Source: Arthrobacter sp. ISL-95
GTDB taxonomy: Bacteria > Actinomycetota > Actinomycetes > Actinomycetales > Micrococcaceae
DNA length: 64,000 bases
NCBI RefSeq assembly: GCF_018613695.1
Contig: NZ_JAGGPR010000015.1
Location: 1 to 64,000, forward strand
Direction of reading: 5' to 3'
Shown here: positions 1-64,000 of the stretch, piece by piece
How positions within the stretch are numbered: the first letter of the stretch is position 1
Layout of the letters: each line of letters starts with the position of its first letter
Position numbers and translations under genes: made by a program
Notes under the pieces: generated by a model
Seen by the model: the letters and a program-made list of their open reading frames with translations, nothing else
The model's database searches: none
Told to the model about the DNA's origin: nothing

Positions 1-407
1 GCAACTTTTCAAACTTACCCGATCAACCAGATCTTTGCAAATCAGCGTTTCCGCGATTTCCGATCCGAGTTCCGGCCCCACCCGACTCAGGCACACTCAG
101 AAGCGCGCCATCTCTCAGGCTGTTATCAAGGGGGTTGGCCTCCGCGATTCTCAGCTCTAGGCTGTCTCACTCGCGGCGACTCAGAAGACATTACACGTCC
201 ACAGGGCCCGGTACAAATCGACCCCTCAGGCCGTCCAAAACCCCGAGAACATAAGCCGAACGGCCTGATGAAGACCCCAAACCATCCAAAACCAGTCCAA
301 ACTCGCCCCAGTGAAGCCCATCACAACGCTAACCGCCCCACCGATCCACCGCCCCGCACCCCACCCACACCACCGCCGTCGAACATTTCCTTGAACCCGA
401 GGAACCT

Positions 408-480
408 GAGAGAGCGATGCCCCCAAACCCGAGGGAAGTGAGCGAGCATCCGGCTCAAACCCGAGGGAAGTGAAAGAGCG
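408..480 (+). repeat. 32-base-period GAGAGAGCG repeat, three units
   Basis: Cores start at 408 (GAGAGAGCG), 440 (GAGCGAGCA) and 472 (GAAAGAGCG), exactly 32 bases apart. Each of the last two is preceded by the same AACCCGAGGGAAGT spacer end. The same layout recurs near 12154, 58234 and 58404, so this is one member of a dispersed family. Confidence 0.75.
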
Positions 481-482
481 TT

Positions 483-556
483 GGAGTCGGTGGTCATCCG
501 GCAGCGCGCGTCCAAGGGAGGCGCGACCGAGCGCGCAGAGGATGACCGCCGACTCC
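483..556. repeat. Large inverted repeat
   Basis: The arm at 483-499 (GGAGTCGGTGGTCATCC) pairs with 540-556 with one G-T type mismatch. Inside the loop, GCGCGC at 504-509 pairs with 531-536. It lies between the 32-base repeat and the rpsN terminator, with no T-run, so a simple terminator role is not evident. Confidence 0.6.
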
Positions 557-600
557 GCGGCTAACCGCCCCGCGGCCGTCGGAACAAGCACGCTTAACGC

Positions 601-638
601 AAAAAAGGCCGGCAACCATAACGGTTGCCGACCCTTTT
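601..638 (-). terminator. Rho-independent terminator of the rpmB-rpmG-rpsN operon
   Basis: Read on the minus strand, a GGTTGCCG/CGGCAACC stem follows the rpsN stop by about a dozen bases and is followed by a run of six T. This is a canonical intrinsic terminator for the upstream ribosomal protein genes. Confidence 0.85.
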
Positions 639-650
639 AGAGCTTCGTGA

Positions 651-956
651 TTACCAGGAAGACTTGGTGATGCCCGGGAGCTCACCACGGTGAGCCATGT
701 CGCGGAAGCGAACACGGGAGATACCGAACTTCTGGAGCGTGCCACGGGGACGGCCGTCGATCTGGTCGCGGTTACGCAGACGGATCGGGGAGGCGTTGCG
801 GGGCAGCTTCTGCAGGCCGAGGCGTGCAGCTTCGCGTGCTTCGTCAGTCGCGTTGGGGTCAACCAGGGTCTTCTTCAGTTCGAGACGCTTTGCAGCGTAA
901 CGCTCAACAATGACCTTGCGCTGCTCGTTGCGAGCAATCTTTGACTTCTTTGCCAT
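651..956 (-). CDS. rpsN: 30S ribosomal protein S14 (cysteine-free form)
   Basis: S14 binds 16S rRNA in the head of the small ribosomal subunit. The 101-residue product starts [14 protein letters not shown] and contains the conserved stretch around [12 protein letters not shown] and the C-terminal [18 protein letters not shown]. It is the long, bacterial non-zinc type: there is no CxxC zinc ribbon, unlike the short 61-residue zinc form. It is the last gene of a three-gene minus-strand operon, four bases after rpmG, and ends just before an intrinsic terminator. In many actinobacteria cysteine-free paralogues of S14, L28 and L33 are clustered and induced by zinc shortage through Zur; whether this organism also carries the zinc forms elsewhere cannot be seen here. 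Confidence 0.95.
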
Positions 957-960
957 GTGT

Positions 961-1128
961 TTAGCGCTCCTCTCGGAATTCGACGTGCTGGCGGATCTTG
1001 GGGTCGTACTTCTTCAAGACCAGGCGGTCAGGATCGTTACGACGGTTCTTGCGGGTTACGTAGGTGTAACCGGTGCCCGCGGTGGACTTCAGCTTGATGA
1101 TCGGACGTACGTCCTTGTCCTTTGCCAT
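961..1128 (-). CDS. rpmG: 50S ribosomal protein L33 (cysteine-free form)
   Basis: L33 is a small protein of the large ribosomal subunit near the E site. The product is 55 residues, starting [18 protein letters not shown] and ending HVEFREER, with the family's [10 protein letters not shown] centre. It has no cysteine, so the zinc ribbon of the C+ paralogues is absent. The ATG overlaps the rpmB stop by one base (TAATG), pointing to translational coupling. A frame in this position is easily missed because it is so short; length and sequence are fully typical of the family. Confidence 0.95.
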
Positions 1129-1364
1129 TAGAGCTTTACTCCTCGTGCCAGGATGTCGGCGACGACTGAGTCGATGCCGCGTACGTCGATTGTCTTGATG
1201 CCACGGGCTGACAGGGTCAGCGTGACGTTACGGCGCAGGGACGGAACCCAGTAGCGCTTCTTCTGAATGTTCGGGTCGAACCGACGCTTGTTGCGACGGT
1301 GCGAGTGCGAAATGCTGTGTCCAAAGCCCGGCTCGGCTCCGGTCACTTGGCAGTGTGCTGCCAT
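1128..1364 (-). CDS. rpmB: 50S ribosomal protein L28
   Basis: L28 is a large-subunit protein needed late in ribosome assembly. I chose the ATG at 1364 (MAAHCQVTG) because an AGGAG-type ribosome binding site lies just upstream and it gives the usual 78 residues; a longer frame reaches 1448 but adds residues with no family match. The motif [14 protein letters not shown] is the L28 core. Only one cysteine (residue 5) is present, so the four-cysteine zinc site of the C+ type is lacking. It is first in the operon rpmB-rpmG-rpsN. Confidence 0.95.
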
Positions 1365-1760
1365 GACTCTCCTCCAAAGATTGAATGTAACGGCGTGCAG
1401 ATGTTCCTGCGTTACCGTGCGACAGGCAGCGTCCGCATCCGGGTCCAAACCATTCCGGTAGTTTCCGCAGCAAGTGCGGCGAAGAAGGTTGGCCTCAGGA
1501 CCGGGCAGTGAAAATCACTGAAACAGATCCTGGGATACCGGGCGAATACAGGAATGCACGCAACTTGAGCCCCTAACTACCGGCCACCGGGACGTCAGTA
1601 AAACCAACAGCCACCACCAACCGGAGCAATTGCACACGATCCGCACTACCTAGCGCCTAACCATTCTACGGGCCAAGCGAAATTAAGACCAATCCGGCAT
1701 CATACGCTCCCTTTAGCTCTTTCACAGCAGAATGAAAGGATGCTTGGCGAGTCTTAGCTT
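1365..1760. other. Intergenic region between rpmB and the ferric-reductase pseudogene
   Basis: This divergent promoter region holds the start signals of the ribosomal operon (leftwards) and of the flavin electron-transfer locus (rightwards). A possible Zur half-site lies at 1509. The right end is locally AT-richer. I see no gene in it. Confidence 0.5.
1509..1524. promoter_or_regulatory. Possible Zur half-site upstream of rpmB
   Basis: The bases TGAAAATCACTGAAAC match the left half of the actinobacterial Zur palindrome (TGAAAATCATTTTCA) but the right half is poor. It is about 145 bases upstream of a ribosomal operon of the zinc-free type, where Zur control is common in relatives. The match is weak and should be treated as a hint only. 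Confidence 0.2.
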
Positions 1761-2797
1761 ATGACCTCGTTACTGAATCCGGATTCACCGGTGCAAAGCC
1801 TCCCGGCAGGCGCCGCGCTCAAGCGGCCACCCGCCGTCGAACGCTTTCGCCCGCAGGTACGACGGCGGCTGGCCCGGGCCGACTTCCTGGGTTTTCTCGC
1901 GTGGCTCTCGCCAGTGTCGGCGGTGGCCTTGTGGTTGGCCGACGGCGGAGCGAGCGGCTTCTCGTCGTTCGCCGGTGCCTTCACCGCGCTGGGCATCGTG
2001 GCCGGCCTGATCGGCATGGACCTTGTACTGCTGATGCTCCTACTCGCGGCGCGGATTCCGTTCATTGACAACGCAATCGGGCATGATCGCGCCTTGGAAA
2101 TCCACAAGAAACTGGGCAAGCCGGCACTCTATTTGCTTCTGGCCCACGGGATTCTGATTGCCAGTTGGCAGGGTCCGGCGGCAGGTTCTTCTTCTGGCGC
2201 TTCCTGGCACCGGGCCATTGGTGGCAATCGCACCCGTTCAGCTTGTCCGCGGAACCTTCTCCCGGCAGGGGCACGGCTCCCGGGAAACTGCGCATCACTG
2301 TCCGTAAACTGGGCGCCGGTTCTGCCCGCTTGGCACACATCAAACCGGGAACCAAGGTGGCGATCGAAGGCCCGTATGGTCTGTTCAGTACAGCGGCACG
2401 ATCCCGCAACAAGGTGGTGATGATCGGTGCCGGCATTGGGATCACGCCCCTGCGGTCCCTGTTGGAAACCACACCGTTCCAACCAGGCCACGCCACCGTC
2501 CTGCTTCGCGGCCACGACGAATCCGAGCTCTTCCTGGGCCAGGAAATCATGGCACTTTGCCAGGCACGCGGCGTCACGCTCTTCCACCTGACGGGACCGC
2601 GGTCCTCCGGCACCCACGCATGGCTACCCCACAACGCGGTCGAAAACGGGTTCGGTCTTAGCTCCTATGCACCCGACATCGCGGATGCCGACGTCTACGT
2701 TTGCGGACCTGCCCCTTGGGCGGCGTCGGTCATACGGGATGTCCGATCCGCCGGCGTCCCTGCAGAACAACTCCACTACGAAAGGTTTGACTGGTGA
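1761..2797 (+). pseudogene. Ferric-reductase-like membrane flavoprotein, internally deleted
   Basis: Proteins of this family pass electrons from NAD(P)H through FAD and membrane haem to the outside of the membrane. The first frame (from 1761) keeps an N-terminal part with two or three membrane segments and an AHGILIA motif up to about residue 135, then runs out of frame near 2165. A second frame resumes with FFFWRFLAPGHWWQSHPFSL and covers the FAD/NAD(P)H part (GPYG, GIGITPLR, YVCGP) to 2797. The expected middle, with the remaining haem-binding membrane helices, is missing, and the two halves are in different frames. Together they code for roughly 340 residues where about 450-500 are usual. 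I infer an internal deletion that shifted the frame. The downstream gene starts on the same GTGA, so the original operon layout is still visible. Confidence 0.8.
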
Positions 2798-3285
2798 GAA
2801 TTCGAGCAGCCATGGCAACCGCGGTCGCGTCGACAGGCATTTTGCTGGCCGGCTGGCAATCCGGTGCACATATCGCCGAGACCGGCGCATCAACAACCAC
2901 CAGCCTGAGCAGCAGCGCCACCAGCGACAGCTCCACCGGCACCGGAACCAGCACCACCGGAGGCACAGGAACCGGCAGTTCTTCCGGGACCAGTGCAAAA
3001 AGCACGACGGCGGCGACCTACGATGGCGCTGCAGTGCCGACCCGCTTCGGCACAGTCCAGGTGCAAGTGACGATCCAGGACGGCAAAATCACCGAGGTCA
3101 CTCCTCTGGAACTTACCGATGCGGAACGGAAGTCAGCACAGATCAGCAGTCGCGCAGCCCCGGTCCTTAGGTCTGAAGTCCTGCAGGCCCAATCGGCCAG
3201 CGTCCAAACCATCGGCGGCGCAACGGTGACCAGCGACGCCTACCTCACTTCCCTGCAGGCGGCGCTCGATGCAGCAAACTTCTAA
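2794..3285 (+). CDS. Exported FMN-binding domain protein
   Basis: The 163-residue product has a hydrophobic N-terminal signal sequence (about residues 1-25), then a Ser/Thr/Gly-rich linker (about 30-70) and an FMN_bind domain. Its C-terminal motif GGATVTSDAY matches the flavinylation motif in which ApbE attaches FMN to the second threonine. The GTG start at 2794 overlaps the reductase stop by four bases. The next gene encodes the flavin transferase. Such proteins carry covalently bound FMN outside the cytoplasm and take electrons from a membrane reductase. Here the natural partner upstream is broken, so either another reductase feeds it or it is a relic. Confidence 0.85.
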   Translation: MRIRAAMATAVASTGILLAGWQSGAHIAETGASTTTSLSSSATSDSSTGTGTSTTGGTGTGSSSGTSAKSTTAATYDGAAVPTRFGTVQVQVTIQDGKITEVTPLELTDAERKSAQISSRAAPVLRSEVLQAQSASVQTIGGATVTSDAYLTSLQAALDAANF

Positions 3286-4072
3286 GAACCAACAACTCCG
3301 CGCACGGACGTTCCCAAGCATGGGCACTGTGGTTGGTGTGACGGCGGCGAGCACCGCACCAGCCCAAACTGCCGTCGATGAGGTTGAGTCCGCCGTCGAC
3401 GTCGTGGAAGGTATCTTTTCGCAGCTTGACCTCACGTTCAGCCTTTACAGGGCCGGGTCCGAAGCCAGCCGACTGGATCGCGGCGAGCTGACTCTGGCCT
3501 ATGCTTCCAAAACCATGCAGGAACTTTATGCCGAGGCGTCCGAGTGGCGGCTGGCGACGGACGGTGCCTTCACCGCCGAGCGTCCCGATGGCGGGTTGGA
3601 CCTGTCCGGGATCGTCAAAGCACATGCCATGCGCGAAGCGGCTTTGTCGCTGAGGGCACTTGGGCTGAAGGATTGGTGCGTAAATGCCGGCGGCGATGTG
3701 TTGGTGAACGGCTCGCCAGAGCCACGCCCTTCATCTCCCATCCACGAGCCATGGCTGGCCGGCATCGTGGATCCGTTGGACCGGCAAGCGTTACTGGGCG
3801 CCTATCCTCTGCGGGCCATGAGCGCCCTCGCGACGTCGGGGTCAGCCGAGCGTGGCGAACATATCTGGGCTGTTGGATCAACCAGACCGGACTTTGCACA
3901 GGTGTCTGTCGCAGCGCCTGACATTGTCACTGCCGATGTCCTGGCAACGGCCATCGTCGCCGGTGGAACCCACTCATTGGACCAGGCTGTGGACAAGTGG
4001 GGCGTGGAAGTGCTCGCGGTTCGCAGGGACGGCACAATGCTTGCCACACCGGGGTTCCGGAACGCCGCCTAA
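3269..4072 (+). CDS. apbE: FAD:protein FMN transferase
   Basis: ApbE transfers FMN from FAD to a threonine of exported flavoproteins. The 267-residue product shows the family landmarks: MGTVVGVTA near the N terminus, LDLSGIVKAHA (usually DLGGIAKG), NAGGDV, ATSGSAERG, and the C-terminal VTADVLATAI metal and active-site segment. The glycine-to-serine and lysine-region changes in the SGIVKAH motif are mild. The ATG lies 17 bases inside the end of the FMN-binding gene, which fits coupled translation with its substrate. It meets the next gene tail to tail with a four-base stop overlap. Confidence 0.88.
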   Translation: MQQTSKNQQLRARTFPSMGTVVGVTAASTAPAQTAVDEVESAVDVVEGIFSQLDLTFSLYRAGSEASRLDRGELTLAYASKTMQELYAEASEWRLATDGAFTAERPDGGLDLSGIVKAHAMREAALSLRALGLKDWCVNAGGDVLVNGSPEPRPSSPIHEPWLAGIVDPLDRQALLGAYPLRAMSALATSGSAERGEHIWAVGSTRPDFAQVSVAAPDIVTADVLATAIVAGGTHSLDQAVDKWGVEVLAVRRDGTMLATPGFRNAA

Positions 4073-4833
4073 AGCGGCCTGATCAGTTGCGCGTACTTAG
4101 GGCTCAACCCGTCCCCGGAAGACACTCCCCGCACACGGCGGGCAACCCAAGGTGCCGCGGCTTCCCGGAACCAACGGGCGTTGGCTTTCAAGGCCTCCAC
4201 ACGATTCATCAGACGAACCGGTGCCAGGTCGGGAACTTCGATCACATGCTCGTGCTCAAGGACATCCAGGACGCGCTTTGCCATGTTGACGTGGCCGGCG
4301 GTGGACATATGCATCCGGTCCTCGCCCCAGAGGCGCCAATCGTCATATTCGTCGAACCGCCAATAGTCCACCAGCAGGGCGCCATGGTTTTCGGCGATTT
4401 CGCGTACCAGTTCGTTGTAGATTGCGGTCCGGCCCCGCATGGCGCTGAAGACTTTGGAGCCTTTCGCGTCGAAGCCCGTGAAGAGGAGCACCGTGGCGCC
4501 CGTCGCGCTTAACTTGGCAATGCCGGCGTCGTACTCCTCCAAAAGCGAGTCAATATCGATCTTGGGCCGCAGGATGTCGTTCGCACCTGCGTACAGCGTT
4601 ACTAACGTGGGCTTCATGGCGACGGCGGCATCAACCTGCTCAGCCATGATCTGCCGGAGCTTCCGGCCGCGGATGGCCAGGTTGGCGTAGCCGAAGTCCG
4701 CGTTACTGTGGGCCAGTTGCCCGGCCACGACGTCGGCCCAGCCGCGAACACCGTTAGGGCGGGCGGGGTCGTCGTCTCCAACACCCTCAGTGAACGAGTC
4801 CCCCAAGGCAACATAACGGGCAGAAAAATCCAT
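4069..4833 (-). CDS. SGNH/GDSL-family hydrolase (copy 1)
   Basis: SGNH hydrolases cleave esters such as lipids or acetylated sugars. The catalytic serine sits in VALGDSFTEG (block I), the oxyanion asparagine in GANDI (block III), and Asp/His in EDRMHMS (block V). The start was set at 4833 (MDFSARY) rather than the longer frame to 4869, because the catalytic block begins at once and the extra twelve residues are unconserved. The product is 254 residues with no signal peptide, so it is probably cytoplasmic. A clear paralogue lies at 5800-6633. Confidence 0.88.
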   Translation of the reverse strand: MDFSARYVALGDSFTEGVGDDDPARPNGVRGWADVVAGQLAHSNADFGYANLAIRGRKLRQIMAEQVDAAVAMKPTLVTLYAGANDILRPKIDIDSLLEEYDAGIAKLSATGATVLLFTGFDAKGSKVFSAMRGRTAIYNELVREIAENHGALLVDYWRFDEYDDWRLWGEDRMHMSTAGHVNMAKRVLDVLEHEHVIEVPDLAPVRLMNRVEALKANARWFREAAAPWVARRVRGVSSGDGLSPKYAQLIRPL

Positions 4834-4886
4834 GCCGTCAGTCTGCCACTTCAGCGCTCGAGCCCACAAAGCACCCTCGGAAGGCC

Positions 4887-5366
4887 TTACGAGTCACGGA
4901 GGATCCAGTGGTTGTTGTCCAAGCGGGCCACGATTTTCTCGCCAATACGGGCAAGATCCGCGACGTCGTCGGGGCTGAGGGAATCGAGCATCAACGTCCG
5001 CACGGATTCCACATGTCCCGGGGCGAGGGAAACAATGGTGGACATGCCGGCCTCGGTCAGGTGCGCTACGGTCACACGGGCGTCGCCGGGGTGTGCTTGC
5101 CGTTCCACCCACCCGCGTTTCTGCAGCTTGGTGACAACGTGGGAAAGGCGCGACAAGGAGGCACTTGTGCGCGCGGCGAGCTCACTCATGGGAAGGTACC
5201 GGCCCTCTGTTTCGGAGAGCATCGCAAGCACGTTGTAGTCGAACAAGGACAATTTGCCGGCCGATTGAAGCTGGGTGTCCAACGCCGAGGGGAGCAAGGT
5301 GTTGATGCTCAGCAGGGCCAACCAGGCACGGCGTTCGTCGGCGTTCAGCCAGCGGGGTTGAGTCAT
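4887..5366 (-). CDS. MarR-family transcriptional regulator
   Basis: The 159-residue winged-helix protein has the typical MarR core: LSLFDYNVLAMLSETEG, then PMSELAARTSASLSRLSHVV (recognition helix) and the wing with DARVTVAHLTEAG. Its ligand is unknown. It is divergent from the YciI gene, with 68 bases between them that contain two CTTAGG direct repeats, a possible operator. Confidence 0.9.
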   Translation of the reverse strand: MTQPRWLNADERRAWLALLSINTLLPSALDTQLQSAGKLSLFDYNVLAMLSETEGRYLPMSELAARTSASLSRLSHVVTKLQKRGWVERQAHPGDARVTVAHLTEAGMSTIVSLAPGHVESVRTLMLDSLSPDDVADLARIGEKIVARLDNNHWILRDS

Positions 5367-5434
5367 GCCTCCATCTTAGGAGAATTCATTGCTTTCTTAG
5401 GTCCCGTCCGCGGCTCAGGCGATAGGCTGACGGC

Positions 5435-5722
5435 ATGTTTGTCGTCTCATTGACCTACAAGGTTCCCGACGAAATTGTCGACTTCCACCGCCCGGGCCAT
5501 ATGGCCTGGCTTAAAGATGCGTCCGACGCCGGGACCTTCCTTGCGTCCGGACGTCGCGTCCCCGCCACCGGCGGTGTTCTGCTCTCCAAAGTGGACAGGG
5601 CCACGCTGGATGCGTGCTTGGCCAAGGACCCGTTCTACAGCAATGGAGTGGCCGAGTTCGAGATCATCGAATTCACGGCCACCAGCGTGGCTGAGGGTTA
5701 CGAAAACCTGCTCGATACCTGA
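5435..5722 (+). CDS. YciI-family protein
   Basis: This 95-residue single-domain protein has the ferredoxin-like YCII fold. It keeps the family histidine and aspartate pattern (FHRPGHMAWLKD, SGRRV, DPFYSNGVAEFEIIEF). Relatives include chlorodienelactone-type enzymes, but most have no known substrate. It is divergent from the MarR gene and probably under its control, so it may belong to a small detoxification response. Confidence 0.85.
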   Translation: MFVVSLTYKVPDEIVDFHRPGHMAWLKDASDAGTFLASGRRVPATGGVLLSKVDRATLDACLAKDPFYSNGVAEFEIIEFTATSVAEGYENLLDT

Positions 5723-5799
5723 GTTTTGCGGGCTTTTTAAGTGCCCAGCCGTTCGGGCTGCACTACCGGCATCAGTTCCGGCCAGCCAGCGCGGCGCAC

Positions 5800-6633
5800 T
5801 CAGGACCTCGTTGCCTGGTCCACGAGTTTCTTCAACCCGCCCTTCTGCGGGACCTTCACGGGCTGGGGCCAGCGCGGGCTGAGCGTATCGCCCAGCGTGA
5901 CGCCCCTGAGTTTGCGGCCGAACAGCGGGACCACCCAGTCGTTGACCCAACGGCGCTGCCTGCGCTCCCATTCGCGGAGAGTTATGCGGGACGGCGGATC
6001 CCACTGCTTAGGCGAAATTTTGTGGGGGACGTTGAGGTGGTCGAGGACCTGCGCCGCCAAATACTTGTGGCCCGCTTTGGACATGTGGAGCCGGTCCGGG
6101 GCCCACATTCTCTTGTCCTTGTAGGCCTCGAAGCACCAGTAGTCCACCAGGACCGCGCCATATCTGGCAGCAATGTCGCGGACTCTCTGGTTGTAAAGGG
6201 TGTTGCGCTTCCTGAAGGGTTCCAAGACCGCGGACACTTTCACATCGAAGCCAGTGAACAGAACCAGAGTGGCCCCGCTTTCGCTGAGGCGCGCCACCAG
6301 CAACTCGTAGTCGTTGACGAGCGCCTCCATATCGGTGCCGAAATCGAGGATGTCGTTACCGCCTGCGTAGAGCGTAACGAGCGTAGGTTCCATGGCGAGG
6401 GCGGGCTCAAGTTGCTCATCGATGATGTGCCGGAGCCTCTTGCTGCGCACGGCCAGATTGGCGTACTCCCAGCCGGGCTGATCCTTGGCCAACTTCTCGG
6501 CAACCCGGTCCGCCCATCCGCGAACCCCGTTGGGCAGGACCTTACTGGGGTCGCCCACGCCCTCGGTGAAGGAGTCCCCGATTGCGACATACCGCCGTCG
6601 AACATCACTCCGGTTCCCGAATTCCTCCCGCAC
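5800..6633 (-). CDS. SGNH/GDSL-family hydrolase (copy 2)
   Basis: The 277-residue paralogue of the 4069-4833 gene shares VAIGDSFTEGVGD, PNGVRGWAD, LVTLYAGGNDI and PDRLHMSKAGH with it. All four SGNH blocks are intact: Ser in GDS, Asn in GGND, and Asp/His in DRLHM. It has a longer C-terminal tail with a conserved WVNDWVVPLFGRKLRGVTLGD segment also seen in copy 1. The pair probably arose by duplication and now flanks the MarR/YciI genes. Confidence 0.88.
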   Translation of the reverse strand: MREEFGNRSDVRRRYVAIGDSFTEGVGDPSKVLPNGVRGWADRVAEKLAKDQPGWEYANLAVRSKRLRHIIDEQLEPALAMEPTLVTLYAGGNDILDFGTDMEALVNDYELLVARLSESGATLVLFTGFDVKVSAVLEPFRKRNTLYNQRVRDIAARYGAVLVDYWCFEAYKDKRMWAPDRLHMSKAGHKYLAAQVLDHLNVPHKISPKQWDPPSRITLREWERRQRRWVNDWVVPLFGRKLRGVTLGDTLSPRWPQPVKVPQKGGLKKLVDQATRS

Positions 6634-6700
6634 CCCAGCGACGCTACCCGCCCCCGGTTACATCAGGGCCAACGCCAAGTGAACTCAAACACGTGGAGGT

Positions 6701-6709
6701 GAGAGAGCG
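6701..6709 (+). repeat. Single core of the GAGAGAGCG repeat family
   Basis: The bases GGTGAGAGAGCGACG match the core of the 32-base-period repeats found near 408, 12154, 58234 and 58404. Here only one core is visible. It lies upstream of the second SGNH hydrolase. Confidence 0.45.
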
Positions 6710-6732
6710 ACGATTAGGTGACGTACGCGCAA

Positions 6733-6851
6733 GCCGCAGCGTCGGTTTTGCGAAGGAGCGCATCGCGGCCCATCGTGGCGCGGAGGTCGCTTAACGACCG
6801 GAACGCCACCTATGGGTTGTGTCTAAGCGACGGCAAAACCGGCGCTTCGGC
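6733..6851. repeat. Inverted repeat with 19-bp arms
   Basis: The arm 6733-6751 (GCCGCAGCGTCGGTTTTGC) and the arm 6833-6851 pair at 17 of 19 positions, about 80 bases apart. The element sits just after the end of the siderophore-interacting protein gene and could be part of its terminator or a small non-autonomous repeat. No flanking target duplication is obvious. Confidence 0.55.
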
Positions 6852-6871
6852 GGACTAAGGGGCCAGGAGGT

Positions 6872-7927
6872 TTAGCTTTCTGCTTTGCCTCGTCGCCAGT
6901 AGCCCATGAAAGCTACCTGTTTCCGGTCAATACCCACGTCCCGCACCAAGTACCGCCGCATTTCCTTGATGACGAATGCTTCACCGGCGATCCAGGCGTA
7001 GAACGGCAGGGCGCCGGCCGGCAGTGTGGGGTTCTTGCTGGCTTCGATGGCTGCGGTGTCCATGCGCTGCGGTGTTTCCCAGAGGATTTCCTGGTCCACG
7101 TTGACGTCTTCCGGCTCGGGACCGGCGGCGGTCTCAGTGCCTTTGATGCCCACCCAGCCGGGCACGGGAACGGCCTTGTTGACGGCTTCCTTGAGGAGTT
7201 CGCCGTGGGGACGTGAGCGTCCGATGGCTGCACCGCGGGCGAGCCAGGTGATTTCGATGTCGGCCGCTGTGTTGATGTCTTGGAAGTCGCCGGCTTCGGG
7301 TACTTCGAGGAAGGCGTGGCCTGTCATGTCGGCGGGCAGGCTTTCGAGGATGGCGCTGATGGCGGGGACCGCGGTTTCGTCGCCGGCCAGGAGCACTCGC
7401 TGGGCCAGGCCCGGGCGCCATTCGATACCGCCGTAGGCTCCGGCTGTGGTGCACTGGGCCGCGCGGTTGTTGGGGCCGATGATGGTGAGCGCGTCGCCCG
7501 GTTTCGCGGCAAGGGCCCAGTTGGCTGCGGGTCCGCCGTGGCCGGCGTCGTCGAAGTGCATGACGAAGTCGATGTCGATCTCCGGGTACACGGCGTCCAG
7601 ACGCTCGGAGCGGACGGTGTACGTCCGCATGTCACCCCGGACGGACGGGTCCATGGCCAACCATTCCTGGTACCACCCGGATTCTTCCATCTTGAAAACA
7701 GGCAGCGGAATGACGTTGCCGGATGCGTCGCGGGACGGGATCATCAGCTTCACGCGGAGGTCCAGCGTGTCTCCGGCAACGCCGAAGTCACGCAGGGAGT
7801 AACCGCCAAACGTGATGCGGCGGAAGTTGGGGCTGAGCTCCTGCACGGCCGTCACGGTGACGTCGAAGGCGAGGGTCATGGGCTCCACGGCGGCACTTGC
7901 TTTTGCCTGTGTCGGTTGTGCACTCAT
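6872..7927 (-). CDS. Siderophore-interacting protein (NAD(P)H/flavin ferric-siderophore reductase)
   Basis: This 351-residue cytoplasmic flavoenzyme reduces the iron of imported ferric siderophores. It has an N-terminal FAD-binding barrel (FRRITFGG, RTYTVR, DIDFVMH) and a C-terminal SIP domain (VLLAGDETAVPAISAIL, and AWIAGEAFVIKEMRRYL). The ATG at 7927 overlaps the ATPase stop by four bases, so it is the last gene of the importer operon; a longer frame to 8101 runs into the ATPase gene and was rejected. An acidic insertion of about 40 residues sits before the last domain, as in several actinobacterial members. Confidence 0.92.
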   Translation of the reverse strand: MSAQPTQAKASAAVEPMTLAFDVTVTAVQELSPNFRRITFGGYSLRDFGVAGDTLDLRVKLMIPSRDASGNVIPLPVFKMEESGWYQEWLAMDPSVRGDMRTYTVRSERLDAVYPEIDIDFVMHFDDAGHGGPAANWALAAKPGDALTIIGPNNRAAQCTTAGAYGGIEWRPGLAQRVLLAGDETAVPAISAILESLPADMTGHAFLEVPEAGDFQDINTAADIEITWLARGAAIGRSRPHGELLKEAVNKAVPVPGWVGIKGTETAAGPEPEDVNVDQEILWETPQRMDTAAIEASKNPTLPAGALPFYAWIAGEAFVIKEMRRYLVRDVGIDRKQVAFMGYWRRGKAES

Positions 7928-8748
7928 GAGGCGATCTCCAGTTCGTTGATTGAAGCGGGCTGTGCGTGGTGGCGTCCGATGGGGACAATCAGCGGGGTGC
8001 CTGAGATGGGGTCCGGAACCACTCGGGATTCCAGGCCGAAGACGTTGAAAACGAGTTCCTCGGTGACCACTACGGGCGCCGGGCCTTCGGCCACGATGCA
8101 CCCGCCTTTCATGGCGATCACATGGTCGGCGTACCGGGCTGCGAGGTTGAGATCGTGGAGCACGATTGCCACCGTGGTGCCGCGGCTGCGGTTGAGGTCC
8201 GTTATCAGGTCCAGGACCTCCACTTGGTGGGCGAGGTCCAGGTAGGTGGTGGGCTCATCGAGCAGCAGGACGTCGGTTTCCTGCGCGAGGGCCATGGCGA
8301 TCCAGACGCGCTGGCGCTGCCCGCCGGACAGTTCGTCGATGCTGCGGTCAGCGAGTTCCAGCGTGGAGGTGGCGTGGAGCGCGCGCTGCACCGCGGCGTC
8401 GTCGGCGGCGCTCCAGCTGCGGAAGAAACCCTGGTGCGGGTAGCGTCCGCGGCCTACGAGGTCGCGCACGGTGATGCCGTCCGGGGCGGTGGGGTGCTGC
8501 GGGAGCAGGCCGAGCGTCCGGGCGAGTTCGCGGGCGGGACGGCTGTGAATGTCCTTGCCGTCCAGTGTCACGGCGCCGCCGGCGGGCTTGAGGAGTCGCG
8601 ACAGGCCGCGCAAGAGCGTGGACTTGCCGCAGGCGTTGGCGCCTACGATCATGGTCACTTTACCCTCGGGGATCTCCGTGGTGAGCCCCTCCACCACCTT
8701 GCGTGCCTCGTACTGGAGCGTGAGGTCCTTGGCATTAAGGATGGCCAT
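7924..8748 (-). CDS. Siderophore ABC transporter ATP-binding protein (FepC type)
   Basis: This 274-residue ATPase powers ferric-siderophore import. It has Walker A GANACGKST (residues 36-44), Q-loop LLPQHPTAP, signature LSGGQRQRVW, Walker B VLLLDEPTTYLD and the switch histidine in VLHDLN. The ATG at 8748 was chosen for its AGGAGG site; the frame continues upstream without conservation. It follows the permease stop by one base and overlaps the siderophore-interacting gene by four. Confidence 0.94.
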   Translation of the reverse strand: MAILNAKDLTLQYEARKVVEGLTTEIPEGKVTMIVGANACGKSTLLRGLSRLLKPAGGAVTLDGKDIHSRPARELARTLGLLPQHPTAPDGITVRDLVGRGRYPHQGFFRSWSAADDAAVQRALHATSTLELADRSIDELSGGQRQRVWIAMALAQETDVLLLDEPTTYLDLAHQVEVLDLITDLNRSRGTTVAIVLHDLNLAARYADHVIAMKGGCIVAEGPAPVVVTEELVFNVFGLESRVVPDPISGTPLIVPIGRHHAQPASINELEIAS

Positions 8749-8749
8749 G

Positions 8750-9850
8750 TCAGGCCTCCTTTCGGTTCGACGTGACCAGCAGCCACAACAGGAAGGGTGC
8801 ACCGAGGGCGCCGGTGATGACGCCGACGGGGAGGACGGTTCCGTCCAAAATGACGGGGGCGATGTTGGAGGCGAAGAAGTCTGCGAGCAACACGATCAGA
8901 GCACCGGTAAGGGCCGACGCCGGGAGGCTGGGTTTGCGGACGATGCGGCGGGCGATCGGACCCGCCAGGAAGGCGACGAACGCTACCGGTCCGGCAGCAG
9001 CAGTTGCCACGGCGGCCAGCCCGACGGCGGTCAGCACCAGTCCCAGCCGGGCGGCGTTGACCTTGATCCCGAGGCCGGCAGCGGCGTCATCGCCAAGTTC
9101 GAGGATGCGCAACGGGCCGGCGAGGGCAATGACGGCGGGGATCAGGACCAGCAACGAGACTGCGAGGACGCCTGCGCGGTCCCAGGTGGAGGAGTTCAGG
9201 GAGCCGTTGAGCCAGATGAGGGCATCGGCGGCCGTGCGGATGTCCGCGCGGGTCATGAGGAAGTTGACCACTGCGTGCAGTGCGGCAGCGATGCCTACAC
9301 CGGCAAGGATGAGGCGGTTGCCCGCAGCGTTGCCGCGGCTGCCTCCGCCTGCGCCGGTACCGCCGCGGGAGATTGCATAGATGATAGCGGCGACACCGAG
9401 CGCTCCACCGAGTGCAGCCCCGGAAACCACGGCTCCGGAAGCACCGAAGATCACGATTGCCGTCACGGCGGCGGCGCTGGCGCCATAGCTGATGCCGATG
9501 ATGTCCGGGCTGGCCAGCGGATTGCGCAGCATGGTCTGGAACAGTGCGCCGGCCAGGCCGAACGCGATGCCGATCATGGTTCCCACAACCGCCCTGGGCA
9601 GCTTGTGCTCCATCACGATGAAGCTCGCACCGGGAATTTTCTCGCCGCCGGTCAGGTGGTTGATGACAATGGTGAAGAAGTCCGGAATAGTCACCGTGTA
9701 GCTGCCCAGGAGCACGTACACCGCGAACATGACCAGGAGTGCCAGCCCGAGGAAGAACGTGGGGCTCAGCACTCGCCGAAGGGACAGATGTTGTGTGGAA
9801 CCATTGGCATCACGTGCCAACTCGGTGGGGAGTTTGTGGACGGTTGTCAC
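8750..9850 (-). CDS. Siderophore ABC transporter permease (FepG/FecD type)
   Basis: The 366-residue FecCD-family membrane protein has about nine to ten hydrophobic segments and the motifs RLPRAVVG-like (KLPRAVVG), GALFQTMLRNPLASPDIIG and GPVAFVAFLAGPIARRIV, which contact the ATPase. The GTG at 9850 overlaps the preceding permease stop (GTGA), and is preferred over the longer open frame. It forms a heterodimer with the product of 9847-10962. Confidence 0.93.
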   Translation of the reverse strand: MTTVHKLPTELARDANGSTQHLSLRRVLSPTFFLGLALLVMFAVYVLLGSYTVTIPDFFTIVINHLTGGEKIPGASFIVMEHKLPRAVVGTMIGIAFGLAGALFQTMLRNPLASPDIIGISYGASAAAVTAIVIFGASGAVVSGAALGGALGVAAIIYAISRGGTGAGGGSRGNAAGNRLILAGVGIAAALHAVVNFLMTRADIRTAADALIWLNGSLNSSTWDRAGVLAVSLLVLIPAVIALAGPLRILELGDDAAAGLGIKVNAARLGLVLTAVGLAAVATAAAGPVAFVAFLAGPIARRIVRKPSLPASALTGALIVLLADFFASNIAPVILDGTVLPVGVITGALGAPFLLWLLVTSNRKEA

Positions 9851-10962
9851 AGTCCGGCCCCCTTGCCGCGTCGGATGAGCCAGACGAAGACGGGTGCGCC
9901 GATGATTGCGGTCATGATGCCCGCGGGGACTTCGCCGGGGAGCAGGATGACACGGCCAAGGATGTCGGCGCTGATCAGGAGGATAGGTGCGGCCACCACG
10001 GAGAAGGGCAGGATCCAGCGGTAGTCCGGGCCAGTCAACGAGCGGACAGCGTGCGGAATGACAAGCCCCAGGAATCCAATGGGCCCGGCCAGCGCAGTGG
10101 CGGAACCGCACAGCAACACAATGCCCAGGCCGGTGATGCCACGGGCCAACGCCACATTCTGGCCGAGGCCTCGGGCAATGTCATCACCGAGGGCCAGGCT
10201 GTTCAGCACGCGGCCGCCGGCCAGGATAATCAGGGCGCCGATCACAAGGAACGGCAGCGCCGGAAGCAGGACGGACCAGTCGCGTCCACCGATGCTGCCC
10301 ACTTGCCAGAAACGGAAACGGTCAAAGGTGTCCTGGCTTGAAACCAGGATGACGTTCATCAGCGAGAATAAGCCGGCGCTCAACGCCGCGCCTGCGAGGG
10401 CGAGCTTGACCGGCGTCGCACCGTCACGTCCCAAGGACGCCACGGCATAAACCACGACGGCGGCCGCTGCTGCGCCGATGAAGGCGAACCAGATGTAACC
10501 GGAGAGCGAGCCGATGCCGAAAACATAGATGCCCACGACGACTGCGAGGGCGGCGCCGGCGTTCAGACCCAGGATTCCGGGATCGGCCAGCGGGTTGCGG
10601 GCTACACCCTGCATGGCTGCACCGGCCAGGCCGAGTGCAGCTCCGGCGAGCAGGCCCAGCACGGTGCGGGGAATCCGGGCGATGACCACAGCGTGGTTAC
10701 CGTCTTCTGGATTGAAGTTGGTGAGTGCTTCCCACACGGTATTAAGGGGAAGACCGCGTGCGCCGATCGCCAAGGATGCGGCGCAGACTGCGGCGAGTAC
10801 GACGACGGCCGCCAACAGCCAAGCGGTGCGCTTGCCTGCCGTGCCGCGGGAGACGGTTCCCCCTCCGGTTCCAGCAGCTTCAGGGGCGATGCCTCCCGGG
10901 CCAGCCGGCACCAAAGTGCCGCTGCCCCGCCCCTGGACTGCCGTCGTCGTACTCAGTTTCAT
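9847..10962 (-). CDS. Siderophore ABC transporter permease (FepD type)
   Basis: This 371-residue FecCD permease has a non-conserved, glycine-rich N-terminal extension of about 45 residues before the first membrane segment (AWLLAAVVVLAAV). Family motifs are RIPRTVLGLLAGAALG, AMQGVARNPLADPGILG and GPIGFLGLVIPHAVRSL. It starts five bases after the binding-protein stop and is coupled to the second permease by a GTGA overlap. Confidence 0.93.
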   Translation of the reverse strand: MKLSTTTAVQGRGSGTLVPAGPGGIAPEAAGTGGGTVSRGTAGKRTAWLLAAVVVLAAVCAASLAIGARGLPLNTVWEALTNFNPEDGNHAVVIARIPRTVLGLLAGAALGLAGAAMQGVARNPLADPGILGLNAGAALAVVVGIYVFGIGSLSGYIWFAFIGAAAAAVVVYAVASLGRDGATPVKLALAGAALSAGLFSLMNVILVSSQDTFDRFRFWQVGSIGGRDWSVLLPALPFLVIGALIILAGGRVLNSLALGDDIARGLGQNVALARGITGLGIVLLCGSATALAGPIGFLGLVIPHAVRSLTGPDYRWILPFSVVAAPILLISADILGRVILLPGEVPAGIMTAIIGAPVFVWLIRRGKGAGL

Positions 10963-10967
10963 TGCAG

Positions 10968-12038
10968 TTACTTGCCGGCTGCGTCTGCTGCTTTACCCAG
11001 CTGCGGGAGGAACGTGTCCAGTGCCCACGGCAGGCTCAGCGGCGAAGAAGCGGAAAGAGAGAGGGTAAGGCTCGAGTTCGTGTCAGCGATGAAGGAACCC
11101 TTCTTCACGGCAGGAATCTGGCTGAAGAGCGGGTCAGCTTTAATGGCGTCGGCGGCGGCGGTGTCCGCAACCCAGGTGATGAAGACATCCGAATCGAGCT
11201 CGTTGGCCTTCTCAGCGGACCACGGGATGAAGAAGTCCGTGGACGTCTTGGTGTTCTGCTCAACCACAGGGGCCAGCTTCATGCCGATTTCGGAGAGGAA
11301 GCGGGGGCGGTTGTCGATGGCCGTGTAGAAGCCCGTGTTAGCGGGCGTAGCAGGCTCGAGACTGCCATAGATGAAGGTCTTGTCCTTGATCTGCGGGAAC
11401 TTGGAAACCTTGTCCTTGACAGTGGTTTCGGTGTCCTCGATCAGCTTCTTGGCTTCGGCTTCCTTGCCCAGTGCCTTGCCGATCAGGGTGGTGCTTTCCT
11501 GCCACGGGGTGCCGTAGGCGAGCTCCGGCTGCGCCACAACGGGGGCGATTTCGGTCAGCTTCTTGTAGTCAGCCTCTTCAAGGCCCGAGTAGGCGGCCAG
11601 GATAACGTCCGGGTTGAGCTTGGCGATCTCGGTGAAGTTGATGCCATCTGCCTCGGAGAACTGGACCGGAGCCTTGTCGGTGCCAAAGCCGGCGCCGAGC
11701 TTCTCCAGCGCTGCATCCTTCCAAGGGGTGGAGCCCTTGTCGTTGTTGCCCCACTCGTTCTTGGGAACGCCAACCGGAACAACGCCGAGGGCGATCGCAA
11801 CGTCGTCGTTGACCCACGAGACGGTCACGACGCGCTTGGGCTGTTCCTTGATGGTGGTCTCACCGAAGACGTTCTTGATGGTCACGGGGAAAGCTGATGA
11901 TGCTGCTTGCTCAGAGGCCGGTGCGGAAGTTGCCGGACCAGTGGAGCAGCCGGTGAGGGAAAGAGCGACGGCAGCAAGGGCGGCCGTCGCGGTTCCTGCT
12001 GTTTTGAGCAGGGCGCGGCGTGGGAGAAGGGAAGCCAC
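10968..12038 (-). CDS. Iron-siderophore substrate-binding lipoprotein
   Basis: The 356-residue extracytoplasmic receptor of the importer begins with a GTG start and an AAGGAG site. It has a signal with twin arginines (RR at 7-8) and a lipobox ending at Cys31 (LTGC), so export may be by Tat with lipid anchoring. It then has a FepB/FhuD-type bilobal domain (KRVVTVSWVNDDVAIALGV, FTEIAKLNPDVILA). It is the first gene of the five-gene operon, behind an iron box. Confidence 0.93.
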   Translation of the reverse strand: MASLLPRRALLKTAGTATAALAAVALSLTGCSTGPATSAPASEQAASSAFPVTIKNVFGETTIKEQPKRVVTVSWVNDDVAIALGVVPVGVPKNEWGNNDKGSTPWKDAALEKLGAGFGTDKAPVQFSEADGINFTEIAKLNPDVILAAYSGLEEADYKKLTEIAPVVAQPELAYGTPWQESTTLIGKALGKEAEAKKLIEDTETTVKDKVSKFPQIKDKTFIYGSLEPATPANTGFYTAIDNRPRFLSEIGMKLAPVVEQNTKTSTDFFIPWSAEKANELDSDVFITWVADTAAADAIKADPLFSQIPAVKKGSFIADTNSSLTLSLSASSPLSLPWALDTFLPQLGKAADAAGK

Positions 12039-12066
12039 GGGACTCCTTAAGTAAGTGATGCGAACC

Positions 12067-12085
12067 TAAGTAAGGCTAGCCTAGC
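12067..12085 (-). promoter_or_regulatory. IdeR/DtxR iron box of the siderophore operon
   Basis: The 19-base word CTAAGTAAGGCTAGCCTAG matches the iron-box consensus TTAGGTTAGGCTAACCTAA at about 14 positions and keeps its palindromic centre. It lies 29 bases upstream of the binding-protein start, where an iron-loaded DtxR-family repressor would block transcription. The site fits the function of the operon. Confidence 0.75.
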
Positions 12086-12490
12086 CTGTCGATAATTAAG
12101 AAACGTTTGCGTCACCTAATCCACTCAACTGGCGAAATGCGGCGCAGATCACACGCTCTCTCACATCCCAAGCCCTTCCCCTGAGCGCTCTCTCAGTGGA
12201 CATCTGCCCTGAGTCTTGAAAGTATTGGCGAGCGGACTACCGCTTCTTAGGGATCGAACGAGGGGATGAGCGTGCGCACTGTTTCAGTTGCCGCAGCCAT
12301 GGTTGGCGAGGTGGCCTCTTTGGCCTGCTTGGCACTCCCCCGCACGTCGGTATCTTCCTAGGCTCTTAGCCAGTCACCCTTTCCGGGGCCTTTTGCTGCG
12401 CCTGCTTTCTCAGATGACCGGCGACTTCTGCCTTTTCCCGCGCGCCCAAATCCCGCGCGGACGTCGACCATTTCCGAAAGAAGCTTTGCC
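12086..12490. other. Intergenic region with repeat element
   Basis: It lies between the divergent siderophore operon and the FBP gene. It holds the promoter side of the iron-regulated operon and a two-unit 32-base-period repeat (12150-12200). A short frame at 12288-12494 has no ribosome binding site and no recognisable content; I do not call it a gene. Confidence 0.5.
12150..12200 (-). repeat. 32-base-period GAGAGAGCG repeat, two units
   Basis: On the minus strand two GAGAGAGCG cores (12154-12162 and 12186-12194) are 32 bases apart. The spacer, ending GGGATGT, is very similar to that of the copy at 58234-58274 (both contain GAAGGGCT). It is a member of the dispersed family. Confidence 0.75.
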
Positions 12491-12985
12491 ATGAAGAAAA
12501 TTACTGCCCAACAAATCCGTTCGTCGTTCATCAACGCCAGTCGCTCAGAAGCTGCCAAGCTGAATCTCCCCCGCGACTTCGAAACCATTGACTGGGACAA
12601 CCTGGAATTCCTGGGCTGGCGGGACGAAAAGATGCCCCAGCGCGGGTATCTTGTTGTTCCGCACCGGGGAAAACTCACCGGGATCATGCTCCGCGCACCA
12701 GAAGGCGGATCCGGCAAGAGGCGTGTAGTCCTCTGCGAACTGTGCCGCGACGTGTTTTCCAAGGACGACGTTTACCTGTGGGTGGCCAAGAAGGCCGGAC
12801 AAGCCGGTAAGGACGGGAACACGGTGGGGACGCTAATCTGCGCGGAGTTCGGCTGCAGCGCCAACGTGCGCAAGGAACCGCCCGCCAACGAGATCAACCC
12901 GGACCCGGCCGCCGTCGTTGTTCGGCAAATAGCAGGACTGGAGGCCAGGACCGAACAGTTCCTGGAGCGCGTCCGCGCGAAGTAG
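12491..12985 (+). CDS. FBP-domain zinc-finger protein (FusB-like)
   Basis: The 164-residue protein matches the FBP family, whose C-terminal treble-clef zinc finger resembles that of FusB, the protein that binds EF-G and frees it from the ribosome. It has CELC (about residue 79) and a second pair in CAEFGCSANVRKEPP. The N-terminal helical part (KKITAQQIRSSFINASRSEA) is also typical. The match supports a translation-factor or ribosome-linked role, but no member in this group is well characterised. It converges on the SMC operon across a strong bidirectional hairpin. Confidence 0.8.
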   Translation: MKKITAQQIRSSFINASRSEAAKLNLPRDFETIDWDNLEFLGWRDEKMPQRGYLVVPHRGKLTGIMLRAPEGGSGKRRVVLCELCRDVFSKDDVYLWVAKKAGQAGKDGNTVGTLICAEFGCSANVRKEPPANEINPDPAAVVVRQIAGLEARTEQFLERVRAK

Positions 12986-12993
12986 GACCCTGA

Positions 12994-13060
12994 AGCAACG
13001 CGGGGTCATTCACGGCCCTTTCGGCCTCCCTGAAGGGCCCACAAGTGGCCCCGCGTTGCT
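12994..13060. terminator. Bidirectional hairpin terminator between FBP gene and jetC
   Basis: An outer stem AGCAACGCGGGG / CCCCGCGTTGCT encloses an inner stem GGCCCTTTC / GAAGGGCC. It lies nine bases after the FBP stop and two bases before the jetC stop (on the other strand). No T-run follows on either side. Its position leaves no room for a jetD gene after jetC. Confidence 0.7.
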
Positions 13061-13061
13061 G

Positions 13062-16000
13062 TCAGCGCAGAACGATGTCCACCGGGTTGGCTTCGGAGCG
13101 CCACGCTCCCGGCTCACCGGGTCCGGCAATGACCGGAGCGGTAAGCACACCCGAGCGGTTGGTTCGCTTGTCGCGGAGGATTTCCGTGACGGATCCAAGG
13201 TGCCTGGACAGATCGATCACGTTTTCCGGAGCCGCAAGGAGCAGCTGGAACCCGAATTCGTGAAGTGCTTTGATGCCGGCGCCCGCGAATTCCTCGGAAG
13301 CCAACACGAACGCTTCATCCATCATCACGGTCCCATAGGTGGTGAACCCTTGCTCGGCGATGCCCAACTGGTAGCTCAGAGCCGCGGCCATGATGAAGGC
13401 CGTGAAACGCTGGCGCTCACCGCCGGACATGGAACCGGTATCGGCGTGCATGAAGACTTCGGTTTTCTTCTTGCTCGCTTTGCCGGAGGCGTTGGATTTG
13501 CCCGGTTTTGAAGCAACCTCACGGTGCTCCTTGCATTGGATAAACAGGTGCCCGCGGACATCCAGCACTTCAGCCCGCCAACGCCGATCCTCCGGCGTCT
13601 GCGATCCAAGCCGCTTCACCAGCGTTTCCAGTGACTTGTAACGTGCGGTGAGCTCGGCGTCGTCGTCCACTTCCGTTGCGGAAGCAGCGCCACGCGAGGG
13701 GCGAGTGTGCTTCGCCTTCAAGGCGTTCTGGATGGCGTCCTTGAACTGTTTGGCCGTGGCCGGAAGCGTCTGCTTGATGTCCAATTCCAGGAAGCTGCCC
13801 TCATGGAAGTTGACCTGGGAGAGGATGCCGTTGAGGGGCAGGATGCGGCTGGTGATGCTGCGGCGTTCCTCGTCCAGCAAGTGCAGGAGCGTACTAAACG
13901 ATTCGTGGGTGCGCTGGTTGAAGAACAGCCGGAACTCCGCCTCTTGAGCGGGCAAGCCGTCACTGACGATCGCGTGGTAGCGGGATTCGAAGTCGCCGGC
14001 AGCGCCGATCGACGTGCCGTGGTCTGCGCTGATGGCACTACCCCAGTCACGCACGAAAGCTTCAAACATGCGGGTCAACCGCTCGGCTGTGGCCTGCCCT
14101 CGCGATTCCGCCGCATGCAGTTCGTCGAGCAACTTATTGCGGACGCTATTGGCCAGGTTGTCCAGCTCGTACAGTTCAGAGACCTCGGCGACGCCGTCGA
14201 AGTATGGCTCCAGTGCGGTGACAGTAGAGGCCGACGGCGGTGCTTGCTCCAGCTTCAGCCTCGCGGCATCGAGCAGGCCGTCTGCCGTGGTCATCTTGTG
14301 GTCCAGCGCCTTGTATTCGCTCTGCAGAACGGCGGCCGTACCTGTGGAGGACTGGTGCTTTTCCCGCACGGTTTCGATGCTGGCACGCAACGGCTCCAAG
14401 TCCGCCTGAGCGGCCAACGCATCCGTCAGGCGCTGCTCGATCCTGGCAAGCTCATCCGCGGCGACGGCTGCGGACACCTGTTCCCAAGGCCGCTCATCTT
14501 CAGCCACACGGCGCAGTGCCTCGAGCTGCCGGGCCATTCCCTGGTGCGAATCCTCGCGGCTTTGAGCAAGTTCGGCGGCTTTCACAAGCTCGTTTTCCAG
14601 CTCGCCCACGCGCGCTGCAACCAGTTCGAGCTTGGACGCGTTATCGAAACCAAGGACGTAATCCTGGCGGCTCGTGAAACGGTCGTCCTTCTCCACAGTG
14701 TGACGGTTGCGCTTGACTACACCGCCAAGGCTCAGGCCCTTGTCCATCGAAGCAAGCTCGTCCGGGTCCTCGACGCACGGGTAAGCGAAGTCCAGGGCGA
14801 TCCGCTCCCGGATCCACTCCCCCGCGTCCGCATTGGCACCCGAGGTGAGGATGCTCAACTTAGTCAAGAGGTCGCCGTCGGACACGTCCTCCACAGCCAG
14901 CGCGCCACCGGCGAGCGGCTTGGACACATCAACGGCACGAAGGGCGCCGCGGACGGTGTTGTCATTCAGGTACCGGGTCACTGCCGCGAAATGCTCGCCC
15001 GGCACCAGCAACGTGGTGGCAAGGTTACGCAGCGCGCGTTCGGCAGCGGGCGCCACTGATCCTGCCCCTCGGCGAGATCGATCAGCTCACCACCGAACGG
15101 CATCCGCTCTTCCACGACCCCTGTGGCCGCTGCAATGGCAGCCCGGTTTTCAATGCTCGACGGCGGCAGCAGCGACTTGCGGGACCTCAAGGAAAGCAGC
15201 TCCTGCTGAGCCGCGGCCAGTTCGCGTTTCTTGGTTGCATGGCCGTCAAAAGCCTCAAAACGAAGTTCCCTGAGCGCCTCCGAATCGTCCTTCAACTCTG
15301 CCGAGCGGGCAGCCGCCTGCTCATGCGCCTGATCCCATCCCTCGGCGGACCACTCAAGGTTCAGTCCGGCGTCGGCCAACGCCTTCTTGGCCGAATCCTC
15401 AACCTGCTGACGCAGCTTCAGGCCAACACGCGCGTTTTCCAACGACTGCTCAATCGCCGAAATCGCGTTGCCGCCACGGTTGTTGTAATCCAGCTCAAGA
15501 TCCCGGAGTTCCTTGGCCAAAGCGTCCCGCACAGTGCGTTCAGCGGCCAATTCCTGGGCCTTGGACTGAGCCAACTCCTTGAAACGGGCCAGCGTTTTCG
15601 CATGGACCGTGACCGCGAGCTGCTGCTTGTAAGCCTCAAACTCCTCGCCGGCCAACTCACGCAGACGGTTCGCGTCCAGCAACGCCTGCGCATACTCCTT
15701 GTTCAGCCCCGGAACCGGAGCCAACTGATCCCGCTGCTGCCGGACATCCTCCAACCGCTGCCGAATGGACATCAGGTTGCTGAATTCCTCCACCACATCA
15801 TCGGCGGCAGCCAACGTTGCCGGAGCATCAAGCACCTGGTCGCGGAAGAACGTATTTACGCTGCCGCCCAAGCCCTTACCCGCCTGGATCACGCGAAGCA
15901 GCGGGAGCGCCTGGTCCGAGTTGATGCCCAGCAGCCGCCGGAAGCGCTCCGCGAACGCCTTGTGCACATCGAAGACCTGGCCCTCAGGGAAGATCGATTC

Positions 16001-16534
16001 CAGCGCGCCCTTGGTAAACCGCTTCTGCGCGATCCCCTCGATCGCCTCGAGGTCCAACGGCCTGCTGTCAATCACGTAGAAACGCCCGACACTGGACTCC
16101 GTGCCATTCTTCGGCAGGTCAAACAGCGCCGAGACCGTCACCTTCGTGCCGGCGGCGTTATCAAACGTCAGCGCGACGGCGGACCACGTGGCACCAGGGC
16201 GCTGGAAGGCGCTGGCCGAGCTATCGCCCACCGCCTTATCACCAACTTTGCCGCGCATATACGTGAACGTGGTTCTCTTGTCCTCCACAGCACCGCCGGA
16301 CCGCTGGGCAGCGGCCTCGTTAGAGCGGGGACGGGCATCAAAAACACGAAGCATCGCATCAAAGAGAGTCGACTTGCCCACGCCCGAGTTACCCGTCAAG
16401 AGGGTGCCTTTACGGTCCACATGCATGGTGTGGGCGCCGTGGAACGTGCCCCAGTTGACCACCTGCACGAGTGCCAAACGCATCTGGCCCGGGTTCGTGA
16501 GCTCGCCGAGGGGGAGCATGCTTGCGATGGTCAT
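13062..16534 (-). pseudogene. jetC: SMC-like ATPase MksB/JetC, frameshifted
   Basis: This is the large SMC-like motor of the MksBEF/Wadjet complex. The first frame (16534-14978) has Walker A GNSGVGKST (residues 48-56) and long coiled-coil segments. The second frame (from 15056) continues the coiled coil and ends with the ABC signature SGGERQR and Walker B VMMDEAF. The break is at 15048-15050: adding one G to the GGG run there restores W-R-P-A-A-E and gives one protein of about 1157 residues, the normal size. So this is a one-base contraction of a homopolymer, either a real mutation, a phase-variable site, or a sequencing error. The ATG overlaps the jetB stop. If real, neither fragment has both ATP-binding halves. 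Confidence 0.85.
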
Positions 16535-17502
16535 TTGCCTGCCTCCGCTGTTGTTGGGTCGCCTTTCGCGGCGGTACCGGACACATGCTCTGCATGCTCG
16601 ACGTCGGCGCTCACGTCAACGCGGTCGTCGCCTTCAGCGTCGTCGTCCAGGTCGCCACCTGAGGGGATGGGTTGGTTGGAGTCGGGGTCCAGGTCCAGGA
16701 GGGGCTCTGTGCCGGATTCGTCGGCTGCTACTGCTATCAGGGCCTCTATTTGGGCCGGGATGTCGCCGATGTTTTCGAAGGGGAGGGCAAGTGGTAGGGC
16801 GTTGCTGATGGTGTATGTGTCATCCAGCGGGGTGGGGAGGATGAGTTGGCGGGCCAGGAGTTTAGTGATGGTGCGGGTGACTACGTCGGAGTCGCGCAGG
16901 GCGTCTTGTTGGCCTGCGGGTGTGTAGTTAGCGACGAGGTCCGAGATCTCTTCGCGGGTGATGGTGGGGTCGGTTTGGGCTGTGACATGGCGATCCAGCA
17001 GCAGGCGCAGGCGCAGCAGGACGATGGTTTCCACGCGGCTCAGGGCGCGCTGCTGGCGCAGGATGCTGGAGCGGGAGCTCGCGCCAATAACGTCCGGATC
17101 GACGGGTCGGAGGACTGCGATTTTGCGGTCGTGATCGAGCTGGAGAGTGAGGAACAGTTCGGAGAGGCGGCTGCGGAGGATCAGCTGGTTGTCCAGCAGC
17201 GTTGTCCACAGCTTCTCGTCCCGGTCACCGTCAATGTAGGGGCCTTTCAGCAGCTTCACCAGCGCATGCCGCACTTTCATGGGCAGCACTCCGGTGTCGC
17301 CGGGGAAGAGCGCGGCGCCGTCCACGTAGGTGTCCCGTGGAGTAATCCGGAAGGGGTCAGCGTGGCTGACTTCAGGAGCGGGCTCAGCTTCAGGAGCGGG
17401 CTCAGCTTCAGGAGCGGGCTCGAACTCGGGGCCGGCGTCAGTGCCCTCTCCGGCGACGTCGTCCGCCTCGGTGACGTCCGGCGTCGTGATCTCTTCAGTC
17501 AT
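16531..17502 (-). CDS. jetB: MksE/JetB-type SMC accessory protein (DUF4194)
   Basis: This is the KITE-type subunit that bridges the SMC ATPase and the kleisin. The start at 17502 (MTEEITTP) has a GAGG site and overlaps the jetA end; an in-frame ATG four codons earlier lacks one. The 323-residue product has an acidic, Pro/Ala/Glu-rich N-terminal tail (about 20-45) made of an 18-base DNA repeat, a central winged-helix region ([37 protein letters not shown]) and another acidic tail. It overlaps jetC by four bases. Confidence 0.85.
17371..17424. repeat. 18-base tandem repeat inside jetB
   Basis: Three adjacent units of TTCAGGAGCGGGCTCAGC (last unit differing at its end) encode the repeated EPAPEA part of the JetB tail. 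The unit is a multiple of three, so copy-number change would keep the frame. Confidence 0.85.
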
Positions 17503-18952
17503 CAAAATCCTCATTCAGCGTGACGACGGGCAGGTACGCCGTGCGGATGCTGCCGTCGATTTGTTCGAAGTCGATGTGTTCCCAGGTGGTCCTGTTGAAC
17601 GCCGCGCCCGACTGCAGCGCCATGGCCAGCAGGGTGCGCACGGTGTTGATATGGCGTTCTTCGGCTGGCAGGTTTTCCCATGCGTCGCCCAGGGTGGCTG
17701 CACCGGCCATAGCTGCCCTGACAACAGCGGGCTTGGCCTTTCCGGTGCGCGCCGACCTGACGCGGTCCGAGTCGCTGAAGGCAATGGGATCGGCCAGCCG
17801 CGGGGGTGTGGCAAATTCGTCAGGATCGAAGAGTTTGACCATGGCCAACGACTCGAACCCGGCGTTGTACAGAACGGGCCCCGGGACCAGGCCGGGACGG
17901 TCGCGTTCGTACGGCATGGATCGGATGGCTTGCTCGGCCTCGGCCAGCACCTTGCGCAGGCTGACGGACTGCCTGACGTCGTCACTTTGAATGTAGGTGT
18001 TCAGGCTTTCGGACAGCTTGCCGTAGATCCGCTGGATTTGGCTGTGCTGATATCGCAACTCGGCCACCAGGTTTTTCAGCGTTTCGCGGTCCTCGTGGGA
18101 GAGGTCGTCCGCGAATTGACGGCTCAGCACCTCGCCGATCGCCGATCGGAACCGAACTTGCTGCTGCGGGTCCTCCAGGAATGCGGTGAAGGAGCGGAAC
18201 GTGCGGCCTTCCGGGCTTTGCCGCAGGCGTTTGTCCGCCTCCAGGACCTGGGCCATGGTGGCGCCCTTGCTCAGGGATTCCTCAATGATCTGGTTGCGGA
18301 GCTCGCCCACCAGTTCTTCGATCCGGTCACGCATCTTCTTGTAGTCGGCAGGCAGGCTGGCAGCGAGGTCCAGGATGTTCCCGGCGGCTTCAACGGCCTC
18401 CTCGTCGTCCAGGAGCCCGTCGAACTCACCGGAGCTGATGTCTTCCACCAGTTGCTGGCGCTCCTGGATTTCCTCTTCAAGGGCTTCCAAACGTGCGCTC
18501 TGGTCAGGGTTGGTCTCGTTGGCCAGCTTCTCCACATCGCCCAGCAGCGTGCCGAGCCGCGAACCGTTCAGCGTGGAACGTTCGCTGGAAAGACTGTCCA
18601 GGAACGCGAGCACACGGGCAGCAGGCTCAGTAACTTCGTAAACGATCTGACCGGATTGGTTGCGCCGTGTCAGGAATTGCTTCCGGGTCCATTCGTCGCC
18701 GAAAAGCTTGCCGTTTTGCTGGCCGCCGAGGGCCGGGTCCTGGCGGCGGAGCTGCTCAAGGAAGGCGTCGAGGTCGGCGTGGAACTCTTCGAGCGGAAGC
18801 TGCGGCCGGGTGCGGGTGAAGGATGCCTGCAGCACCGCGATCACCCACGGCGCCGACCGCGTCAGAGCCCAGGCGGGACCCTTGGTCAGTTGTTCGAGGT
18901 CACGGAGCCGGGCGCTGATGGCGTCGGCGGAGGACAGGGCTGAACGGGACAA
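17495..18952 (-). CDS. jetA: MksF/JetA-type kleisin subunit (DUF3375)
   Basis: This 485-residue protein is the kleisin-like subunit of MksBEF/Wadjet (DUF3375). It begins at a TTG with an AAGGAG site; no ATG fits. Visible family features are an N-terminal helical domain ([19 protein letters not shown]), a central coiled-coil region rich in Glu/Leu (about 140-240), and a C-terminal part with [20 protein letters not shown]. It is first in the operon jetA-jetB-jetC, with the genes overlapping throughout. In full Wadjet systems a jetD nuclease gene follows jetC; here it is absent. Confidence 0.87.
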
Positions 18953-19265
18953 TTACTCTCCTTCAGCTGCTGCGAAACCTGGCTGGCAGCGAAAACTGCC
19001 CCGTACAAGGTTAACGCAGAGCGTCGCCGGGGCGGCCGCCCGCCGGCCGCACCGCGTCGGGCGTGCCCTAAGCGCCGCCGTCGAGCGCGTCCGATGCCGT
19101 TCGCCGCAATCATTCCGTAACCTACCGTCCGGTGTGGTTTCGATCCCATATCAACGCTGTCACTACGCGTTTCTGCTCTGGCCGGAAACCACGGCCACCC
19201 CTAATGTCAGAGCATCGACGCTGCCACGCCGCGTCGACCCACGCACCGTCGCCCCGGGGGGAACC
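18953..19265. other. Intergenic region, GC-rich
   Basis: This divergent region between jetA and the small membrane protein holds a dense GGCGGCCGCCCGCCGGCCGC block near 19040 and otherwise no repeat, RNA or gene that I can recognise. Promoters for both directions are expected here. Confidence 0.4.
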
Positions 19266-19568
19266 ATGAATTTCGACTTCTCTGCGCTTGATACAGCCAC
19301 TTACGTATTCATTGGAACGCTGGTTTTTGCTGCAATTCTGGTGGCTTTTATTGCCGCCGCAGCAATGGCAACAATCATTCTTATCGGAGCAATGGGCATC
19401 GCCTGGTACGCCATTAAGGCAGTTCTGGGTGGTCTGGTCCACGGCATTAACTTTGCATGGGACCGCGTGGTTCATCACGCAGGCCAAGTGGAAATTCCGG
19501 CCGAATTCCAGCCACAGGTTTCCCCTAGCACAGGTAGCTACTCGCGGGTAGCATTGAGGGACAGCTGA
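19266..19568 (+). CDS. Small membrane protein of unknown function
   Basis: The 100-residue protein consists mainly of two hydrophobic stretches (TYVFIGTLVFAAILVAFIAA and about residues 35-65), followed by a short polar tail. A longer open frame runs from 18660 but the ATG at 19266 has a GGGGGAA site and fits the composition. I do not recognise the family. It precedes the acyl-CoA dehydrogenase by 62 bases and may be expressed with it. Confidence 0.65.
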   Translation: MNFDFSALDTATYVFIGTLVFAAILVAFIAAAAMATIILIGAMGIAWYAIKAVLGGLVHGINFAWDRVVHHAGQVEIPAEFQPQVSPSTGSYSRVALRDS

Positions 19569-19630
19569 AGGGTTCGCACCCAAGGCGGACCCTGGCTCCA
19601 TCCGGCACCACCGGCTAGAGGAGTTCTCCC

Positions 19631-21595
19631 ATGACGTCCGCCACTGACAACAGTCTCGCCGCCGCAAGCGTCAATGCCACCGCAGAAGAAGCCCGTGCCG
19701 TAGCCGAGGCTGCCCGGGAAACCGAATGGAACCGGCCCAGCTTCGCCAAGGGCTTGTACCTGGGCAGCTTTGACCTCAGCCTGATCCACCCATGGCCACA
19801 AGCCAAAACAGAGGACGTCCAGCGGGGCGAGGAATTCATGGCCCGCTTGGTCACCTTTGCCAAAACCATGTCCGGCCGGGTGATCGAGCGCGACGCCAAA
19901 ATTCCCGACGAATACCTCAAGGGGCTCGCGGACCTGGGCGTTTTCGGAATGAAGATTCCGCGCGAATATGGCGGGCTGGGCCTGTCTTTGGTCTATTACG
20001 GCCGCGCACTCGCTCTGCTGGGATCGGTACATCCGAGCCTCGGCGCCTTAATTTCAGCCCACCAATCCATTGGCGTTCCGGAACCCGTGAAGGAGTTCGG
20101 CACGCCCGAGCAAAAGCAGGAATACCTGCCGCGCTGCGCCGCCGGCGCCATCACCGCGTTCCTCCTGACAGAGCCCGACGTCGGCAGCGACCCCGCGCGC
20201 ATGGGCGCCACTGCCGTACTTTCCGACGACGGCGACTCTTACCTTCTGGACGGAGTGAAACTGTGGACAACCAACGGCGTGATCGCTGAACTCGTGGTGG
20301 TCATGGCCCGGGTGCCTTCGCACACCGACGACGACGGCACGGAGCACAAGGGCGGCATCTCGGCGTTCGTCGTGGAGATGGACTCGCCCGGCATCACTGT
20401 GGAAAACCGCAACACTTTCATGGGCCTTCGCGGAATCGAAAACGGGGTGACCCGTTTCCACCAAGTCCGCGTCCCTGCGGCCAACAGGCTGGGCCGTGAG
20501 GGGCAAGGGCTCAAAATCGCCCTCACCACCCTTAATACAGGCCGACTCTCCATCCCCGGCCTATGCGTTGCCGCAGGAAAGTGGAGCTTGAAGATCTCCC
20601 GCGAATGGTCCAACGCCCGGACCCAGTGGGGGCGTCCTGTGGGCAAACACGAGGCCGTCGGCAAGAAGATCGCCTTCATCGCCGCCACCACTTTCGCGTT
20701 GGAAGCCGTGTTCGAGCTCTCCGCCGAAATGGCTGATGCCAGCCAAAAGGACGTTCGCATAGAAGCCGCGCTGGCCAAGTTATGGTCGACGGAACTGAGC
20801 TGCCGGATCGCGGACGAACTAGTGCAGATCCGGGGAGGCCGTGGCTTCGAAACGGCCGACTCCCTGGAAGCCCGGGGCGAACGTGCCGTCGCGGCGGAAC
20901 AACTCCTCCGGGACCTCCGCATCAACCGGATCTTCGAGGGCTCCAGCGAGATCATGAAACTCCTGATCGCCCGCGAAGCCGTGGATGCCCACCTTGCCGC
21001 TGCGGGCGACCTCGCCTCAGCGGATGCGAGCCTGCAGGACAAGGCGAGGGCCGCCGTCGGGGCCTCCGGTTTCTACGCCCGTTGGTTGCCCAAGCTGGTT
21101 GCAGGAGCAGGCATGGACCCACGGTCCTACGCGGAGTTTGGCCGTCTTGGCAAGCAGCTGCGCTTTGTGGAGAGGTCCTCGCGGCGGCTGGCCCGTCAAA
21201 CCTTTTACGGCATGGGCAGATGGCAGGCGAAGCTTGAACACAAGCAGGCGTTCCTGGGCAGGATTGTGGACATCGGCGCTGAGTTGTTCGCCATGGCAGC
21301 GTGCTGTTCCCGGGCCGAAATGCTGCTCCGCACTCACCCCGAACAAGGCGCGGCTGCATTCGAACTGGCCGAGGCGTACTGCGAGCAGGCGCGCGTGCGG
21401 GTGGACGAATACTTCGATCAGCTGTGGAGGAATACTGACGACGGCGACCACGACCTTTCGCGCAAGGTCCTCGCCGGCGATTATGCCTGGTTGGAGGCCG
21501 GGGTACTGGACCAGTCAGAAGGAACCGGCCCATGGATCGGCGATGCATCCCCGGGCGCTTCCACCAAGGAGAACCTGCACCGCAGCTACCGGTGA
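19631..21595 (+). CDS. Long-chain-type acyl-CoA dehydrogenase with C-terminal extension
   Basis: This FAD enzyme introduces the first double bond in fatty-acid beta-oxidation. The 654-residue product is longer than the usual 380-residue ACADs, like VLCAD/ACAD9, with an extra helical C-terminal domain from about residue 460. Core signatures are TEPDVGSDPARM, GLRGIENGVTRF, QIRGGRGFE and the catalytic glutamate in NRIFEGSSEIMK (residue 436). It has an AGGAG site before the ATG. No other beta-oxidation gene is adjacent, so substrate length is inferred from size only. Confidence 0.88.
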   Translation: MTSATDNSLAAASVNATAEEARAVAEAARETEWNRPSFAKGLYLGSFDLSLIHPWPQAKTEDVQRGEEFMARLVTFAKTMSGRVIERDAKIPDEYLKGLADLGVFGMKIPREYGGLGLSLVYYGRALALLGSVHPSLGALISAHQSIGVPEPVKEFGTPEQKQEYLPRCAAGAITAFLLTEPDVGSDPARMGATAVLSDDGDSYLLDGVKLWTTNGVIAELVVVMARVPSHTDDDGTEHKGGISAFVVEMDSPGITVENRNTFMGLRGIENGVTRFHQVRVPAANRLGREGQGLKIALTTLNTGRLSIPGLCVAAGKWSLKISREWSNARTQWGRPVGKHEAVGKKIAFIAATTFALEAVFELSAEMADASQKDVRIEAALAKLWSTELSCRIADELVQIRGGRGFETADSLEARGERAVAAEQLLRDLRINRIFEGSSEIMKLLIAREAVDAHLAAAGDLASADASLQDKARAAVGASGFYARWLPKLVAGAGMDPRSYAEFGRLGKQLRFVERSSRRLARQTFYGMGRWQAKLEHKQAFLGRIVDIGAELFAMAACCSRAEMLLRTHPEQGAAAFELAEAYCEQARVRVDEYFDQLWRNTDDGDHDLSRKVLAGDYAWLEAGVLDQSEGTGPWIGDASPGASTKENLHRSYR

Positions 21596-21599
21596 AGCG

Positions 21600-22055
21600 C
21601 TAGCGCACGTCCCCGTCCACGTAGAACCACCGCTTGTCTTCCCGGACGAAGCGGCTGATTTCGCGCTGGACTCCGCGTTCGCCGTCGAGCCTGTAGTGCG
21701 CAGCGAACTCCACCGTGCCGGTGGTGTCCAAGGGGCCGCCATTCGACGTCGAAACGATGTCCAACCTGCGCCACTCCATGTCCGAATCGAGGTCCATCGA
21801 CCCGGGGCGGGTGGACGCGTGCCAGGTGCGCAGGAGATAGTCGGGATCCAGGATGACGAACGCCGAATACCTGGAGCGCATGAGCTGCTCGGCGGTTGGA
21901 GCCTGGGCGTCGCCGCGGTGGAAGCGTCCGCAGCAATCGTGGTACTGCTCACCGGAGAGGCATGGGCAGGCGCCGTTGCGGAGACGGACTGAATCAGGGG
22001 TCACGGGGTCCCAATCTGAGGCTGAAAATGAGAGCTGGGCAACATATTTTCCCAC
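21600..22055 (-). CDS. YchJ-family protein with SEC-C-type zinc motif
   Basis: The 151-residue protein has an N-terminal zinc motif CPCLSGEQYHDCCG, then RSRYSAFVILDPDYLLRTWH and a cystatin/NTF2-like fold region (TVEFAAHYRL) typical of the UPF0225/YchJ family. The function of the family is unknown. It ends four bases from the convergent acyl-CoA dehydrogenase stop. The exact start is uncertain; a shorter version could begin near the VTPDSVRLRNG segment. Confidence 0.82.
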   Translation of the reverse strand: MGKYVAQLSFSASDWDPVTPDSVRLRNGACPCLSGEQYHDCCGRFHRGDAQAPTAEQLMRSRYSAFVILDPDYLLRTWHASTRPGSMDLDSDMEWRRLDIVSTSNGGPLDTTGTVEFAAHYRLDGERGVQREISRFVREDKRWFYVDGDVR

Positions 22056-22191
22056 GCCGTATAACAGCTTCGAAACAACCCCGCCAGAGGGTGGGGCGGG
22101 GCGTGATTCCGTCGGTGCTGGACCTTAGGCTATATATGCAGGCTGGGTGGGCAATGGGCGCATCACAAAACGACGGCCAGGGGAGGCTAAC

Positions 22192-23028
22192 GTGGAGGAT
22201 CCAACAACACTCGCCATCAACCTGACGTATTTGGGGACGCTGGGACTCGCGGTCATCATGTTCCTGGGTCTCGTGTTGATCGTCATCATCACTCTGGTGA
22301 TTGCCGGAGTTGGACGGCTGCTGTCGATCATTCTCTTGGCCTTGGTGGGGATTTTCCCCAAGAAGGCGAACACTCCTATCGTTCACCTCCCTCAGCACCC
22401 CGCACGTGTGACTGATCCCGCGGCTGAGGGCGACGATTCCGTAACCGCCCCGGCGCCCGAGCCGGCCTTCGCGCCGGCCGCTGCTGCTGTGGCCGCGCCT
22501 GTTGACGTTCCCGCACCTGCGGCGCCCAAGCGAGACTTCCTCGGAGGTGCACGACGGCGGCTCTCGGGTGCGTCTTCAGCGCTAAAGGACGGCGCGTGGA
22601 AGGCCAAAGTGGACCCCCGGAATCTGCCGAAACCTGCTGAGGTCAAATCAGTGGTGGAACATCAGACCGCGCACCACCCGATCGTTGTGGCAGCCGCCAA
22701 GGAACCGCCTGTTCTCGCGAAGGACTGGGCTGACGCTGTGGCAGAAGCGGATGAACGGGCGGCCGCACGCACCAAAGCGCAACAGCCTCCGGCCATCAAG
22801 GTCACTGTCCGTGACCTCGATGAGCCCACGCCGTCGTCCAATGGCAAAACTCCCGCTCCCAAGCGTCCGGACTTCCCACCCAAGAGGCCGGACCACGGAC
22901 CCGGTGATGCCAAGAGCCCTGCCTCAGGCAATGGGGCAAAGAAACCGGGCCCGGACACTTCCAAGAATGAAAAGTCTCCGAGCCCGATTCGAAAAGGTTC
23001 GCTCAGCAGCGCCAGCCGCAACTCCTAA
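22192..23028 (+). CDS. Membrane-anchored Ala/Pro-rich protein
   Basis: The 278-residue product has one long N-terminal hydrophobic region (about 12-50, likely one or two membrane passes) and a long, disordered, Ala/Pro/Lys-rich tail. I chose the GTG at 22192 because of the GGGAGG site seven bases before it; the frame opens earlier at 22147. No domain is recognisable. It is flanked by convergent and divergent unrelated genes, so context gives no role. Confidence 0.7.
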   Translation: MEDPTTLAINLTYLGTLGLAVIMFLGLVLIVIITLVIAGVGRLLSIILLALVGIFPKKANTPIVHLPQHPARVTDPAAEGDDSVTAPAPEPAFAPAAAAVAAPVDVPAPAAPKRDFLGGARRRLSGASSALKDGAWKAKVDPRNLPKPAEVKSVVEHQTAHHPIVVAAAKEPPVLAKDWADAVAEADERAAARTKAQQPPAIKVTVRDLDEPTPSSNGKTPAPKRPDFPPKRPDHGPGDAKSPASGNGAKKPGPDTSKNEKSPSPIRKGSLSSASRNS

Positions 23029-23051
23029 CCCTGTGAGCGGCACCTGGCTGC

Positions 23052-23543
23052 CTACGCTGCCAGCTGCCTGAACGCCGCACCGTGGTAGATCAGGGGCTTA
23101 AATTCGAGGTTGATGGTGGTGGCCTTGACCTCGAGCACAACGATCGCGTGATCTCCGGCCGGAGTCTCGGAAACAACTTCGCATTCGAAACCCAGCACCG
23201 CTCCGTCGATCAGCACTGCACCTGAGTCGCTCACGCTGGTGTCCAGCCCGGCGAAACGGTCGCGCGTTTTGGAGGCCAGCTGGAGAGCTGCCCCTTCCTG
23301 CCCTTCGGCGAGCACCGAAACCCCAAGACGCTGCGCCTGGCGGAGCTTCGGCCAAGTGGTGGAGGAGTTCTGCACGGCGAACATCACCAGCGGCGGTTCC
23401 AGCGAAACCCCAACCGTGAAGGACGACGCAACCAGGGCTTCCGGCGTAAAGTCCACCATGGCACTGAATGCCGCAACTCCGGACGGGAACTGCGCAAATG
23501 CTGCCTTGATGGCCGCCGTTTCTTCCACTGTGGTCTGTGTCAT
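23052..23543 (-). CDS. Flavin reductase-like FMN-binding protein
   Basis: The 163-residue protein has the split-barrel flavin reductase domain (FPSGVAAFSA, ALVASSFTVGVSLEPPLVMFAV, RLGVSVLAEGQ, RFAGL). Members either supply reduced flavin to monooxygenases or bind FMN with other roles. The start at 23543 (MTQTTVEE) is preceded by a GGGG-type site. No monooxygenase partner is next to it; the neighbour is a divergent aldo/keto reductase. Confidence 0.85.
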   Translation of the reverse strand: MTQTTVEETAAIKAAFAQFPSGVAAFSAMVDFTPEALVASSFTVGVSLEPPLVMFAVQNSSTTWPKLRQAQRLGVSVLAEGQEGAALQLASKTRDRFAGLDTSVSDSGAVLIDGAVLGFECEVVSETPAGDHAIVVLEVKATTINLEFKPLIYHGAAFRQLAA

Positions 23544-23838
23544 TCCGGTGTCCCCTATCGTGCGATGCCTGAGTTCCTTTCCCATGATTCACCTGCAAAC
23601 GGGAACGGCAATATTTGTTGATTCGAAAGACATTTGTGTTGCCGCGTGTCAAGAAATGTCGCGAAGTAAGGCCTCCTCCATTACCTCGCAAGACGAAAAA
23701 CGAAGAACTTCTACCATTTGCGTTTATGCCTCCGGTGGCCGTGTGTAGCCTCGATTGAACATCCAGTCCACGGTCGCAAACGCAGGCTTGGACTCCAAGC
23801 ATTGCCACACAAGCACTGTCCCACCACAGGAAGCCGAC
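23544..23838. other. Divergent intergenic region
   Basis: This 295-base region between the flavin reductase and aldo/keto reductase genes is richer in A and T than its surroundings, as expected for promoters in both directions. I see no gene or repeat in it. Confidence 0.4.
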
Positions 23839-24873
23839 ATGAGCCTCAACGAGCTACGAACGCTTGGACGCACTGGCGCCCTGATCAGCCCCCTCACACT
23901 GGGTACCCTGAATTTCGGCACCGGCGCCGCACCTACAGGTCCAGCTGAGAGCATCCGAATCATCAAGGCTGCCCTCGACGCCGGTATCACCAGCGTTGAC
24001 ACCGCAGACATCTACTCGCAGGGCGAAGCCGAGACCGTGGTTGGCCAAGCCATCCACAGTCTCCGCGACGACGTCTTCCTTGCCACCAAATTCCACGGCC
24101 AAATGGGTTCCAACCCGGCGCACGCGGGCAACTCCCGCAGGTGGATTGTCCGGGCTGTGGAGGACAGCTTGCGGCGGCTGAACACGGACAGGATCGACCT
24201 CTATCAAGCGCACCGCCCGGACTACAACACTGATCTGTTGGAGACCATCACGGCGCTCAACGACCTCATCCGCCAGGGCAAGATCCTGTACTACGGCACG
24301 TCAGTGTTCAGTCCCGCCCAGCTTGTGGAGGCCCAGTGGATTGCGAACACCAACCATTTGACCCCGCCGGTGGTGGATCAGGTTCCCTATTCACTTTTGG
24401 TGCGCGCGAATGAACGGGACGTTTTCCCCATCACCCAGCAGTACGGCGTCGGGGTTTTGAGTTACGGACCGCTCGACGGCGGGTGGCTGGCCGGCGGTTA
24501 CCGCGTGGGCGGTGGCCAGCCGGAGAGTTCGCGGTCGGCCGCGGTTCCAGGCCGCTTCGATGTCAACGCCCCCTTCAACCAGGGCAAGCTGCACGCCGCC
24601 GATGCCCTCGCGCAGCTCGCCGCCCGCCATGGGTTGACCTTGATCCAGCTAGCTGTTGGCTTTGCCCTGAACCACCCGGCGGTGACCAGCGTGGTCATCG
24701 GGCCGCGCACCGAGGATCATCTCACCGATTACTTGAAGGCCGCAGACGTGGTGCTCAACGAGGCTGTTTTGGATGAGATCGACGACATCGTTGCCCCTGC
24801 CGTGAACTTCCTGGAGCGCGACGCCGGCACTGTTGCACCCCACCTTGAGTACCCGGAACTACGACGCCGGTAA
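23839..24873 (+). CDS. Aldo/keto reductase
   Basis: The 344-residue NADPH-dependent oxidoreductase of the (beta/alpha)8 AKR fold has the catalytic tetrad Asp54, Tyr59 (VDTADIYSQGEAE), Lys84 (LATKFHG) and His125 (YQAHRPD). It resembles the YajO/potassium-channel beta subunit-like group. The ATG at 23839 has an AGGAAG site; a longer frame from 23755 is less likely. Its substrate is unknown. Confidence 0.9.
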   Translation: MSLNELRTLGRTGALISPLTLGTLNFGTGAAPTGPAESIRIIKAALDAGITSVDTADIYSQGEAETVVGQAIHSLRDDVFLATKFHGQMGSNPAHAGNSRRWIVRAVEDSLRRLNTDRIDLYQAHRPDYNTDLLETITALNDLIRQGKILYYGTSVFSPAQLVEAQWIANTNHLTPPVVDQVPYSLLVRANERDVFPITQQYGVGVLSYGPLDGGWLAGGYRVGGGQPESSRSAAVPGRFDVNAPFNQGKLHAADALAQLAARHGLTLIQLAVGFALNHPAVTSVVIGPRTEDHLTDYLKAADVVLNEAVLDEIDDIVAPAVNFLERDAGTVAPHLEYPELRRR

Positions 24874-24881
24874 CCCCCTTC

Positions 24882-24944
24882 CGTTGTGAGGCCCGTTTTG
24901 CGCGCTCTACGCTCCCGTTGGTGCGCAAAGCGGGCCTCACAACG
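24882..24944. terminator. Long hairpin of the GTTGTGAGGCC type
   Basis: Arms 24882-24903 (CGTTGTGAGGCCCGTTTTGC and on) and 24923-24944 pair with a single mismatch around an about 19-base loop. It follows the aldo/keto reductase stop by nine bases. A related hairpin with the same arm start is at 45548-45614, so this is a dispersed element that may double as a terminator. Confidence 0.7.
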
Positions 24945-25035
24945 AGCTATTGACGCAGGTTCCGCCGCGGCGTGATCCTTGTCCTAAGTGCTGCGGCGCG
25001 CCCGCAGCGTCAAGTCCAGTAGAACGCCGCCTCCC

Positions 25036-26139
25036 ATGTCCAAGCACCATGTCAAACAAAGAGCACCAAAAACCGCCAATCCCGGCCAGCCAACCCAAGG
25101 TCCGCTGACTCACGAGGAATTGCAACTCTCCGGGCGGAATCACTCCATGCCCCTGGAAGCCCTGCACGACGACATCACGCCAGCCGGGCTGCACTATCTG
25201 CTGATCCATTTCGACATCCCGCATGTTTCCGCCGACACCTGGCGGCTGCGGTTGGGTGGCGCCGTTGGTCGGAGCCTCGAGTTGAGTCTTGAGGACATCA
25301 AAGCCCGGCCCGCCGTCGCCATGCCCGTCACTCTTGAATGCGCAGGAAATGGGCGGTCACTTCTGCAACCCCGTCCCGTCAGCCAACCTTGGGTTCTCGG
25401 TGCAGTGGGCACGGCGGAGTGGACCGGAACCCCCTTGGCCCCCTTGCTGGAGGAAGCAGGCTTGGCGAGTGACGCCGTCGAACTTGTCTTTACCGGTGCC
25501 GACAACGGCATCCAAGGTGGCGTCGAAGAGCCATACGCGCGCAGCCTCTCGGTGGCCGAGGCGATGCATCCCGAAGTCATGTTGGTCTACGCCATGAACG
25601 GCAACCCTCTACCCATCCAGCACGGGTTCCCGCTCAGGCTGTTAGTGCCGGGCTGGTATGGCATGGCCAGTGTGAAGTGGTTGACGTCGATCGAAGCCGT
25701 GACGTCGCGGTTCATGGGTTTCCAGCAGGCCGTCGCGTACCACTACCTTCAGGGGCCTGACGGGCCGGGCATACCCGTGAGCCATATCCGCGTCCGCTCC
25801 CTCATGATTCCGCCAGGAATTCCGGACTTCTACACTCGGCAACGCATTGTGGATGCCGGTCCCGTGATGCTGCGCGGGCGCGCATGGTCCGGGCACGGCG
25901 AGGTGGAGCGCGTGGAAGTGGGGATCGACGGCGAGTGGATGCCGGCGCATGTGGATTCGCCGCTGGGTGATTTCGCCTGGCGCTCGTGGTCCATGGTGTG
26001 GGTGGCGAGCCCTGGCGAGCACGTGCTGCGGTGCCGGGCGATGGACACGTCCGGCGCGCTGCAGCCCACTGACCAGGTGTGGAACTACCAGGGCATCGGG
26101 AACAACATGGCGCAAGTGGTTCAGGTGACGGTGCGGTAG
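25036..26139 (+). CDS. Molybdopterin-dependent sulfite-oxidase-like oxidoreductase
   Basis: The 367-residue protein belongs to the sulfite oxidase fold family: a molybdopterin domain with the Mo-ligand cysteine in LECAGNGR (Cys102), EWTGTPLAPLL and PLPIQHGFPLRLLVPGWYG, followed by a Mo-co dimerisation domain (about 260-367, RGRAWSGHGEVERVEVG). There is no signal peptide. It lacks a fused haem domain. The natural substrate could be sulfite or another; none of its neighbours says which. The start at 25036 has a poor ribosome site. Confidence 0.85.
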   Translation: MSKHHVKQRAPKTANPGQPTQGPLTHEELQLSGRNHSMPLEALHDDITPAGLHYLLIHFDIPHVSADTWRLRLGGAVGRSLELSLEDIKARPAVAMPVTLECAGNGRSLLQPRPVSQPWVLGAVGTAEWTGTPLAPLLEEAGLASDAVELVFTGADNGIQGGVEEPYARSLSVAEAMHPEVMLVYAMNGNPLPIQHGFPLRLLVPGWYGMASVKWLTSIEAVTSRFMGFQQAVAYHYLQGPDGPGIPVSHIRVRSLMIPPGIPDFYTRQRIVDAGPVMLRGRAWSGHGEVERVEVGIDGEWMPAHVDSPLGDFAWRSWSMVWVASPGEHVLRCRAMDTSGALQPTDQVWNYQGIGNNMAQVVQVTVR

Positions 26140-26302
26140 GTCTTTCGGTTCTGGTCCCGCCGAGTTCGCTGATTTCACCGAGTTCGCTGGAACGCTGCAT
26201 GATCGCCGGAACTCTCCGGCGATCTCGATGGCTTTCCCACGTTTTCGCAGGTTTCCGCCGTTCTCGCCAGCCTGCTCCGCCCCGGTTAGACTCGTTCCAA
26301 TC
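26140..26302. repeat. Intergenic region with CGAGTTCGCTG repeats and a hairpin
   Basis: The word CGAGTTCGCTG appears twice. A perfect 9-bp hairpin (26201-26209 GATCGCCGG with 26216-26224, loop AACTCT) follows. The segment from GTTCGCTGGAAC through TCTCGATGGCTTTCCCACG resembles the bases at 44205-44262, so this is a dispersed repeat. The hairpin may act as the terminator of the upstream gene. Confidence 0.55.
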
Positions 26303-26680
26303 ATGAGTATCCCGCCTTCATCCCCAGCCAACGTCCGAGTCGACGCCTGGCTGTGGGCGATCCGCGCATACAAGACCCGTTCCGCCGCAACTGCTGCCTG
26401 CCGCGCCGGACACATCCGCGTCAACGGAAACCCTGTCAAGGCCTCGCAAAGCGTGATCATTGGCGACACCATCCGTGTCCGCGAATCCGGCTGGGAACGG
26501 ATCCTCGAGGTGCGGCGGCTCATCGCCAAACGCGTCGGTGCCGAAGCGGCCTCACACTGCTTCACCGACCACACTCCCCCGCGTCCCGTTGCCCCCAAAC
26601 TCGGACTCCCCCAACGCGACCGCGGCGCCGGCCGTCCCACCAAGAAGGACCGCCGGGACATGGAGAAGCTGCGGGGCTAA
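26303..26680 (+). CDS. S4-domain RNA-binding protein (Hsp15-like)
   Basis: The 125-residue protein has an N-terminal S4 RNA-binding domain (VRVDAWLWAIRAYKTRS, AGHIRVNGNPVKASQSVIIGD) and a basic C-terminal tail ending GRPTKKDRRDMEKLRG. This is the layout of Hsp15/YrfH, which rescues stalled 50S subunits carrying peptidyl-tRNA. The ATG at 26303 is preferred; upstream residues are repeat-derived. Confidence 0.88.
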   Translation: MSIPPSSPANVRVDAWLWAIRAYKTRSAATAACRAGHIRVNGNPVKASQSVIIGDTIRVRESGWERILEVRRLIAKRVGAEAASHCFTDHTPPRPVAPKLGLPQRDRGAGRPTKKDRRDMEKLRG

Positions 26681-26802
26681 GCCTGCTGGGTTAGCGGGCG
26701 CTGCTCAGGTTATCCACAGGCCGCGTTTTCCGACATGAGTGGTGGCCCTTACCCCGCCTAGACTGACCGGCACACCGCCAAACAGCTGCTGGGGAGCCTG
26801 TC

Positions 26803-28411
<1,609 letters not shown>

Positions 28412-28428
28412 ACAGATGGCGCCACGTA

Positions 28429-28520
28429 CCGCCACCACCTACTTTGATCGCCGAATTCTGGCGAAACACCAAGAAGGACGGCGCGTCGTTCCACCCACGA
28501 TTCAAAGTGGGTGGTGGCGG
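28429..28520. repeat. Inverted repeat element with 21-bp arms
   Basis: The arm 28429-28449 (CCGCCACCACCTACTTTGAT and one more) pairs almost fully with 28499-28520, 50 bases apart. It lies right after the PKD gene. The size and layout would fit a small terminal-inverted-repeat element or a terminator; no transposase is present. Confidence 0.5.
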
Positions 28521-28558
28521 TTCCTGAAGTCAGGGATCCTTCGCCTTAAGTGAAGAAA

Positions 28559-28584
28559 AGCATCAGTTCCCAAGAACCGATGCT
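28559..28584 (-). terminator. Terminator hairpin after the DUF3817 gene
   Basis: The bases AGCATCAGTTC / GAACCGATGCT form a stem of about 11 bp with one mismatch around a short loop. On the minus strand it is followed by TTTTCTTC. It lies 16 bases beyond the DUF3817 stop. Confidence 0.7.
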
Positions 28585-28600
28585 TCTCGCCTGCCAAAGC

Positions 28601-29062
28601 TTAGGAGAACCAGGTACCTGGAGGGCCCATGAACAACAGGAAGCTAAAGACGGCTCCCACGGCAACGAGGGTGACAACTACGGCAAGAATCGGGTTCCGC
28701 AGAACCCAAGCCTGGGCTTTCTCGAAGCCGCCCTGAGGCTTCTCACCCCCGGTGGCCAAACGCCATTGGCCGGAGAGGAGGCCGCGGCGGTCGAGCGACT
28801 TCTCCGTGGGGATGGTGGCATAGGGAATAACGGCTGAACCGATGGCGAGCAGGCCTGTACGGGTGGACCACTTCTGGTTGATCCAAGTGAATGCGGCCGT
28901 CGCTGCGTAGCAAAGGAACACGAAACCGTGGATGCCTCCGGCAATGCTCACACCAACGTCTGTTGTGCGCGTGACGTACTTGAGGAACAGCCCGATCAAC
29001 AGCAGCGTCCATGTCACGGCCTCGCCAAAAGCAACGGTACGGAACAAGGTGCGGGGCTGCAT
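28601..29062 (-). CDS. DUF3817-family membrane protein
   Basis: The 153-residue protein has four hydrophobic segments and the family motifs RTVAFGEAVTWTLLLIGLFLK-like N terminus, GGIHGFVFLCYA and PYATIPTEK. DUF3817 proteins are small actinobacterial membrane proteins of unknown role. The ATG at 29062 (MQPRTLF) was chosen; the longer frame adds unconserved residues. It has its own terminator. Confidence 0.85.
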   Translation of the reverse strand: MQPRTLFRTVAFGEAVTWTLLLIGLFLKYVTRTTDVGVSIAGGIHGFVFLCYAATAAFTWINQKWSTRTGLLAIGSAVIPYATIPTEKSLDRRGLLSGQWRLATGGEKPQGGFEKAQAWVLRNPILAVVVTLVAVGAVFSFLLFMGPPGTWFS

Positions 29063-29147
29063 GGAAGTCCTCAGGTAGAAAACGGGAGACACATCGTATT
29101 TTACCGGCCGTAAAACCTCCCTCGCGTCACACAGTGCAACCGCAGGG

Positions 29148-29762
29148 TTACGGCAATGGGAGCGCCGCCCGGTTCCGGATCTGCGAGTCGCCGAATTCGA
29201 TGGCAACGGGAGCGATCTCCATCTCAGGCTCGTGGCGGGTGCGGGCCTTGCCGACAGCGATGTGGGGTAGCCACCGGGGTGTTTTGTAGCCCAGTGCGGG
29301 TGAGCTCAGGATGAAGTCGTCAACGTTGTCCAGGCCGAGGTCGTCAAGAAGTATGTGGAGACCTTGCACCAAAAGTGCCTGGTAATCGTGTACTTCCTGC
29401 GGCACATCCACTTCGAGTCCCATGAGACGACCACCACCCAAGGGGATCAGCTTGTCCGATTTCCCCAAGAAACCCTGCAACACCGGCAACTCCGTCAACC
29501 AGCTGGCGATCTCCGGAAGTGTCTTCTCAGGAGGAGACAACCCCTTGGTCCAGGCTGCGATGTCCTCGCCGAGTTCATCGAGAATGCCAACATGCAGCAG
29601 GGTCATGTGCAAGCCCTGAGGTTTGCGCAGAGAATCGACGAACCGGTTCAATCCTTGATAGTCCGAAAGACCAGCGCCCACTCGAAGGAGGGGCACCTCA
29701 ACAGTGATACGAGGTCCATACGGTTTGCCTGCAGTGTGGTTGCTGCCCGTCATGGTTGCCAT
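29148..29762 (-). CDS. 2H phosphoesterase (2'-5' RNA ligase-like)
   Basis: The 204-residue protein has two H-x-T/A motifs, HMTLLHVG and PHIAVGKA, the catalytic signature of the 2H superfamily that acts on 2'-5' or cyclic phosphates of RNA and nucleotides. The second motif has Ala in place of Thr. The start could be the ATG at 29762 or the one three codons later; neither has a strong ribosome site. The GIY-YIG gene lies upstream on the same strand. Confidence 0.72.
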   Translation of the reverse strand: MATMTGSNHTAGKPYGPRITVEVPLLRVGAGLSDYQGLNRFVDSLRKPQGLHMTLLHVGILDELGEDIAAWTKGLSPPEKTLPEIASWLTELPVLQGFLGKSDKLIPLGGGRLMGLEVDVPQEVHDYQALLVQGLHILLDDLGLDNVDDFILSSPALGYKTPRWLPHIAVGKARTRHEPEMEIAPVAIEFGDSQIRNRAALPLP

Positions 29763-29844
29763 TATGCGCCGAACGCATAGCGAACGGGAGGCCGACGGCG
29801 GAACCGGCTTTCGCCGTCGTTCTGCTTTGGCGGGTGTCGGGAAT

Positions 29845-30351
29845 TCACTTCTTGGCGCGAGCCTGAACCAGGTTGGCGAACGGCAGACATCCATGGGCGG
29901 CAACAAAGCCTGCGTGGTAGGCGGCCTCGGCTGCATTCACCTCGGAAGCCGGGAGTTCCTTCCACGCGATGATGAGATCCAAAGCGTCCCGGAGTTGCCA
30001 GATGAGCCGCGCGTCCCAGACGACGGTGGGCCGTCCACGGCCGTAGTCAAGAAACTCTTGGATCTGCTTGCGGAGCCCGCGGTTGCCTTGGCTTCCGGCG
30101 CTGGCTTTACCGATGTACACCACGGAAGCATCGGGCACCCACTCGGATTCCAGCGCTTCGCGTTTTAGGGATGGGTCTTTCTTTCTGAACGTGCCGGCAG
30201 TGCTCTTGCTGAGGAATACGGGCTCGAAATCCGTGGGGCGGAGGATGGCGAAGATGCCGGGGCCTTGGGGAATTCTCATGGGATCGAGTTCGTCGATCGG
30301 CCGGAATCCGGTGAACCCGTCCTCGGTGAGGGACTTTTTGGTGAAGAGCAT
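29845..30351 (-). CDS. GIY-YIG-like domain protein
   Basis: The 168-residue protein has GIFAILR and VVYIGKASAG, matching the GIY and YIG motifs, followed by GNRGLRKQIQEFLDYGRG (the conserved Arg region). The domain cuts DNA in nucleases such as UvrC, but stand-alone members of this length also occur with unknown roles. No glutamate of the last catalytic motif can be assigned with confidence. It is 83 bases upstream of the 2H phosphoesterase, on the same strand. Confidence 0.68.
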   Translation of the reverse strand: MLFTKKSLTEDGFTGFRPIDELDPMRIPQGPGIFAILRPTDFEPVFLSKSTAGTFRKKDPSLKREALESEWVPDASVVYIGKASAGSQGNRGLRKQIQEFLDYGRGRPTVVWDARLIWQLRDALDLIIAWKELPASEVNAAEAAYHAGFVAAHGCLPFANLVQARAKK

Positions 30352-30442
30352 GGTCCATTGTGCGGGACCGCGATGCGACCGGTCCAAAGAACAGCCGAAC
30401 AGCGGCCCAGAGACGCCAAAGCGTGAAGCAAAGCTTTCAGCG

Positions 30443-30472
30443 TTGACACGCACTTGTGACCCGTGCCATATT
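30443..30472 (+). promoter_or_regulatory. Promoter of the asparagine operon
   Basis: TTGACA (30443-30448) and CATATT (30467-30472) are 18 bases apart. The expected transcription start falls at or next to the GTG at 30479, which lacks a ribosome binding site, so the regulator mRNA is probably leaderless, a common situation in actinobacteria. Confidence 0.6.
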
Positions 30473-30478
30473 CAAAGC

Positions 30479-31198
30479 GTGAACCTGTCAGACAGCCGGA
30501 CAGCCGGACAGCAAGGACCCCAGGGTGGGCATACGCCCATCTCTCGCATTTCCGCAGCCGAGGCGGTCTTTGCGGCGTTGCGCCGCGCCATTGAGGGCGG
30601 CCAGTTTGATATCGGCACCAAGCTGAGTTCCGAGGCGACGCTGGCAGGCCAGTACGGCGTGAGCCGCTCGGTAATCCGTGAAGCGCTGAGGTCCTGTAAC
30701 ACCTTGGGCCTCACCGTGACCAAGACCGGCAAGGGCACGTTCATTGTGGCCAACAAGGTTGCTAACGACCTTACCTTGGGTCAGTACAGTGCGCGTGATC
30801 TTAACGAAGCACGTCCGCACATCGAGATCCCGGCAGCGGGACTGGCGGCTCAAAGAAGGACCGAGGAAGAACTGGAGCACCTCAAGGACATCGTCCAGGA
30901 GATGCTCACCGAGAACGATCCCGAAGCCTGGGTGAACCTGGACGCCAGCTTCCACTCAGCCGTGGCCCGCGCCAGCGGGAACCGCGTGTTTGCCAGCGTC
31001 GTCTCGGACATCCGTGAGGCCTTGGCCCACCAATCCGAAACCTTGAACCTCGTTGCAGACCGGCAACACCGCTCGGACGAGGAACACGTCGCCGTACTCA
31101 ACGCGATCGAAGCAGGCGACTCCGAAGCCGCAAGCAAAGCGATGGCCGCTCACCTGCAGGCCGTCAGCGTGGCACTGGACACGATCCTCAGCAAATGA
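30479..31198 (+). CDS. FadR/GntR-family regulator of the asparagine operon
   Basis: The 239-residue protein has a GntR winged helix (TKLSSEATLAGQYGVSRSVIREALRS) and an FCD ligand-binding domain (DLNEARPHIEIPAAGLAA, DASFHSAVARASGNRVFASV, HVAVLNAIEAGD). The GTG at 30479 follows a promoter directly. Its stop overlaps the asparaginase ATG by four bases, so the regulator is in the operon it probably controls, with asparagine or aspartate as a likely effector (inference). Confidence 0.87.
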   Translation: MNLSDSRTAGQQGPQGGHTPISRISAAEAVFAALRRAIEGGQFDIGTKLSSEATLAGQYGVSRSVIREALRSCNTLGLTVTKTGKGTFIVANKVANDLTLGQYSARDLNEARPHIEIPAAGLAAQRRTEEELEHLKDIVQEMLTENDPEAWVNLDASFHSAVARASGNRVFASVVSDIREALAHQSETLNLVADRQHRSDEEHVAVLNAIEAGDSEAASKAMAAHLQAVSVALDTILSK

Positions 31199-32256
31199 CA
31201 CATCCAAAGGACACCGTCACCATGCCCGTCCCCGAAGCATCGGCGCACAAAGCCCACGAAGCCGCGCCAGCAACAGCAACAACTGCGCAGAGCCTCAAAA
31301 CGCCCCACCACGTCCCGCTCGTAGAGGTAACCCGCGACGGGCTGGTGGAGAGCATCCACTACGGCTCGCTGATCGCCCTCCGCAAAAGCGGCAACACTAC
31401 CATCGAGGCCGGCGAGCCAAACTCACCGATGTACCCGCGTTCAAGCCTGAAGCCATTGCAGGCCGTAGCCCTGCTCAAGGCCGGTTTGGACATCCCCCAA
31501 AACCTCCTTGCCCTTACGGCTGCCAGTCATTCCGGCGCACAGATGCATCGCGATGGTGCCGCCGAAATCCTGAAGCTGCACGGCCTCACCGAGGCGGCAC
31601 TGGGCAACAGCACGGACCTGCCTTACGGCGTCGCTGAGCGTGAAGAGTGGCTCCGCGCCGGCAACGGACCCACCCAAATAGCGCAGAACTGCTCCGGCAA
31701 GCACGCCTCCATGACCGCCGTCTGCGTCATCAACGGCTGGCCCGTGGAGGGGTACTTGCATCCCGAGCACCCGCTGCAGGTCTTGGTCCGCGACACCATC
31801 ACGGAATTGACCGGCGAGGAAGCAGCAGCGGTCAGCACGGACGGTTGCGGAACCCCTCTTTTCGCTCACTCCCTTCATGGCATGGCGCGTGCTTACGGCC
31901 GCCTGGCCGCTGCCGACGAAAGCACCGACGAGGGCAAAGTTGCCCACGCCATGCGCCGGTTCCCGGAGATGGTGGCCGGTGAGGGCCGCGACGTTACTGC
32001 CCTTATGCGCGCCGTTCCCGGCTTGCTTGCGAAGGACGGCTTTGAAGGCCTTCAGTTGGTTGGCCTTCCGGATGGCACCGGCTTTGCGGTAAAGATCTCC
32101 GACGGCGGCGATCGCGCCCGCATGCCCGTCACCGTTGAGGTTCTGCGCCGGTTGGGCGTCGACGGCGGCAGCCTGGACACGCTTCAGAGCCCACCTGTGC
32201 TGGGCGGCGGCCTTCCGGTCGGCGAGCTCCGCGCAGCCCATATTTTCAGCAACTAA
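31195..32256 (+). CDS. L-asparaginase (asparaginase II family)
   Basis: The enzyme hydrolyses L-asparagine to aspartate and ammonia. The 353-residue protein matches the actinobacterial/rhizobial type asparaginase (PF06089): RSSLKPLQAVALLKAG, ASHSGAQMH, QNCSGKHASM and STDGCGTPLFA. This type is unrelated to the E. coli AnsA/AnsB fold. There is no signal peptide, so it is cytoplasmic. It is second in the operon; aspartate ammonia-lyase follows after 13 bases. The first 35 residues are not conserved, so an internal ATG at 31222 is also possible. Confidence 0.9.
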   Translation: MTHPKDTVTMPVPEASAHKAHEAAPATATTAQSLKTPHHVPLVEVTRDGLVESIHYGSLIALRKSGNTTIEAGEPNSPMYPRSSLKPLQAVALLKAGLDIPQNLLALTAASHSGAQMHRDGAAEILKLHGLTEAALGNSTDLPYGVAEREEWLRAGNGPTQIAQNCSGKHASMTAVCVINGWPVEGYLHPEHPLQVLVRDTITELTGEEAAAVSTDGCGTPLFAHSLHGMARAYGRLAAADESTDEGKVAHAMRRFPEMVAGEGRDVTALMRAVPGLLAKDGFEGLQLVGLPDGTGFAVKISDGGDRARMPVTVEVLRRLGVDGGSLDTLQSPPVLGGGLPVGELRAAHIFSN

Positions 32257-32269
32257 ACCAAGGACAGCT

Positions 32270-33685
32270 ATGACCACCGTCGATCAGGCGATCCCCCTCC
32301 GTTCCGAACACGACCTTTTGGGCGACCGCGATGTACCCGCGGATGCCTACTGGGGCGTCCACACCCTCCGCGCAATCGAGAACTTCCCCATCACAGGGCA
32401 GCCTCTCTCCACCAACAAGCACCTGGTCAGGGGCCTGGCCGCCGTGAAGCAGGCAGCCGCACGCACCAACCACGAGCTTGGTCTGCTGGATGCCGAAAAG
32501 GCCGACGCTATTGAGCAGGCATGCCAGGACATCATGGATGGCATGCTTCACGAGCAGTTCATGGTGGACGTGATCCAGGGTGGCGCGGGAACAAGTTCCA
32601 ACATGAACGCCAACGAGGTAATCGCTAACCGTGCCTTGGAGATCCTGGGCCACCCCAAGGGCGATTACTCCAAGCTTCACCCGAATGACCACGTGAACCT
32701 CAGCCAGTCCACCAACGACGTCTACCCGACGGCGGTGAACCTGGCCACGATCTTCTCCGTGAAGGAACTCCTGGTAGCCCTCGAAGAACTCGAGTTGGCC
32801 TTCGCCGAGAAGGGCCGGGAGTTCCGGACGGTGGTGAAGATGGGGCGCACGCAGTTGCAGGACGCGGTTCCCATGACGCTTGGCCAGGAGTTCGGCGGGT
32901 ACGCCGTGACCATCGGCGAGGACCGGGCGCGCCTGGACGAGTCCCACATGCTGATCCACGAGATCAACCTTGGTGCTACGGCAATCGGCACAGGTTTGAA
33001 CGCCCCGGCTGGCTACGCTGAAGCTGCTTGCCGCCACTTGGCCGAAATCACTGGGCTTCCCCTCCTCACCGCTGCCGACCTCATTGAGGCCACCCAGGAC
33101 GTGGGCGCGTTCGTCCACCTGTCCGGCGTCCTGAAGCGCGTTGCAGTGAAACTCTCCAAGATTTGTAACGATCTCCGCTTGCTGTCCTCCGGACCGCGTG
33201 CGGGTTTGGGTGAGATCAACCTTCCGGCGGTGCAGTCCGGTTCGTCGATCATGCCCGGCAAGATCAATCCGGTGATCCCGGAAGTGGTCAGCCAGGTGGC
33301 GTACGAAGTCATCGGCAACGATGTCACCGTCACCATGGCCGCGGAGGCCGGCCAGCTTCAGCTGAACGCCTTCGAACCGATCATTGTGCACAGCCTGCAC
33401 AAGAGCATCTCCCACCTGGAAGCAGCGTGCCGCACCCTTACGGCGCGCTGCGTCCGGGGCATCACTGCAAACACCGAACGGCTACGGCTTACCGTGGAGC
33501 AGTCGATCGGTCTCGTCACGGCATTGAACCCGCATATCGGCTACGCCTCCGCCACCGCTATCGCCCAGGAAGCGTTGGCAACGGGCAAGGGCGTCGCGGA
33601 ACTCGTGTTGGAGCACGGTCTCCTGACCGCTGCCCAGCTTGAGGAACTGCTGAGCCCGGAACGTCTGGCAAATCTGAGCAAATAG
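32270..33685 (+). CDS. aspA: Aspartate ammonia-lyase
   Basis: AspA deaminates L-aspartate to fumarate and ammonia. The 471-residue product has the fumarase/aspartase signature GSSIMPGKINP with the catalytic serine loop, and the upstream GGAGTSSNMNANEV and NLSQSTNDVYPTA substrate-binding motifs. The ATG at 32270 follows an AGGACA site. Placed after asparaginase, it completes the route from asparagine to the TCA cycle. Fumarase is excluded by context and the SQSTND motif variant, though the family split is best confirmed by alignment. Confidence 0.9.
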   Translation: MTTVDQAIPLRSEHDLLGDRDVPADAYWGVHTLRAIENFPITGQPLSTNKHLVRGLAAVKQAAARTNHELGLLDAEKADAIEQACQDIMDGMLHEQFMVDVIQGGAGTSSNMNANEVIANRALEILGHPKGDYSKLHPNDHVNLSQSTNDVYPTAVNLATIFSVKELLVALEELELAFAEKGREFRTVVKMGRTQLQDAVPMTLGQEFGGYAVTIGEDRARLDESHMLIHEINLGATAIGTGLNAPAGYAEAACRHLAEITGLPLLTAADLIEATQDVGAFVHLSGVLKRVAVKLSKICNDLRLLSSGPRAGLGEINLPAVQSGSSIMPGKINPVIPEVVSQVAYEVIGNDVTVTMAAEAGQLQLNAFEPIIVHSLHKSISHLEAACRTLTARCVRGITANTERLRLTVEQSIGLVTALNPHIGYASATAIAQEALATGKGVAELVLEHGLLTAAQLEELLSPERLANLSK

Positions 33686-33823
33686 GCCGAAACTGGCCTG
33701 TAAGTTCTCCGACCAGCCGTCCCGCCCCATGAGGCATACCCCCACGAGGCCTGGTTCTGCGTGCCCGAATCCCTCCCCGGACACGCCCAGGACACCCCCA
33801 ACAGGACACCCCTAAGGATTCCA

Positions 33824-35332
33824 ATGACCAACCCCATCACGGACCACACGGTCCCGGCCCAAGCGCACGCCAGCGAGAAAGCCCTCCACCAGGAGGACTC
33901 CGGCTACCACAAGGACCTCAAGCCGCGCCAGATCCAGATGATCGCGATCGGCGGTGCGATCGGCACCGGCCTGTTCCTGGGTGCCGGCGGCCGGCTCAAC
34001 GCAGCGGGTCCCTCGCTCGTTATCGCCTACGCAGTCTGTGGCTTCTTCGCTTTCCTGATCCTCCGCGCCCTCGGTGAACTGGTTCTGCACCGGCCGTCGT
34101 CGGGGTCCTTCGTTTCGTATGCCCGCGAGTTCTATGGCGAAAAGGCCGCCTTCGTCTCGGGCTGGTTCTACTGGATCAACTGGGCAACCACCACCATCGT
34201 GGATATCACCGCGGTGGCCCTGTACATGAACTTCTTCGGCAAATACATCGCCTGGATGGGTGCCGTACCGCAGTGGGCCTGGGCGCTCATTGCCTTGGTG
34301 GTAGTGCTCTGCCTCAACCTTGTTTCCGTGAAGGTCTTCGGCGAAATGGAGTTCTGGTTCGCGTTGATCAAGGTGGCCGCACTGGTGGCTTTCCTCCTGG
34401 TTGGCACCTACTTTGTCATCTTCGGTACCCCGGTGGATGGCCAGGAAGTGGGCTTCAGCCTCATCTCGGACAACGGCGGCATCTTCCCCAACGGCATCCT
34501 GCCCATGATCATCCTCATGCAAGGTGTGCTGTTCGCCTACGCCTCGATCGAACTCGTGGGCACCGCGGCTGGTGAAACTCCCAACCCGGAGAAGATCATG
34601 CCCAAGGCCATCAACTCCGTGGTCTTCCGCATCGCAGTCTTCTACGTTGGTTCCGTCATCCTGCTGGCATTGTTGCTCCCGTACACCGCCTACGAAAAGG
34701 GCGTCAGCCCCTTCGTGACGTTCTTCGGTTCCATTGGTGTTGAGGGCGTGGATGTCATCATGAACCTCGTGGTGCTCACCGCGGCACTGTCCTCGCTGAA
34801 CGCCGGACTCTACTCCACCGGGCGTATCCTCCGCTCCATGTCCGTGGCCGGTTCGGCCCCGAAGTTCGCCCAGCGCATGAACAAGGCCGGCGTTCCCTAC
34901 GGCGGCATCGCGATCACGGCCGGAGTATCCCTGCTCGGCGTTCCGCTGAACTACCTGGTCCCGTCCGACGCCTTCGAGATCGTCCTCAACGTCGCATCCG
35001 TGGGCATCATCGTCACGTGGGCCACTATCGTCTTGTGCCAGATGCAGCTCAAACGTTGGTCCGACAAGGGCTGGGTGAAGCGCCCGTCCTTCCGGCTGTT
35101 CGGCGCACCCTACACGGGCTGGTTGTCCTTGGTCTTCCTGCTGGCCGTCCTGATCATGGTGTTCATCGAATCACCGCTCACCATGCTGGTCACCGCGATC
35201 GCCTGCGGGCTCATGGTCTGGGGCTGGTTCCTGTGCCGCAAGCAAATTCATGAGATTGCCGCCACCCGCGACGGCTACACGGGCAGCGCGCCGGTCATTG
35301 CCAACCGTCCGCTTCCCGGCGGCGACAAGTAA
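33824..35332 (+). CDS. ansP: L-asparagine permease-type amino-acid transporter
   Basis: The 502-residue APC-family transporter has 12 predicted membrane segments and the family N-terminal [17 protein letters not shown]. It strongly resembles AnsP ([26 protein letters not shown] region, split here). The ATG at 33824 has an AAGGA site. It is the fourth gene of the asparagine cluster, 138 bases after aspA, so it may have its own promoter. Substrate is inferred from family and context. Confidence 0.87.
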
Positions 35333-35353
35333 CCAGCAACAACCGCTGACTCC

Positions 35354-35404
35354 CGACGGCGGCACCTGGGTTCCGTAGCAATCGGGCCCCGAGTGCCGCC
35401 GTCG
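35354..35404 (+). terminator. Terminator hairpin after ansP
   Basis: CGACGGCGGCAC (35354-35365) pairs perfectly with 35393-35404. It starts 22 bases after the permease stop and probably ends the asparagine operon, though no T-run follows directly. Confidence 0.65.
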
Positions 35405-35415
35405 TTGATTAACGC

Positions 35416-35483
35416 ACCCAACTGAGTCGCAGTTAAGCGCGTTTTGAATGCTGAAAACGCGCTTAACTGCGACTCAGTTGGGT
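35416..35483. repeat. 30-bp perfect inverted repeat
   Basis: Arm 35416-35445 (begins ACCCAACTGAGTCGCAGTTA) is the exact reverse complement of 35454-35483, around an 8-base loop GAATGCTG. It lies between the terminator of ansP and the fucose regulator, 51 bases before the regulator ATG. Such a long perfect stem is rare in this window. Confidence 0.9.
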
Positions 35484-35502
35484 GGGGACGCGGCGAAAAC
35501 AG

Positions 35503-35513
35503 ACATCGGATCA
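35503..35513 (+). promoter_or_regulatory. Putative operator in front of the fucose regulator
   Basis: ACATCGGATCA matches 9 of 11 positions of ACATCGGATGT, the reverse complement of the palindrome at 40957 in the fucose divergent promoter. It lies 21 bases before the regulator start and would allow autoregulation. Confidence 0.45.
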
Positions 35514-35533
35514 TTCGTGGCTACTATTGGTCC

Positions 35534-36205
35534 ATGGCTGTCACAGACGAGGCGATCAGCAAGATCAAAGATATGCTGATCCGCGGCGAACTCAAGGCCG
35601 GCGACCGACTTCCGCCGGAAAAAGAACTGAGCGAACGGCTCGGTCTTTCGAGGAGTTCGTTGCGCGAGGCCGTGAAAGCCCTCGAGCTGATCCGCGTGTT
35701 GGATGTTAGACGCGGCGATGGCACCTACGTGACCAGTCTTGACGCGAAGCTGCTCAACGAAGCCGTGGCGTTTGTGGTGGACTTGCACCAGGACAGGTCC
35801 ATCCTGGAACTCTTTGAGGTCCGACGAATCCTGGAGCCTGCAACCGCTCACTTGGCTGCCGGCAAAATCACGCCTGACGAGCTGCTGGCCCTGCGAAGCA
35901 CCATGGACGGAATCGACGAGAACACGGACGTCGAGGAACTCGTGGCGCATGACCTTCAATTCCACAGCATCATCACCGAGGCCGCGGGAAACGACTATCT
36001 CGGAAGCCTCTTGGAAGCCCTGTCCAGCAGCACCGTGCGTGCCCGGATCTGGCGTGGACTAACGCAGGAAAAAGCTGTGGCGCACACCTTGGCCGAACAC
36101 CACGCGATCGCCGACGCCCTGGAACGCGGCGACGGTGAACTGGTGCGTGCCCTTGTTACTGTGCACATCAGCGGCGTGGAGAACTGGCTGCGGCAGGCGC
36201 TCTAA
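35534..36205 (+). CDS. FadR/GntR-family regulator, probable fucose-operon regulator
   Basis: The 223-residue protein has a GntR winged helix (GDRLPPEKELSERLGLSRSS, REAVKALELI) and an FCD domain with metal-binding histidines and acids (HDLQFHSIITEAAGNDYL, AEHHAIADALERGD). It is convergent with, and overlaps by four bases, the end of the fucose catabolic operon. Operator-like ACATCGGATGT sites lie both before this gene and between the divergent fucose genes, which supports local control. Effector may be a pathway acid such as fuconate (inference). Confidence 0.87.
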   Translation: MAVTDEAISKIKDMLIRGELKAGDRLPPEKELSERLGLSRSSLREAVKALELIRVLDVRRGDGTYVTSLDAKLLNEAVAFVVDLHQDRSILELFEVRRILEPATAHLAAGKITPDELLALRSTMDGIDENTDVEELVAHDLQFHSIITEAAGNDYLGSLLEALSSSTVRARIWRGLTQEKAVAHTLAEHHAIADALERGDGELVRALVTVHISGVENWLRQAL

Positions 36206-37071
36206 CCTTCGGCGATAGGGGTCACTGCCAGGCCGTAGACCCGGATGGCCGTTTCTTCGAGCACCAGGTCCTGCTCCGAGGGACTCAAGGTGGACACGAG
36301 TTCCAGCAGGACATCCAACGTGCGGCCGTAGGGTGCGCCCAAGGTACTCACTGGCCAGTCGCAGCCGATCATCAAACGCTCGGGCCCGAAAGCTTCCAAC
36401 GCTGATTCGAACAGCGGCCGCAACGATTCCGCGGTGTACTCGGCTCCCGGCAAATACAGTCCGGAGAGCTTGGCCACCGAGTTCGGTTCCCGTCCGAACG
36501 CCATGAAATTCGCGCGCCACGAGTCCATGAGCTGAGGATCAGCCAGCGGCGGCTTGCCCAGGTGATCCAGCACAACGGTCAGTTCCGGCATCTCACGGGC
36601 GAGCCGCACCGCGGAATCCAGATGCCGGGGGAACGCATCCGGGATGTCCAAAGTGAGGCCGCGCTGTGCCACCAACGTCAAGGAATCCCTAACAGTGGGA
36701 AGATCCAGGAAGTCACTTCGCGGATCATCGTGGAGCAGGTGCCGCACGCCCCTGAATACCGGTTGAGCCGTGAAGCGGTGCAACTGCTCTGCGGCTTCAG
36801 CAGGCGCGTCCAACCTGATCCAGCCAACTACACCGAACACCCAGGGATTCCGCTCGGCAACGGCCAACATGCTCTCGGTATCGGCAACGGAATCGTCGGC
36901 CTGCACCAACACGGCTCCCCTTACCCCGGCAGCGTCCAACGTTTCGCGCGCTTCATCTTCGCCAAAGCTGCGGAAGAGGGCACCATGCTGAGGACCAAGC
37001 CACGAATAATGCCGCACACCGCCGGTGACGAAGGTGTCCAAGGTCCACAAGTGCAGGTGCGAATCAATCAC
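36202..37071 (-). CDS. Amidohydrolase-family lactonase (L-fuconolactonase)
   Basis: It probably opens L-fucono-lactone to L-fuconate. The 289-residue TIM-barrel protein starts IDSHLHLW, with HLGKPP, and the metal-site aspartate in MIGCDWPV, as in the PF04909 lactonases. The GTG at 37071 overlaps the dehydrogenase stop by four bases and places the HLH motif at residues 5-7. It is the last gene of the fucosidase operon. Confidence 0.85.
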   Translation of the reverse strand: MIDSHLHLWTLDTFVTGGVRHYSWLGPQHGALFRSFGEDEARETLDAAGVRGAVLVQADDSVADTESMLAVAERNPWVFGVVGWIRLDAPAEAAEQLHRFTAQPVFRGVRHLLHDDPRSDFLDLPTVRDSLTLVAQRGLTLDIPDAFPRHLDSAVRLAREMPELTVVLDHLGKPPLADPQLMDSWRANFMAFGREPNSVAKLSGLYLPGAEYTAESLRPLFESALEAFGPERLMIGCDWPVSTLGAPYGRTLDVLLELVSTLSPSEQDLVLEETAIRVYGLAVTPIAEG

Positions 37072-38021
37072 CGCCCAACACGCTCCAAAGCCTCCCACAG
37101 CTCCTCCGGCACGGGTGCCTCCATGCGGGCCGCGTTGGTGACCACCTGTTCAGGAGAAGTCGCCCCGGCTGTCACATTCACCACGGCCGGGTGCCGCAAC
37201 GGGAACTGGAGCGCCGCCGTCGGAAGTTCCACGCCGAAATCGCGGCAGACGCCTGCGAGCGCACGTGCCCGTTCCAGCACCTCCGGCGGAGCCTGATCGT
37301 AGTTGTAATGGGCGTCCTCGGGGACGTCGGGCCGGGCCAGGAGGCCGGAGTTGTAGGCGCCCACACTGACGACGCCGGTGCTGCGCTCCACACAGCGTTG
37401 AAGCAGCGGGACGCCGGGCTGCTCAAGCAGGGTGTAGCGGCCGGCGAGCATCACGAGGTCGAGATCGGCGGCTTCGACGCATTCCAAGGCCGCCTCGGCG
37501 GAGTTGATGCCCACGCCGATCGCCCGGATCACTCCTTCGGAGCGCAGCTTCTCCAAGGCGGGGAGGCCTTGGGAGATTCCGGCCTGAAGATCGTGGACGT
37601 CGGGATCGTGCAGGTATGCGATGTCCACGTGGTCCAGGCCTAGCCGATCCAAGGAGTCCTCGATGCTGCGCCGGATGCCTTTTTCGGAGAAGTCCCACAC
37701 ACGCCGTGTTGCGGCAGGGACGTCGAACCCTTCGGGATCCTGGCCACCACTGGCGTTGGGCTCCAAGAGCCGGCCGACTTTGGTGGAGATAAGGAATTCG
37801 TCGCGGGGTTTGTCCCGGAGAACGGCCCCCAATCTCTGCTCGGACAGGCCGAGGCCGTAGTGGGGTGCGGTGTCGAAGTAGCGTATGCCGGCGTCCCAAG
37901 CTGCCAGGACAGTTGCGAGCGCTTCTCCGTCGGGGATGGCCCGGTAGAGGTTTCCGATGCCCGCCCCGCCGAAACCGAGTTTGCCCAATTCGCCCAGTTC
38001 GCCAAGGTCAGGTGAGTTCAT
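37068..38021 (-). CDS. Aldo/keto reductase, probable L-fucose dehydrogenase
   Basis: The 317-residue AKR-fold enzyme has the catalytic residues in FDTAPHYGLGLSEQRLG (Asp, Tyr), STKVGR (Lys) and AYLHDPDVH (His). It resembles the D-threo-aldose/L-fucose 1-dehydrogenase group that oxidises L-fucose to its lactone. The ATG at 38021 overlaps the mutarotase stop by four bases; an upstream ATG at 38033 is possible. Its place between mutarotase and lactonase fits this step. Confidence 0.85.
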   Translation of the reverse strand: MNSPDLGELGELGKLGFGGAGIGNLYRAIPDGEALATVLAAWDAGIRYFDTAPHYGLGLSEQRLGAVLRDKPRDEFLISTKVGRLLEPNASGGQDPEGFDVPAATRRVWDFSEKGIRRSIEDSLDRLGLDHVDIAYLHDPDVHDLQAGISQGLPALEKLRSEGVIRAIGVGINSAEAALECVEAADLDLVMLAGRYTLLEQPGVPLLQRCVERSTGVVSVGAYNSGLLARPDVPEDAHYNYDQAPPEVLERARALAGVCRDFGVELPTAALQFPLRHPAVVNVTAGATSPEQVVTNAARMEAPVPEELWEALERVGR

Positions 38022-38332
38022 GGCAGTTCCCATACTCTCTGGATACCCGCATCCTCCCCTGAGTAATCGTCCTTGACCTCCAAAAGTTCAGCCATTCGGG
38101 CTTGCCACGGCACGTTGGCCGGATGGTGGGCGAGGGCGTGGCGCATCACTTGGTAGTTTTCCACGTCCACCACGTGGAACAGCTCGAGTCCGCTGCGCCA
38201 GATGCGCCAGTTCTTCACGCCGGCTTCCTTGAGCGCTGATACCAGCTCAGGGGGAATGTTGGCGTGGGCGTCAGCGTACTCATCCTCCGTTCCTGCCTTG
38301 AGGCGGGTGTGGAGGGCGATGCTTTCAGTCAC
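38018..38332 (-). CDS. L-rhamnose/L-fucose mutarotase
   Basis: The 104-residue protein of the RhaM/DUF718 family (ALHTRLKAGTEDEYADAHAN, GVKNWRIWRSGLELFHVVDV) converts sugar anomers. In this operon it would supply the L-fucose anomer used by the dehydrogenase after fucosidase action. The GTG at 38332 overlaps the fucosidase end by eight bases. The active histidine is in the DAHANIP and LFHV segments. Confidence 0.85.
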   Translation of the reverse strand: MTESIALHTRLKAGTEDEYADAHANIPPELVSALKEAGVKNWRIWRSGLELFHVVDVENYQVMRHALAHHPANVPWQARMAELLEVKDDYSGEDAGIQRVWELP

Positions 38333-39614
38333 GGGCCGACTCCTTGAGATAGAGCTCCAGGACGGGAACCGCCACATCCGGCCGTTGAACAGGTAGTTTC
38401 ACGGTGAGGGTTCCTGGCGGCTGGCCTCCGGGGATGGTGTTGAAGGCTTCCTGGTCCGGGTCTACTTCTTTGAGGAATACCTCGGATGCGTCGTTGAGGA
38501 GTTGGGCGTACTCCACTTTCCCTGCGAGCCCCGGGAGGTGGATGTACTCGAAGGGCCAAGCGAACAGGTGTACGTAGAGCCGGTTTCCGCGCTGGGTGTA
38601 GCGGGCATCCGTCGGAGCGGTGAACTGTGCGGGACCGGCTCCGTAGATGGAGCGGGAATGCAGTTTCATCCACTGGCCGATTCCCTGCAGGGAGGCCAGG
38701 GCACGCGGATCGATGCTCCCGCGTCCTGTTGGGCCTATGTTGAGCAGCAGGTTCCCGCCGTTGGATACCCCGTCCACCAGCATGCGGATGAGCAGGTCCA
38801 CGGACTTGTAGTTGAGGTTGTCGCGGTGGTAGCCCCAGCTCCCGTTCAGCGTTTGGCAGGCCTCCCAGGTGACCGCTTGGCCGTGGAGCATCATGGGCTC
38901 AGTGGGCTGGTACTGCTCAGGTGTGACCACATCGCCCGGGATACCCAGGCGATCATTAACCACGATCCCTGGTTGAAGTTCCCGTACCATCGCCAACAGT
39001 CTTTCGGAGTCCCAGTCATCGGCGCCCTTGCCGCCCCAAAATTCACCGATTTTGGTGTCGGCGTAGGAGAAGTCGAAGAACAGGTAGTCGATGGTTCCGT
39101 AGTTGCTCAGGAGTTCACGCACCTGACCGTGCAGGTACTCGCGGTAGCGCCCCATATCGCGTCCGGCATTCAAGATTTCGACGTCGGCGGCGTTGCGTTG
39201 CGGATGTACCCCGTCAACGGTGAAGTCCGGGTGGTGCCAGTCGATCAGAGAGTGATAGAAGCCCACCTTGAGCCCTTCGGCGCGGAGGGCCTCCACATAC
39301 GGCGCGATGAGATCCCGGCCGGCTGGTGTGTTGGTGGCTTTGTAGTCCGTCAGCGCGGAATCCCAGAGGCAGAAGCCGTCGTGGTGCTTGGTGGTGAGGA
39401 CCACGTACTTCATGCCGGCGTCCCGTGCAGCGCGCGCCCATTCACGCGGATCGTAGAGGTCCGGGTCAAAGCGTTGGAAGTACTTGGAGTACTCCTCCAC
39501 GGTGATTTCTTCCTGGTTCATCACCCATTCGTGCCGGGCAGGCAGGGCATAGATGCCCCAGTGAACGAACATCCCAAGCCGTGCTTCTTCAAACCATGGT
39601 GCGTGCTGAATCAC
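38325..39614 (-). CDS. Alpha-L-fucosidase (GH29)
   Basis: It releases L-fucose from fucosylated glycans. The 429-residue protein has the GH29 barrel: [50 protein letters not shown] and the nucleophile aspartate in [23 protein letters not shown] closes the barrel, and a small beta-sandwich domain follows. No signal peptide is visible, so it probably acts inside the cell on imported oligosaccharides. It follows the dehydratase with a four-base overlap. Confidence 0.92.
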
Positions 39615-40915
39615 AGGGATTCCTTCCAGACGGGGCCGTTGGGAAAGACATACGCGGCCAGTGTTTCACGGAGCATTTCGTTTCCAGCGCCAGGATTCGA
39701 CGGCGGCCAGTACGCGCCGTCGTGGACGTCCACGGGAGTGATGAAGTGCTCATGGAGGTGGTCCACGAACTCTATGGTCCTGTTCTCCTTTGTCCCGGAC
39801 ACGGCAATGTAATCGAACATGGACAGGTGCTGCACGGCCTCACAGAGGCCTACCCCGCCGGCATGCGGACAAACTCTCACCCCGAACTTGGCAGCGAGAA
39901 GAAGGATCGCGATGTTCTCGTTCACCCCCGCCACCCGGGCTGCGTCTATCTGCAGGACCTGAAGCGAACCCGCCTGAAGCATCTGTTTGAACACCACCCG
40001 GTTCTGCACGTGTTCGCCAGTGGCCACGGGAATCGGGGCTACCCCACGGGCAATGGCGGCGTGACCCAGGATGTCGTCCGGGCTGGTGGGCTCCTCGATC
40101 CAGGCGATGTCATAGGGAGCAAGGTGGGCCATCCAGTCGATGGCCTCCTGCACGTCCCAGCGCTGATTGGCATCAACGGCGATCTTGATAGCGGGACCAA
40201 CAGCAGCGCGCGCAGCCCTCACGCGGCGGATGTCGTCTTCCAACGAGGCGCCAACTTTTAGCTTGATCTGGGCAAATCCGTCAGCCACGGCTTCCTTGGC
40301 CAGCCGCGTCAGTTTCTCGTCGCTGTAACCCAGCCAGCCCGGCGTCGTGGTGTACGCGGGGTAACCCTCAACGCGAAGCACAGCTTTGCGGGCTTCCCGT
40401 CCCGGTTCGGCGGCGCGAAGAATGTCCAGGGCTTCGTCGGGAGTAAGGGCGTCCGTGAGATACCGGAAGTCCACAAGTGCCACGAGCTCTTCGGGGCTCA
40501 TGCCGGCGAGCAACTCCCACAGCGGCAGCCCCGTGCGTTTGGCCTTCAGGTCCCACAGCGCATTGATGACCGCACCTATTGCCATGTGCATGACGCCCTT
40601 CTCGGGCCCCAGCCACCTGAGTTGGGAATCGTGTGCCAGCAGCTTCCAGGTGGCGCCCATATCTGCGAGCAGCGCCTCAACATCAGCGCCAAGGATGTGA
40701 TCCCGCAGGGCGTTGATCGCCGCCGTTTCCACCTCGTTGCCCCGCCCAATGGTGAAAACGAACCCGTGGCCTTCATGCCCATCCCCGGCGTCCGTGCGGA
40801 TGATCAAGTACGCCGCTGAATAGTCCGGGTCCGGGTTCATGGCGTCGGAACCGTCCAGTTCCATGGATGTGGGGAAACGGATATCAAACGTTTCCAATGC
40901 GGTGATGATGCTCAT
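39611..40915 (-). CDS. L-fuconate dehydratase (enolase superfamily)
   Basis: It dehydrates L-fuconate to 2-keto-3-deoxy-L-fuconate. The 434-residue protein has the enolase-superfamily acid/base residues: KLKVGAS (Lys), [10 protein letters not shown] (Asp metal ligand), AWIEEPT and ATGEH (Glu ligands), and CPHAGGVGL (His). The N-terminal [20 protein letters not shown] segment is a hallmark of the fuconate dehydratase subgroup. It is the first gene of the leftward operon. Confidence 0.93.
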
Positions 40916-41056
40916 GCGGCTCCTGGGGTGCGTCGCTATTCTTCACCCGACACTAAACATCCGATGTCTACCTTGTCAATGGGTCACATTTCCGTATTAT
41001 GGGTGGAAACACCACACTAGAGCTCGGATGTTAGTCCCGAACGCACGGAGGAAGCC
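40916..41056. promoter_or_regulatory. Divergent promoter region of the fucose genes with two operator-like sites
   Basis: ACATCCGATGT at 40957-40967 is a perfect 5-1-5 palindrome. AGCTCGGATGT at 41021-41031 is a second, 9-of-11 copy. Between them TTGTCA (40973-40978) and TATTAT (40995-41000), 16 bases apart, form a rightward promoter for the diketo-acid hydrolase gene. The sites flank it and could let the FadR-type regulator at 35534 control both directions. Confidence 0.6.
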
Positions 41057-41977
41057 ATGACCTTGAAATTCGCCAGGCTGGGTACGGCCGGAAACGAACA
41101 ACCGGCCGTCATCGCCCAGGACGCCCACGGTGCTGAGAAGTACTTCAGCCTCACGGTCCTGACCCAAGACATCGACGGCGGTTTCCTCGCCTCGGACGGC
41201 ATCGAACGCACCCGCGATGCCCTGAACAAAGGGGAACTTCCCGAAATTTCGCCGGAAGGCCTCCGCATTGGCGCGCCCGTTGCCCGTCCGGGCGCCGTAG
41301 TCGCCATCGGCCTTAACTACACCGCACACGCAGCCGAATCCGGTGCGACGCCGCCCGAGGTTCCCGTGGTCTTCCTCAAGCCCACCAACACCATCGCCGG
41401 CCCGTTCGATGCCGCACCCATCCCGCCGTCGTCGGAAAAGTACGACTGGGAAGTGGAACTGGCAATCGTGATTGGGCAGGAAGCGTCATACCTTTCGACC
41501 CCAGAGGAAGCCGAAGGCTGCATCGCCGGCTACGCCGTAGCCAACGACCTCTCAGAGCGCGACTACCAGATTCCCGGCGCTGGAGCGCAGTGGACCAAGG
41601 GCAAGTCCCTTCCGGGCTCCACTCCCCTGGGCCCGTGGCTCGTACCGGCATCGGACGTTGACGCCGGAGGCCTTCGCCTCCAAACCTTGGTCAACGGCGA
41701 GGCCCGCCAGGATTCCACAACCTCGGACATGATCTTCGACCCCGCAACGATCGTCCACCACCTCAGCCAGTACATGGTCCTGGAACCGGGCGATGTCATC
41801 ATCACCGGCACCCCGGAGGGTGTGGCCCTATCCGGCCGTTTCCCCTTCATCCAGCCGGGCGATGTGGTGGAACTGGAAGTTGAAGGCCTCGGACGCCAGC
41901 GGCAGGAGTATTTCCGGGCGCAAGCCGGTTCACCAACACAGCCCGGGGCAGCGGCTCCCGTCAGCATCAACGCCTGA
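41057..41977 (+). CDS. Fumarylacetoacetate hydrolase-family, probable 2,4-diketo-3-deoxy-L-fuconate hydrolase
   Basis: It would cut the diketo acid to pyruvate and L-lactate, the last step of the oxidative fucose pathway. The 306-residue protein has the FAH fold: VAIGLNYTAHAAESG, the metal ligands in KYDWEVELAIVIG (two Glu) and YAVANDLSERDYQ (Asp), KSLPGSTPLGPW and ITGTPEGVALS. It starts after an AGGAGG-like site. A SDR follows after seven bases. Confidence 0.88.
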   Translation: MTLKFARLGTAGNEQPAVIAQDAHGAEKYFSLTVLTQDIDGGFLASDGIERTRDALNKGELPEISPEGLRIGAPVARPGAVVAIGLNYTAHAAESGATPPEVPVVFLKPTNTIAGPFDAAPIPPSSEKYDWEVELAIVIGQEASYLSTPEEAEGCIAGYAVANDLSERDYQIPGAGAQWTKGKSLPGSTPLGPWLVPASDVDAGGLRLQTLVNGEARQDSTTSDMIFDPATIVHHLSQYMVLEPGDVIITGTPEGVALSGRFPFIQPGDVVELEVEGLGRQRQEYFRAQAGSPTQPGAAAPVSINA

Positions 41978-41984
41978 GCCCGCC

Positions 41985-42749
41985 ATGGCAACCTCGGTGG
42001 GCAACGAGTTCCACGGCCTGACAGCACTCGTGACCGGGGGCGCCTCCGGAATCGGGGCAGCCATCGCGGACCGCCTCGTCGCCGGTGGTGCGCAGGTAGC
42101 CGTCCTGGACCTCGCACCGGAAACCAGCCCGCACTTTGGAGTGCAGTGCAACGTAGCCCATGACGCGTCGGTTCGTGCCGCCGTCGAGCACGTAGTGCAG
42201 AAGTTCGGTGGCCTGGACATCGTGATCAACAACGCCGGGATCGGCGCACAAGGTGATGTTTCAGCCAACGATGACGACGAATGGCTGCGCGTCCTCAACG
42301 TCAACGTGGTGGGCATCGCGCGCGTCAGCCGGGCAGCGCTGCCGTATCTGCGCGAATCCCCGGCGGCCGCGATCGTGAACACCTGTTCCATCGCGGCCAC
42401 CGCCGGGCTGCCCCAGCGTGCCCTGTACTCGGCGTCGAAGGGTGCCGTGTTGTCGCTGACACTCGCCATGGCAGCCGACCACGTCCGCGAGGGCATCCGC
42501 GTGAACTGCGTGAACCCCGGCACCGTAGACACCCCGTGGGTTGGCCGGTTGCTCGATTCAGCCACCAACCCCGCCGGCGAGCGCCAAGCCCTCAACGCCC
42601 GCCAGCCGCACGGCCGAATGGTGGACCCGGCTGAGGTGGCCGGCGCCGTCGCTTACCTGGCGAGCCCGCTGTCCGGTTCGACGTCGGGGACCTCACTGGC
42701 AGTCGACGGCGGGATGCAGGGCCTGCGGCTGCGGCCGGTTCAGCAGTGA
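41985..42749 (+). CDS. SDR-family dehydrogenase, probable 2-keto-3-deoxy-L-fuconate dehydrogenase
   Basis: The 254-residue short-chain dehydrogenase has NAD binding GGASGIGAA, NNAGIG, the catalytic Ser (NTCSIAA) and YxxxK (YSASKGA), and the CVNPGTVDTPW motif. In the pathway it oxidises 2-keto-3-deoxy-L-fuconate at C4. It is coupled to the hydrolase, and the pair is divergent from the upstream-acting genes. An L-fucose dehydrogenase role is possible but the aldo/keto reductase already covers that step. Confidence 0.87.
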   Translation: MATSVGNEFHGLTALVTGGASGIGAAIADRLVAGGAQVAVLDLAPETSPHFGVQCNVAHDASVRAAVEHVVQKFGGLDIVINNAGIGAQGDVSANDDDEWLRVLNVNVVGIARVSRAALPYLRESPAAAIVNTCSIAATAGLPQRALYSASKGAVLSLTLAMAADHVREGIRVNCVNPGTVDTPWVGRLLDSATNPAGERQALNARQPHGRMVDPAEVAGAVAYLASPLSGSTSGTSLAVDGGMQGLRLRPVQQ

Positions 42750-42853
42750 TTTCGTAACGCAACGGGCCCGCAACCTCCTGCAGCGGTGCTTCGCCTATGC
42801 TCAACTCCAAGAGATCAACGGCGACTCACTTAGCAGACTCAGGAGATACAGCC

Positions 42854-44167
42854 ATGAGCAACTGGCGCATCAGGGACTTCCACTCGTCCGATTTGGACGG
42901 CATCCTGCACCTCTGGGAGTCACTCAAGGCCGACGGTGTTGAGCCTGTTTACGCGCTGTCCGAGGTTCTGGCCTCCTGCGAAAAGGACCATGCCGTGGTG
43001 GCGGTGCAGGGCGAGCAGGTGGTGGGTGCCGCCGTCGGACGCGCCGCACACGACCAAGGCTGGATCGTCTTCCTGGCCACGCTCACGGAGTTCCGTGGCC
43101 GCGGCATCGGCACCTCGCTGCTGTCCGCCGTCGAGAATCGCATGGCCCCGCACGGGCTCAACAAACTCTCCGCACTCATGCCGGAAACGGAAACGCGAGT
43201 GGAAGCATTCCTTGGCCGCGGTTTCGTGGTGAAGAAGAACCTGCGCTACTTCGAGCGGACCATCCCCGTGCAGCGGCAGGAACTTGGCGCATTGGGGCTG
43301 CTGGGCGGGCGCATCCTTGCCCGCGACCTGTGGGAGAACGTGGCCGGCATGCGCCGCGAGAAGGAGCTGCTGGAACGTCGCCTGGTGCTCCCCTTGGCCG
43401 AGGCAGACCTCGCCGACGAATACGGTGTTGTTCCCCCACGCGCCGTGGTGCTGTTCGGCCCTCCCGGTACCGGCAAGACCACGTTCGCCAAGGCCATAGC
43501 CTCCCGCCTCGAGTGGCCGTTCGTGGAGGTCTTCCCGTCCCGCCTGGCCGCCGATCCCAAGGGCTTGGCGGGTGCGCTGCGCGAGACATTCCTGGAAATC
43601 GCCGAGCTGGAGCACGCCGTGGTGTTCATTGACGAAGTGGAAGAAATCGCATCGCAGCGCGCCGGTGATCCGCCGTCGCCGTTGCAGGGCGTCACCAACG
43701 AACTCCTCAAGATCATCCCGGCCTTCCGCGAACAACCCGGCCGCCTGCTGGTGTGTGCCACCAACTTCATCCGCGCCCTGGACACCGCGTTCCTGCGCCA
43801 CGGCCGGTTCGACTACGTCATTCCCATTGGCCTCCCTGACGTCCACGCCCGTGAAGCCATGTGGCAGCGATTCATCCCCGCAACCGTGGTGGATTCCGTT
43901 GACATCGCCCAGCTGGTGGAACGAACCGAGGGCTTCTCGCCTGCCGACATCGAGTTCGCCGCACGAAGCGCCTCCCAGCGCGCTTTGGAAAAAGCCGTGT
44001 ACGACGACGATGCTGCTTCGGGCGGTTCAGCCGGCGTTGCGTCCAACGGGCGTAAGGGGCCGGTCACCCAGGACTACCTCGACGCGATTGGGGATACCCG
44101 GACCACTGTCAGTCCCGAGGTGCATCAGGATTTCCTGGAGGACATCGACGCCCTGGGGCGCGTGTAG
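42854..44167 (+). CDS. GNAT acetyltransferase fused to AAA+ ATPase
   Basis: The 437-residue protein joins two domains not usually seen together. Residues 1-135 are a GNAT fold with the acetyl-CoA motif EFRGRGIGTSLL (79-90). From about 165 a classic AAA+ ATPase follows, with Walker A GPPGTGKTT (202-210), Walker B VVFIDEVEE (256-264), sensor CATN (301-304), arginine finger RHGRFD (315-320) and the helical lid (FSPADIEFAARSASQRALEKA). The ATG at 42854 has an AGGAGA site. The AAA part is closest to FtsH/Cdc48-type remodelers; no protease domain follows. Partner and substrate are unknown. It stands alone. Confidence 0.85.
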   Translation: MSNWRIRDFHSSDLDGILHLWESLKADGVEPVYALSEVLASCEKDHAVVAVQGEQVVGAAVGRAAHDQGWIVFLATLTEFRGRGIGTSLLSAVENRMAPHGLNKLSALMPETETRVEAFLGRGFVVKKNLRYFERTIPVQRQELGALGLLGGRILARDLWENVAGMRREKELLERRLVLPLAEADLADEYGVVPPRAVVLFGPPGTGKTTFAKAIASRLEWPFVEVFPSRLAADPKGLAGALRETFLEIAELEHAVVFIDEVEEIASQRAGDPPSPLQGVTNELLKIIPAFREQPGRLLVCATNFIRALDTAFLRHGRFDYVIPIGLPDVHAREAMWQRFIPATVVDSVDIAQLVERTEGFSPADIEFAARSASQRALEKAVYDDDAASGGSAGVASNGRKGPVTQDYLDAIGDTRTTVSPEVHQDFLEDIDALGRV

Positions 44168-44284
44168 GTTCGGCTTCCCGCGAGTTCGTGGGAATGCTTC
44201 GGGGTTCGCTGGAACCTTCCGGGTGGTCTCGACGCATTCCCGTGCTCTCGGCGCGGAGGCAGTGGCACCGGTAATCTTTGAGCC
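44168..44284. repeat. Short intergenic repeat related to 26160-26250
   Basis: GTTCGCTGGAAC followed by TCCGG, TCTCGACG, TTCCC and CTCTCGG at 44205-44262 matches, with one gap of about 20 bases, the order of words in the intergenic repeat near 26172-26243. No gene is present. It sits just before ltrA. Confidence 0.45.
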
Positions 44285-45529
44285 ATGTCCTCGAATCCCC
44301 TTCGCCATGCGCTGTCGCGCATGGGCGGCCGCGATCCCCACGAACAGCACCGCACAGCAACTCCGCTGGAGCTCTTCTTCGACCTGACCTTCGTCATCGC
44401 CTTCGGTGTGGCCGGCAACCAGTTCGCCCATGCCGTGGCGGAGGCACATTTCTGGCCGGGGCTCCTCGCATTCTCGTTCGCCATGTTTGCCGTGATCTGG
44501 GCGTGGATCAACTTCACCTGGTTCGCCAGCGCCTACGACACCGATGACTGGGTGTTCCGTGTTGTCACCATGGTGCAGATGGTGGGTGTGCTCATCCTGG
44601 CTATGGGCATCGAGCCGGTGTTCCACTCCATCATCGAGGGCAAGCACGTGGACAACTTCACCATGGTGCTCGGCTACATCGTCATGAGGGTGGCCCTGAT
44701 CTTCCAGTGGCTTCGCGCCGCGCGACAGGATCCCGACCGCCGGGAAACCTGTTTGCGCTATGCGAAGTACGTGGCGATCGTGCAGATCGGCTGGGTTGTT
44801 GTGCTGCTGGTGGATGCGAGCGTCCTTACCACTTTCCTCATGGCGGCTCCGCTGTTCATCATGGAGATGGCGGCACCCTACTTCGCTGAACGGAACATCC
44901 GCACCCCGTGGCATGCTCATCACATCGCTGAAAGGTACGGCCTTCTGGCCATCATCGCCTTGGGAGAATGTTTGATTGGTGCCATTGAAACCCTGCGAGC
45001 CATCGTGGCTACCCACCAGTGGTCCATGGACGCCGCTTTGGTTGGATTGAGCGGCACCGGGCTCGCCTTTGCCATGTGGTGGATCTACTTCATCCTGCCC
45101 GCAGGCCCGGCCCTCCACGTCCAGCGGCATCGTTCATGGCTGTTTGGCTACGGGCACATGCCTGTCTTTGCAGCCATTGCGGCCACAGGTGCGGGCCTGC
45201 ACGTTGCCGCGTATTTCATTGATCACGAAACACATATCCCGGCCGCTGCCGCCGTGGCATCCATCGCCATTCCGGTCATCCTGTTCAAAGCTTCCCTCAC
45301 CACCCTTTACTGCCTCATGCTGGGCCCCGATCGCGAGCTTCTCGTGAGCTCCACGCTGGTGGTCCTGGGCCTGGCGTCCAGCATTGCCCTGGCGGCGGCG
45401 GGTGCCTCCGTGCCGGTCTGCATGCTGGTCATGATGCTGGTCCTGGGCCTGTCCATCGCGTACGACGAACGACGCGGGCACAAGGGCAGGGCCGCGGCAC
45501 TCCGTCGGCTGGAAACGGCCGCAGGCTAA
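44285..45529 (+). CDS. Low-temperature-requirement A (LtrA) family membrane protein
   Basis: The 414-residue protein has about ten membrane segments. It carries the family N-terminal motif ATPLELFFDLTFVIAFGVAGN and HIAERYGLLAIIALGE. LtrA was first linked to growth in the cold in Listeria, but its biochemical role is unknown. The ATG at 44285 is followed by a short basic stretch before the first segment. A hairpin follows the gene. Confidence 0.9.
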   Translation: MSSNPLRHALSRMGGRDPHEQHRTATPLELFFDLTFVIAFGVAGNQFAHAVAEAHFWPGLLAFSFAMFAVIWAWINFTWFASAYDTDDWVFRVVTMVQMVGVLILAMGIEPVFHSIIEGKHVDNFTMVLGYIVMRVALIFQWLRAARQDPDRRETCLRYAKYVAIVQIGWVVVLLVDASVLTTFLMAAPLFIMEMAAPYFAERNIRTPWHAHHIAERYGLLAIIALGECLIGAIETLRAIVATHQWSMDAALVGLSGTGLAFAMWWIYFILPAGPALHVQRHRSWLFGYGHMPVFAAIAATGAGLHVAAYFIDHETHIPAAAAVASIAIPVILFKASLTTLYCLMLGPDRELLVSSTLVVLGLASSIALAAAGASVPVCMLVMMLVLGLSIAYDERRGHKGRAAALRRLETAAG

Positions 45530-45547
45530 CGCCGGGGCCAAAGAGCT

Positions 45548-45614
45548 CTCGTTGCGGGGCCTACTGTGCGCCCTGATTCCCGCTCCAGGCACGCAGAGCA
45601 GGCCCCACAACGAG
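45548..45614. terminator. Long hairpin shared with 24882-24944
   Basis: The left arm starts CTCGTTGCGGGGCCT and pairs with the right arm ending in CCCCACAACGAG, leaving an about 18-base loop. It sits between convergent genes (ltrA and the HD gene). Arm and loop layout match the hairpin at 24882, so both belong to one dispersed family. Confidence 0.7.
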
Positions 45615-45624
45615 GGGCGAAGGG

Positions 45625-46161
45625 CTACTCGGGCACGATTTCGTCCAGCTCCCCAAGCAGGTACGGGTTGATTCGCTCCAGGATCATCCGGACCTCTTCC
45701 CGGGGAACCGCCGTGTACAGCACAGGGCGGGCATCGGCATAGCGGGTTACCGGGGGCTTGTCCGGCCACTTTTCAGCTAGCGCTTTGACCCTCTCCGGCA
45801 AAGAATTGTGGGCATTGTCCGCGATCTTCACCAACGTTGCGTCGTGGTCCTCCGCAACGAAACGGATGCCGGCGTCGTAATCATCAGGATCGTCATGGAA
45901 ACGGCGGGTGACGCGCTCGATGATGTCTACCGCCCGCTCGGACACTCCCATTTCCAGCAGGGCTTGCCGGGTGATGGGCGTGTCTTCGGCGATGTCGTGA
46001 AGGTAGCCGGCGATCTGGATGTCTTCGTCGAAGTCCGCAAGGGCATCGCCCACAGCCAGAACGTGTTCCCGATACGGCCGTTTGAGCTTGTCCTTCTGCC
46101 GGTTGTGAGCCACCTCGGCCAAAACCTGGGCTGTCTCTACGGTAAAGCGTGGTTCGGTCAT
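45625..46161 (-). CDS. HD-domain phosphohydrolase
   Basis: The 178-residue protein has the HD metal site: YREHVLAVGD, GYLHDIAEDT and VKIADNAHNSLPERV. The layout resembles the (p)ppGpp hydrolase domain of RelA/SpoT or single-domain Mesh1-type enzymes, but shorter. The substrate may be a nucleotide phosphate. The ATG at 46161 was chosen over a frame reaching 46617, which runs into the SDR gene. Confidence 0.82.
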   Translation of the reverse strand: MTEPRFTVETAQVLAEVAHNRQKDKLKRPYREHVLAVGDALADFDEDIQIAGYLHDIAEDTPITRQALLEMGVSERAVDIIERVTRRFHDDPDDYDAGIRFVAEDHDATLVKIADNAHNSLPERVKALAEKWPDKPPVTRYADARPVLYTAVPREEVRMILERINPYLLGELDEIVPE

Positions 46162-46246
46162 GCTGGCCTCCGGCTTGAAGAGGGACCGGCGGGGATCGGT
46201 CCTCCCCTTCAGGCTATCCGCTGTGACGGGACCTGAAACACCGGCT

Positions 46247-47038
46247 CTACCAGTCCTGAACTGCGCGCGCAGCAATGGCGACGGTGACGGCCCTTGGCAA
46301 ACGCTGCGCGAATCCGGCCGCGACGCGGTTGACCCAACCCGAAACGACGCTGCCGGGTGTGTCTTTGCGATCCAGAGCCTTGAGCGCAGTTCCCACAACT
46401 TGTTCGGAGGTCTGCATTTTGCCAACGGCTGCGGACTGGCCACCAAGGACGTCGAAGAACTCGGTGCGCGTTGCACCGGGGCAAAGGGCCAGGACGTTGA
46501 GCCCGGAGTTTTTGGTTTCGTGGGCCACGGCTTCGGTGAAGCTGAGGACGAAGGCCTTGGTGGCGCCGTAAACGGCCATACCGGGAATGGGCTGGAAAGC
46601 GGCAGTGCTGGCGACATTCAGCAGCGCACCCTTCCCGGATGTGAGCAGCCCCGGTAGGAAGGCACGGGTAATGTCCACCAGCGCGGCCACATTCAAGGAA
46701 ATCTCAGAGGCAATAGTGTCCGGGTCTTCCTCCACCAACGGGCCATGGGTTCCGAAACCAGCGTTGTTGATTAAGGTGTCCACGGTGATTCCGCGGCCGG
46801 ACAGTTCGCTGAAGAGCTCGCGTCCTACTCCTGCACGTCCGAGGTCCATGGGAAGTACAGTAACGGTGACCCCGTGCCGGGAACGCAAGTCCTGGGCCAA
46901 CTCCTCAAGGCGATCGGCACGCCTGGCCACCAGGACAAGGTTGGAACCCCGGGCAGCAAATTGTCCGGCGAACTCGGCGCCGAGGCCGGAGCTAGCACCG
47001 GTAATGAGGGCAGTGGTACCTGCGTAAATCATGGTCAT
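46247..47038 (-). CDS. SDR-family oxidoreductase
   Basis: The 263-residue protein has TGASSGLGAEFA, NNAGFG, the active serine in LNVASTAA and YGATKAF. It resembles DltE/YqjQ-type short-chain dehydrogenases. It is divergent from the TetR gene across a 103-base region with a long palindrome, so it is the likely target of that repressor. The start at 47038 (MTMIYAG) is the most natural. Confidence 0.88.
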   Translation of the reverse strand: MTMIYAGTTALITGASSGLGAEFAGQFAARGSNLVLVARRADRLEELAQDLRSRHGVTVTVLPMDLGRAGVGRELFSELSGRGITVDTLINNAGFGTHGPLVEEDPDTIASEISLNVAALVDITRAFLPGLLTSGKGALLNVASTAAFQPIPGMAVYGATKAFVLSFTEAVAHETKNSGLNVLALCPGATRTEFFDVLGGQSAAVGKMQTSEQVVGTALKALDRKDTPGSVVSGWVNRVAAGFAQRLPRAVTVAIAARAVQDW

Positions 47039-47071
47039 GGCTGAATCCAATCAGTTGAGGCTGAACTAAAT

Positions 47072-47104
47072 GTAGTCGCTGCCTACATGGTAGGCAGTGT
47101 CTAC
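47072..47104. promoter_or_regulatory. TetR-type operator
   Basis: CTGCCTAC (47079-47086), ATG, GTAGGCAG (47090-47097) forms a perfect palindrome, extended by outer GTAG (47072-47075) and CTAC (47101-47104) at equal distances. It is centred between the divergent SDR and TetR genes and fits autorepression and control of the SDR. Confidence 0.75.
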
Positions 47105-47141
47105 TTTGTTGTCAATGACTACATTGGCTTAGACTTGATCC

Positions 47142-47753
47142 ATGACTGACCAGCCCTACCATCACGGCAAACTCCGGGAAGCACTGCTGGAACGCGCCAT
47201 GGAAACCATCGAAGAAGCCGGAGTGGAAGGACTCTCCCTACGGCAGCTGGCCCGCGACGTGAACGTCAGCCACGGTGCCCCAGCCAAGCACTTCCGCGAC
47301 AAGCAGGCCCTGATCGACGCAGTGGCACTGGCCGGTTTTGAGTCGATGAACCGCCTCATCCAGGACGCCGCCCAGTCCCGCGAAGACCTCCGCGGCCGTT
47401 TCGTCAGTGTTGGCAAGGCCTACGTTGACTTCGCTGTTGAGCACCCGGCCCTGCTGACGGTGATGTACTCCACCAAGCATCACCCCGATTCCAGCGAGGA
47501 GCTGCGAAGCACCGGCGTACAGGGTATACACGTTGCCCAAGCCATGGTTGCCGAGGCGCAGGAAGCCGGGGCCCTGGCCGCCGGAAACCCCGAGACACTG
47601 GCCATGGTGTGCTTCGTCAGCCTTCACGGCACGGCCCTTCTTGCGGCCGGCGGGCAGTTGGACGGGAACTCAGTGGAGGACGTCGTCACCGCCACCACGG
47701 ACACTTTGTGGGCAGGAATGGCGGCCGGCGTCCCGGCAGCGCAGCTCCACTAA
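47142..47753 (+). CDS. TetR-family transcriptional regulator
   Basis: The 203-residue protein has an N-terminal TetR DNA-binding domain (GLSLRQLARDVNVSHGAPAKHF) and a C-terminal all-helical ligand domain of the TetR_C_33-like type (FAVEHPALLTVMYS). The ligand is unknown. The palindrome at 47072 is the likely operator. It ends with a four-base overlap with the convergent esterase. Confidence 0.9.
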   Translation: MTDQPYHHGKLREALLERAMETIEEAGVEGLSLRQLARDVNVSHGAPAKHFRDKQALIDAVALAGFESMNRLIQDAAQSREDLRGRFVSVGKAYVDFAVEHPALLTVMYSTKHHPDSSEELRSTGVQGIHVAQAMVAEAQEAGALAAGNPETLAMVCFVSLHGTALLAAGGQLDGNSVEDVVTATTDTLWAGMAAGVPAAQLH

Positions 47754-48865
47754 GCAGTGAAACCGGCGATGACTTCCCTGACCGCCGAACTCAGCTGGAA
47801 GTTGCGGCACCCCACTCCCCCGGGCTCGGCCGCCTGCGGCACGTAGCCAAAGCCGAGTTCATATACAGGGTCCGCGAACCCCAAAGATGCGCTGGCGCCG
47901 TCATGCCCGAATGCACGATAGCTGCCGAACGGCATCCGCATGTGGGACTTCATGAAAACGGTGCCGAAGCAGCCGGTCTCGCCAAATACGCGGTCGATCC
48001 CGAAGACCTGTTCGGCGGACACAGTCCGGATAGTTTCCTCTGTCAGGAGGGGCGCCATGGATTCATCCGTCAAACCAGTCAACGCCGCCGCATAGATCCT
48101 CGCCATGCCTTCCGCGCTGGCCACGCCCGCTACCGAGCTCAGCCCCGCGGCCCGGACTTCCTCCATGTTGGGAAGGTCCAGGATGTCGCCGAAAGCCGCG
48201 TTGGCGGCCAGGCCGAAGTGGCTGGCCGGGTCCACCCACGGCTGCGAGGGATCAGCCGCCCAGCGGAACGGCGCAAAGCGGGGTTCCTCGGAATCGGGCA
48301 GGCCAAGGTAGAAGTGCGCACCGGTCACGGCACGGATCCGCTGCTCGTAAGCCTCCTGCAGCGTGGAACCGGTGATGCGGCGGCACAGCTCTTCCATGAA
48401 AATGCCGATGGTCAGCGCGTGATATCCGAACGCCGCACCGGGCGTCCATAGCGGCGGAAGTTTGGCGAGCTTGGCAGCCGCGAGCTCGGAGTTGTTGACC
48501 TCGTGGAGGGTTAGGCCGCCTTCCACTCCAAGGAGCCCGGCCTGATGCGAAAGGAGCTGGGCAACCGTCACGGAAGACTTGCCCTCAGCGCCGAATTCGG
48601 GCCAATACTTGACCACTTCCGCTTCAAGATCCAGCTGGCCGTCTTGGACGAGCAACGCCATGACCAGCCCTGCCATGCCCTTGGAACAGGAGAAGACGCC
48701 CGTGACGGAATCGGGGCGGGTGTGCGGACCACCACTGAGGTCCAGCACCTTGACCCCGCGATGGTACGCCGCAACTTGCGCAGAGTAATCAGGATCCTGC
48801 TCGAGAAAACGGCCGAAGAGCTCGGCGACGGGTTCGAAACCTGGGGCGATCAGCTGTGACTGCAT
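47750..48865 (-). CDS. Serine hydrolase, beta-lactamase class C-like
   Basis: The 371-residue protein has the serine active site SCSKG (SxxK) with helical context, a YHALTIG segment in the place of the YxN motif (His in place of the usual second residue) and GHDGAS near the C terminus instead of KTG. This matches esterase EstB-type members that hydrolyse esters or peptides instead of antibiotics. No signal peptide is seen, so resistance is unlikely. Confidence 0.85.
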   Translation of the reverse strand: MQSQLIAPGFEPVAELFGRFLEQDPDYSAQVAAYHRGVKVLDLSGGPHTRPDSVTGVFSCSKGMAGLVMALLVQDGQLDLEAEVVKYWPEFGAEGKSSVTVAQLLSHQAGLLGVEGGLTLHEVNNSELAAAKLAKLPPLWTPGAAFGYHALTIGIFMEELCRRITGSTLQEAYEQRIRAVTGAHFYLGLPDSEEPRFAPFRWAADPSQPWVDPASHFGLAANAAFGDILDLPNMEEVRAAGLSSVAGVASAEGMARIYAAALTGLTDESMAPLLTEETIRTVSAEQVFGIDRVFGETGCFGTVFMKSHMRMPFGSYRAFGHDGASASLGFADPVYELGFGYVPQAAEPGGVGCRNFQLSSAVREVIAGFTA

Positions 48866-48874
48866 CCAGACAGC

Positions 48875-49777
48875 CTACGCGGCGGTCGGTTCAAACCCGG
48901 GAGTTTTCCACACCCAGGGTTCCCTCGGCACGTTCCACGGCGTGAAGTGCGGCAAGGCATCCTGCACGCTTCCGGCTGGCAATTCGAGGGATTCAAGGAT
49001 CAGGTCACGCACGCGAGCAGCAGTAATTCCGACGGCGGCGAGGTCGCCTAGCGTGACGGCACCGTCGCGTTTTGCCAGCCTGACGCCGTCGTGGTTCACC
49101 ACTAACGGAACGTGGGCGTATTCCGGTGTCTGCAGCCCCAGCAGCGTTGCCAAATACGCCTGCCGAGGGGTGGACGAGAGGAGGTCGTCGCCCCGCACCA
49201 CCTGGTCAATTCCTTGGGCGGCATCGTCAACAACTACGGCGAGATTGTAGGCGGTGACGCCGTCGTTTCGGCGAAGCACAAAGTCATCCACCACACCCAC
49301 GTACTTGCCGTGCAACTGGTCCTCAACAGCCCACTCCGAAACCTCTGACAGCAGGCGAATGGAAGCGGGACGAGTCGCGCGCCGGATCTCGCGTTCGGCG
49401 TGAGAAAGCCGCCGACACGTCCCCGGGTAGGCGCCCTGGGGCGCATGCGGCGCGGACGGCGCTTCCTGGATCTCGCGCCGCGTGCAGAAGCACTCGTAGG
49501 TGCGGCCTTCGGCCGTGAGACGAGCGATCGCTGCTTCATACAGCGCCGCCCGCTCAGTCTGGCGCACGACGGCGTCATCCCAGCTGACGCCCACGGCCTG
49601 CAGATCGCGGAGCTGCTCCGCCTCGGCGCCGGACCGGGCACGGTCCAGGTCCTCGACGCGCAGCAGGAACTTCCGGCCGCTGGACTTCGCGAACAGCCAG
49701 GCAAGAATGGCGGTGCGAAGGTTGCCGACGTGCAATTCGCCGGAGGGGCTCGGAGCGAAGCGGCCAGCAGAAGTCAT
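48875..49777 (-). CDS. gluQ: Glutamyl-Q tRNA(Asp) synthetase
   Basis: It attaches glutamate to the queuosine base in the anticodon of tRNA(Asp). The 300-residue protein has the catalytic core of GluRS but lacks the anticodon-binding domain. Motifs: GRFAPSPSGELHVGN (HIGH variant HVGN), LRVEDLDRAR and RLAKRDGA in place of KMSKS; a zinc site is hinted by CFCTRREI and CRRL. Loss of the anticodon domain separates it from GltX. Confidence 0.93.
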   Translation of the reverse strand: MTSAGRFAPSPSGELHVGNLRTAILAWLFAKSSGRKFLLRVEDLDRARSGAEAEQLRDLQAVGVSWDDAVVRQTERAALYEAAIARLTAEGRTYECFCTRREIQEAPSAPHAPQGAYPGTCRRLSHAEREIRRATRPASIRLLSEVSEWAVEDQLHGKYVGVVDDFVLRRNDGVTAYNLAVVVDDAAQGIDQVVRGDDLLSSTPRQAYLATLLGLQTPEYAHVPLVVNHDGVRLAKRDGAVTLGDLAAVGITAARVRDLILESLELPAGSVQDALPHFTPWNVPREPWVWKTPGFEPTAA

Positions 49778-50130
49778 GGTCCAAGCCTATGCGCCGGGGC
49801 AGAAGCGCCAGCAACTGTGCCGGCAACCACAAGAGCCCCTCAGCTACCGCAACGATCCGGTAGCTCAGGGGCTCTTGCTGCGGCGCCCGGGTGAAGGGGC
49901 GGGGTGCAGAATGACAATGCTGTGAACAAGAGTCAATCAGCGGCTGCTTCCTTGCGGGAAACCTGTGCAGGGCTCCGGGTGGTGTTCCGGGGTCCTGGTG
50001 CCTGCGGGTTTTGGCGGTAGCCTCGTCCTGCTTCGTTGTCACCATTTGAGCAGGAGACATACAGTTGGTGCAACAGACACCCCAATGGTTGGTCGATCTG
50101 ATCAGTCAGATGTGAATAGCTAGTCAGGAA
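49778..50130. other. Intergenic region with hairpin
   Basis: This 353-base divergent region holds a 19-bp inverted repeat (49831-49876) and the promoter of the AsnC-type gene, with a GATCTGATCAGTCAGATGTGA stretch that may be a regulator site. No gene seen. Confidence 0.45.
49831..49876. repeat. Hairpin with 19-bp arms between gluQ and asnC-type gene
   Basis: AAGAGCCCCTCAGCTACCG (49831-49849) pairs with 49858-49876 with one mismatch. It lies between divergent genes, which is an odd place for a terminator. The right arm looks vaguely like a tRNA D-arm (GGTAGCTCAGGGG), but no tRNA fold extends from it. Confidence 0.6.
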
Positions 50131-50598
50131 GTGATCACTTTGCAGGAACTCGACGCCACGGACCGCCGGATCCTCGCTGCCTTGGACGAGGACCCACGCG
50201 TGCCCATCATGGTGCTGGCCCAGAAGCTGCACCTCGCTCGCGGAACAGTTCAGTCGCGCCTGGAACGGATGACGGCATCCGGAGCACTCCGTCCCAACAG
50301 CAGCCGCGTCCTGCCCTCGGCTTTGGGACGCGGTGTGGCTGCCGCCGTCAGCGCCGAGCTCGATCAAAGCCACCTGAACGAGGCAATCGCTGCCCTACGG
50401 GAGATCCCCGAAGTCCTGGAATGCCACGCCCCCGCTGGCGATACCGACCTCATCATCAGGGTTGTGGCCAAGAGCCCGGACGATCTGTACCGGGTATCCG
50501 AAGAGATCCGCCTATGCCCAGGGATAGTGCGCACGTCCACCAGCATGTTCCTGCGGGAAGTGATCCCCTACCGGACAACGGGCTTGCTGGCAGAGTAG
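50131..50598 (+). CDS. Lrp/AsnC-family regulator (copy 1)
   Basis: The 155-residue regulator has a winged helix (LDATDRRILAALDEDPRVPI, ARGTVQSRLERM) and a RAM ligand domain (VLECHAPAGDTDLIIRVVAKS). The GTG at 50131 is the best start. It is convergent with the second Lrp-type gene 6 bases away. Its effector is probably an amino acid. Confidence 0.88.
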   Translation: MITLQELDATDRRILAALDEDPRVPIMVLAQKLHLARGTVQSRLERMTASGALRPNSSRVLPSALGRGVAAAVSAELDQSHLNEAIAALREIPEVLECHAPAGDTDLIIRVVAKSPDDLYRVSEEIRLCPGIVRTSTSMFLREVIPYRTTGLLAE

Positions 50599-50604
50599 GG
50601 CCGG

Positions 50605-51060
50605 CTAGACCGGCGGTCCGATGTTGGTTTTCAGGTTCTTCATCACCAGCGTTGACGTGAGGCGTTCCACCGCGGGAAGCGCCGCGAGCTCGTCGTCGTA
50701 GAACCGCTGATATGCGGGCAGGTCCGCGGCAATGACTTTGAGCAGATAATCCGGGGATCCGAAAAGTCGCTGGGCCTCCACGATGTTGGGACTGGCGGTG
50801 ACACGCTCTTCAAACTCCGCCATGATGGTGCGTTCCACCTGCTTGAGGGTGACAAAAACAATCGCTTCGAAACCCAGGCCCACCGCGGCAGGGTCGATGT
50901 CTGCACGGTAGCCACGGATCACTCCTGAGGATTCCAGATCGCGGAGCCGCCGGTGGCATGGAGCCACCGTCAAACCCACCTTCGAGGCAAGGGCCGTGGC
51001 AGTCATTCGGCCATCCTCTTTGAGGTGGCGCAAAATACTTCTATCAATTCCGTCAATCAC
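50605..51060 (-). CDS. Lrp/AsnC-family regulator (copy 2)
   Basis: The 151-residue protein has the winged helix (DRSILRHLKEDGRMTATALA, APCHRRLRDLESSGVIRGY) and RAM domain (VEAQRLFGSPDYLLKVIAAD). It is divergent from the LysE-type exporter across about 100 bases, the classic layout of an amino acid exporter and its activator. Confidence 0.9.
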   Translation of the reverse strand: MIDGIDRSILRHLKEDGRMTATALASKVGLTVAPCHRRLRDLESSGVIRGYRADIDPAAVGLGFEAIVFVTLKQVERTIMAEFEERVTASPNIVEAQRLFGSPDYLLKVIAADLPAYQRFYDDELAALPAVERLTSTLVMKNLKTNIGPPV

Positions 51061-51163
51061 GCAATAATGTTACCCAAATCAGCCGGGAACGGGCTAGAAA
51101 CGGGAACACTTATGCGCCCTTTTTCCCTAGAGTTTTCCTACCATCTAGCCCTGGAGAGAAAAC

Positions 51164-51820
51164 GTGAACCCGCAGCTGTTTCTGGCCTTCATGATCGTCG
51201 CCGTCAGTTTGGCATGCACGCCCGGCGTCGACTGGGCCTACTCGATTTCGGCGGGACTCAAGCAACGCAGCTTCGTCCCCGCGGTGGCTGGCCTGTGTAG
51301 CGGCTATGTCATTCACACCCTGCTCATGACGGCAGGGTTGGCGGCTCTCCTGGCCGGAGTACCGGGACTTCTGGGGTGGCTGACCATCGCCGGTGCCGCC
51401 TACCTGCTGTGGCTCGGCGTGGCTACCATCCGCTCATGGCGAGGCGCGAGCTTCAGTGCGGAAGGCGGCGTCGTGCAGTCCGGTAACCAGCTCCGCACGT
51501 TCCTTCAGGGCATGGGCACCAGCGGCATCAATCCCAAGGGCCTGCTCTTCTTCGTGGCGCTGGTGCCACAGTTCGTCAGCCCCGAGGCAGCACTGCCTGT
51601 TCCGGTCCAGTCGGGCTTGCTGGGCCTAACCTTCGTCGTCCTTGCCGGGGTGGTCTACACGGCCGTCGCGTTGACCTCCAGGAAGCTGTTGGCTTCCCGG
51701 CCTGGCGCCGCCCGCGTTGTGACCTTGGTCAGCGGGATCATCATGATCGGGCTGGGGACAGTGCTGCTATCGGAGCAGCTCCTTCCGCTTCTGCCACAGC
51801 TACGGCCGGCCGGCGCTTAG
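51164..51820 (+). CDS. LysE-family amino-acid exporter
   Basis: The 218-residue protein has five to six membrane segments and the LysE/RhtB signature (MIVAVSLACTPGVDWAYSIS, GINPKGLLFFVALVPQFV). It starts at a GTG with a GGAGAG site. Divergent from the Lrp-type regulator, which probably switches it on when an amino acid accumulates. The exact substrate is unknown. Confidence 0.9.
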   Translation: MNPQLFLAFMIVAVSLACTPGVDWAYSISAGLKQRSFVPAVAGLCSGYVIHTLLMTAGLAALLAGVPGLLGWLTIAGAAYLLWLGVATIRSWRGASFSAEGGVVQSGNQLRTFLQGMGTSGINPKGLLFFVALVPQFVSPEAALPVPVQSGLLGLTFVVLAGVVYTAVALTSRKLLASRPGAARVVTLVSGIIMIGLGTVLLSEQLLPLLPQLRPAGA

Positions 51821-52284
51821 GCGGCAAGCAGTTCATCCAGCCGCTCGTATCCTTCGATCACGCCATAGTCCATCCCAGTAGCCAAAGCCATGTCCCGCGC
51901 TTCAACCGAGGGGTAGACCTCGTGGGCTGCCATCCGCGTCCTGCCATCAATTTCCTCGAAAGTGGTGGTACTGATGACCACTTGGTTGGGCGCGCCCTCG
52001 AACTCGATGGTCTGGATGATCAATGCGTCGGATTCAACGGTATGGAAAACGCCGCGGAAGCCGTACATCCCGCTGTCGTCGCCGCTTTCATAACGCCAGC
52101 TGCCGCCGGTGGTTGCGTTGTACTCGGTAATTTTCGTCTGCGTGTTGCGCGGGCCCAACCACTTGGCCAAGAGGTCCGGGTCAACGTGGGCCTCGAAAAC
52201 TGCACTGACGGGAGCGTCGAAATCGCGGACCGTGTCAACGAACGGGACGCCGCTGTCGGCCGTGATTGTTGTTGGAGTGCTCAT
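51817..52284 (-). CDS. SRPBCC (AHSA1-type) domain protein
   Basis: The 155-residue protein has the START-like fold of the AHSA1 group: VRDFDAPVSAVFEAHVDPDLLAKWLGP, TGGSWRYE and IIQTIEFEGAP. It is preceded by and overlaps the ArsR gene by four bases, a combination common in bacteria, where the pair probably senses or binds a hydrophobic compound. Function is unknown. Confidence 0.87.
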   Translation of the reverse strand: MSTPTTITADSGVPFVDTVRDFDAPVSAVFEAHVDPDLLAKWLGPRNTQTKITEYNATTGGSWRYESGDDSGMYGFRGVFHTVESDALIIQTIEFEGAPNQVVISTTTFEEIDGRTRMAAHEVYPSVEARDMALATGMDYGVIEGYERLDELLAA

Positions 52285-52676
52285 TTCGATTCTTCTTTCT
52301 TGTGTGCTGGTGTGTTTTCTTTTTGCTGGTTCGGGATGCGTGCGCCGAGCAGCTCGTCCAACTGCCGGAAGCGGGACTCGGCAATCAGCCGGTACTGGTC
52401 GATCCAGGCGGTCAACCGCTCCAGGGCGGCTGCATCCAAATGGACAGGCCTGCGCTGGGCGTCACGCGAGCGGGTTACCAATCCTGCGTGCTCCAGGACC
52501 TGTATGTGCTTTGAAACCGCTTGCTTGGTGATGGCGAATGGTTCCGCGAGCTCGTTGACCGTTGCATCTCCCCGTGACAGCCGGGCCACCATGGCCCGCC
52601 TCACCGGATCGGCCAACGCCATGAAGGCTCTGTCCAGGGTGTCGGCAGTGTCTGACACCTGAGCATCGTGTTCCAT
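52281..52676 (-). CDS. ArsR-family transcriptional regulator
   Basis: The 131-residue protein has a winged helix (ADPVRRAMVARLSRGDATVN, FAITKQAVSKHIQVLEHAGLV) and no metal-binding cysteines, so it is probably not a metal sensor. Start at 52676 (MEHDAQV). It is cotranscribed with the SRPBCC gene. Two 13-base direct repeats upstream may be its operators. Confidence 0.9.
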   Translation of the reverse strand: MEHDAQVSDTADTLDRAFMALADPVRRAMVARLSRGDATVNELAEPFAITKQAVSKHIQVLEHAGLVTRSRDAQRRPVHLDAAALERLTAWIDQYRLIAESRFRQLDELLGARIPNQQKENTPAHKKEESK

Positions 52677-52708
52677 TCCCGCATGCACCTTTCGTAACTG
52701 CCAAACAC

Positions 52709-52737
52709 TGATCAACTGAATCATTGATCAACTGATT
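52709..52737. promoter_or_regulatory. Direct repeats upstream of the ArsR gene
   Basis: TGATCAACTGAAT (52709-52721) and TGATCAACTGATT (52725-52737) are repeats with a 16-base period, containing TTGATCAA. They sit about 33-60 bases upstream of the ArsR start and are plausible autoregulatory sites. Confidence 0.55.
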
Positions 52738-52784
52738 GGTTGATTAAGAGAATACGCCTCTCCCCTGGAAGACACAACGGTTTT

Positions 52785-53756
52785 CTATTCGCCGCCCAAC
52801 TGCCTGAAGTCGTTCTCCCAAAGGCGCCGCATCTCAGCGTCTTTACGGATAACTTCCAAGGTCTCCAGCTCCGCAGGAGGGGCCGGACGCTTGGACCGCG
52901 GAGTCAATGTACGCCGGCCCTGGTCAAGTGCCAGCAGCGCCCTGTCAGTCAGGGCGTCATTCTTCAATGCCAGATTGGTCTTCCGACGCCGGAGGACTTC
53001 CTTCAAGGCCGCTTGGGCCGATTCGAAGTCGCCCCTGGCCCGTTGCGACCTCGCGCGTATTAACAGGAGCGCCGCCGAGAGGTCGTCCGTGTTCAGCAAC
53101 CCCTCGGTCCACAGCACCACGTCGCGGTGGCGCTCCAACGAGTACGCCGCAGTGCAGCGCGCCAACGCAGAAGGCAACGACGGCGGCAACGTCACCACAG
53201 CTTCCAACGCCGCCTGGGTCATCCCCATCTCGCGGAGGCAATGGGACAACGCCAAAAACACGGACTCCTCACTGAACAGGACCGGAACCTCGATGCGTTC
53301 GGCCACCTCAACCTTGGTGACCACCTGCCCAAGGTACATAGCCGAGAACTGGCTGGCGTCGTCGTCGATCCTTGTTGTTAGACCGCGCTGCAGCAGCTCC
53401 GATGCCCTCAAGAACCCGCCATGTTTGTACGTAAGCAAGCCGGCCATGACGTGGCACAGGCCAGCCCATCCCGGGTTCATGCGGCCGAAAGCGAGGAGTC
53501 GATCCGGCTCAGTGGAAGTGAAAACCGCCTCGTGCATGGCCTTCGCCGTCTTGGAGGACAGCATCTTCAACCGTGGAACATTGCCGGCAACAGTCAACCG
53601 CGCGTGGTCCCGGCCACTAAGGACACCGGAAAGCACGTCATTCACTCCGTCAGTGAGGCCGCGCACGGGTGTGCGGACATAGCCCTCGCGGAAAGGAGTG
53701 AGGTCCCGGGTGTCATGGAAGATCGTGTGCACGCGTCCGTTGGGAGCTTGGCTCAT
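52785..53756 (-). CDS. TPR-like protein of unknown function
   Basis: The 323-residue protein is mostly helical with repeated patterns like TPR units (FESAQAALKEVLRRRKTNLA, GGFLRASELLQRGLTTR). No catalytic motif, signal peptide or membrane segment is visible. It is divergent from the DUF4383 gene. I do not recognise a specific family. Confidence 0.7.
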   Translation of the reverse strand: MSQAPNGRVHTIFHDTRDLTPFREGYVRTPVRGLTDGVNDVLSGVLSGRDHARLTVAGNVPRLKMLSSKTAKAMHEAVFTSTEPDRLLAFGRMNPGWAGLCHVMAGLLTYKHGGFLRASELLQRGLTTRIDDDASQFSAMYLGQVVTKVEVAERIEVPVLFSEESVFLALSHCLREMGMTQAALEAVVTLPPSLPSALARCTAAYSLERHRDVVLWTEGLLNTDDLSAALLLIRARSQRARGDFESAQAALKEVLRRRKTNLALKNDALTDRALLALDQGRRTLTPRSKRPAPPAELETLEVIRKDAEMRRLWENDFRQLGGE

Positions 53757-53912
53757 GAATCCATGCTAACCGCCGCTGAACTGGGCTCATCCCCTGCTAT
53801 CCGAGGCATTTCAGGAGTAGTATGGCGGCGTCGGCAAGGTATTGCGACACCCCTTGCCGCAGGTCGGCTCTCCATGAGAAGAGCCGGGTAACCGCGTGAA
53901 AGGGAGGACTTG

Positions 53913-54392
53913 ATGACCACCGCTTCGCACCCCGCCGAACACCACCACATGATGGGGTTGACGCTTCGCAACACCGCCATGGGCGTTGGCATAGTATTTT
54001 TGCTGGTTGGCGTCCTGGGCTTTATCCCGGGAATCACCACCAATTTCGGCGCCATGACCTTTGCGGGACATGAATCCGGCGCCATGCTGCTTGGAGTCTT
54101 CCAAGTGTCCATACTCCACAACATCGTTCATCTGCTGTTTGGCGTGGCCGGCTTGGCCATGGCAAGGAACGCACGCATGGCCCGCTTGTTCCTCTTGGGC
54201 GGCGGCGCCGTGTACATCGTTCTTTGGATCTATGGCCTGGTCATCAACCAGGAAACAGGTGCCAACTTTGTCCCGTTCAACACGGCTGACAACTGGCTCC
54301 ACCTGATCCTCGGCGTAGCCATGATCGGCCTGGGCGCCTGGCTCGGCAGGGATGCCACGGACGAAACAACCACAGCGCGACGGAAGATGTAG
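53913..54392 (+). CDS. DUF4383-family membrane protein
   Basis: The 159-residue protein has four hydrophobic segments and the family motifs LLGVFQVSILHNIVHLLFG, GGGAVYIVLWIYG and NTADNWLHLILGVAMI. The ATG at 53913 follows GGGAGG. Function unknown; a strong terminator follows. Confidence 0.87.
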   Translation: MTTASHPAEHHHMMGLTLRNTAMGVGIVFLLVGVLGFIPGITTNFGAMTFAGHESGAMLLGVFQVSILHNIVHLLFGVAGLAMARNARMARLFLLGGGAVYIVLWIYGLVINQETGANFVPFNTADNWLHLILGVAMIGLGAWLGRDATDETTTARRKM

Positions 54393-54419
54393 CCCCTTCC
54401 TCACGTCTGGTAAAAGAAC

Positions 54420-54460
54420 GACGGCGACCGCCTCCTCTGAGGGACGGCCGCCGTTTTTTC
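54420..54460 (+). terminator. Rho-independent terminator after DUF4383 gene
   Basis: ACGGCGACCG (54421-54430) pairs with CGGCCGCCGT (54445-54454) with one mismatch and is followed by TTTTTTCTTTTTT. It can also serve the IclR gene from the other side only weakly. Confidence 0.85.
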
Positions 54461-54490
54461 TTTTTTGGGGCTCGACGGCGTGTTCCCGGC

Positions 54491-55306
54491 TTAGCGCGGG
54501 GCGCGGCCGCCTAGCCGTGTGGTGACCTTGGCAGCTGCTGCAGCACATGCTTCACCGAGGCTGTCCAGGATGTCCTGCGATACACGGAATTTCGGCGCCG
54601 GGATCAGCACTGATGCCACGATGTCGCCGCGATGGTCATAAACGGGCGATGCCACGCCGACTTCTTCAATGGACGTCTCCCCGAAGTTCACTGCCCAACC
54701 GCGCTTCATTGACTCTCCTACTCGGGCCAGATAGGCCTCAACAGCGTCCTCGTCCAAACCCGGAAGCGTGATGGAGCCGCTTCGCAACAACTGACGCACC
54801 CGGTCCTCGTTCTCCGCACCAAGGAACACCTGTACCGACGAACTCAGGGCCTCGCTATACCGGACACCCAACGGAGCGAGGTGTTTGACCTGGTGCCTGC
54901 TGGGAATTTGTTCCACGCACATGGATTCATTGCCGTTCCACACCATGAGCGCGCTGGTCTCCCCCGTGCGCTCTGTGAGTTCGCGCAGCACAGGGTAGGC
55001 AACGCGGCGTTCTTCGAGTTCCGCCAGGAGGGGGCCCGCCATCGCGATCATTCCCAGCCCCAAGCGGAACCTGCGCGAATCGACGTCGCGCTCTACAAGG
55101 TTTTCCTGTTCCAGCGTTGCGAGGATGCGGGAAACGGTGCTCTTATGCATGCCAATGCGGCCCGCGATTTCGGTGACTCCCAGGAGCGGTTCGTCGGCGG
55201 TGAAGCTCCTCAGGACAGCGATGGCGTTGACGATCACCGAGGTGCTTTTGCTATCCCCGTTGCCGTTGCTGTTGTCAGGAGTGTCGCTGGATTCAGTGGG
55301 AGTCAT
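54491..55306 (-). CDS. IclR-family transcriptional regulator
   Basis: The 271-residue protein has a helix-turn-helix (GVTEIAGRIGMHKSTVSRIL) and an IclR effector domain (LAPLGVRYSEALSSS, RGWAVNFGETSIEEVGVASPVYD). It is downstream of creatinase on the same strand and probably controls the transporter-creatinase genes. Start at 55306 (MTPTESS); the longer frame is unconserved. Confidence 0.88.
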   Translation of the reverse strand: MTPTESSDTPDNSNGNGDSKSTSVIVNAIAVLRSFTADEPLLGVTEIAGRIGMHKSTVSRILATLEQENLVERDVDSRRFRLGLGMIAMAGPLLAELEERRVAYPVLRELTERTGETSALMVWNGNESMCVEQIPSRHQVKHLAPLGVRYSEALSSSVQVFLGAENEDRVRQLLRSGSITLPGLDEDAVEAYLARVGESMKRGWAVNFGETSIEEVGVASPVYDHRGDIVASVLIPAPKFRVSQDILDSLGEACAAAAAKVTTRLGGRAPR

Positions 55307-55394
55307 GGGTTCACTATATTTCGCTGGGGCAGGGGATCTCGCTGGGGCAGGGCGGCGGCCGGTGGACACTACGCTGCCTCCACCGGCCGCTCCA

Positions 55395-56651
55395 TTAGGC
55401 TCCGATGATGTTGTACTCGGGGCCAAACGGGAACTTGGTGATGTTCTCCGCACCGCCTTCAGCTACCACCAGGATGTCGTGCTCGCGGTACCCACCGGCA
55501 CCGGGCTGGCCGTCCAGGACCGTGATCATCGGTTCCATGGAGACCACCATGCCCGGTTCAAGGACGGTGTCAATGTCCTCGCGTAGCTCCAGGCCCGCTT
55601 CGCGTCCGTAGTAATGGCTCAGCACACCGAACGAGTGGCCGTAACCGAACGTGCGGTTGGCCAGCAGTCCGTGGCTGACGTAGATCTCATTGAGCTCGGC
55701 GGCGATGTCCTTGCAGACGGCACCGGGCTTGATGAGTTCCAGGCCGCGCTTATGGACCTCAACGTTGATGTTCCACAGTTCCAGCGAACGGGCATCGGGT
55801 TCGCCATAGAACAGGGTCCGTTCCAGCGCGGTGTAGTAGCCGCTGGTCATGGGAAAGCAGTTAAGGGACAGGATGTCGTGTTCTTGAATCTTCCGGGTGG
55901 TGGCCCAGTTGTGGGCGCCATCGGTGTTGATACCAGACTGGAACCAGACCCAGGTATCGCGGATTTCCGAGTCCGGGAAGGTACGGGCAATCTCGTGAAC
56001 CATTGCCTCCGTGCCGATCAAAGCAACCTCATACTCGGTGATGCCCGCCGTGATGGCGTTGCGGATGGCCTCGCCGCCGAGGTCGCCGATGCGGGCGCCG
56101 TGTTTGATGACAGCGATTTCCTCGTCCGACTTGATCATGCGCTGACGCATCGCAGCCTGCGCGACGTCCACCAGCGTTGCTCCGGAGAAGGCAGCCTGGA
56201 TCTTGTTGCGGTTGTCCAGCGGCAACGAGTCATCTTCGACGCCGATGCGGCGCGGGTTGATGCCACGGGTCCGCAGGACTTCCTGGATGGCGTGGATGTA
56301 GTTGTCCCGGCGCCAGTCCGTGTACACCAGGTTGTCGCCGTAGCTGCGGCGCCAAGGCATACCGGCGTCGATGTTTGCAGTGATGGTGACCGTGTCATCC
56401 TTGGTGACCACCATGCCGTAAGAGCGGCCGAAGTAGGTGAACAGGAAGTCGGAGTAGTACTTGATGGAGTGGTAGCTGGTGAGGACTACGGCGTCGAGGT
56501 CCTTCTCGGCCATGATGCTGCGAAGGCCGGCGAGGCGGCGTTCAAACTCAGCGTCGGAGAAGGTCAGCGAGACTTTTTCGCCGTTGTTGAGGACCTTGGT
56601 GCGTTCGAGCTTGGCCACATCGTTGACGGCCTCGTTCTGGGTGATGGTCAT
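55395..56651 (-). CDS. Creatinase (creatine amidinohydrolase)
   Basis: It hydrolyses creatine to sarcosine and urea. The 418-residue protein has the pita-bread M24 fold and closely follows known creatinases: TSYHSIKYYSDFLFTYFGRS, the catalytic-histidine region GINTDGAHN, ILSLNCFPMTSGYYTALERT, and GYGHSFGVLSHYYGREAGLE. Creatinases lack the metal ligands of the M24 peptidases. The ATG at 56651 has a GGAACC site. A transporter precedes it by 28 bases. Confidence 0.95.
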   Translation of the reverse strand: MTITQNEAVNDVAKLERTKVLNNGEKVSLTFSDAEFERRLAGLRSIMAEKDLDAVVLTSYHSIKYYSDFLFTYFGRSYGMVVTKDDTVTITANIDAGMPWRRSYGDNLVYTDWRRDNYIHAIQEVLRTRGINPRRIGVEDDSLPLDNRNKIQAAFSGATLVDVAQAAMRQRMIKSDEEIAVIKHGARIGDLGGEAIRNAITAGITEYEVALIGTEAMVHEIARTFPDSEIRDTWVWFQSGINTDGAHNWATTRKIQEHDILSLNCFPMTSGYYTALERTLFYGEPDARSLELWNINVEVHKRGLELIKPGAVCKDIAAELNEIYVSHGLLANRTFGYGHSFGVLSHYYGREAGLELREDIDTVLEPGMVVSMEPMITVLDGQPGAGGYREHDILVVAEGGAENITKFPFGPEYNIIGA

Positions 56652-56679
56652 GGTGGTTCCTTTCAATGGGTGGGTTGTA

Positions 56680-58038
56680 CTAGTCCCGCAGCAGGGGCTT
56701 CTTGGAAGTCTCGGCGGCGAACAGGACTGCGATGAGGGAAACTATGGCGGCGGCCACGATGTACCAGCCGGGTGCCAGTTTGTTGTGGGTCATGCCGATC
56801 AGGAGGGTGGCCATGAACGGAGCAGTGCCGCCGAACAGGGCGTTGGAGAGGTTGAAGCTGACGGCGAAGCCCGTGTAACGAACCTTCGTGGGGAACAATT
56901 CCGCGAGGAAACTGGGTAGGGTGCCGTCGTTGAGCGTGAGCATGCCGCCCAAAAGAATCTGAACCAGGACGATCACCAGGAAGTTGCGGGTGTCCAGGAG
57001 CATGAACGCAGGCACCGTCAGCAATATGAAGAGGACCGAGGCCGTGATCAGCATGCGCTTGCGGCCGAACCTGTCCGAGGCAATGCCCGTCAGGAAGATG
57101 AAGCCGATGTAGCTGGCCAGGGCAATGGTGGTAGCAAGGAACGATTCCGTGGCACCGAAGCCGAGCTCCTCTGACAGGTATGTGGGCATGTAGCTGAGGA
57201 TGACGTAGAAGCCCACCGCGTTGAGCAGGACCGCGCCCGTGGCGATGATGAGCTGCTTCCGGTACGTCCGGAACATCGCAAAAGCCGGCGCTTTGACGCT
57301 GTTGTCCTTCTCAGCCAGTTCGCGGAACGCCGGGGTGTCCTCCAACTTGGTCCGGATGTACCTGCCGATCAGGCCCATGGGCGCGGCGAGCAGGAACGGC
57401 AACCGCCAGCCCCACTCGTTGAGCTGCTCTGCCGTCAGGACTGAACTCAGCAGGGCGGCCAACAAGGAACCCAGCAGGAGTCCCGCTGCGGTACTGGCAG
57501 GCACGACGGCGGCATACACTCCGCGGCGATTCGCCGGCGCATATTCCACCAGGAAGGCGGACGCCCCTGCGTACTCGCCGGCTGCGGAGAATCCTTGGAC
57601 GACTCTTACGACGAGGAGCAGGATCGGGGCCATCACGCCGATGGTGGCGTAGCCGGGGATCAGTGCGATGCAGAACGTGGCCACCGACATCAGCACGATC
57701 GAGAGGGAGAGCGCCTGCTTCCTTCCGAGGCGGTCGCCGATATGGCCCCAGATGAAACCACCAAGCGGCCTCACGAAGAAGCTGATGGCGAAGACACCGA
57801 AGGTCGCCATCAGGGCTGTCTGGCGGTCGGACTCCGGAAAGAAGACTGTGGAGATGATGCCGGCCAGATAGCCATAAACGGCGTAGTCGAACCACTCAAC
57901 AAAGTTGCCGATGAAGCTGGCAGTGACTACTCGCCGTCGAGTGTCCTTACTGACTGTGTGATTGGGGTTCTGGGTGTGGCTGAGGCCGGAGGCGGGTGAA
58001 GTGCCTTGCTCGGCTGCCACAGAGAATTCATTGCTCAT
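56680..58038 (-). CDS. MHS-family MFS transporter (creatine or sarcosine uptake candidate)
   Basis: The 452-residue transporter has 12 predicted segments and MHS/ProP features: FIGNFVEWFDYAVYGYLA, GHIGDRLGRKQAL and RVVQGFSAAGEYAGASAFL. Its place right before creatinase suggests creatine, sarcosine or betaine as cargo; this is inference. Start at 58038. Confidence 0.87.
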   Translation of the reverse strand: MSNEFSVAAEQGTSPASGLSHTQNPNHTVSKDTRRRVVTASFIGNFVEWFDYAVYGYLAGIISTVFFPESDRQTALMATFGVFAISFFVRPLGGFIWGHIGDRLGRKQALSLSIVLMSVATFCIALIPGYATIGVMAPILLLVVRVVQGFSAAGEYAGASAFLVEYAPANRRGVYAAVVPASTAAGLLLGSLLAALLSSVLTAEQLNEWGWRLPFLLAAPMGLIGRYIRTKLEDTPAFRELAEKDNSVKAPAFAMFRTYRKQLIIATGAVLLNAVGFYVILSYMPTYLSEELGFGATESFLATTIALASYIGFIFLTGIASDRFGRKRMLITASVLFILLTVPAFMLLDTRNFLVIVLVQILLGGMLTLNDGTLPSFLAELFPTKVRYTGFAVSFNLSNALFGGTAPFMATLLIGMTHNKLAPGWYIVAAAIVSLIAVLFAAETSKKPLLRD

Positions 58039-58060
58039 GTGTCCACCAAAATCTTTGGGG

Positions 58061-58075
58061 TTGCATTCCACGCAA
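58061..58075. promoter_or_regulatory. Possible IclR-type operator upstream of the transporter
   Basis: TTGCATTCCACGCAA is an imperfect palindrome (TTGC / GCAA arms) 23 bases upstream of the transporter start, in the style of IclR sites. A related regulator gene is in the same cluster. Confidence 0.35.
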
Positions 58076-58233
58076 CGCTGTTGCACCAGCGTATGTGTGA
58101 GCGACGTCATGGTCAAGAGGTTTAAAGAAGCGTTATCCAGCGCCCAGAGCGTTAGCGCAGAGACTGAGGGCAATAGTGGCGTTGTTGTTAGAAAAGAGAC
58201 CGTGTTGCAGCAAGCGAGACATCCGCCTTCCGA

Positions 58234-58274
58234 CGCTCTCTCACATCACTAGCCCTTCACCCGATCGCTCTCTC
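58234..58274 (-). repeat. 32-base-period GAGAGAGCG repeat, two units (minus strand)
   Basis: Cores at 58234-58242 and 58266-58274 are 32 bases apart. The spacer is close to that at 12154-12194 (shared GAAGGGCT and GATGT). Confidence 0.75.
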
Positions 58275-58403
58275 ACTTGCTTGAAGAAAGCCCCCACCCA
58301 TTTGGCACTTAAGCGTGGATGCCGCAGCTCAGGCGCGCCCACGGCAATGCCAACCAAGATGCTGGAAAGGGAAAGGGGGTCTCGGCTCGAGCACGAGGGA
58401 CAT

Positions 58404-58540
58404 GAGAGAGGATCGCGCCCAAGCACCCGGGACATGAGAGAGCGACGCGCCCAAGCACCCGGGACATGAGAGAGCGACGCGCCCAAGCACGCGGGACGTG
58501 AGAGAGGAGCGCGCCCAAGCACGAGTGATGTGAGAGAGGG
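58404..58540 (+). repeat. 32-base-period GAGAGAGCG repeat, five units
   Basis: Cores start at 58404, 58436, 58468, 58500 and 58532, exactly 32 bases apart, with spacers containing CGCGCCCAAGCAC and GGGACAT or variants. The array ends one base before the stop codon of the minus-strand GntR gene, so it forms its 3' flank. Confidence 0.9.
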
Positions 58541-59212
58541 TCAGAGGACCTTGCGGATGGTCTCTTCGAAGCTGACTACGTGGTGCAGGGCGAGTTCGGC
58601 GGCGCGTCCTTCGTCGCCGTCGGCTATGGCGGTGAGGAGATCAGCGTGTTCGGAGATGTGGCCGGATACGGAGGGCATCTTCTCGAGCATGTGGCACCAG
58701 ATGCGGGTGGCGAGGTTGTCGTACCGGATGAGGACGTCTTCGAGATGCGCATTGGCGGAGGCCTTGTAGATGAGCCTGTGGACCTGGATGTCGTAGCGCA
58801 TGAGTTCTTGGGAGGAATTGTCCTGGCCTTCAAGATCACGGATTGCAGCGGCGACGGCGCGGAGCTCGGAACGCATGGCGGGGCTGGCCATGCGGGCAGC
58901 CTTCCTGGAGGCAAGTGGTTCCAGGAGCTCGCGGATTTCGGAGACTTCGGCGAGCTGGGTGATGTCCACGCCGGTGGCGAACGTGCCCCGCCGGGGGTAT
59001 GACACCACGAGATGGTCGCTTTCGAGGCGTTTGATGGCTTCGCGGACAGGAGTTCGACCAATGCCCAGCTCGGCGGCGATTTGGCCGTCATTGATGGGGT
59101 CGCCGGGTTTGACGTCCAGCATGATGAGCCTGTCGCGCAGCAGCAGGTAGGCGTTCTCCGCGAGGGACGTACCCTGTGGAGCGGACTCCAGTGCTTCCAA
59201 TGCTGCGCTCAT
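58541..59212 (-). CDS. GntR-family regulator (FCD type) of the glycine/sarcosine operon
   Basis: The 223-residue protein has a GntR winged helix (DGQIAAELGIGRTPVREAIKRLE, split here at 20: GQIAAELGIGRTPVREAIKR) and an FCD domain (RYDIQVHRLIYKASANAHLE, SEHADLLTAIADGDEGRAAE). It is divergent from glyA, and a palindrome overlaps the -10 of the glyA promoter, fitting repression of glyA-soxBDA in the absence of an inducer such as sarcosine or creatine. Confidence 0.88.
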   Translation of the reverse strand: MSAALEALESAPQGTSLAENAYLLLRDRLIMLDVKPGDPINDGQIAAELGIGRTPVREAIKRLESDHLVVSYPRRGTFATGVDITQLAEVSEIRELLEPLASRKAARMASPAMRSELRAVAAAIRDLEGQDNSSQELMRYDIQVHRLIYKASANAHLEDVLIRYDNLATRIWCHMLEKMPSVSGHISEHADLLTAIADGDEGRAAELALHHVVSFEETIRKVL

Positions 59213-59267
59213 TGCTCTCTCCCGTTAGTCGCATTTCCAGTCTGCTGGATGGGTTACCGCAGACCTG

Positions 59268-59306
59268 TTGACGACCATGTGATCTTCAACATACTATGGC
59301 AATAGT
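59268..59306 (+). promoter_or_regulatory. Promoter of glyA-soxBDA with overlapping operator
   Basis: TTGACG (59268-59273) and TACTAT (59292-59297) are 18 bases apart. The palindrome ACTAT-GGCA-ATAGT (59293-59306) overlaps the -10 element, a layout for repression by the divergent GntR protein. Confidence 0.6.
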
Positions 59307-59364
59307 TCTAATATATCAGTTGCCTAACAGTCGGCCACTAGACAAGCTTTTGAAGGAGAACACC

Positions 59365-60738
59365 ATGGTTGAACCGCTGATCCGCCCGCTCGCACAGGCG
59401 GACCCGGAGGTCGATCAGGCGATCGCCCAGGAACTCATCCGCCAGCAGTCCACGCTGGAAATGATCGCCTCTGAGAACTTCGCTCCTACGGCCGTCATGG
59501 AGGCCCAGGGATCGGTCCTGACCAACAAGTACGCCGAGGGCTACCCGGGCAAGCGCTACTACGGCGGCTGCGAACACGTTGATGTGATCGAGCAGCTCGC
59601 CATTGACCGATTGAAGGCCTTGTTCGGCGCAGAGTTCGCCAACGTGCAGCCCCACTCCGGTGCCCAGGCCAACGCCTCGGCCATGCACGCACTCATCACC
59701 CCGGGCGACACCATCATGGGCCTGAACCTCGCCCACGGCGGGCACCTGACCCACGGCATGCGCATCAACTTCTCCGGCAAGCTGTACAAGGTTGTTCCTT
59801 ACGGAGTCCGCGAGGACACCCACACCGTGGACATGGCCGAAGTTGAGCGCCTGGCTCTGGAGAACAAGCCGCAGCTGATCGTCGCCGGCTGGTCCGCGTA
59901 CTCCCGCCAGTTGGACTTCGCCGAGTTCCGCCGCATCGCGGACCTGGTAGGCGCCTACCTCATGGTGGACATGGCCCACTTCGCCGGCCTTGTGGCGGCA
60001 GGGCTGCACCCGAGCCCCGTCCCGCATGCGCACATTGTCACCAGCACAACCCACAAAACCCTCGGCGGTCCGCGCGGCGGTGTGATCCTCACCAACGACG
60101 CCGACATCGCCAAGAAGGTTAACTCCGCAGTCTTCCCCGGCCAACAGGGCGGTCCGCTGGAGCACGTCATCGCGGCCAAGGCCGTGGCCTTCAAGATGGC
60201 AGCAGAGCCCGAGTTCCAGGAACGCCAGGTCCGCGTCCTTGAAGGCTCCAAGATCCTTGCCCAGCGCCTCCTCCGGGAAGACGTTGCTGCAGCCGGCATC
60301 TCCGTTGTCAGCGGCGGAACTGATGTCCACCTGGTGCTCGCCGACCTTCGCCACTCGGTCCTTAACGGCCAGCAGGCCGAAGACACGCTGCACCGCATCG
60401 GCATCACGGTCAACCGCAACGCAGTCCCCTTCGACCCCCGCCCGCCCATGGTTTCCTCCGGCCTGCGCATCGGCACACCCGCCCTCGCCGCCCGCGGCTT
60501 CAAGGCTGAGGACTTCATCGAAGTTTCGGACATCATCGCGACGGCGTTGATCGCCGCAGCGAACAGCGGCACCCAAGCAGACAGCGCCGAAGCCGACGTC
60601 ACCTTGGACGAGTCCACCGCCGTCGAACTCCGCCGCCGCGTGACCGCGCTGGCAGAGAAGTTCCCGCTTTACCCGCACCTGAACAACAACGGCAATGGCG
60701 CCGCAACCGAAGCAGAACTGATTGGAGCAGCCCAGTGA
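59365..60738 (+). CDS. glyA: Serine hydroxymethyltransferase
   Basis: This PLP enzyme interconverts glycine plus methylene-THF with serine. The 457-residue protein has [20 protein letters not shown]-like N terminus, [27 protein letters not shown] and the PLP lysine in [12 protein letters not shown]. In this operon it uses the glycine and methylene-THF made by sarcosine oxidase to give serine. It may be a second, pathway-specific glyA copy in the genome. An AAGGAG site precedes the ATG. Confidence 0.95.
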
Positions 60739-61955
60739 GTGCAGACCACCTCCCCGAGCACCCGGACTTCCTCTGGCGCAACCCGGACCCGAAGAAAAGC
60801 TACGACGCCGTAATTGTGGGCGGCGGCGGGCACGGCCTGGCCACCGCGTACTTCCTGGCGAAGAACCACGGCATGACCAACATCGCCATCCTGGAAAAGG
60901 GCTGGCTGGCCGGTGGAAACATGGCCCGCAACACCACCATCATCCGTTCCAACTACCTCTGGGACGAGAGCGCTGCCATCTACGAGCACGCCCTCAAGCT
61001 CTGGGAAATCCTCCCGGAAGAGCTGGAGTACGACTTCCTGTTCAGCCAGCGCGGCGTCATGAACCTGGCCCACACCTTGGGCGACGTTCGCGAAAGCGTT
61101 CGCCGCGTGGGTGCCAATAGGCTCAACGGCGTGGACGCTGAATGGCTGGACCCGCAGCAGGTCAAGGAACTCTGCCCCATCCTGAACATCAACGACAACA
61201 TCCGCTACCCAGTCATGGGCGCCACGTACCAGCCGCGCGCAGGCATCGCCAAGCACGACCACGTGGCCTGGGCATTCGCCCGCAAATGCGACGAGCTGGG
61301 CGTTGACATCATCCAGAACTGTGAAGTCACCGGCTTCATCAAGGACGGCAACCGAGTCACCGGCGTCAAGACCACCCGCGGCACCATCAACACCGAAAAG
61401 GTGGGCCTCTGCGCCGCCGGCCACAGCTCAGTCCTGGCAGAAATGGCCGGCTTCCGCCTGCCGATCCAGAGCCACCCGCTCCAGGCACTGGTGTCCGAAC
61501 TGCACGAACCCGTCCACCCCACGGTGGTCATGTCCAACCACGTCCACGTGTACGTCTCCCAGGCCCACAAGGGTGAACTGGTGATGGGCGCCGGTGTGGA
61601 CTCCTACAACGGCTACGGCCAGCGCGGCTCGTTCCACGTGATCGAGGAGCAGATGGCAGCAGCCGTGGAGCTCTTCCCGATTTTCGCCCGGGCTCACGTG
61701 CTCCGGACCTGGGGCGGCATTGTGGACACCACGCTGGATGCCTCGCCGATCGTGGGCCTGTCACCGGTGGAGAACATGTTCGTCAACTGTGGTTGGGGAA
61801 CGGGCGGCTTCAAGGGCACCCCGGCGGCCGGCCTGACCTTCGCACACACCATTGCCACCGGCGCACCGCACAAGCTGAACAAGCCGTTCGCACTTGAACG
61901 CTTCGAGACCGGCGCTTTGATCGACGAACACGGCGCCGCAGCCGTAGCCCACTAG
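60735..61955 (+). CDS. soxB: Sarcosine oxidase beta subunit
   Basis: The 406-residue subunit holds the covalent FMN and the sarcosine site of heterotetrameric sarcosine oxidase. It has the dinucleotide fold [16 protein letters not shown], the [17 protein letters not shown] segment and [15 protein letters not shown] near the end. The GTG at 60735 overlaps the glyA stop by four bases. Confidence 0.94.
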
Positions 61956-61977
61956 CCAGGACAGGACAGGAAAAGAC

Positions 61978-62421
61978 ATGCTCCTCATTTCATGCCCCAA
62001 CTGCGGGCCACGCGACGAAACCGAATTCCACTACGGCGGTCAAGCACACGTCGCCTACCCGGAGAGCCCCAACGACCTCACGGACCGTGAATGGGCTGAA
62101 TACCTGTTCTACCGCGAGAACACCAAGGGAACCTTCGCCGAGCGTTGGGTCCACAGCACCGGCTGCCGCCAGTGGTTCAACATGCTCCGCGACACCGTGA
62201 GCTACGAGATCCACTCCATCTATGGGATGGGCCAGCCCCGCCCGAACCTCTCGGCGAGCGCCGCCGCAGGAACCAGTGCGAAGAGCGAACCTGCCCAGCC
62301 GGGCGAGTTCACTCAGACCGGGGAATTCGGCCAAACCGAACCGGGCCTCGCTCCCGGCGCCCCAACCACGGGTGCCCCAATCTCCGGCTCCACAGCACCC
62401 ACCTCCTCGGAAGGAGTCTAG
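61978..62421 (+). CDS. soxD: Sarcosine oxidase delta subunit, with long C-terminal tail
   Basis: The small subunit binds zinc via CPNCGPR (Cys6, Cys9), a histidine and a later cysteine (HSTGCRQWF). It has FHYGGQAHVAYP and NDLTDREWAEYLFYRENTKG. The 147-residue product is about 50 residues longer than the usual 90-100, ending in a low-complexity Gly/Thr/Pro/Ser tail (about 95-147) with repeated GEF-QT words. The tail should not disturb the zinc site. Confidence 0.92.
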   Translation: MLLISCPNCGPRDETEFHYGGQAHVAYPESPNDLTDREWAEYLFYRENTKGTFAERWVHSTGCRQWFNMLRDTVSYEIHSIYGMGQPRPNLSASAAAGTSAKSEPAQPGEFTQTGEFGQTEPGLAPGAPTTGAPISGSTAPTSSEGV

Positions 62422-62423
62422 AA

Positions 62424-64000
62424 GTGACCAGCAAGAACGCACGCCTCGCCACCGGCGGACGCATCGATCGCAGTATCTCTTGGCGCTTCACTGTGGGCGG
62501 CCAGGAGTTCACCGGCCACCCGGGCGACACCATAGCTTCGGCGCTGCTGGCCAATGGCCACATCAACGCCGGCAATTCCCTCTACGAGGACCGCCCACGC
62601 GGCATCATGGCCGCAGGTGTGGAAGAGTCCAATGCCTTGGTCAAGATCGCTCCCCGTTTCCGCGGACACGTCGCCGAGTCCATGCTTCCCGCCACAGCAG
62701 TGTCCTTGGTGGACGGCATGAACATTGAGCTCCTCTCCGGCCTTGGCAAACTGGATCCCAACGAGGACAAGGCCGAGTACGACAAGAAGTACGTCCACAC
62801 GGACGTCCTGATAGTCGGCGGCGGTGTGGCAGGCCTGGCTGCAGCCCGTGAAGCTGTCCGCACCGGCGCCCGCGTCGTCCTGATCGATGACCAGCCGGAA
62901 CTCGGCGGCTCCCTGCTGTCCGGTTCCACAGCCCCGGAATTGGCCGAATTGATCGAAGGCAAGCCGGCCCTGGAATGGGTTGCTGATGTGGAAGCTGAGC
63001 TGGTTTCCGCCCGCGAATGCACAGTGCTGAACCGCACCACGGCTTTCGGCTCCTACGACTCCAACTACTTCATCGCGGCCCAGAACCGCACGGACCACCT
63101 GAGCGTTCCGGCAGCTTCGGGTGTTTCCCGCCAACGTATTTGGCATATCCGTGCAAAGCAGGTTGTGCTGGCTCCCGGCGCCCACGAGCGTCCGCTGGTG
63201 TTCGAGAACAACGACCGCCCGGGCATCATGCTCGCCTCCGCCGCCCGCACCTACCTGAACCGTTACGCCGTGGCAGCCGGTTCGCGCGTGGTCATCACCA
63301 CCACCAACGATTCCGCTTACGCTCTTGCTGCGGACTTGAAGGCAGCAGGCGTGGCGATTGCCGCCGTCGTCGATGCCCGTCCGCAGATCAGCGCGAAGGC
63401 CGCTGCCGCCGTCGAGGCCGGTATCCGGGTCCTGATCGGCAGTGCTGTGGCTGACACGTCCGCTGATGAGAATGGCCGCTTGAATGGCGTCACCGTCCGC
63501 AGTATTAACGACGACGGCGAACTCACCTCGGGCGTCGAACAGCTGGCTGCCGATCTGCTGGCAGTTTCCGGTGGCTGGAGCCCGGTGGTCCACCTCCACA
63601 GCCAGCGCCAGGGCAAGCTGCGTTGGGATGACGAGCTCGCAGCGTTCATTCCCACCGCTCCCGTCAAGGACCAGCAGGTTGTTGGGGCAGGCCGTGGCAG
63701 TTTCGAACTCCAGGACTGCCTGGCAGAAGGCATCTCGGCGGGAGCGGCAGCGTCCATCGCGGCCGGTTTCGAATCCGCAACCACCCCGGTGGAGCTGCAG
63801 GCACCCGTGGCGAGCGCTCCGAGCCGCCAGCTCTGGTTGGTCCCCGGACAGACCGGTGAGCCCGGCGAATGGCACCACCACTTCGTGGACTTCCAGCGCG
63901 ATCAGTCCGTAGCGGATGTCCTCCGTTCCACGGGTGCAGGTATGCGGTCCGTGGAGCACGTCAAGCGATACACCTCCATCAGCACGGCCAATGATCAGGG
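62424..64000 (+). CDS. soxA: Sarcosine oxidase alpha subunit (partial, runs off the window)
   Basis: The alpha subunit binds NAD and tetrahydrofolate and, with beta, gives 5,10-methylene-THF from the methyl group of sarcosine. The start is the GTG at 62424 after an AAGGAG site, giving VTSKNARLATGGRI. The visible 525 residues include an N-terminal ferredoxin-like domain without cysteine cluster (FTVGGQEFTGHPGDTIASAL), a NAD-binding fold VLIVGGGVAGLAAAREA and VKRYTSISTANDQG near the window end. The usual length is about 960 residues, so the folate-binding half lies outside. Confidence 0.95.
   Translation, partial: MTSKNARLATGGRIDRSISWRFTVGGQEFTGHPGDTIASALLANGHINAGNSLYEDRPRGIMAAGVEESNALVKIAPRFRGHVAESMLPATAVSLVDGMNIELLSGLGKLDPNEDKAEYDKKYVHTDVLIVGGGVAGLAAAREAVRTGARVVLIDDQPELGGSLLSGSTAPELAELIEGKPALEWVADVEAELVSARECTVLNRTTAFGSYDSNYFIAAQNRTDHLSVPAASGVSRQRIWHIRAKQVVLAPGAHERPLVFENNDRPGIMLASAARTYLNRYAVAAGSRVVITTTNDSAYALAADLKAAGVAIAAVVDARPQISAKAAAAVEAGIRVLIGSAVADTSADENGRLNGVTVRSINDDGELTSGVEQLAADLLAVSGGWSPVVHLHSQRQGKLRWDDELAAFIPTAPVKDQQVVGAGRGSFELQDCLAEGISAGAAASIAAGFESATTPVELQAPVASAPSRQLWLVPGQTGEPGEWHHHFVDFQRDQSVADVLRSTGAGMRSVEHVKRYTSISTANDQ

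Follow-up and report, generated by a model that had tools for sequence, protein, structure and literature searches.

Arthrobacter genomes hold a genus-wide family of phased arrays, mostly at the 3' ends of genes, in which a short core recurs head to tail at a fixed period of 32 bp. This finding confirms and extends a preliminary description of such cores in the window, the 64,000-nt stretch of Arthrobacter sp. ISL-95 DNA analysed here. The family is not a RAYT-driven REP, an Rfam family or a CRISPR. We propose, with a probability of roughly 0.4, that each array is a modular 3'-end element at which transcription is ended or insulated directly behind the stop codon. Each 32-bp module would offer its core (GTGAGAGAGCG; CGCTCTCTCAC in the sense of the ending gene) to a lineage-specific DNA-binding factor. 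Because the modules lie three helical turns apart, copies of this factor could pack on one face of the DNA as a polar roadblock. Such phased DNA-protein roadblocks would act together with a T-tract and, where an outward second arm is present, the transcript would fold as a hairpin followed by a U-tract, as in an intrinsic terminator. The simplest account of the exact phasing, the dyad, the orientation and the change of core word is a sequence-specific DNA-binding factor. For the adjacency to stop codons, the enrichment in convergent gaps, the T-tract and the palindromic hairpin, it is transcription termination or insulation.

Phased arrays in the window and the genus

The cores described earlier at 408, 440 and 472 and at 58404, 58436, 58468, 58500 and 58532 (plus strand), and at 12154, 12186, 58234 and 58266 (minus strand), are all present. 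So is the centre, GAAGGGCT, common to the two-unit copies near 12154 and 58234, and the reported placement between genes stands, with none of the window's cores inside a gene called by codon usage. The core assigned to the family at 6701 exists, but there is no array there: it stands alone and scores only E 0.73 with a two-unit model, and is therefore not counted as an array. In total, the window contains four arrays and one lone, doubtful core:

407..481, plus strand: three-core array in 32-bp steps, GTGAGAGAG-like, facing the rpsN stop 170 bp away; the end of rpsN lies on one side and unannotated DNA on the other; the second core is the variant GAGCGAGCA and the third GAAAGAGCG (GAGCGAG, GAAAGAG)
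651..956, minus strand: rpsN, 30S ribosomal protein S14
6700..6709, plus strand: single core without a partner at 32 bp; membership doubtful
12154..12196, minus strand: two cores 32 bp apart in the divergent gap between genes 10968-11885 (minus) and 12491-12985 (plus)
58234..58276, minus strand: two cores 32 bp apart, the opposed outward arm of the array at 58403; arm-to-arm distance 128 bp
58403..58540, plus strand: five-core array in steps of exactly 32 bp; GG follows the last core, then the stop codon (58541-58543) of gene 58541-59212
58541..59212, minus strand: gene for a GntR-like regulator (score below curated cut-offs), its stop codon abutting the five-core array

A hairpin with a T-run, read by eye, lies at about 598-640, between rpsN and the 407..481 array. 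Two palindrome-like repeats beside cores were also seen by eye, GGAGCGCATCGCGG...TCTAAGCGACGG at 6745-6860 and CATCCGGCAGCGCGCG...GAGGATGACC at 490-545; repeats resembling them also occur after crp in G016, G041, G048, G061, G002 and G024. The window further holds a perfect 31-base inverted repeat with a loop of 8 bases at 35415-35484.

Pairs of exact cores at 32 bp are not a chance occurrence. In the genome from which the window comes (4.73 Mb, 25 contigs), TGAGAGAG-N24-TGAGAGAG has 29 exact matches, counted by eye, and other exact searches give 7, 25 and 23 matches against 0 for each reversed control. With 3 mismatches allowed, the count is 152 for TGAGAGAG-N24-TGAGAGAG and 84 for its reverse. 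The preliminary description named two outcomes that would tell against it, a 32-base spacing no commoner than chance across the genome and copies inside coding regions at the same rate. Neither was seen: the excess is large, reversed patterns have no match in the exact searches, and cores avoid coding regions (see below). Taken singly, cores with up to 2 mismatches show no enrichment in the window (53 found, 70.7 expected); the signal therefore lies in the exact core together with its period. The two-unit model (R1), built from 28 copies on sequence only, with no structure, yields 116 matches at E<=10 in this genome, which group by eye into about 45 clusters.

The period also holds when it is not imposed. 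With spacing free between 17 and 47 bp, 1,071 pairs are found in 37 of 76 genus genomes, against 1 in all for the reversed control. Among the 150 pairs listed, a non-random sample from six genomes with lengths counted by eye, 137 are spaced by 32 bp, 8 by 33, 1 by 31 and 4 by 21-25; seven of the eight 33-bp pairs come from a single genome (G066). Core distances were also counted in 69 named loci of the 99 kept, where pairs inside one array are not independent: same-strand distances peak at 32 (135), 64 (45) and 96 (12). Of the opposite-strand pairs, 133 run minus-to-plus and 0 plus-to-minus. Opposed arms point outward, minus then plus, in all 46 two-sided clusters. The inner cores lie exactly 22 bp apart in 24 clusters, 11-14 bp (about one turn less) in 9 and at some other distance in 13, so spacing across the dyad is looser than the tandem period. 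Cores point outward from the dyad and, with a helical turn of ~10.67 bp, most of them share one face. The crp locus of G051 (L196) is an exception to the fixed period, with 32 in its left arm and 30 in its right.

At E<=0.01, R1 matches 52 of 119 genomes, all of the window's genus, and none in the sample's 30 other genera. A scan for GTGAGAGAG-N23-GTGAGAGAG in one genome per species (84,980 species) returned at least 114 stretches; among the matches listed, 99 belong to Arthrobacter, Pseudarthrobacter, Paenarthrobacter or other Micrococcaceae, and the 15 scattered others were left out as not Micrococcaceae. A looser core with free spacing matches 52 of 197 genomes of the family, and outside the window's genus each genome has few of the listed matches to this loose pattern, at varying spacings. 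In one other genus, two genomes (G248 and G290) have 42 and 50 loose-core matches, where their congeners have 0-1; transfer or retention is possible. Array presence follows clades when counts are mapped on a rough tree, built from a region that is misaligned in part, and arrays recur at orthologous sites in several species, for example gcvT-gcvH, crp-NUDIX and ctaB (named from reading translations). Phages gave no matches, and the plasmid collection gave two Arthrobacter records (1.0 and 1.35 Mb) and one weak Azospirillum match. A gene for a conserved 320-aa protein adjoins arrays in several species (L084:6158-7120, L100, L108); from reading it, our guess is that the protein is AbiEi/DUF559-like.

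The unit consensus, drawn from 138 dissimilar units, is GTGAGAGAG CGTY SSSS N WWWW SS N GC R K N AA, and positions 19-20 are 91-93% A/T, compared with 38% in control intergenic DNA. In genomes where R1 finds nothing or little, the architecture is kept with another core word: GTGAGCGCG or GTGAGCGGG in G051 (66 pairs), G054 (34), G011 (29), G017 (34) and G001 (11); GTGAGGGAG in G035 (86) and G061 (25); and GTGAGCGAG or GTGAGCGGG in G050 (33). These counts, with reversed controls of 0-2, include some off-spacing, chance-like matches; G070, G026, G120 and G037 have 0 or 1. Replacement of the core word genome-wide in these sister lineages, with spacing kept, suggests a co-evolving recogniser, and the mixture of core letters within one genome means that recognition would have to tolerate some change. 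A protein-binding array, the first of several functions that the preliminary description offered without choosing, fits the 32-bp tandem, the frequent 22-bp inverted spacing and the lineage-specific words; the protein itself remains putative.

Tandem copies inside one locus are often near-identical, and the same gaps hold other repeat families. Both observations would suit selfish or neutral interspersed repeats that are kept where insertion harms least. We consider this origin very improbable, given that 17 genomes contain no Y1/RAYT transposase, that spacing is kept while spacers diverge, and that stems covary (see below). Nor did a recurrent transposase appear between distant arms: ten stretches between or beside such arms, read by eye, hold ordinary-looking ORFs, and the idea that the arrays are transposon ends was rejected.

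Placement and orientation at gene ends

Genes were called with a codon-usage caller written for this analysis, which misses some genes and so affects the contexts reported here; 97 of 118 clusters were kept, and 21 were dropped for want of a called neighbour. Cores avoid coding regions: 6 of 460 fall within called genes at a coding fraction of 0.85, and in the window's genome 0 of 109 core matches do (27 clusters, some registers counted twice). Convergent gaps hold 50 of the 97 clusters, compared with 72 of 352 background gaps (Fisher p 6e-9), and divergent gaps hold 8 of 97, compared with 98 of 352 (Fisher p 2e-5). Of the 26 clusters classified in the window's genome, 12 occupy convergent gaps and 4 divergent ones. 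The divergent group includes the 12154..12196 copy, which breaks the 3'-end rule.

One-sided arrays are oriented with respect to the genes that they follow. In co-directional gaps, 16 of 21 face the stop of the upstream gene, that is, they read CTCTCTCAC in its sense (p 0.027). In the window's genome, only 5 of 8 one-sided co-directional clusters do so, and of the three that do not, two have an opposed arm in the R1 matches. In convergent gaps, 17 of 23 lie closer to the faced gene (p 0.035; 3 ambiguous). A broader count, which put 42 of 51 one-sided arrays in agreement with the rule, was dropped because either orientation fits in convergent gaps. Arrays also begin close to the stop: 23 of 42 one-sided arrays start within 0-20 nt of the stop that they face, compared with 4 of 42 when measured on the far side. 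Among all faced arms, 53 of 108 lie at 0-20 nt and 5 overlap a called gene. Nine lie at exactly 2 nt, and each of these has a TGA or TAA that runs on into the C preceding the core. The gcvT-gcvH array, which sits between genes that often form one operon, counts against a 3'-end reading. The transcript-related role suggested earlier draws support from position and from the covariation described below.

The A/T tract, too, has a direction. In one-sided arrays, it is T on the strand reading CTCTCTCAC by 40 to 3, a bias that may partly reflect the family consensus. In two-sided arrays, the two innermost tracts agree in letter on a given strand in 16 of the 21 arrays that could be called (p 0.024); among the 8 callable arrays in co-directional gaps, 6 have T on the sense strand in both tracts. 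Pairs from G057 read by hand gave no uniform answer (4 for, 3 against, 2 unclear), and we therefore regard the two-sided rule as a tendency. We gave up the idea of a strand-symmetric A/T bend signal because the A/T letter follows strand and context.

Enrichment in convergent gaps and the phased A/T and G/C stretches of the unit would suit wrapped or bent DNA, and the arrays could be nucleoid, supercoiling or replication sites, for gyrase, SMC or similar proteins, that have settled at gene ends. This seems quite improbable to us, as such sites do not account for an orientation and start tied to the faced stop codon, or for an A/T letter that follows the strand.

Folding, Rho and the crp locus

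One-sided and two-sided arrays differ sharply in predicted folding (mean z -0.55, n=51, vs mean z -8.9, n=46). For 28 two-unit copies, RNAalifold gives 0 predicted pairs, which speaks against structured RNA in the tandem unit, and we do not regard one-sided arrays as folded RNAs. Pairing was examined in 21 tight palindromes, each with two modules per arm, after 2 of 23 had been dropped as near-duplicates. The inner stem, seven columns beside the inner core, is paired in 114 of 147 positions, compared with 83.7+/-4.6 when arms are shuffled between loci, and the outer stem in 107 of 147 (94.6+/-3.8 with shuffled arms). The A/T tract is paired in only 12 of 63 (27.5+/-5.2 with shuffled arms). A strong fold, a covarying stem and an unpaired tract together indicate that the two-sided form behaves as a hairpin with its A/T tract open. 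Template switching inside palindromes could account for part of the stem covariation.

It may be that the hairpin is all that matters: the palindrome would be an intrinsic, often bidirectional, terminator or an mRNA-stabilising hairpin, and one-sided arrays its decayed or half copies. The covarying stems and open tract of the 21 palindromes, the folding of the 46 two-sided clusters and the palindrome found in place of a GC-rich hairpin after crp in G063, G068 and G119 are what this explanation would lead one to expect. We nevertheless think it rather unlikely, since one-sided arrays are equally common (51 of 97 clusters), keep the exact period and orientation, and recur at orthologous sites (e.g. 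L094, L101, L122, L135).

Alternatively, the one-sided arrays could serve Rho. Excerpts of two papers describe a preference of Rho for unstructured, C-rich, G-poor, ribosome-free RNA with YC dimers (PMC6407284, PMC4499133). Transcript repeats of CUCUCUCAC after the stop would then be a rut array, and the DNA geometry incidental. On the CTCTCTCAC strand, spacers of one-sided arrays have C 0.34, G 0.26, T 0.26 and A 0.14, and the unit including its core is ~40% C and 19% G. Lack of structure in these arrays (z -0.55) agrees with a role for Rho, as does the rarity of a hairpin plus T-run after them (1 of 42, with controls also low at 14 of 176). Rho-dependent termination does not predict exact 32-bp and 22-bp spacings or a genome-wide change of core to words such as CGCGCTCAC or CTCCCTCAC (sense). 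Two-sided arrays are strongly folded, and a two-core array spans 41 nt, less than the 70-80 nt given for rut sites in the excerpts of the literature at hand. On balance, we judge Rho unlikely to be the explanation. The same count of 1 in 42 leaves unsupported the idea that one-sided arrays are spacers before intrinsic terminators, though the controls are low too.

The crp locus allows arrays to be compared at one site. The Crp gene is 98-100% identical and present in all 76 genus genomes, and 74 downstream regions were examined (G030, a partial match, and G014, at a contig end, were left out). These regions contain homogenised arrays of GTGAGAGAG, GTGAGTGAG, GTGAGCGAG, GTGAGCAAG or GTGAGCGGG type, another element, or neither. 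A 32-base lag appears in 30 of 74 regions, in some because of the other element. Arrays and a hairpin-plus-T terminator occur together in 13 of 15 one-sided and 1 of 2 two-sided classes, assigned automatically by a procedure that misses variant cores and by a hairpin score that misses terminators with short T-runs. Since crp arrays mostly coexist with a hairpin terminator, they are not the sole terminator there and would be a second barrier. One clade (G063, G068 and G119) has a palindrome after crp where other genomes have a GC-rich hairpin; replacement of the terminator by an array is anecdotal, being confined to this clade and, in part, G013.

The other element family seen after crp has GGACATGCYC words at recurrent spacings of 32, 29, 61 and 69 bases. 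It is found at L231 (G045), L234 (G049), L230, L236, L235 and L240, and elsewhere in G049, which has 78 pairs; G001 and G057 have 0.

Relation to known repeats and terminators

We found no published description of the arrays among the open-access papers listed; the text of a paper on Renibacterium VNTRs (PMC4029610) contains neither gagagag nor 32 bp in a word search. Rfam models have no match in the window. Run with an E-value limit on seven array loci, they give six matches at E<=0.1, all below the gathering score and mostly to miRNA-precursor models. CRISPR arrays have long identical repeats and unrelated, unique spacers. By this comparison of repeats and spacers the arrays are not CRISPRs, as their constant word is only 9-11 nt and the spacers of one array are often almost the same.

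REP and BIME elements are short intergenic repeats near gene ends, with inverted pairs and lineage-specific words. The arrays share all of these properties, but their single module is not palindromic and they keep an exact head-to-tail period of 32 bp. A search for the RAYT transposase domain (Y1_Tnp, PF01797) found it in 0 of 17 genus genomes, while a control search matched 5 of 14 known genomes, including E. coli. This absence and the non-palindromic unit (0 pairs, z -0.55) set the arrays apart from RAYT-driven REPs. Uptake signal sequences of Haemophilus combine a short word with a nearby A/T tract and form inverted pairs at gene ends; the arrays, by comparison, are far fewer and tandem at 32 bp.

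Bacterial termination is usually described as hairpin-driven or Rho-driven. Two-sided elements resemble intrinsic terminators in having a GC-containing hairpin, a short T-tract after it and a covarying stem. The family differs from such terminators in that one-sided arrays have no hairpin and that modules repeat at a fixed period. One-sided arrays resemble Rho rut sites in giving C-rich, G-poor, unstructured RNA after stop codons, but have a fixed word and an exact period, and their two-sided relatives are strongly folded. Oriented arrays with a word that changes between lineages would point to a third, protein-bound route of termination or, at a minimum, to a new architecture of 3' ends in high-GC Actinobacteria. 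The arrays are ready bait for the putative protein and would help to annotate dozens of gene ends per genome.

Such a route could take the form of a non-Rho, factor-dependent system in which a dedicated protein, bound to phased sites after stops, halts RNA polymerase in one direction, much as at eukaryotic Pol I terminators. The protein would co-evolve with the core word in each Arthrobacter lineage, and the T-tract would aid it, as would an RNA hairpin in two-sided elements. We hold this form to be possible, if doubtful, and infer a Pol I-type roadblock protein from geometry only. Pol I terminators have tandem Sal boxes.

According to the part of a study of Pol I available to us, Pol I termination joins a roadblock, a T-rich stretch and a hairpin (PMC12366685). 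The proposed likeness to the terminators of Reb1/Nsi1 and TTF-I lies in oriented sites for a DNA-bound roadblock, a T-rich non-template stretch before the site and an upstream hairpin, as that excerpt presents them. The same excerpt reports that a LexA roadblock gave no efficient hairpin termination at a distance, and that Pol I pauses 15 bp before the roadblock site. The array tract, about 10 bp before the core, counts against a Pol I-like reading on this last point. In bacteria, a LacI roadblock can end transcription via Mfd, and a block by Rap1 is orientation-dependent, as described in excerpts of a review (PMC10310618). Unlike Pol I terminators, the arrays are bacterial, number dozens per genome, follow protein-coding genes and have exact 32-bp tandem phasing. 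Many are one-sided without a hairpin, and the likeness is one of working only. The array family is in part like an intrinsic terminator, and would work like a protein-roadblock terminator.
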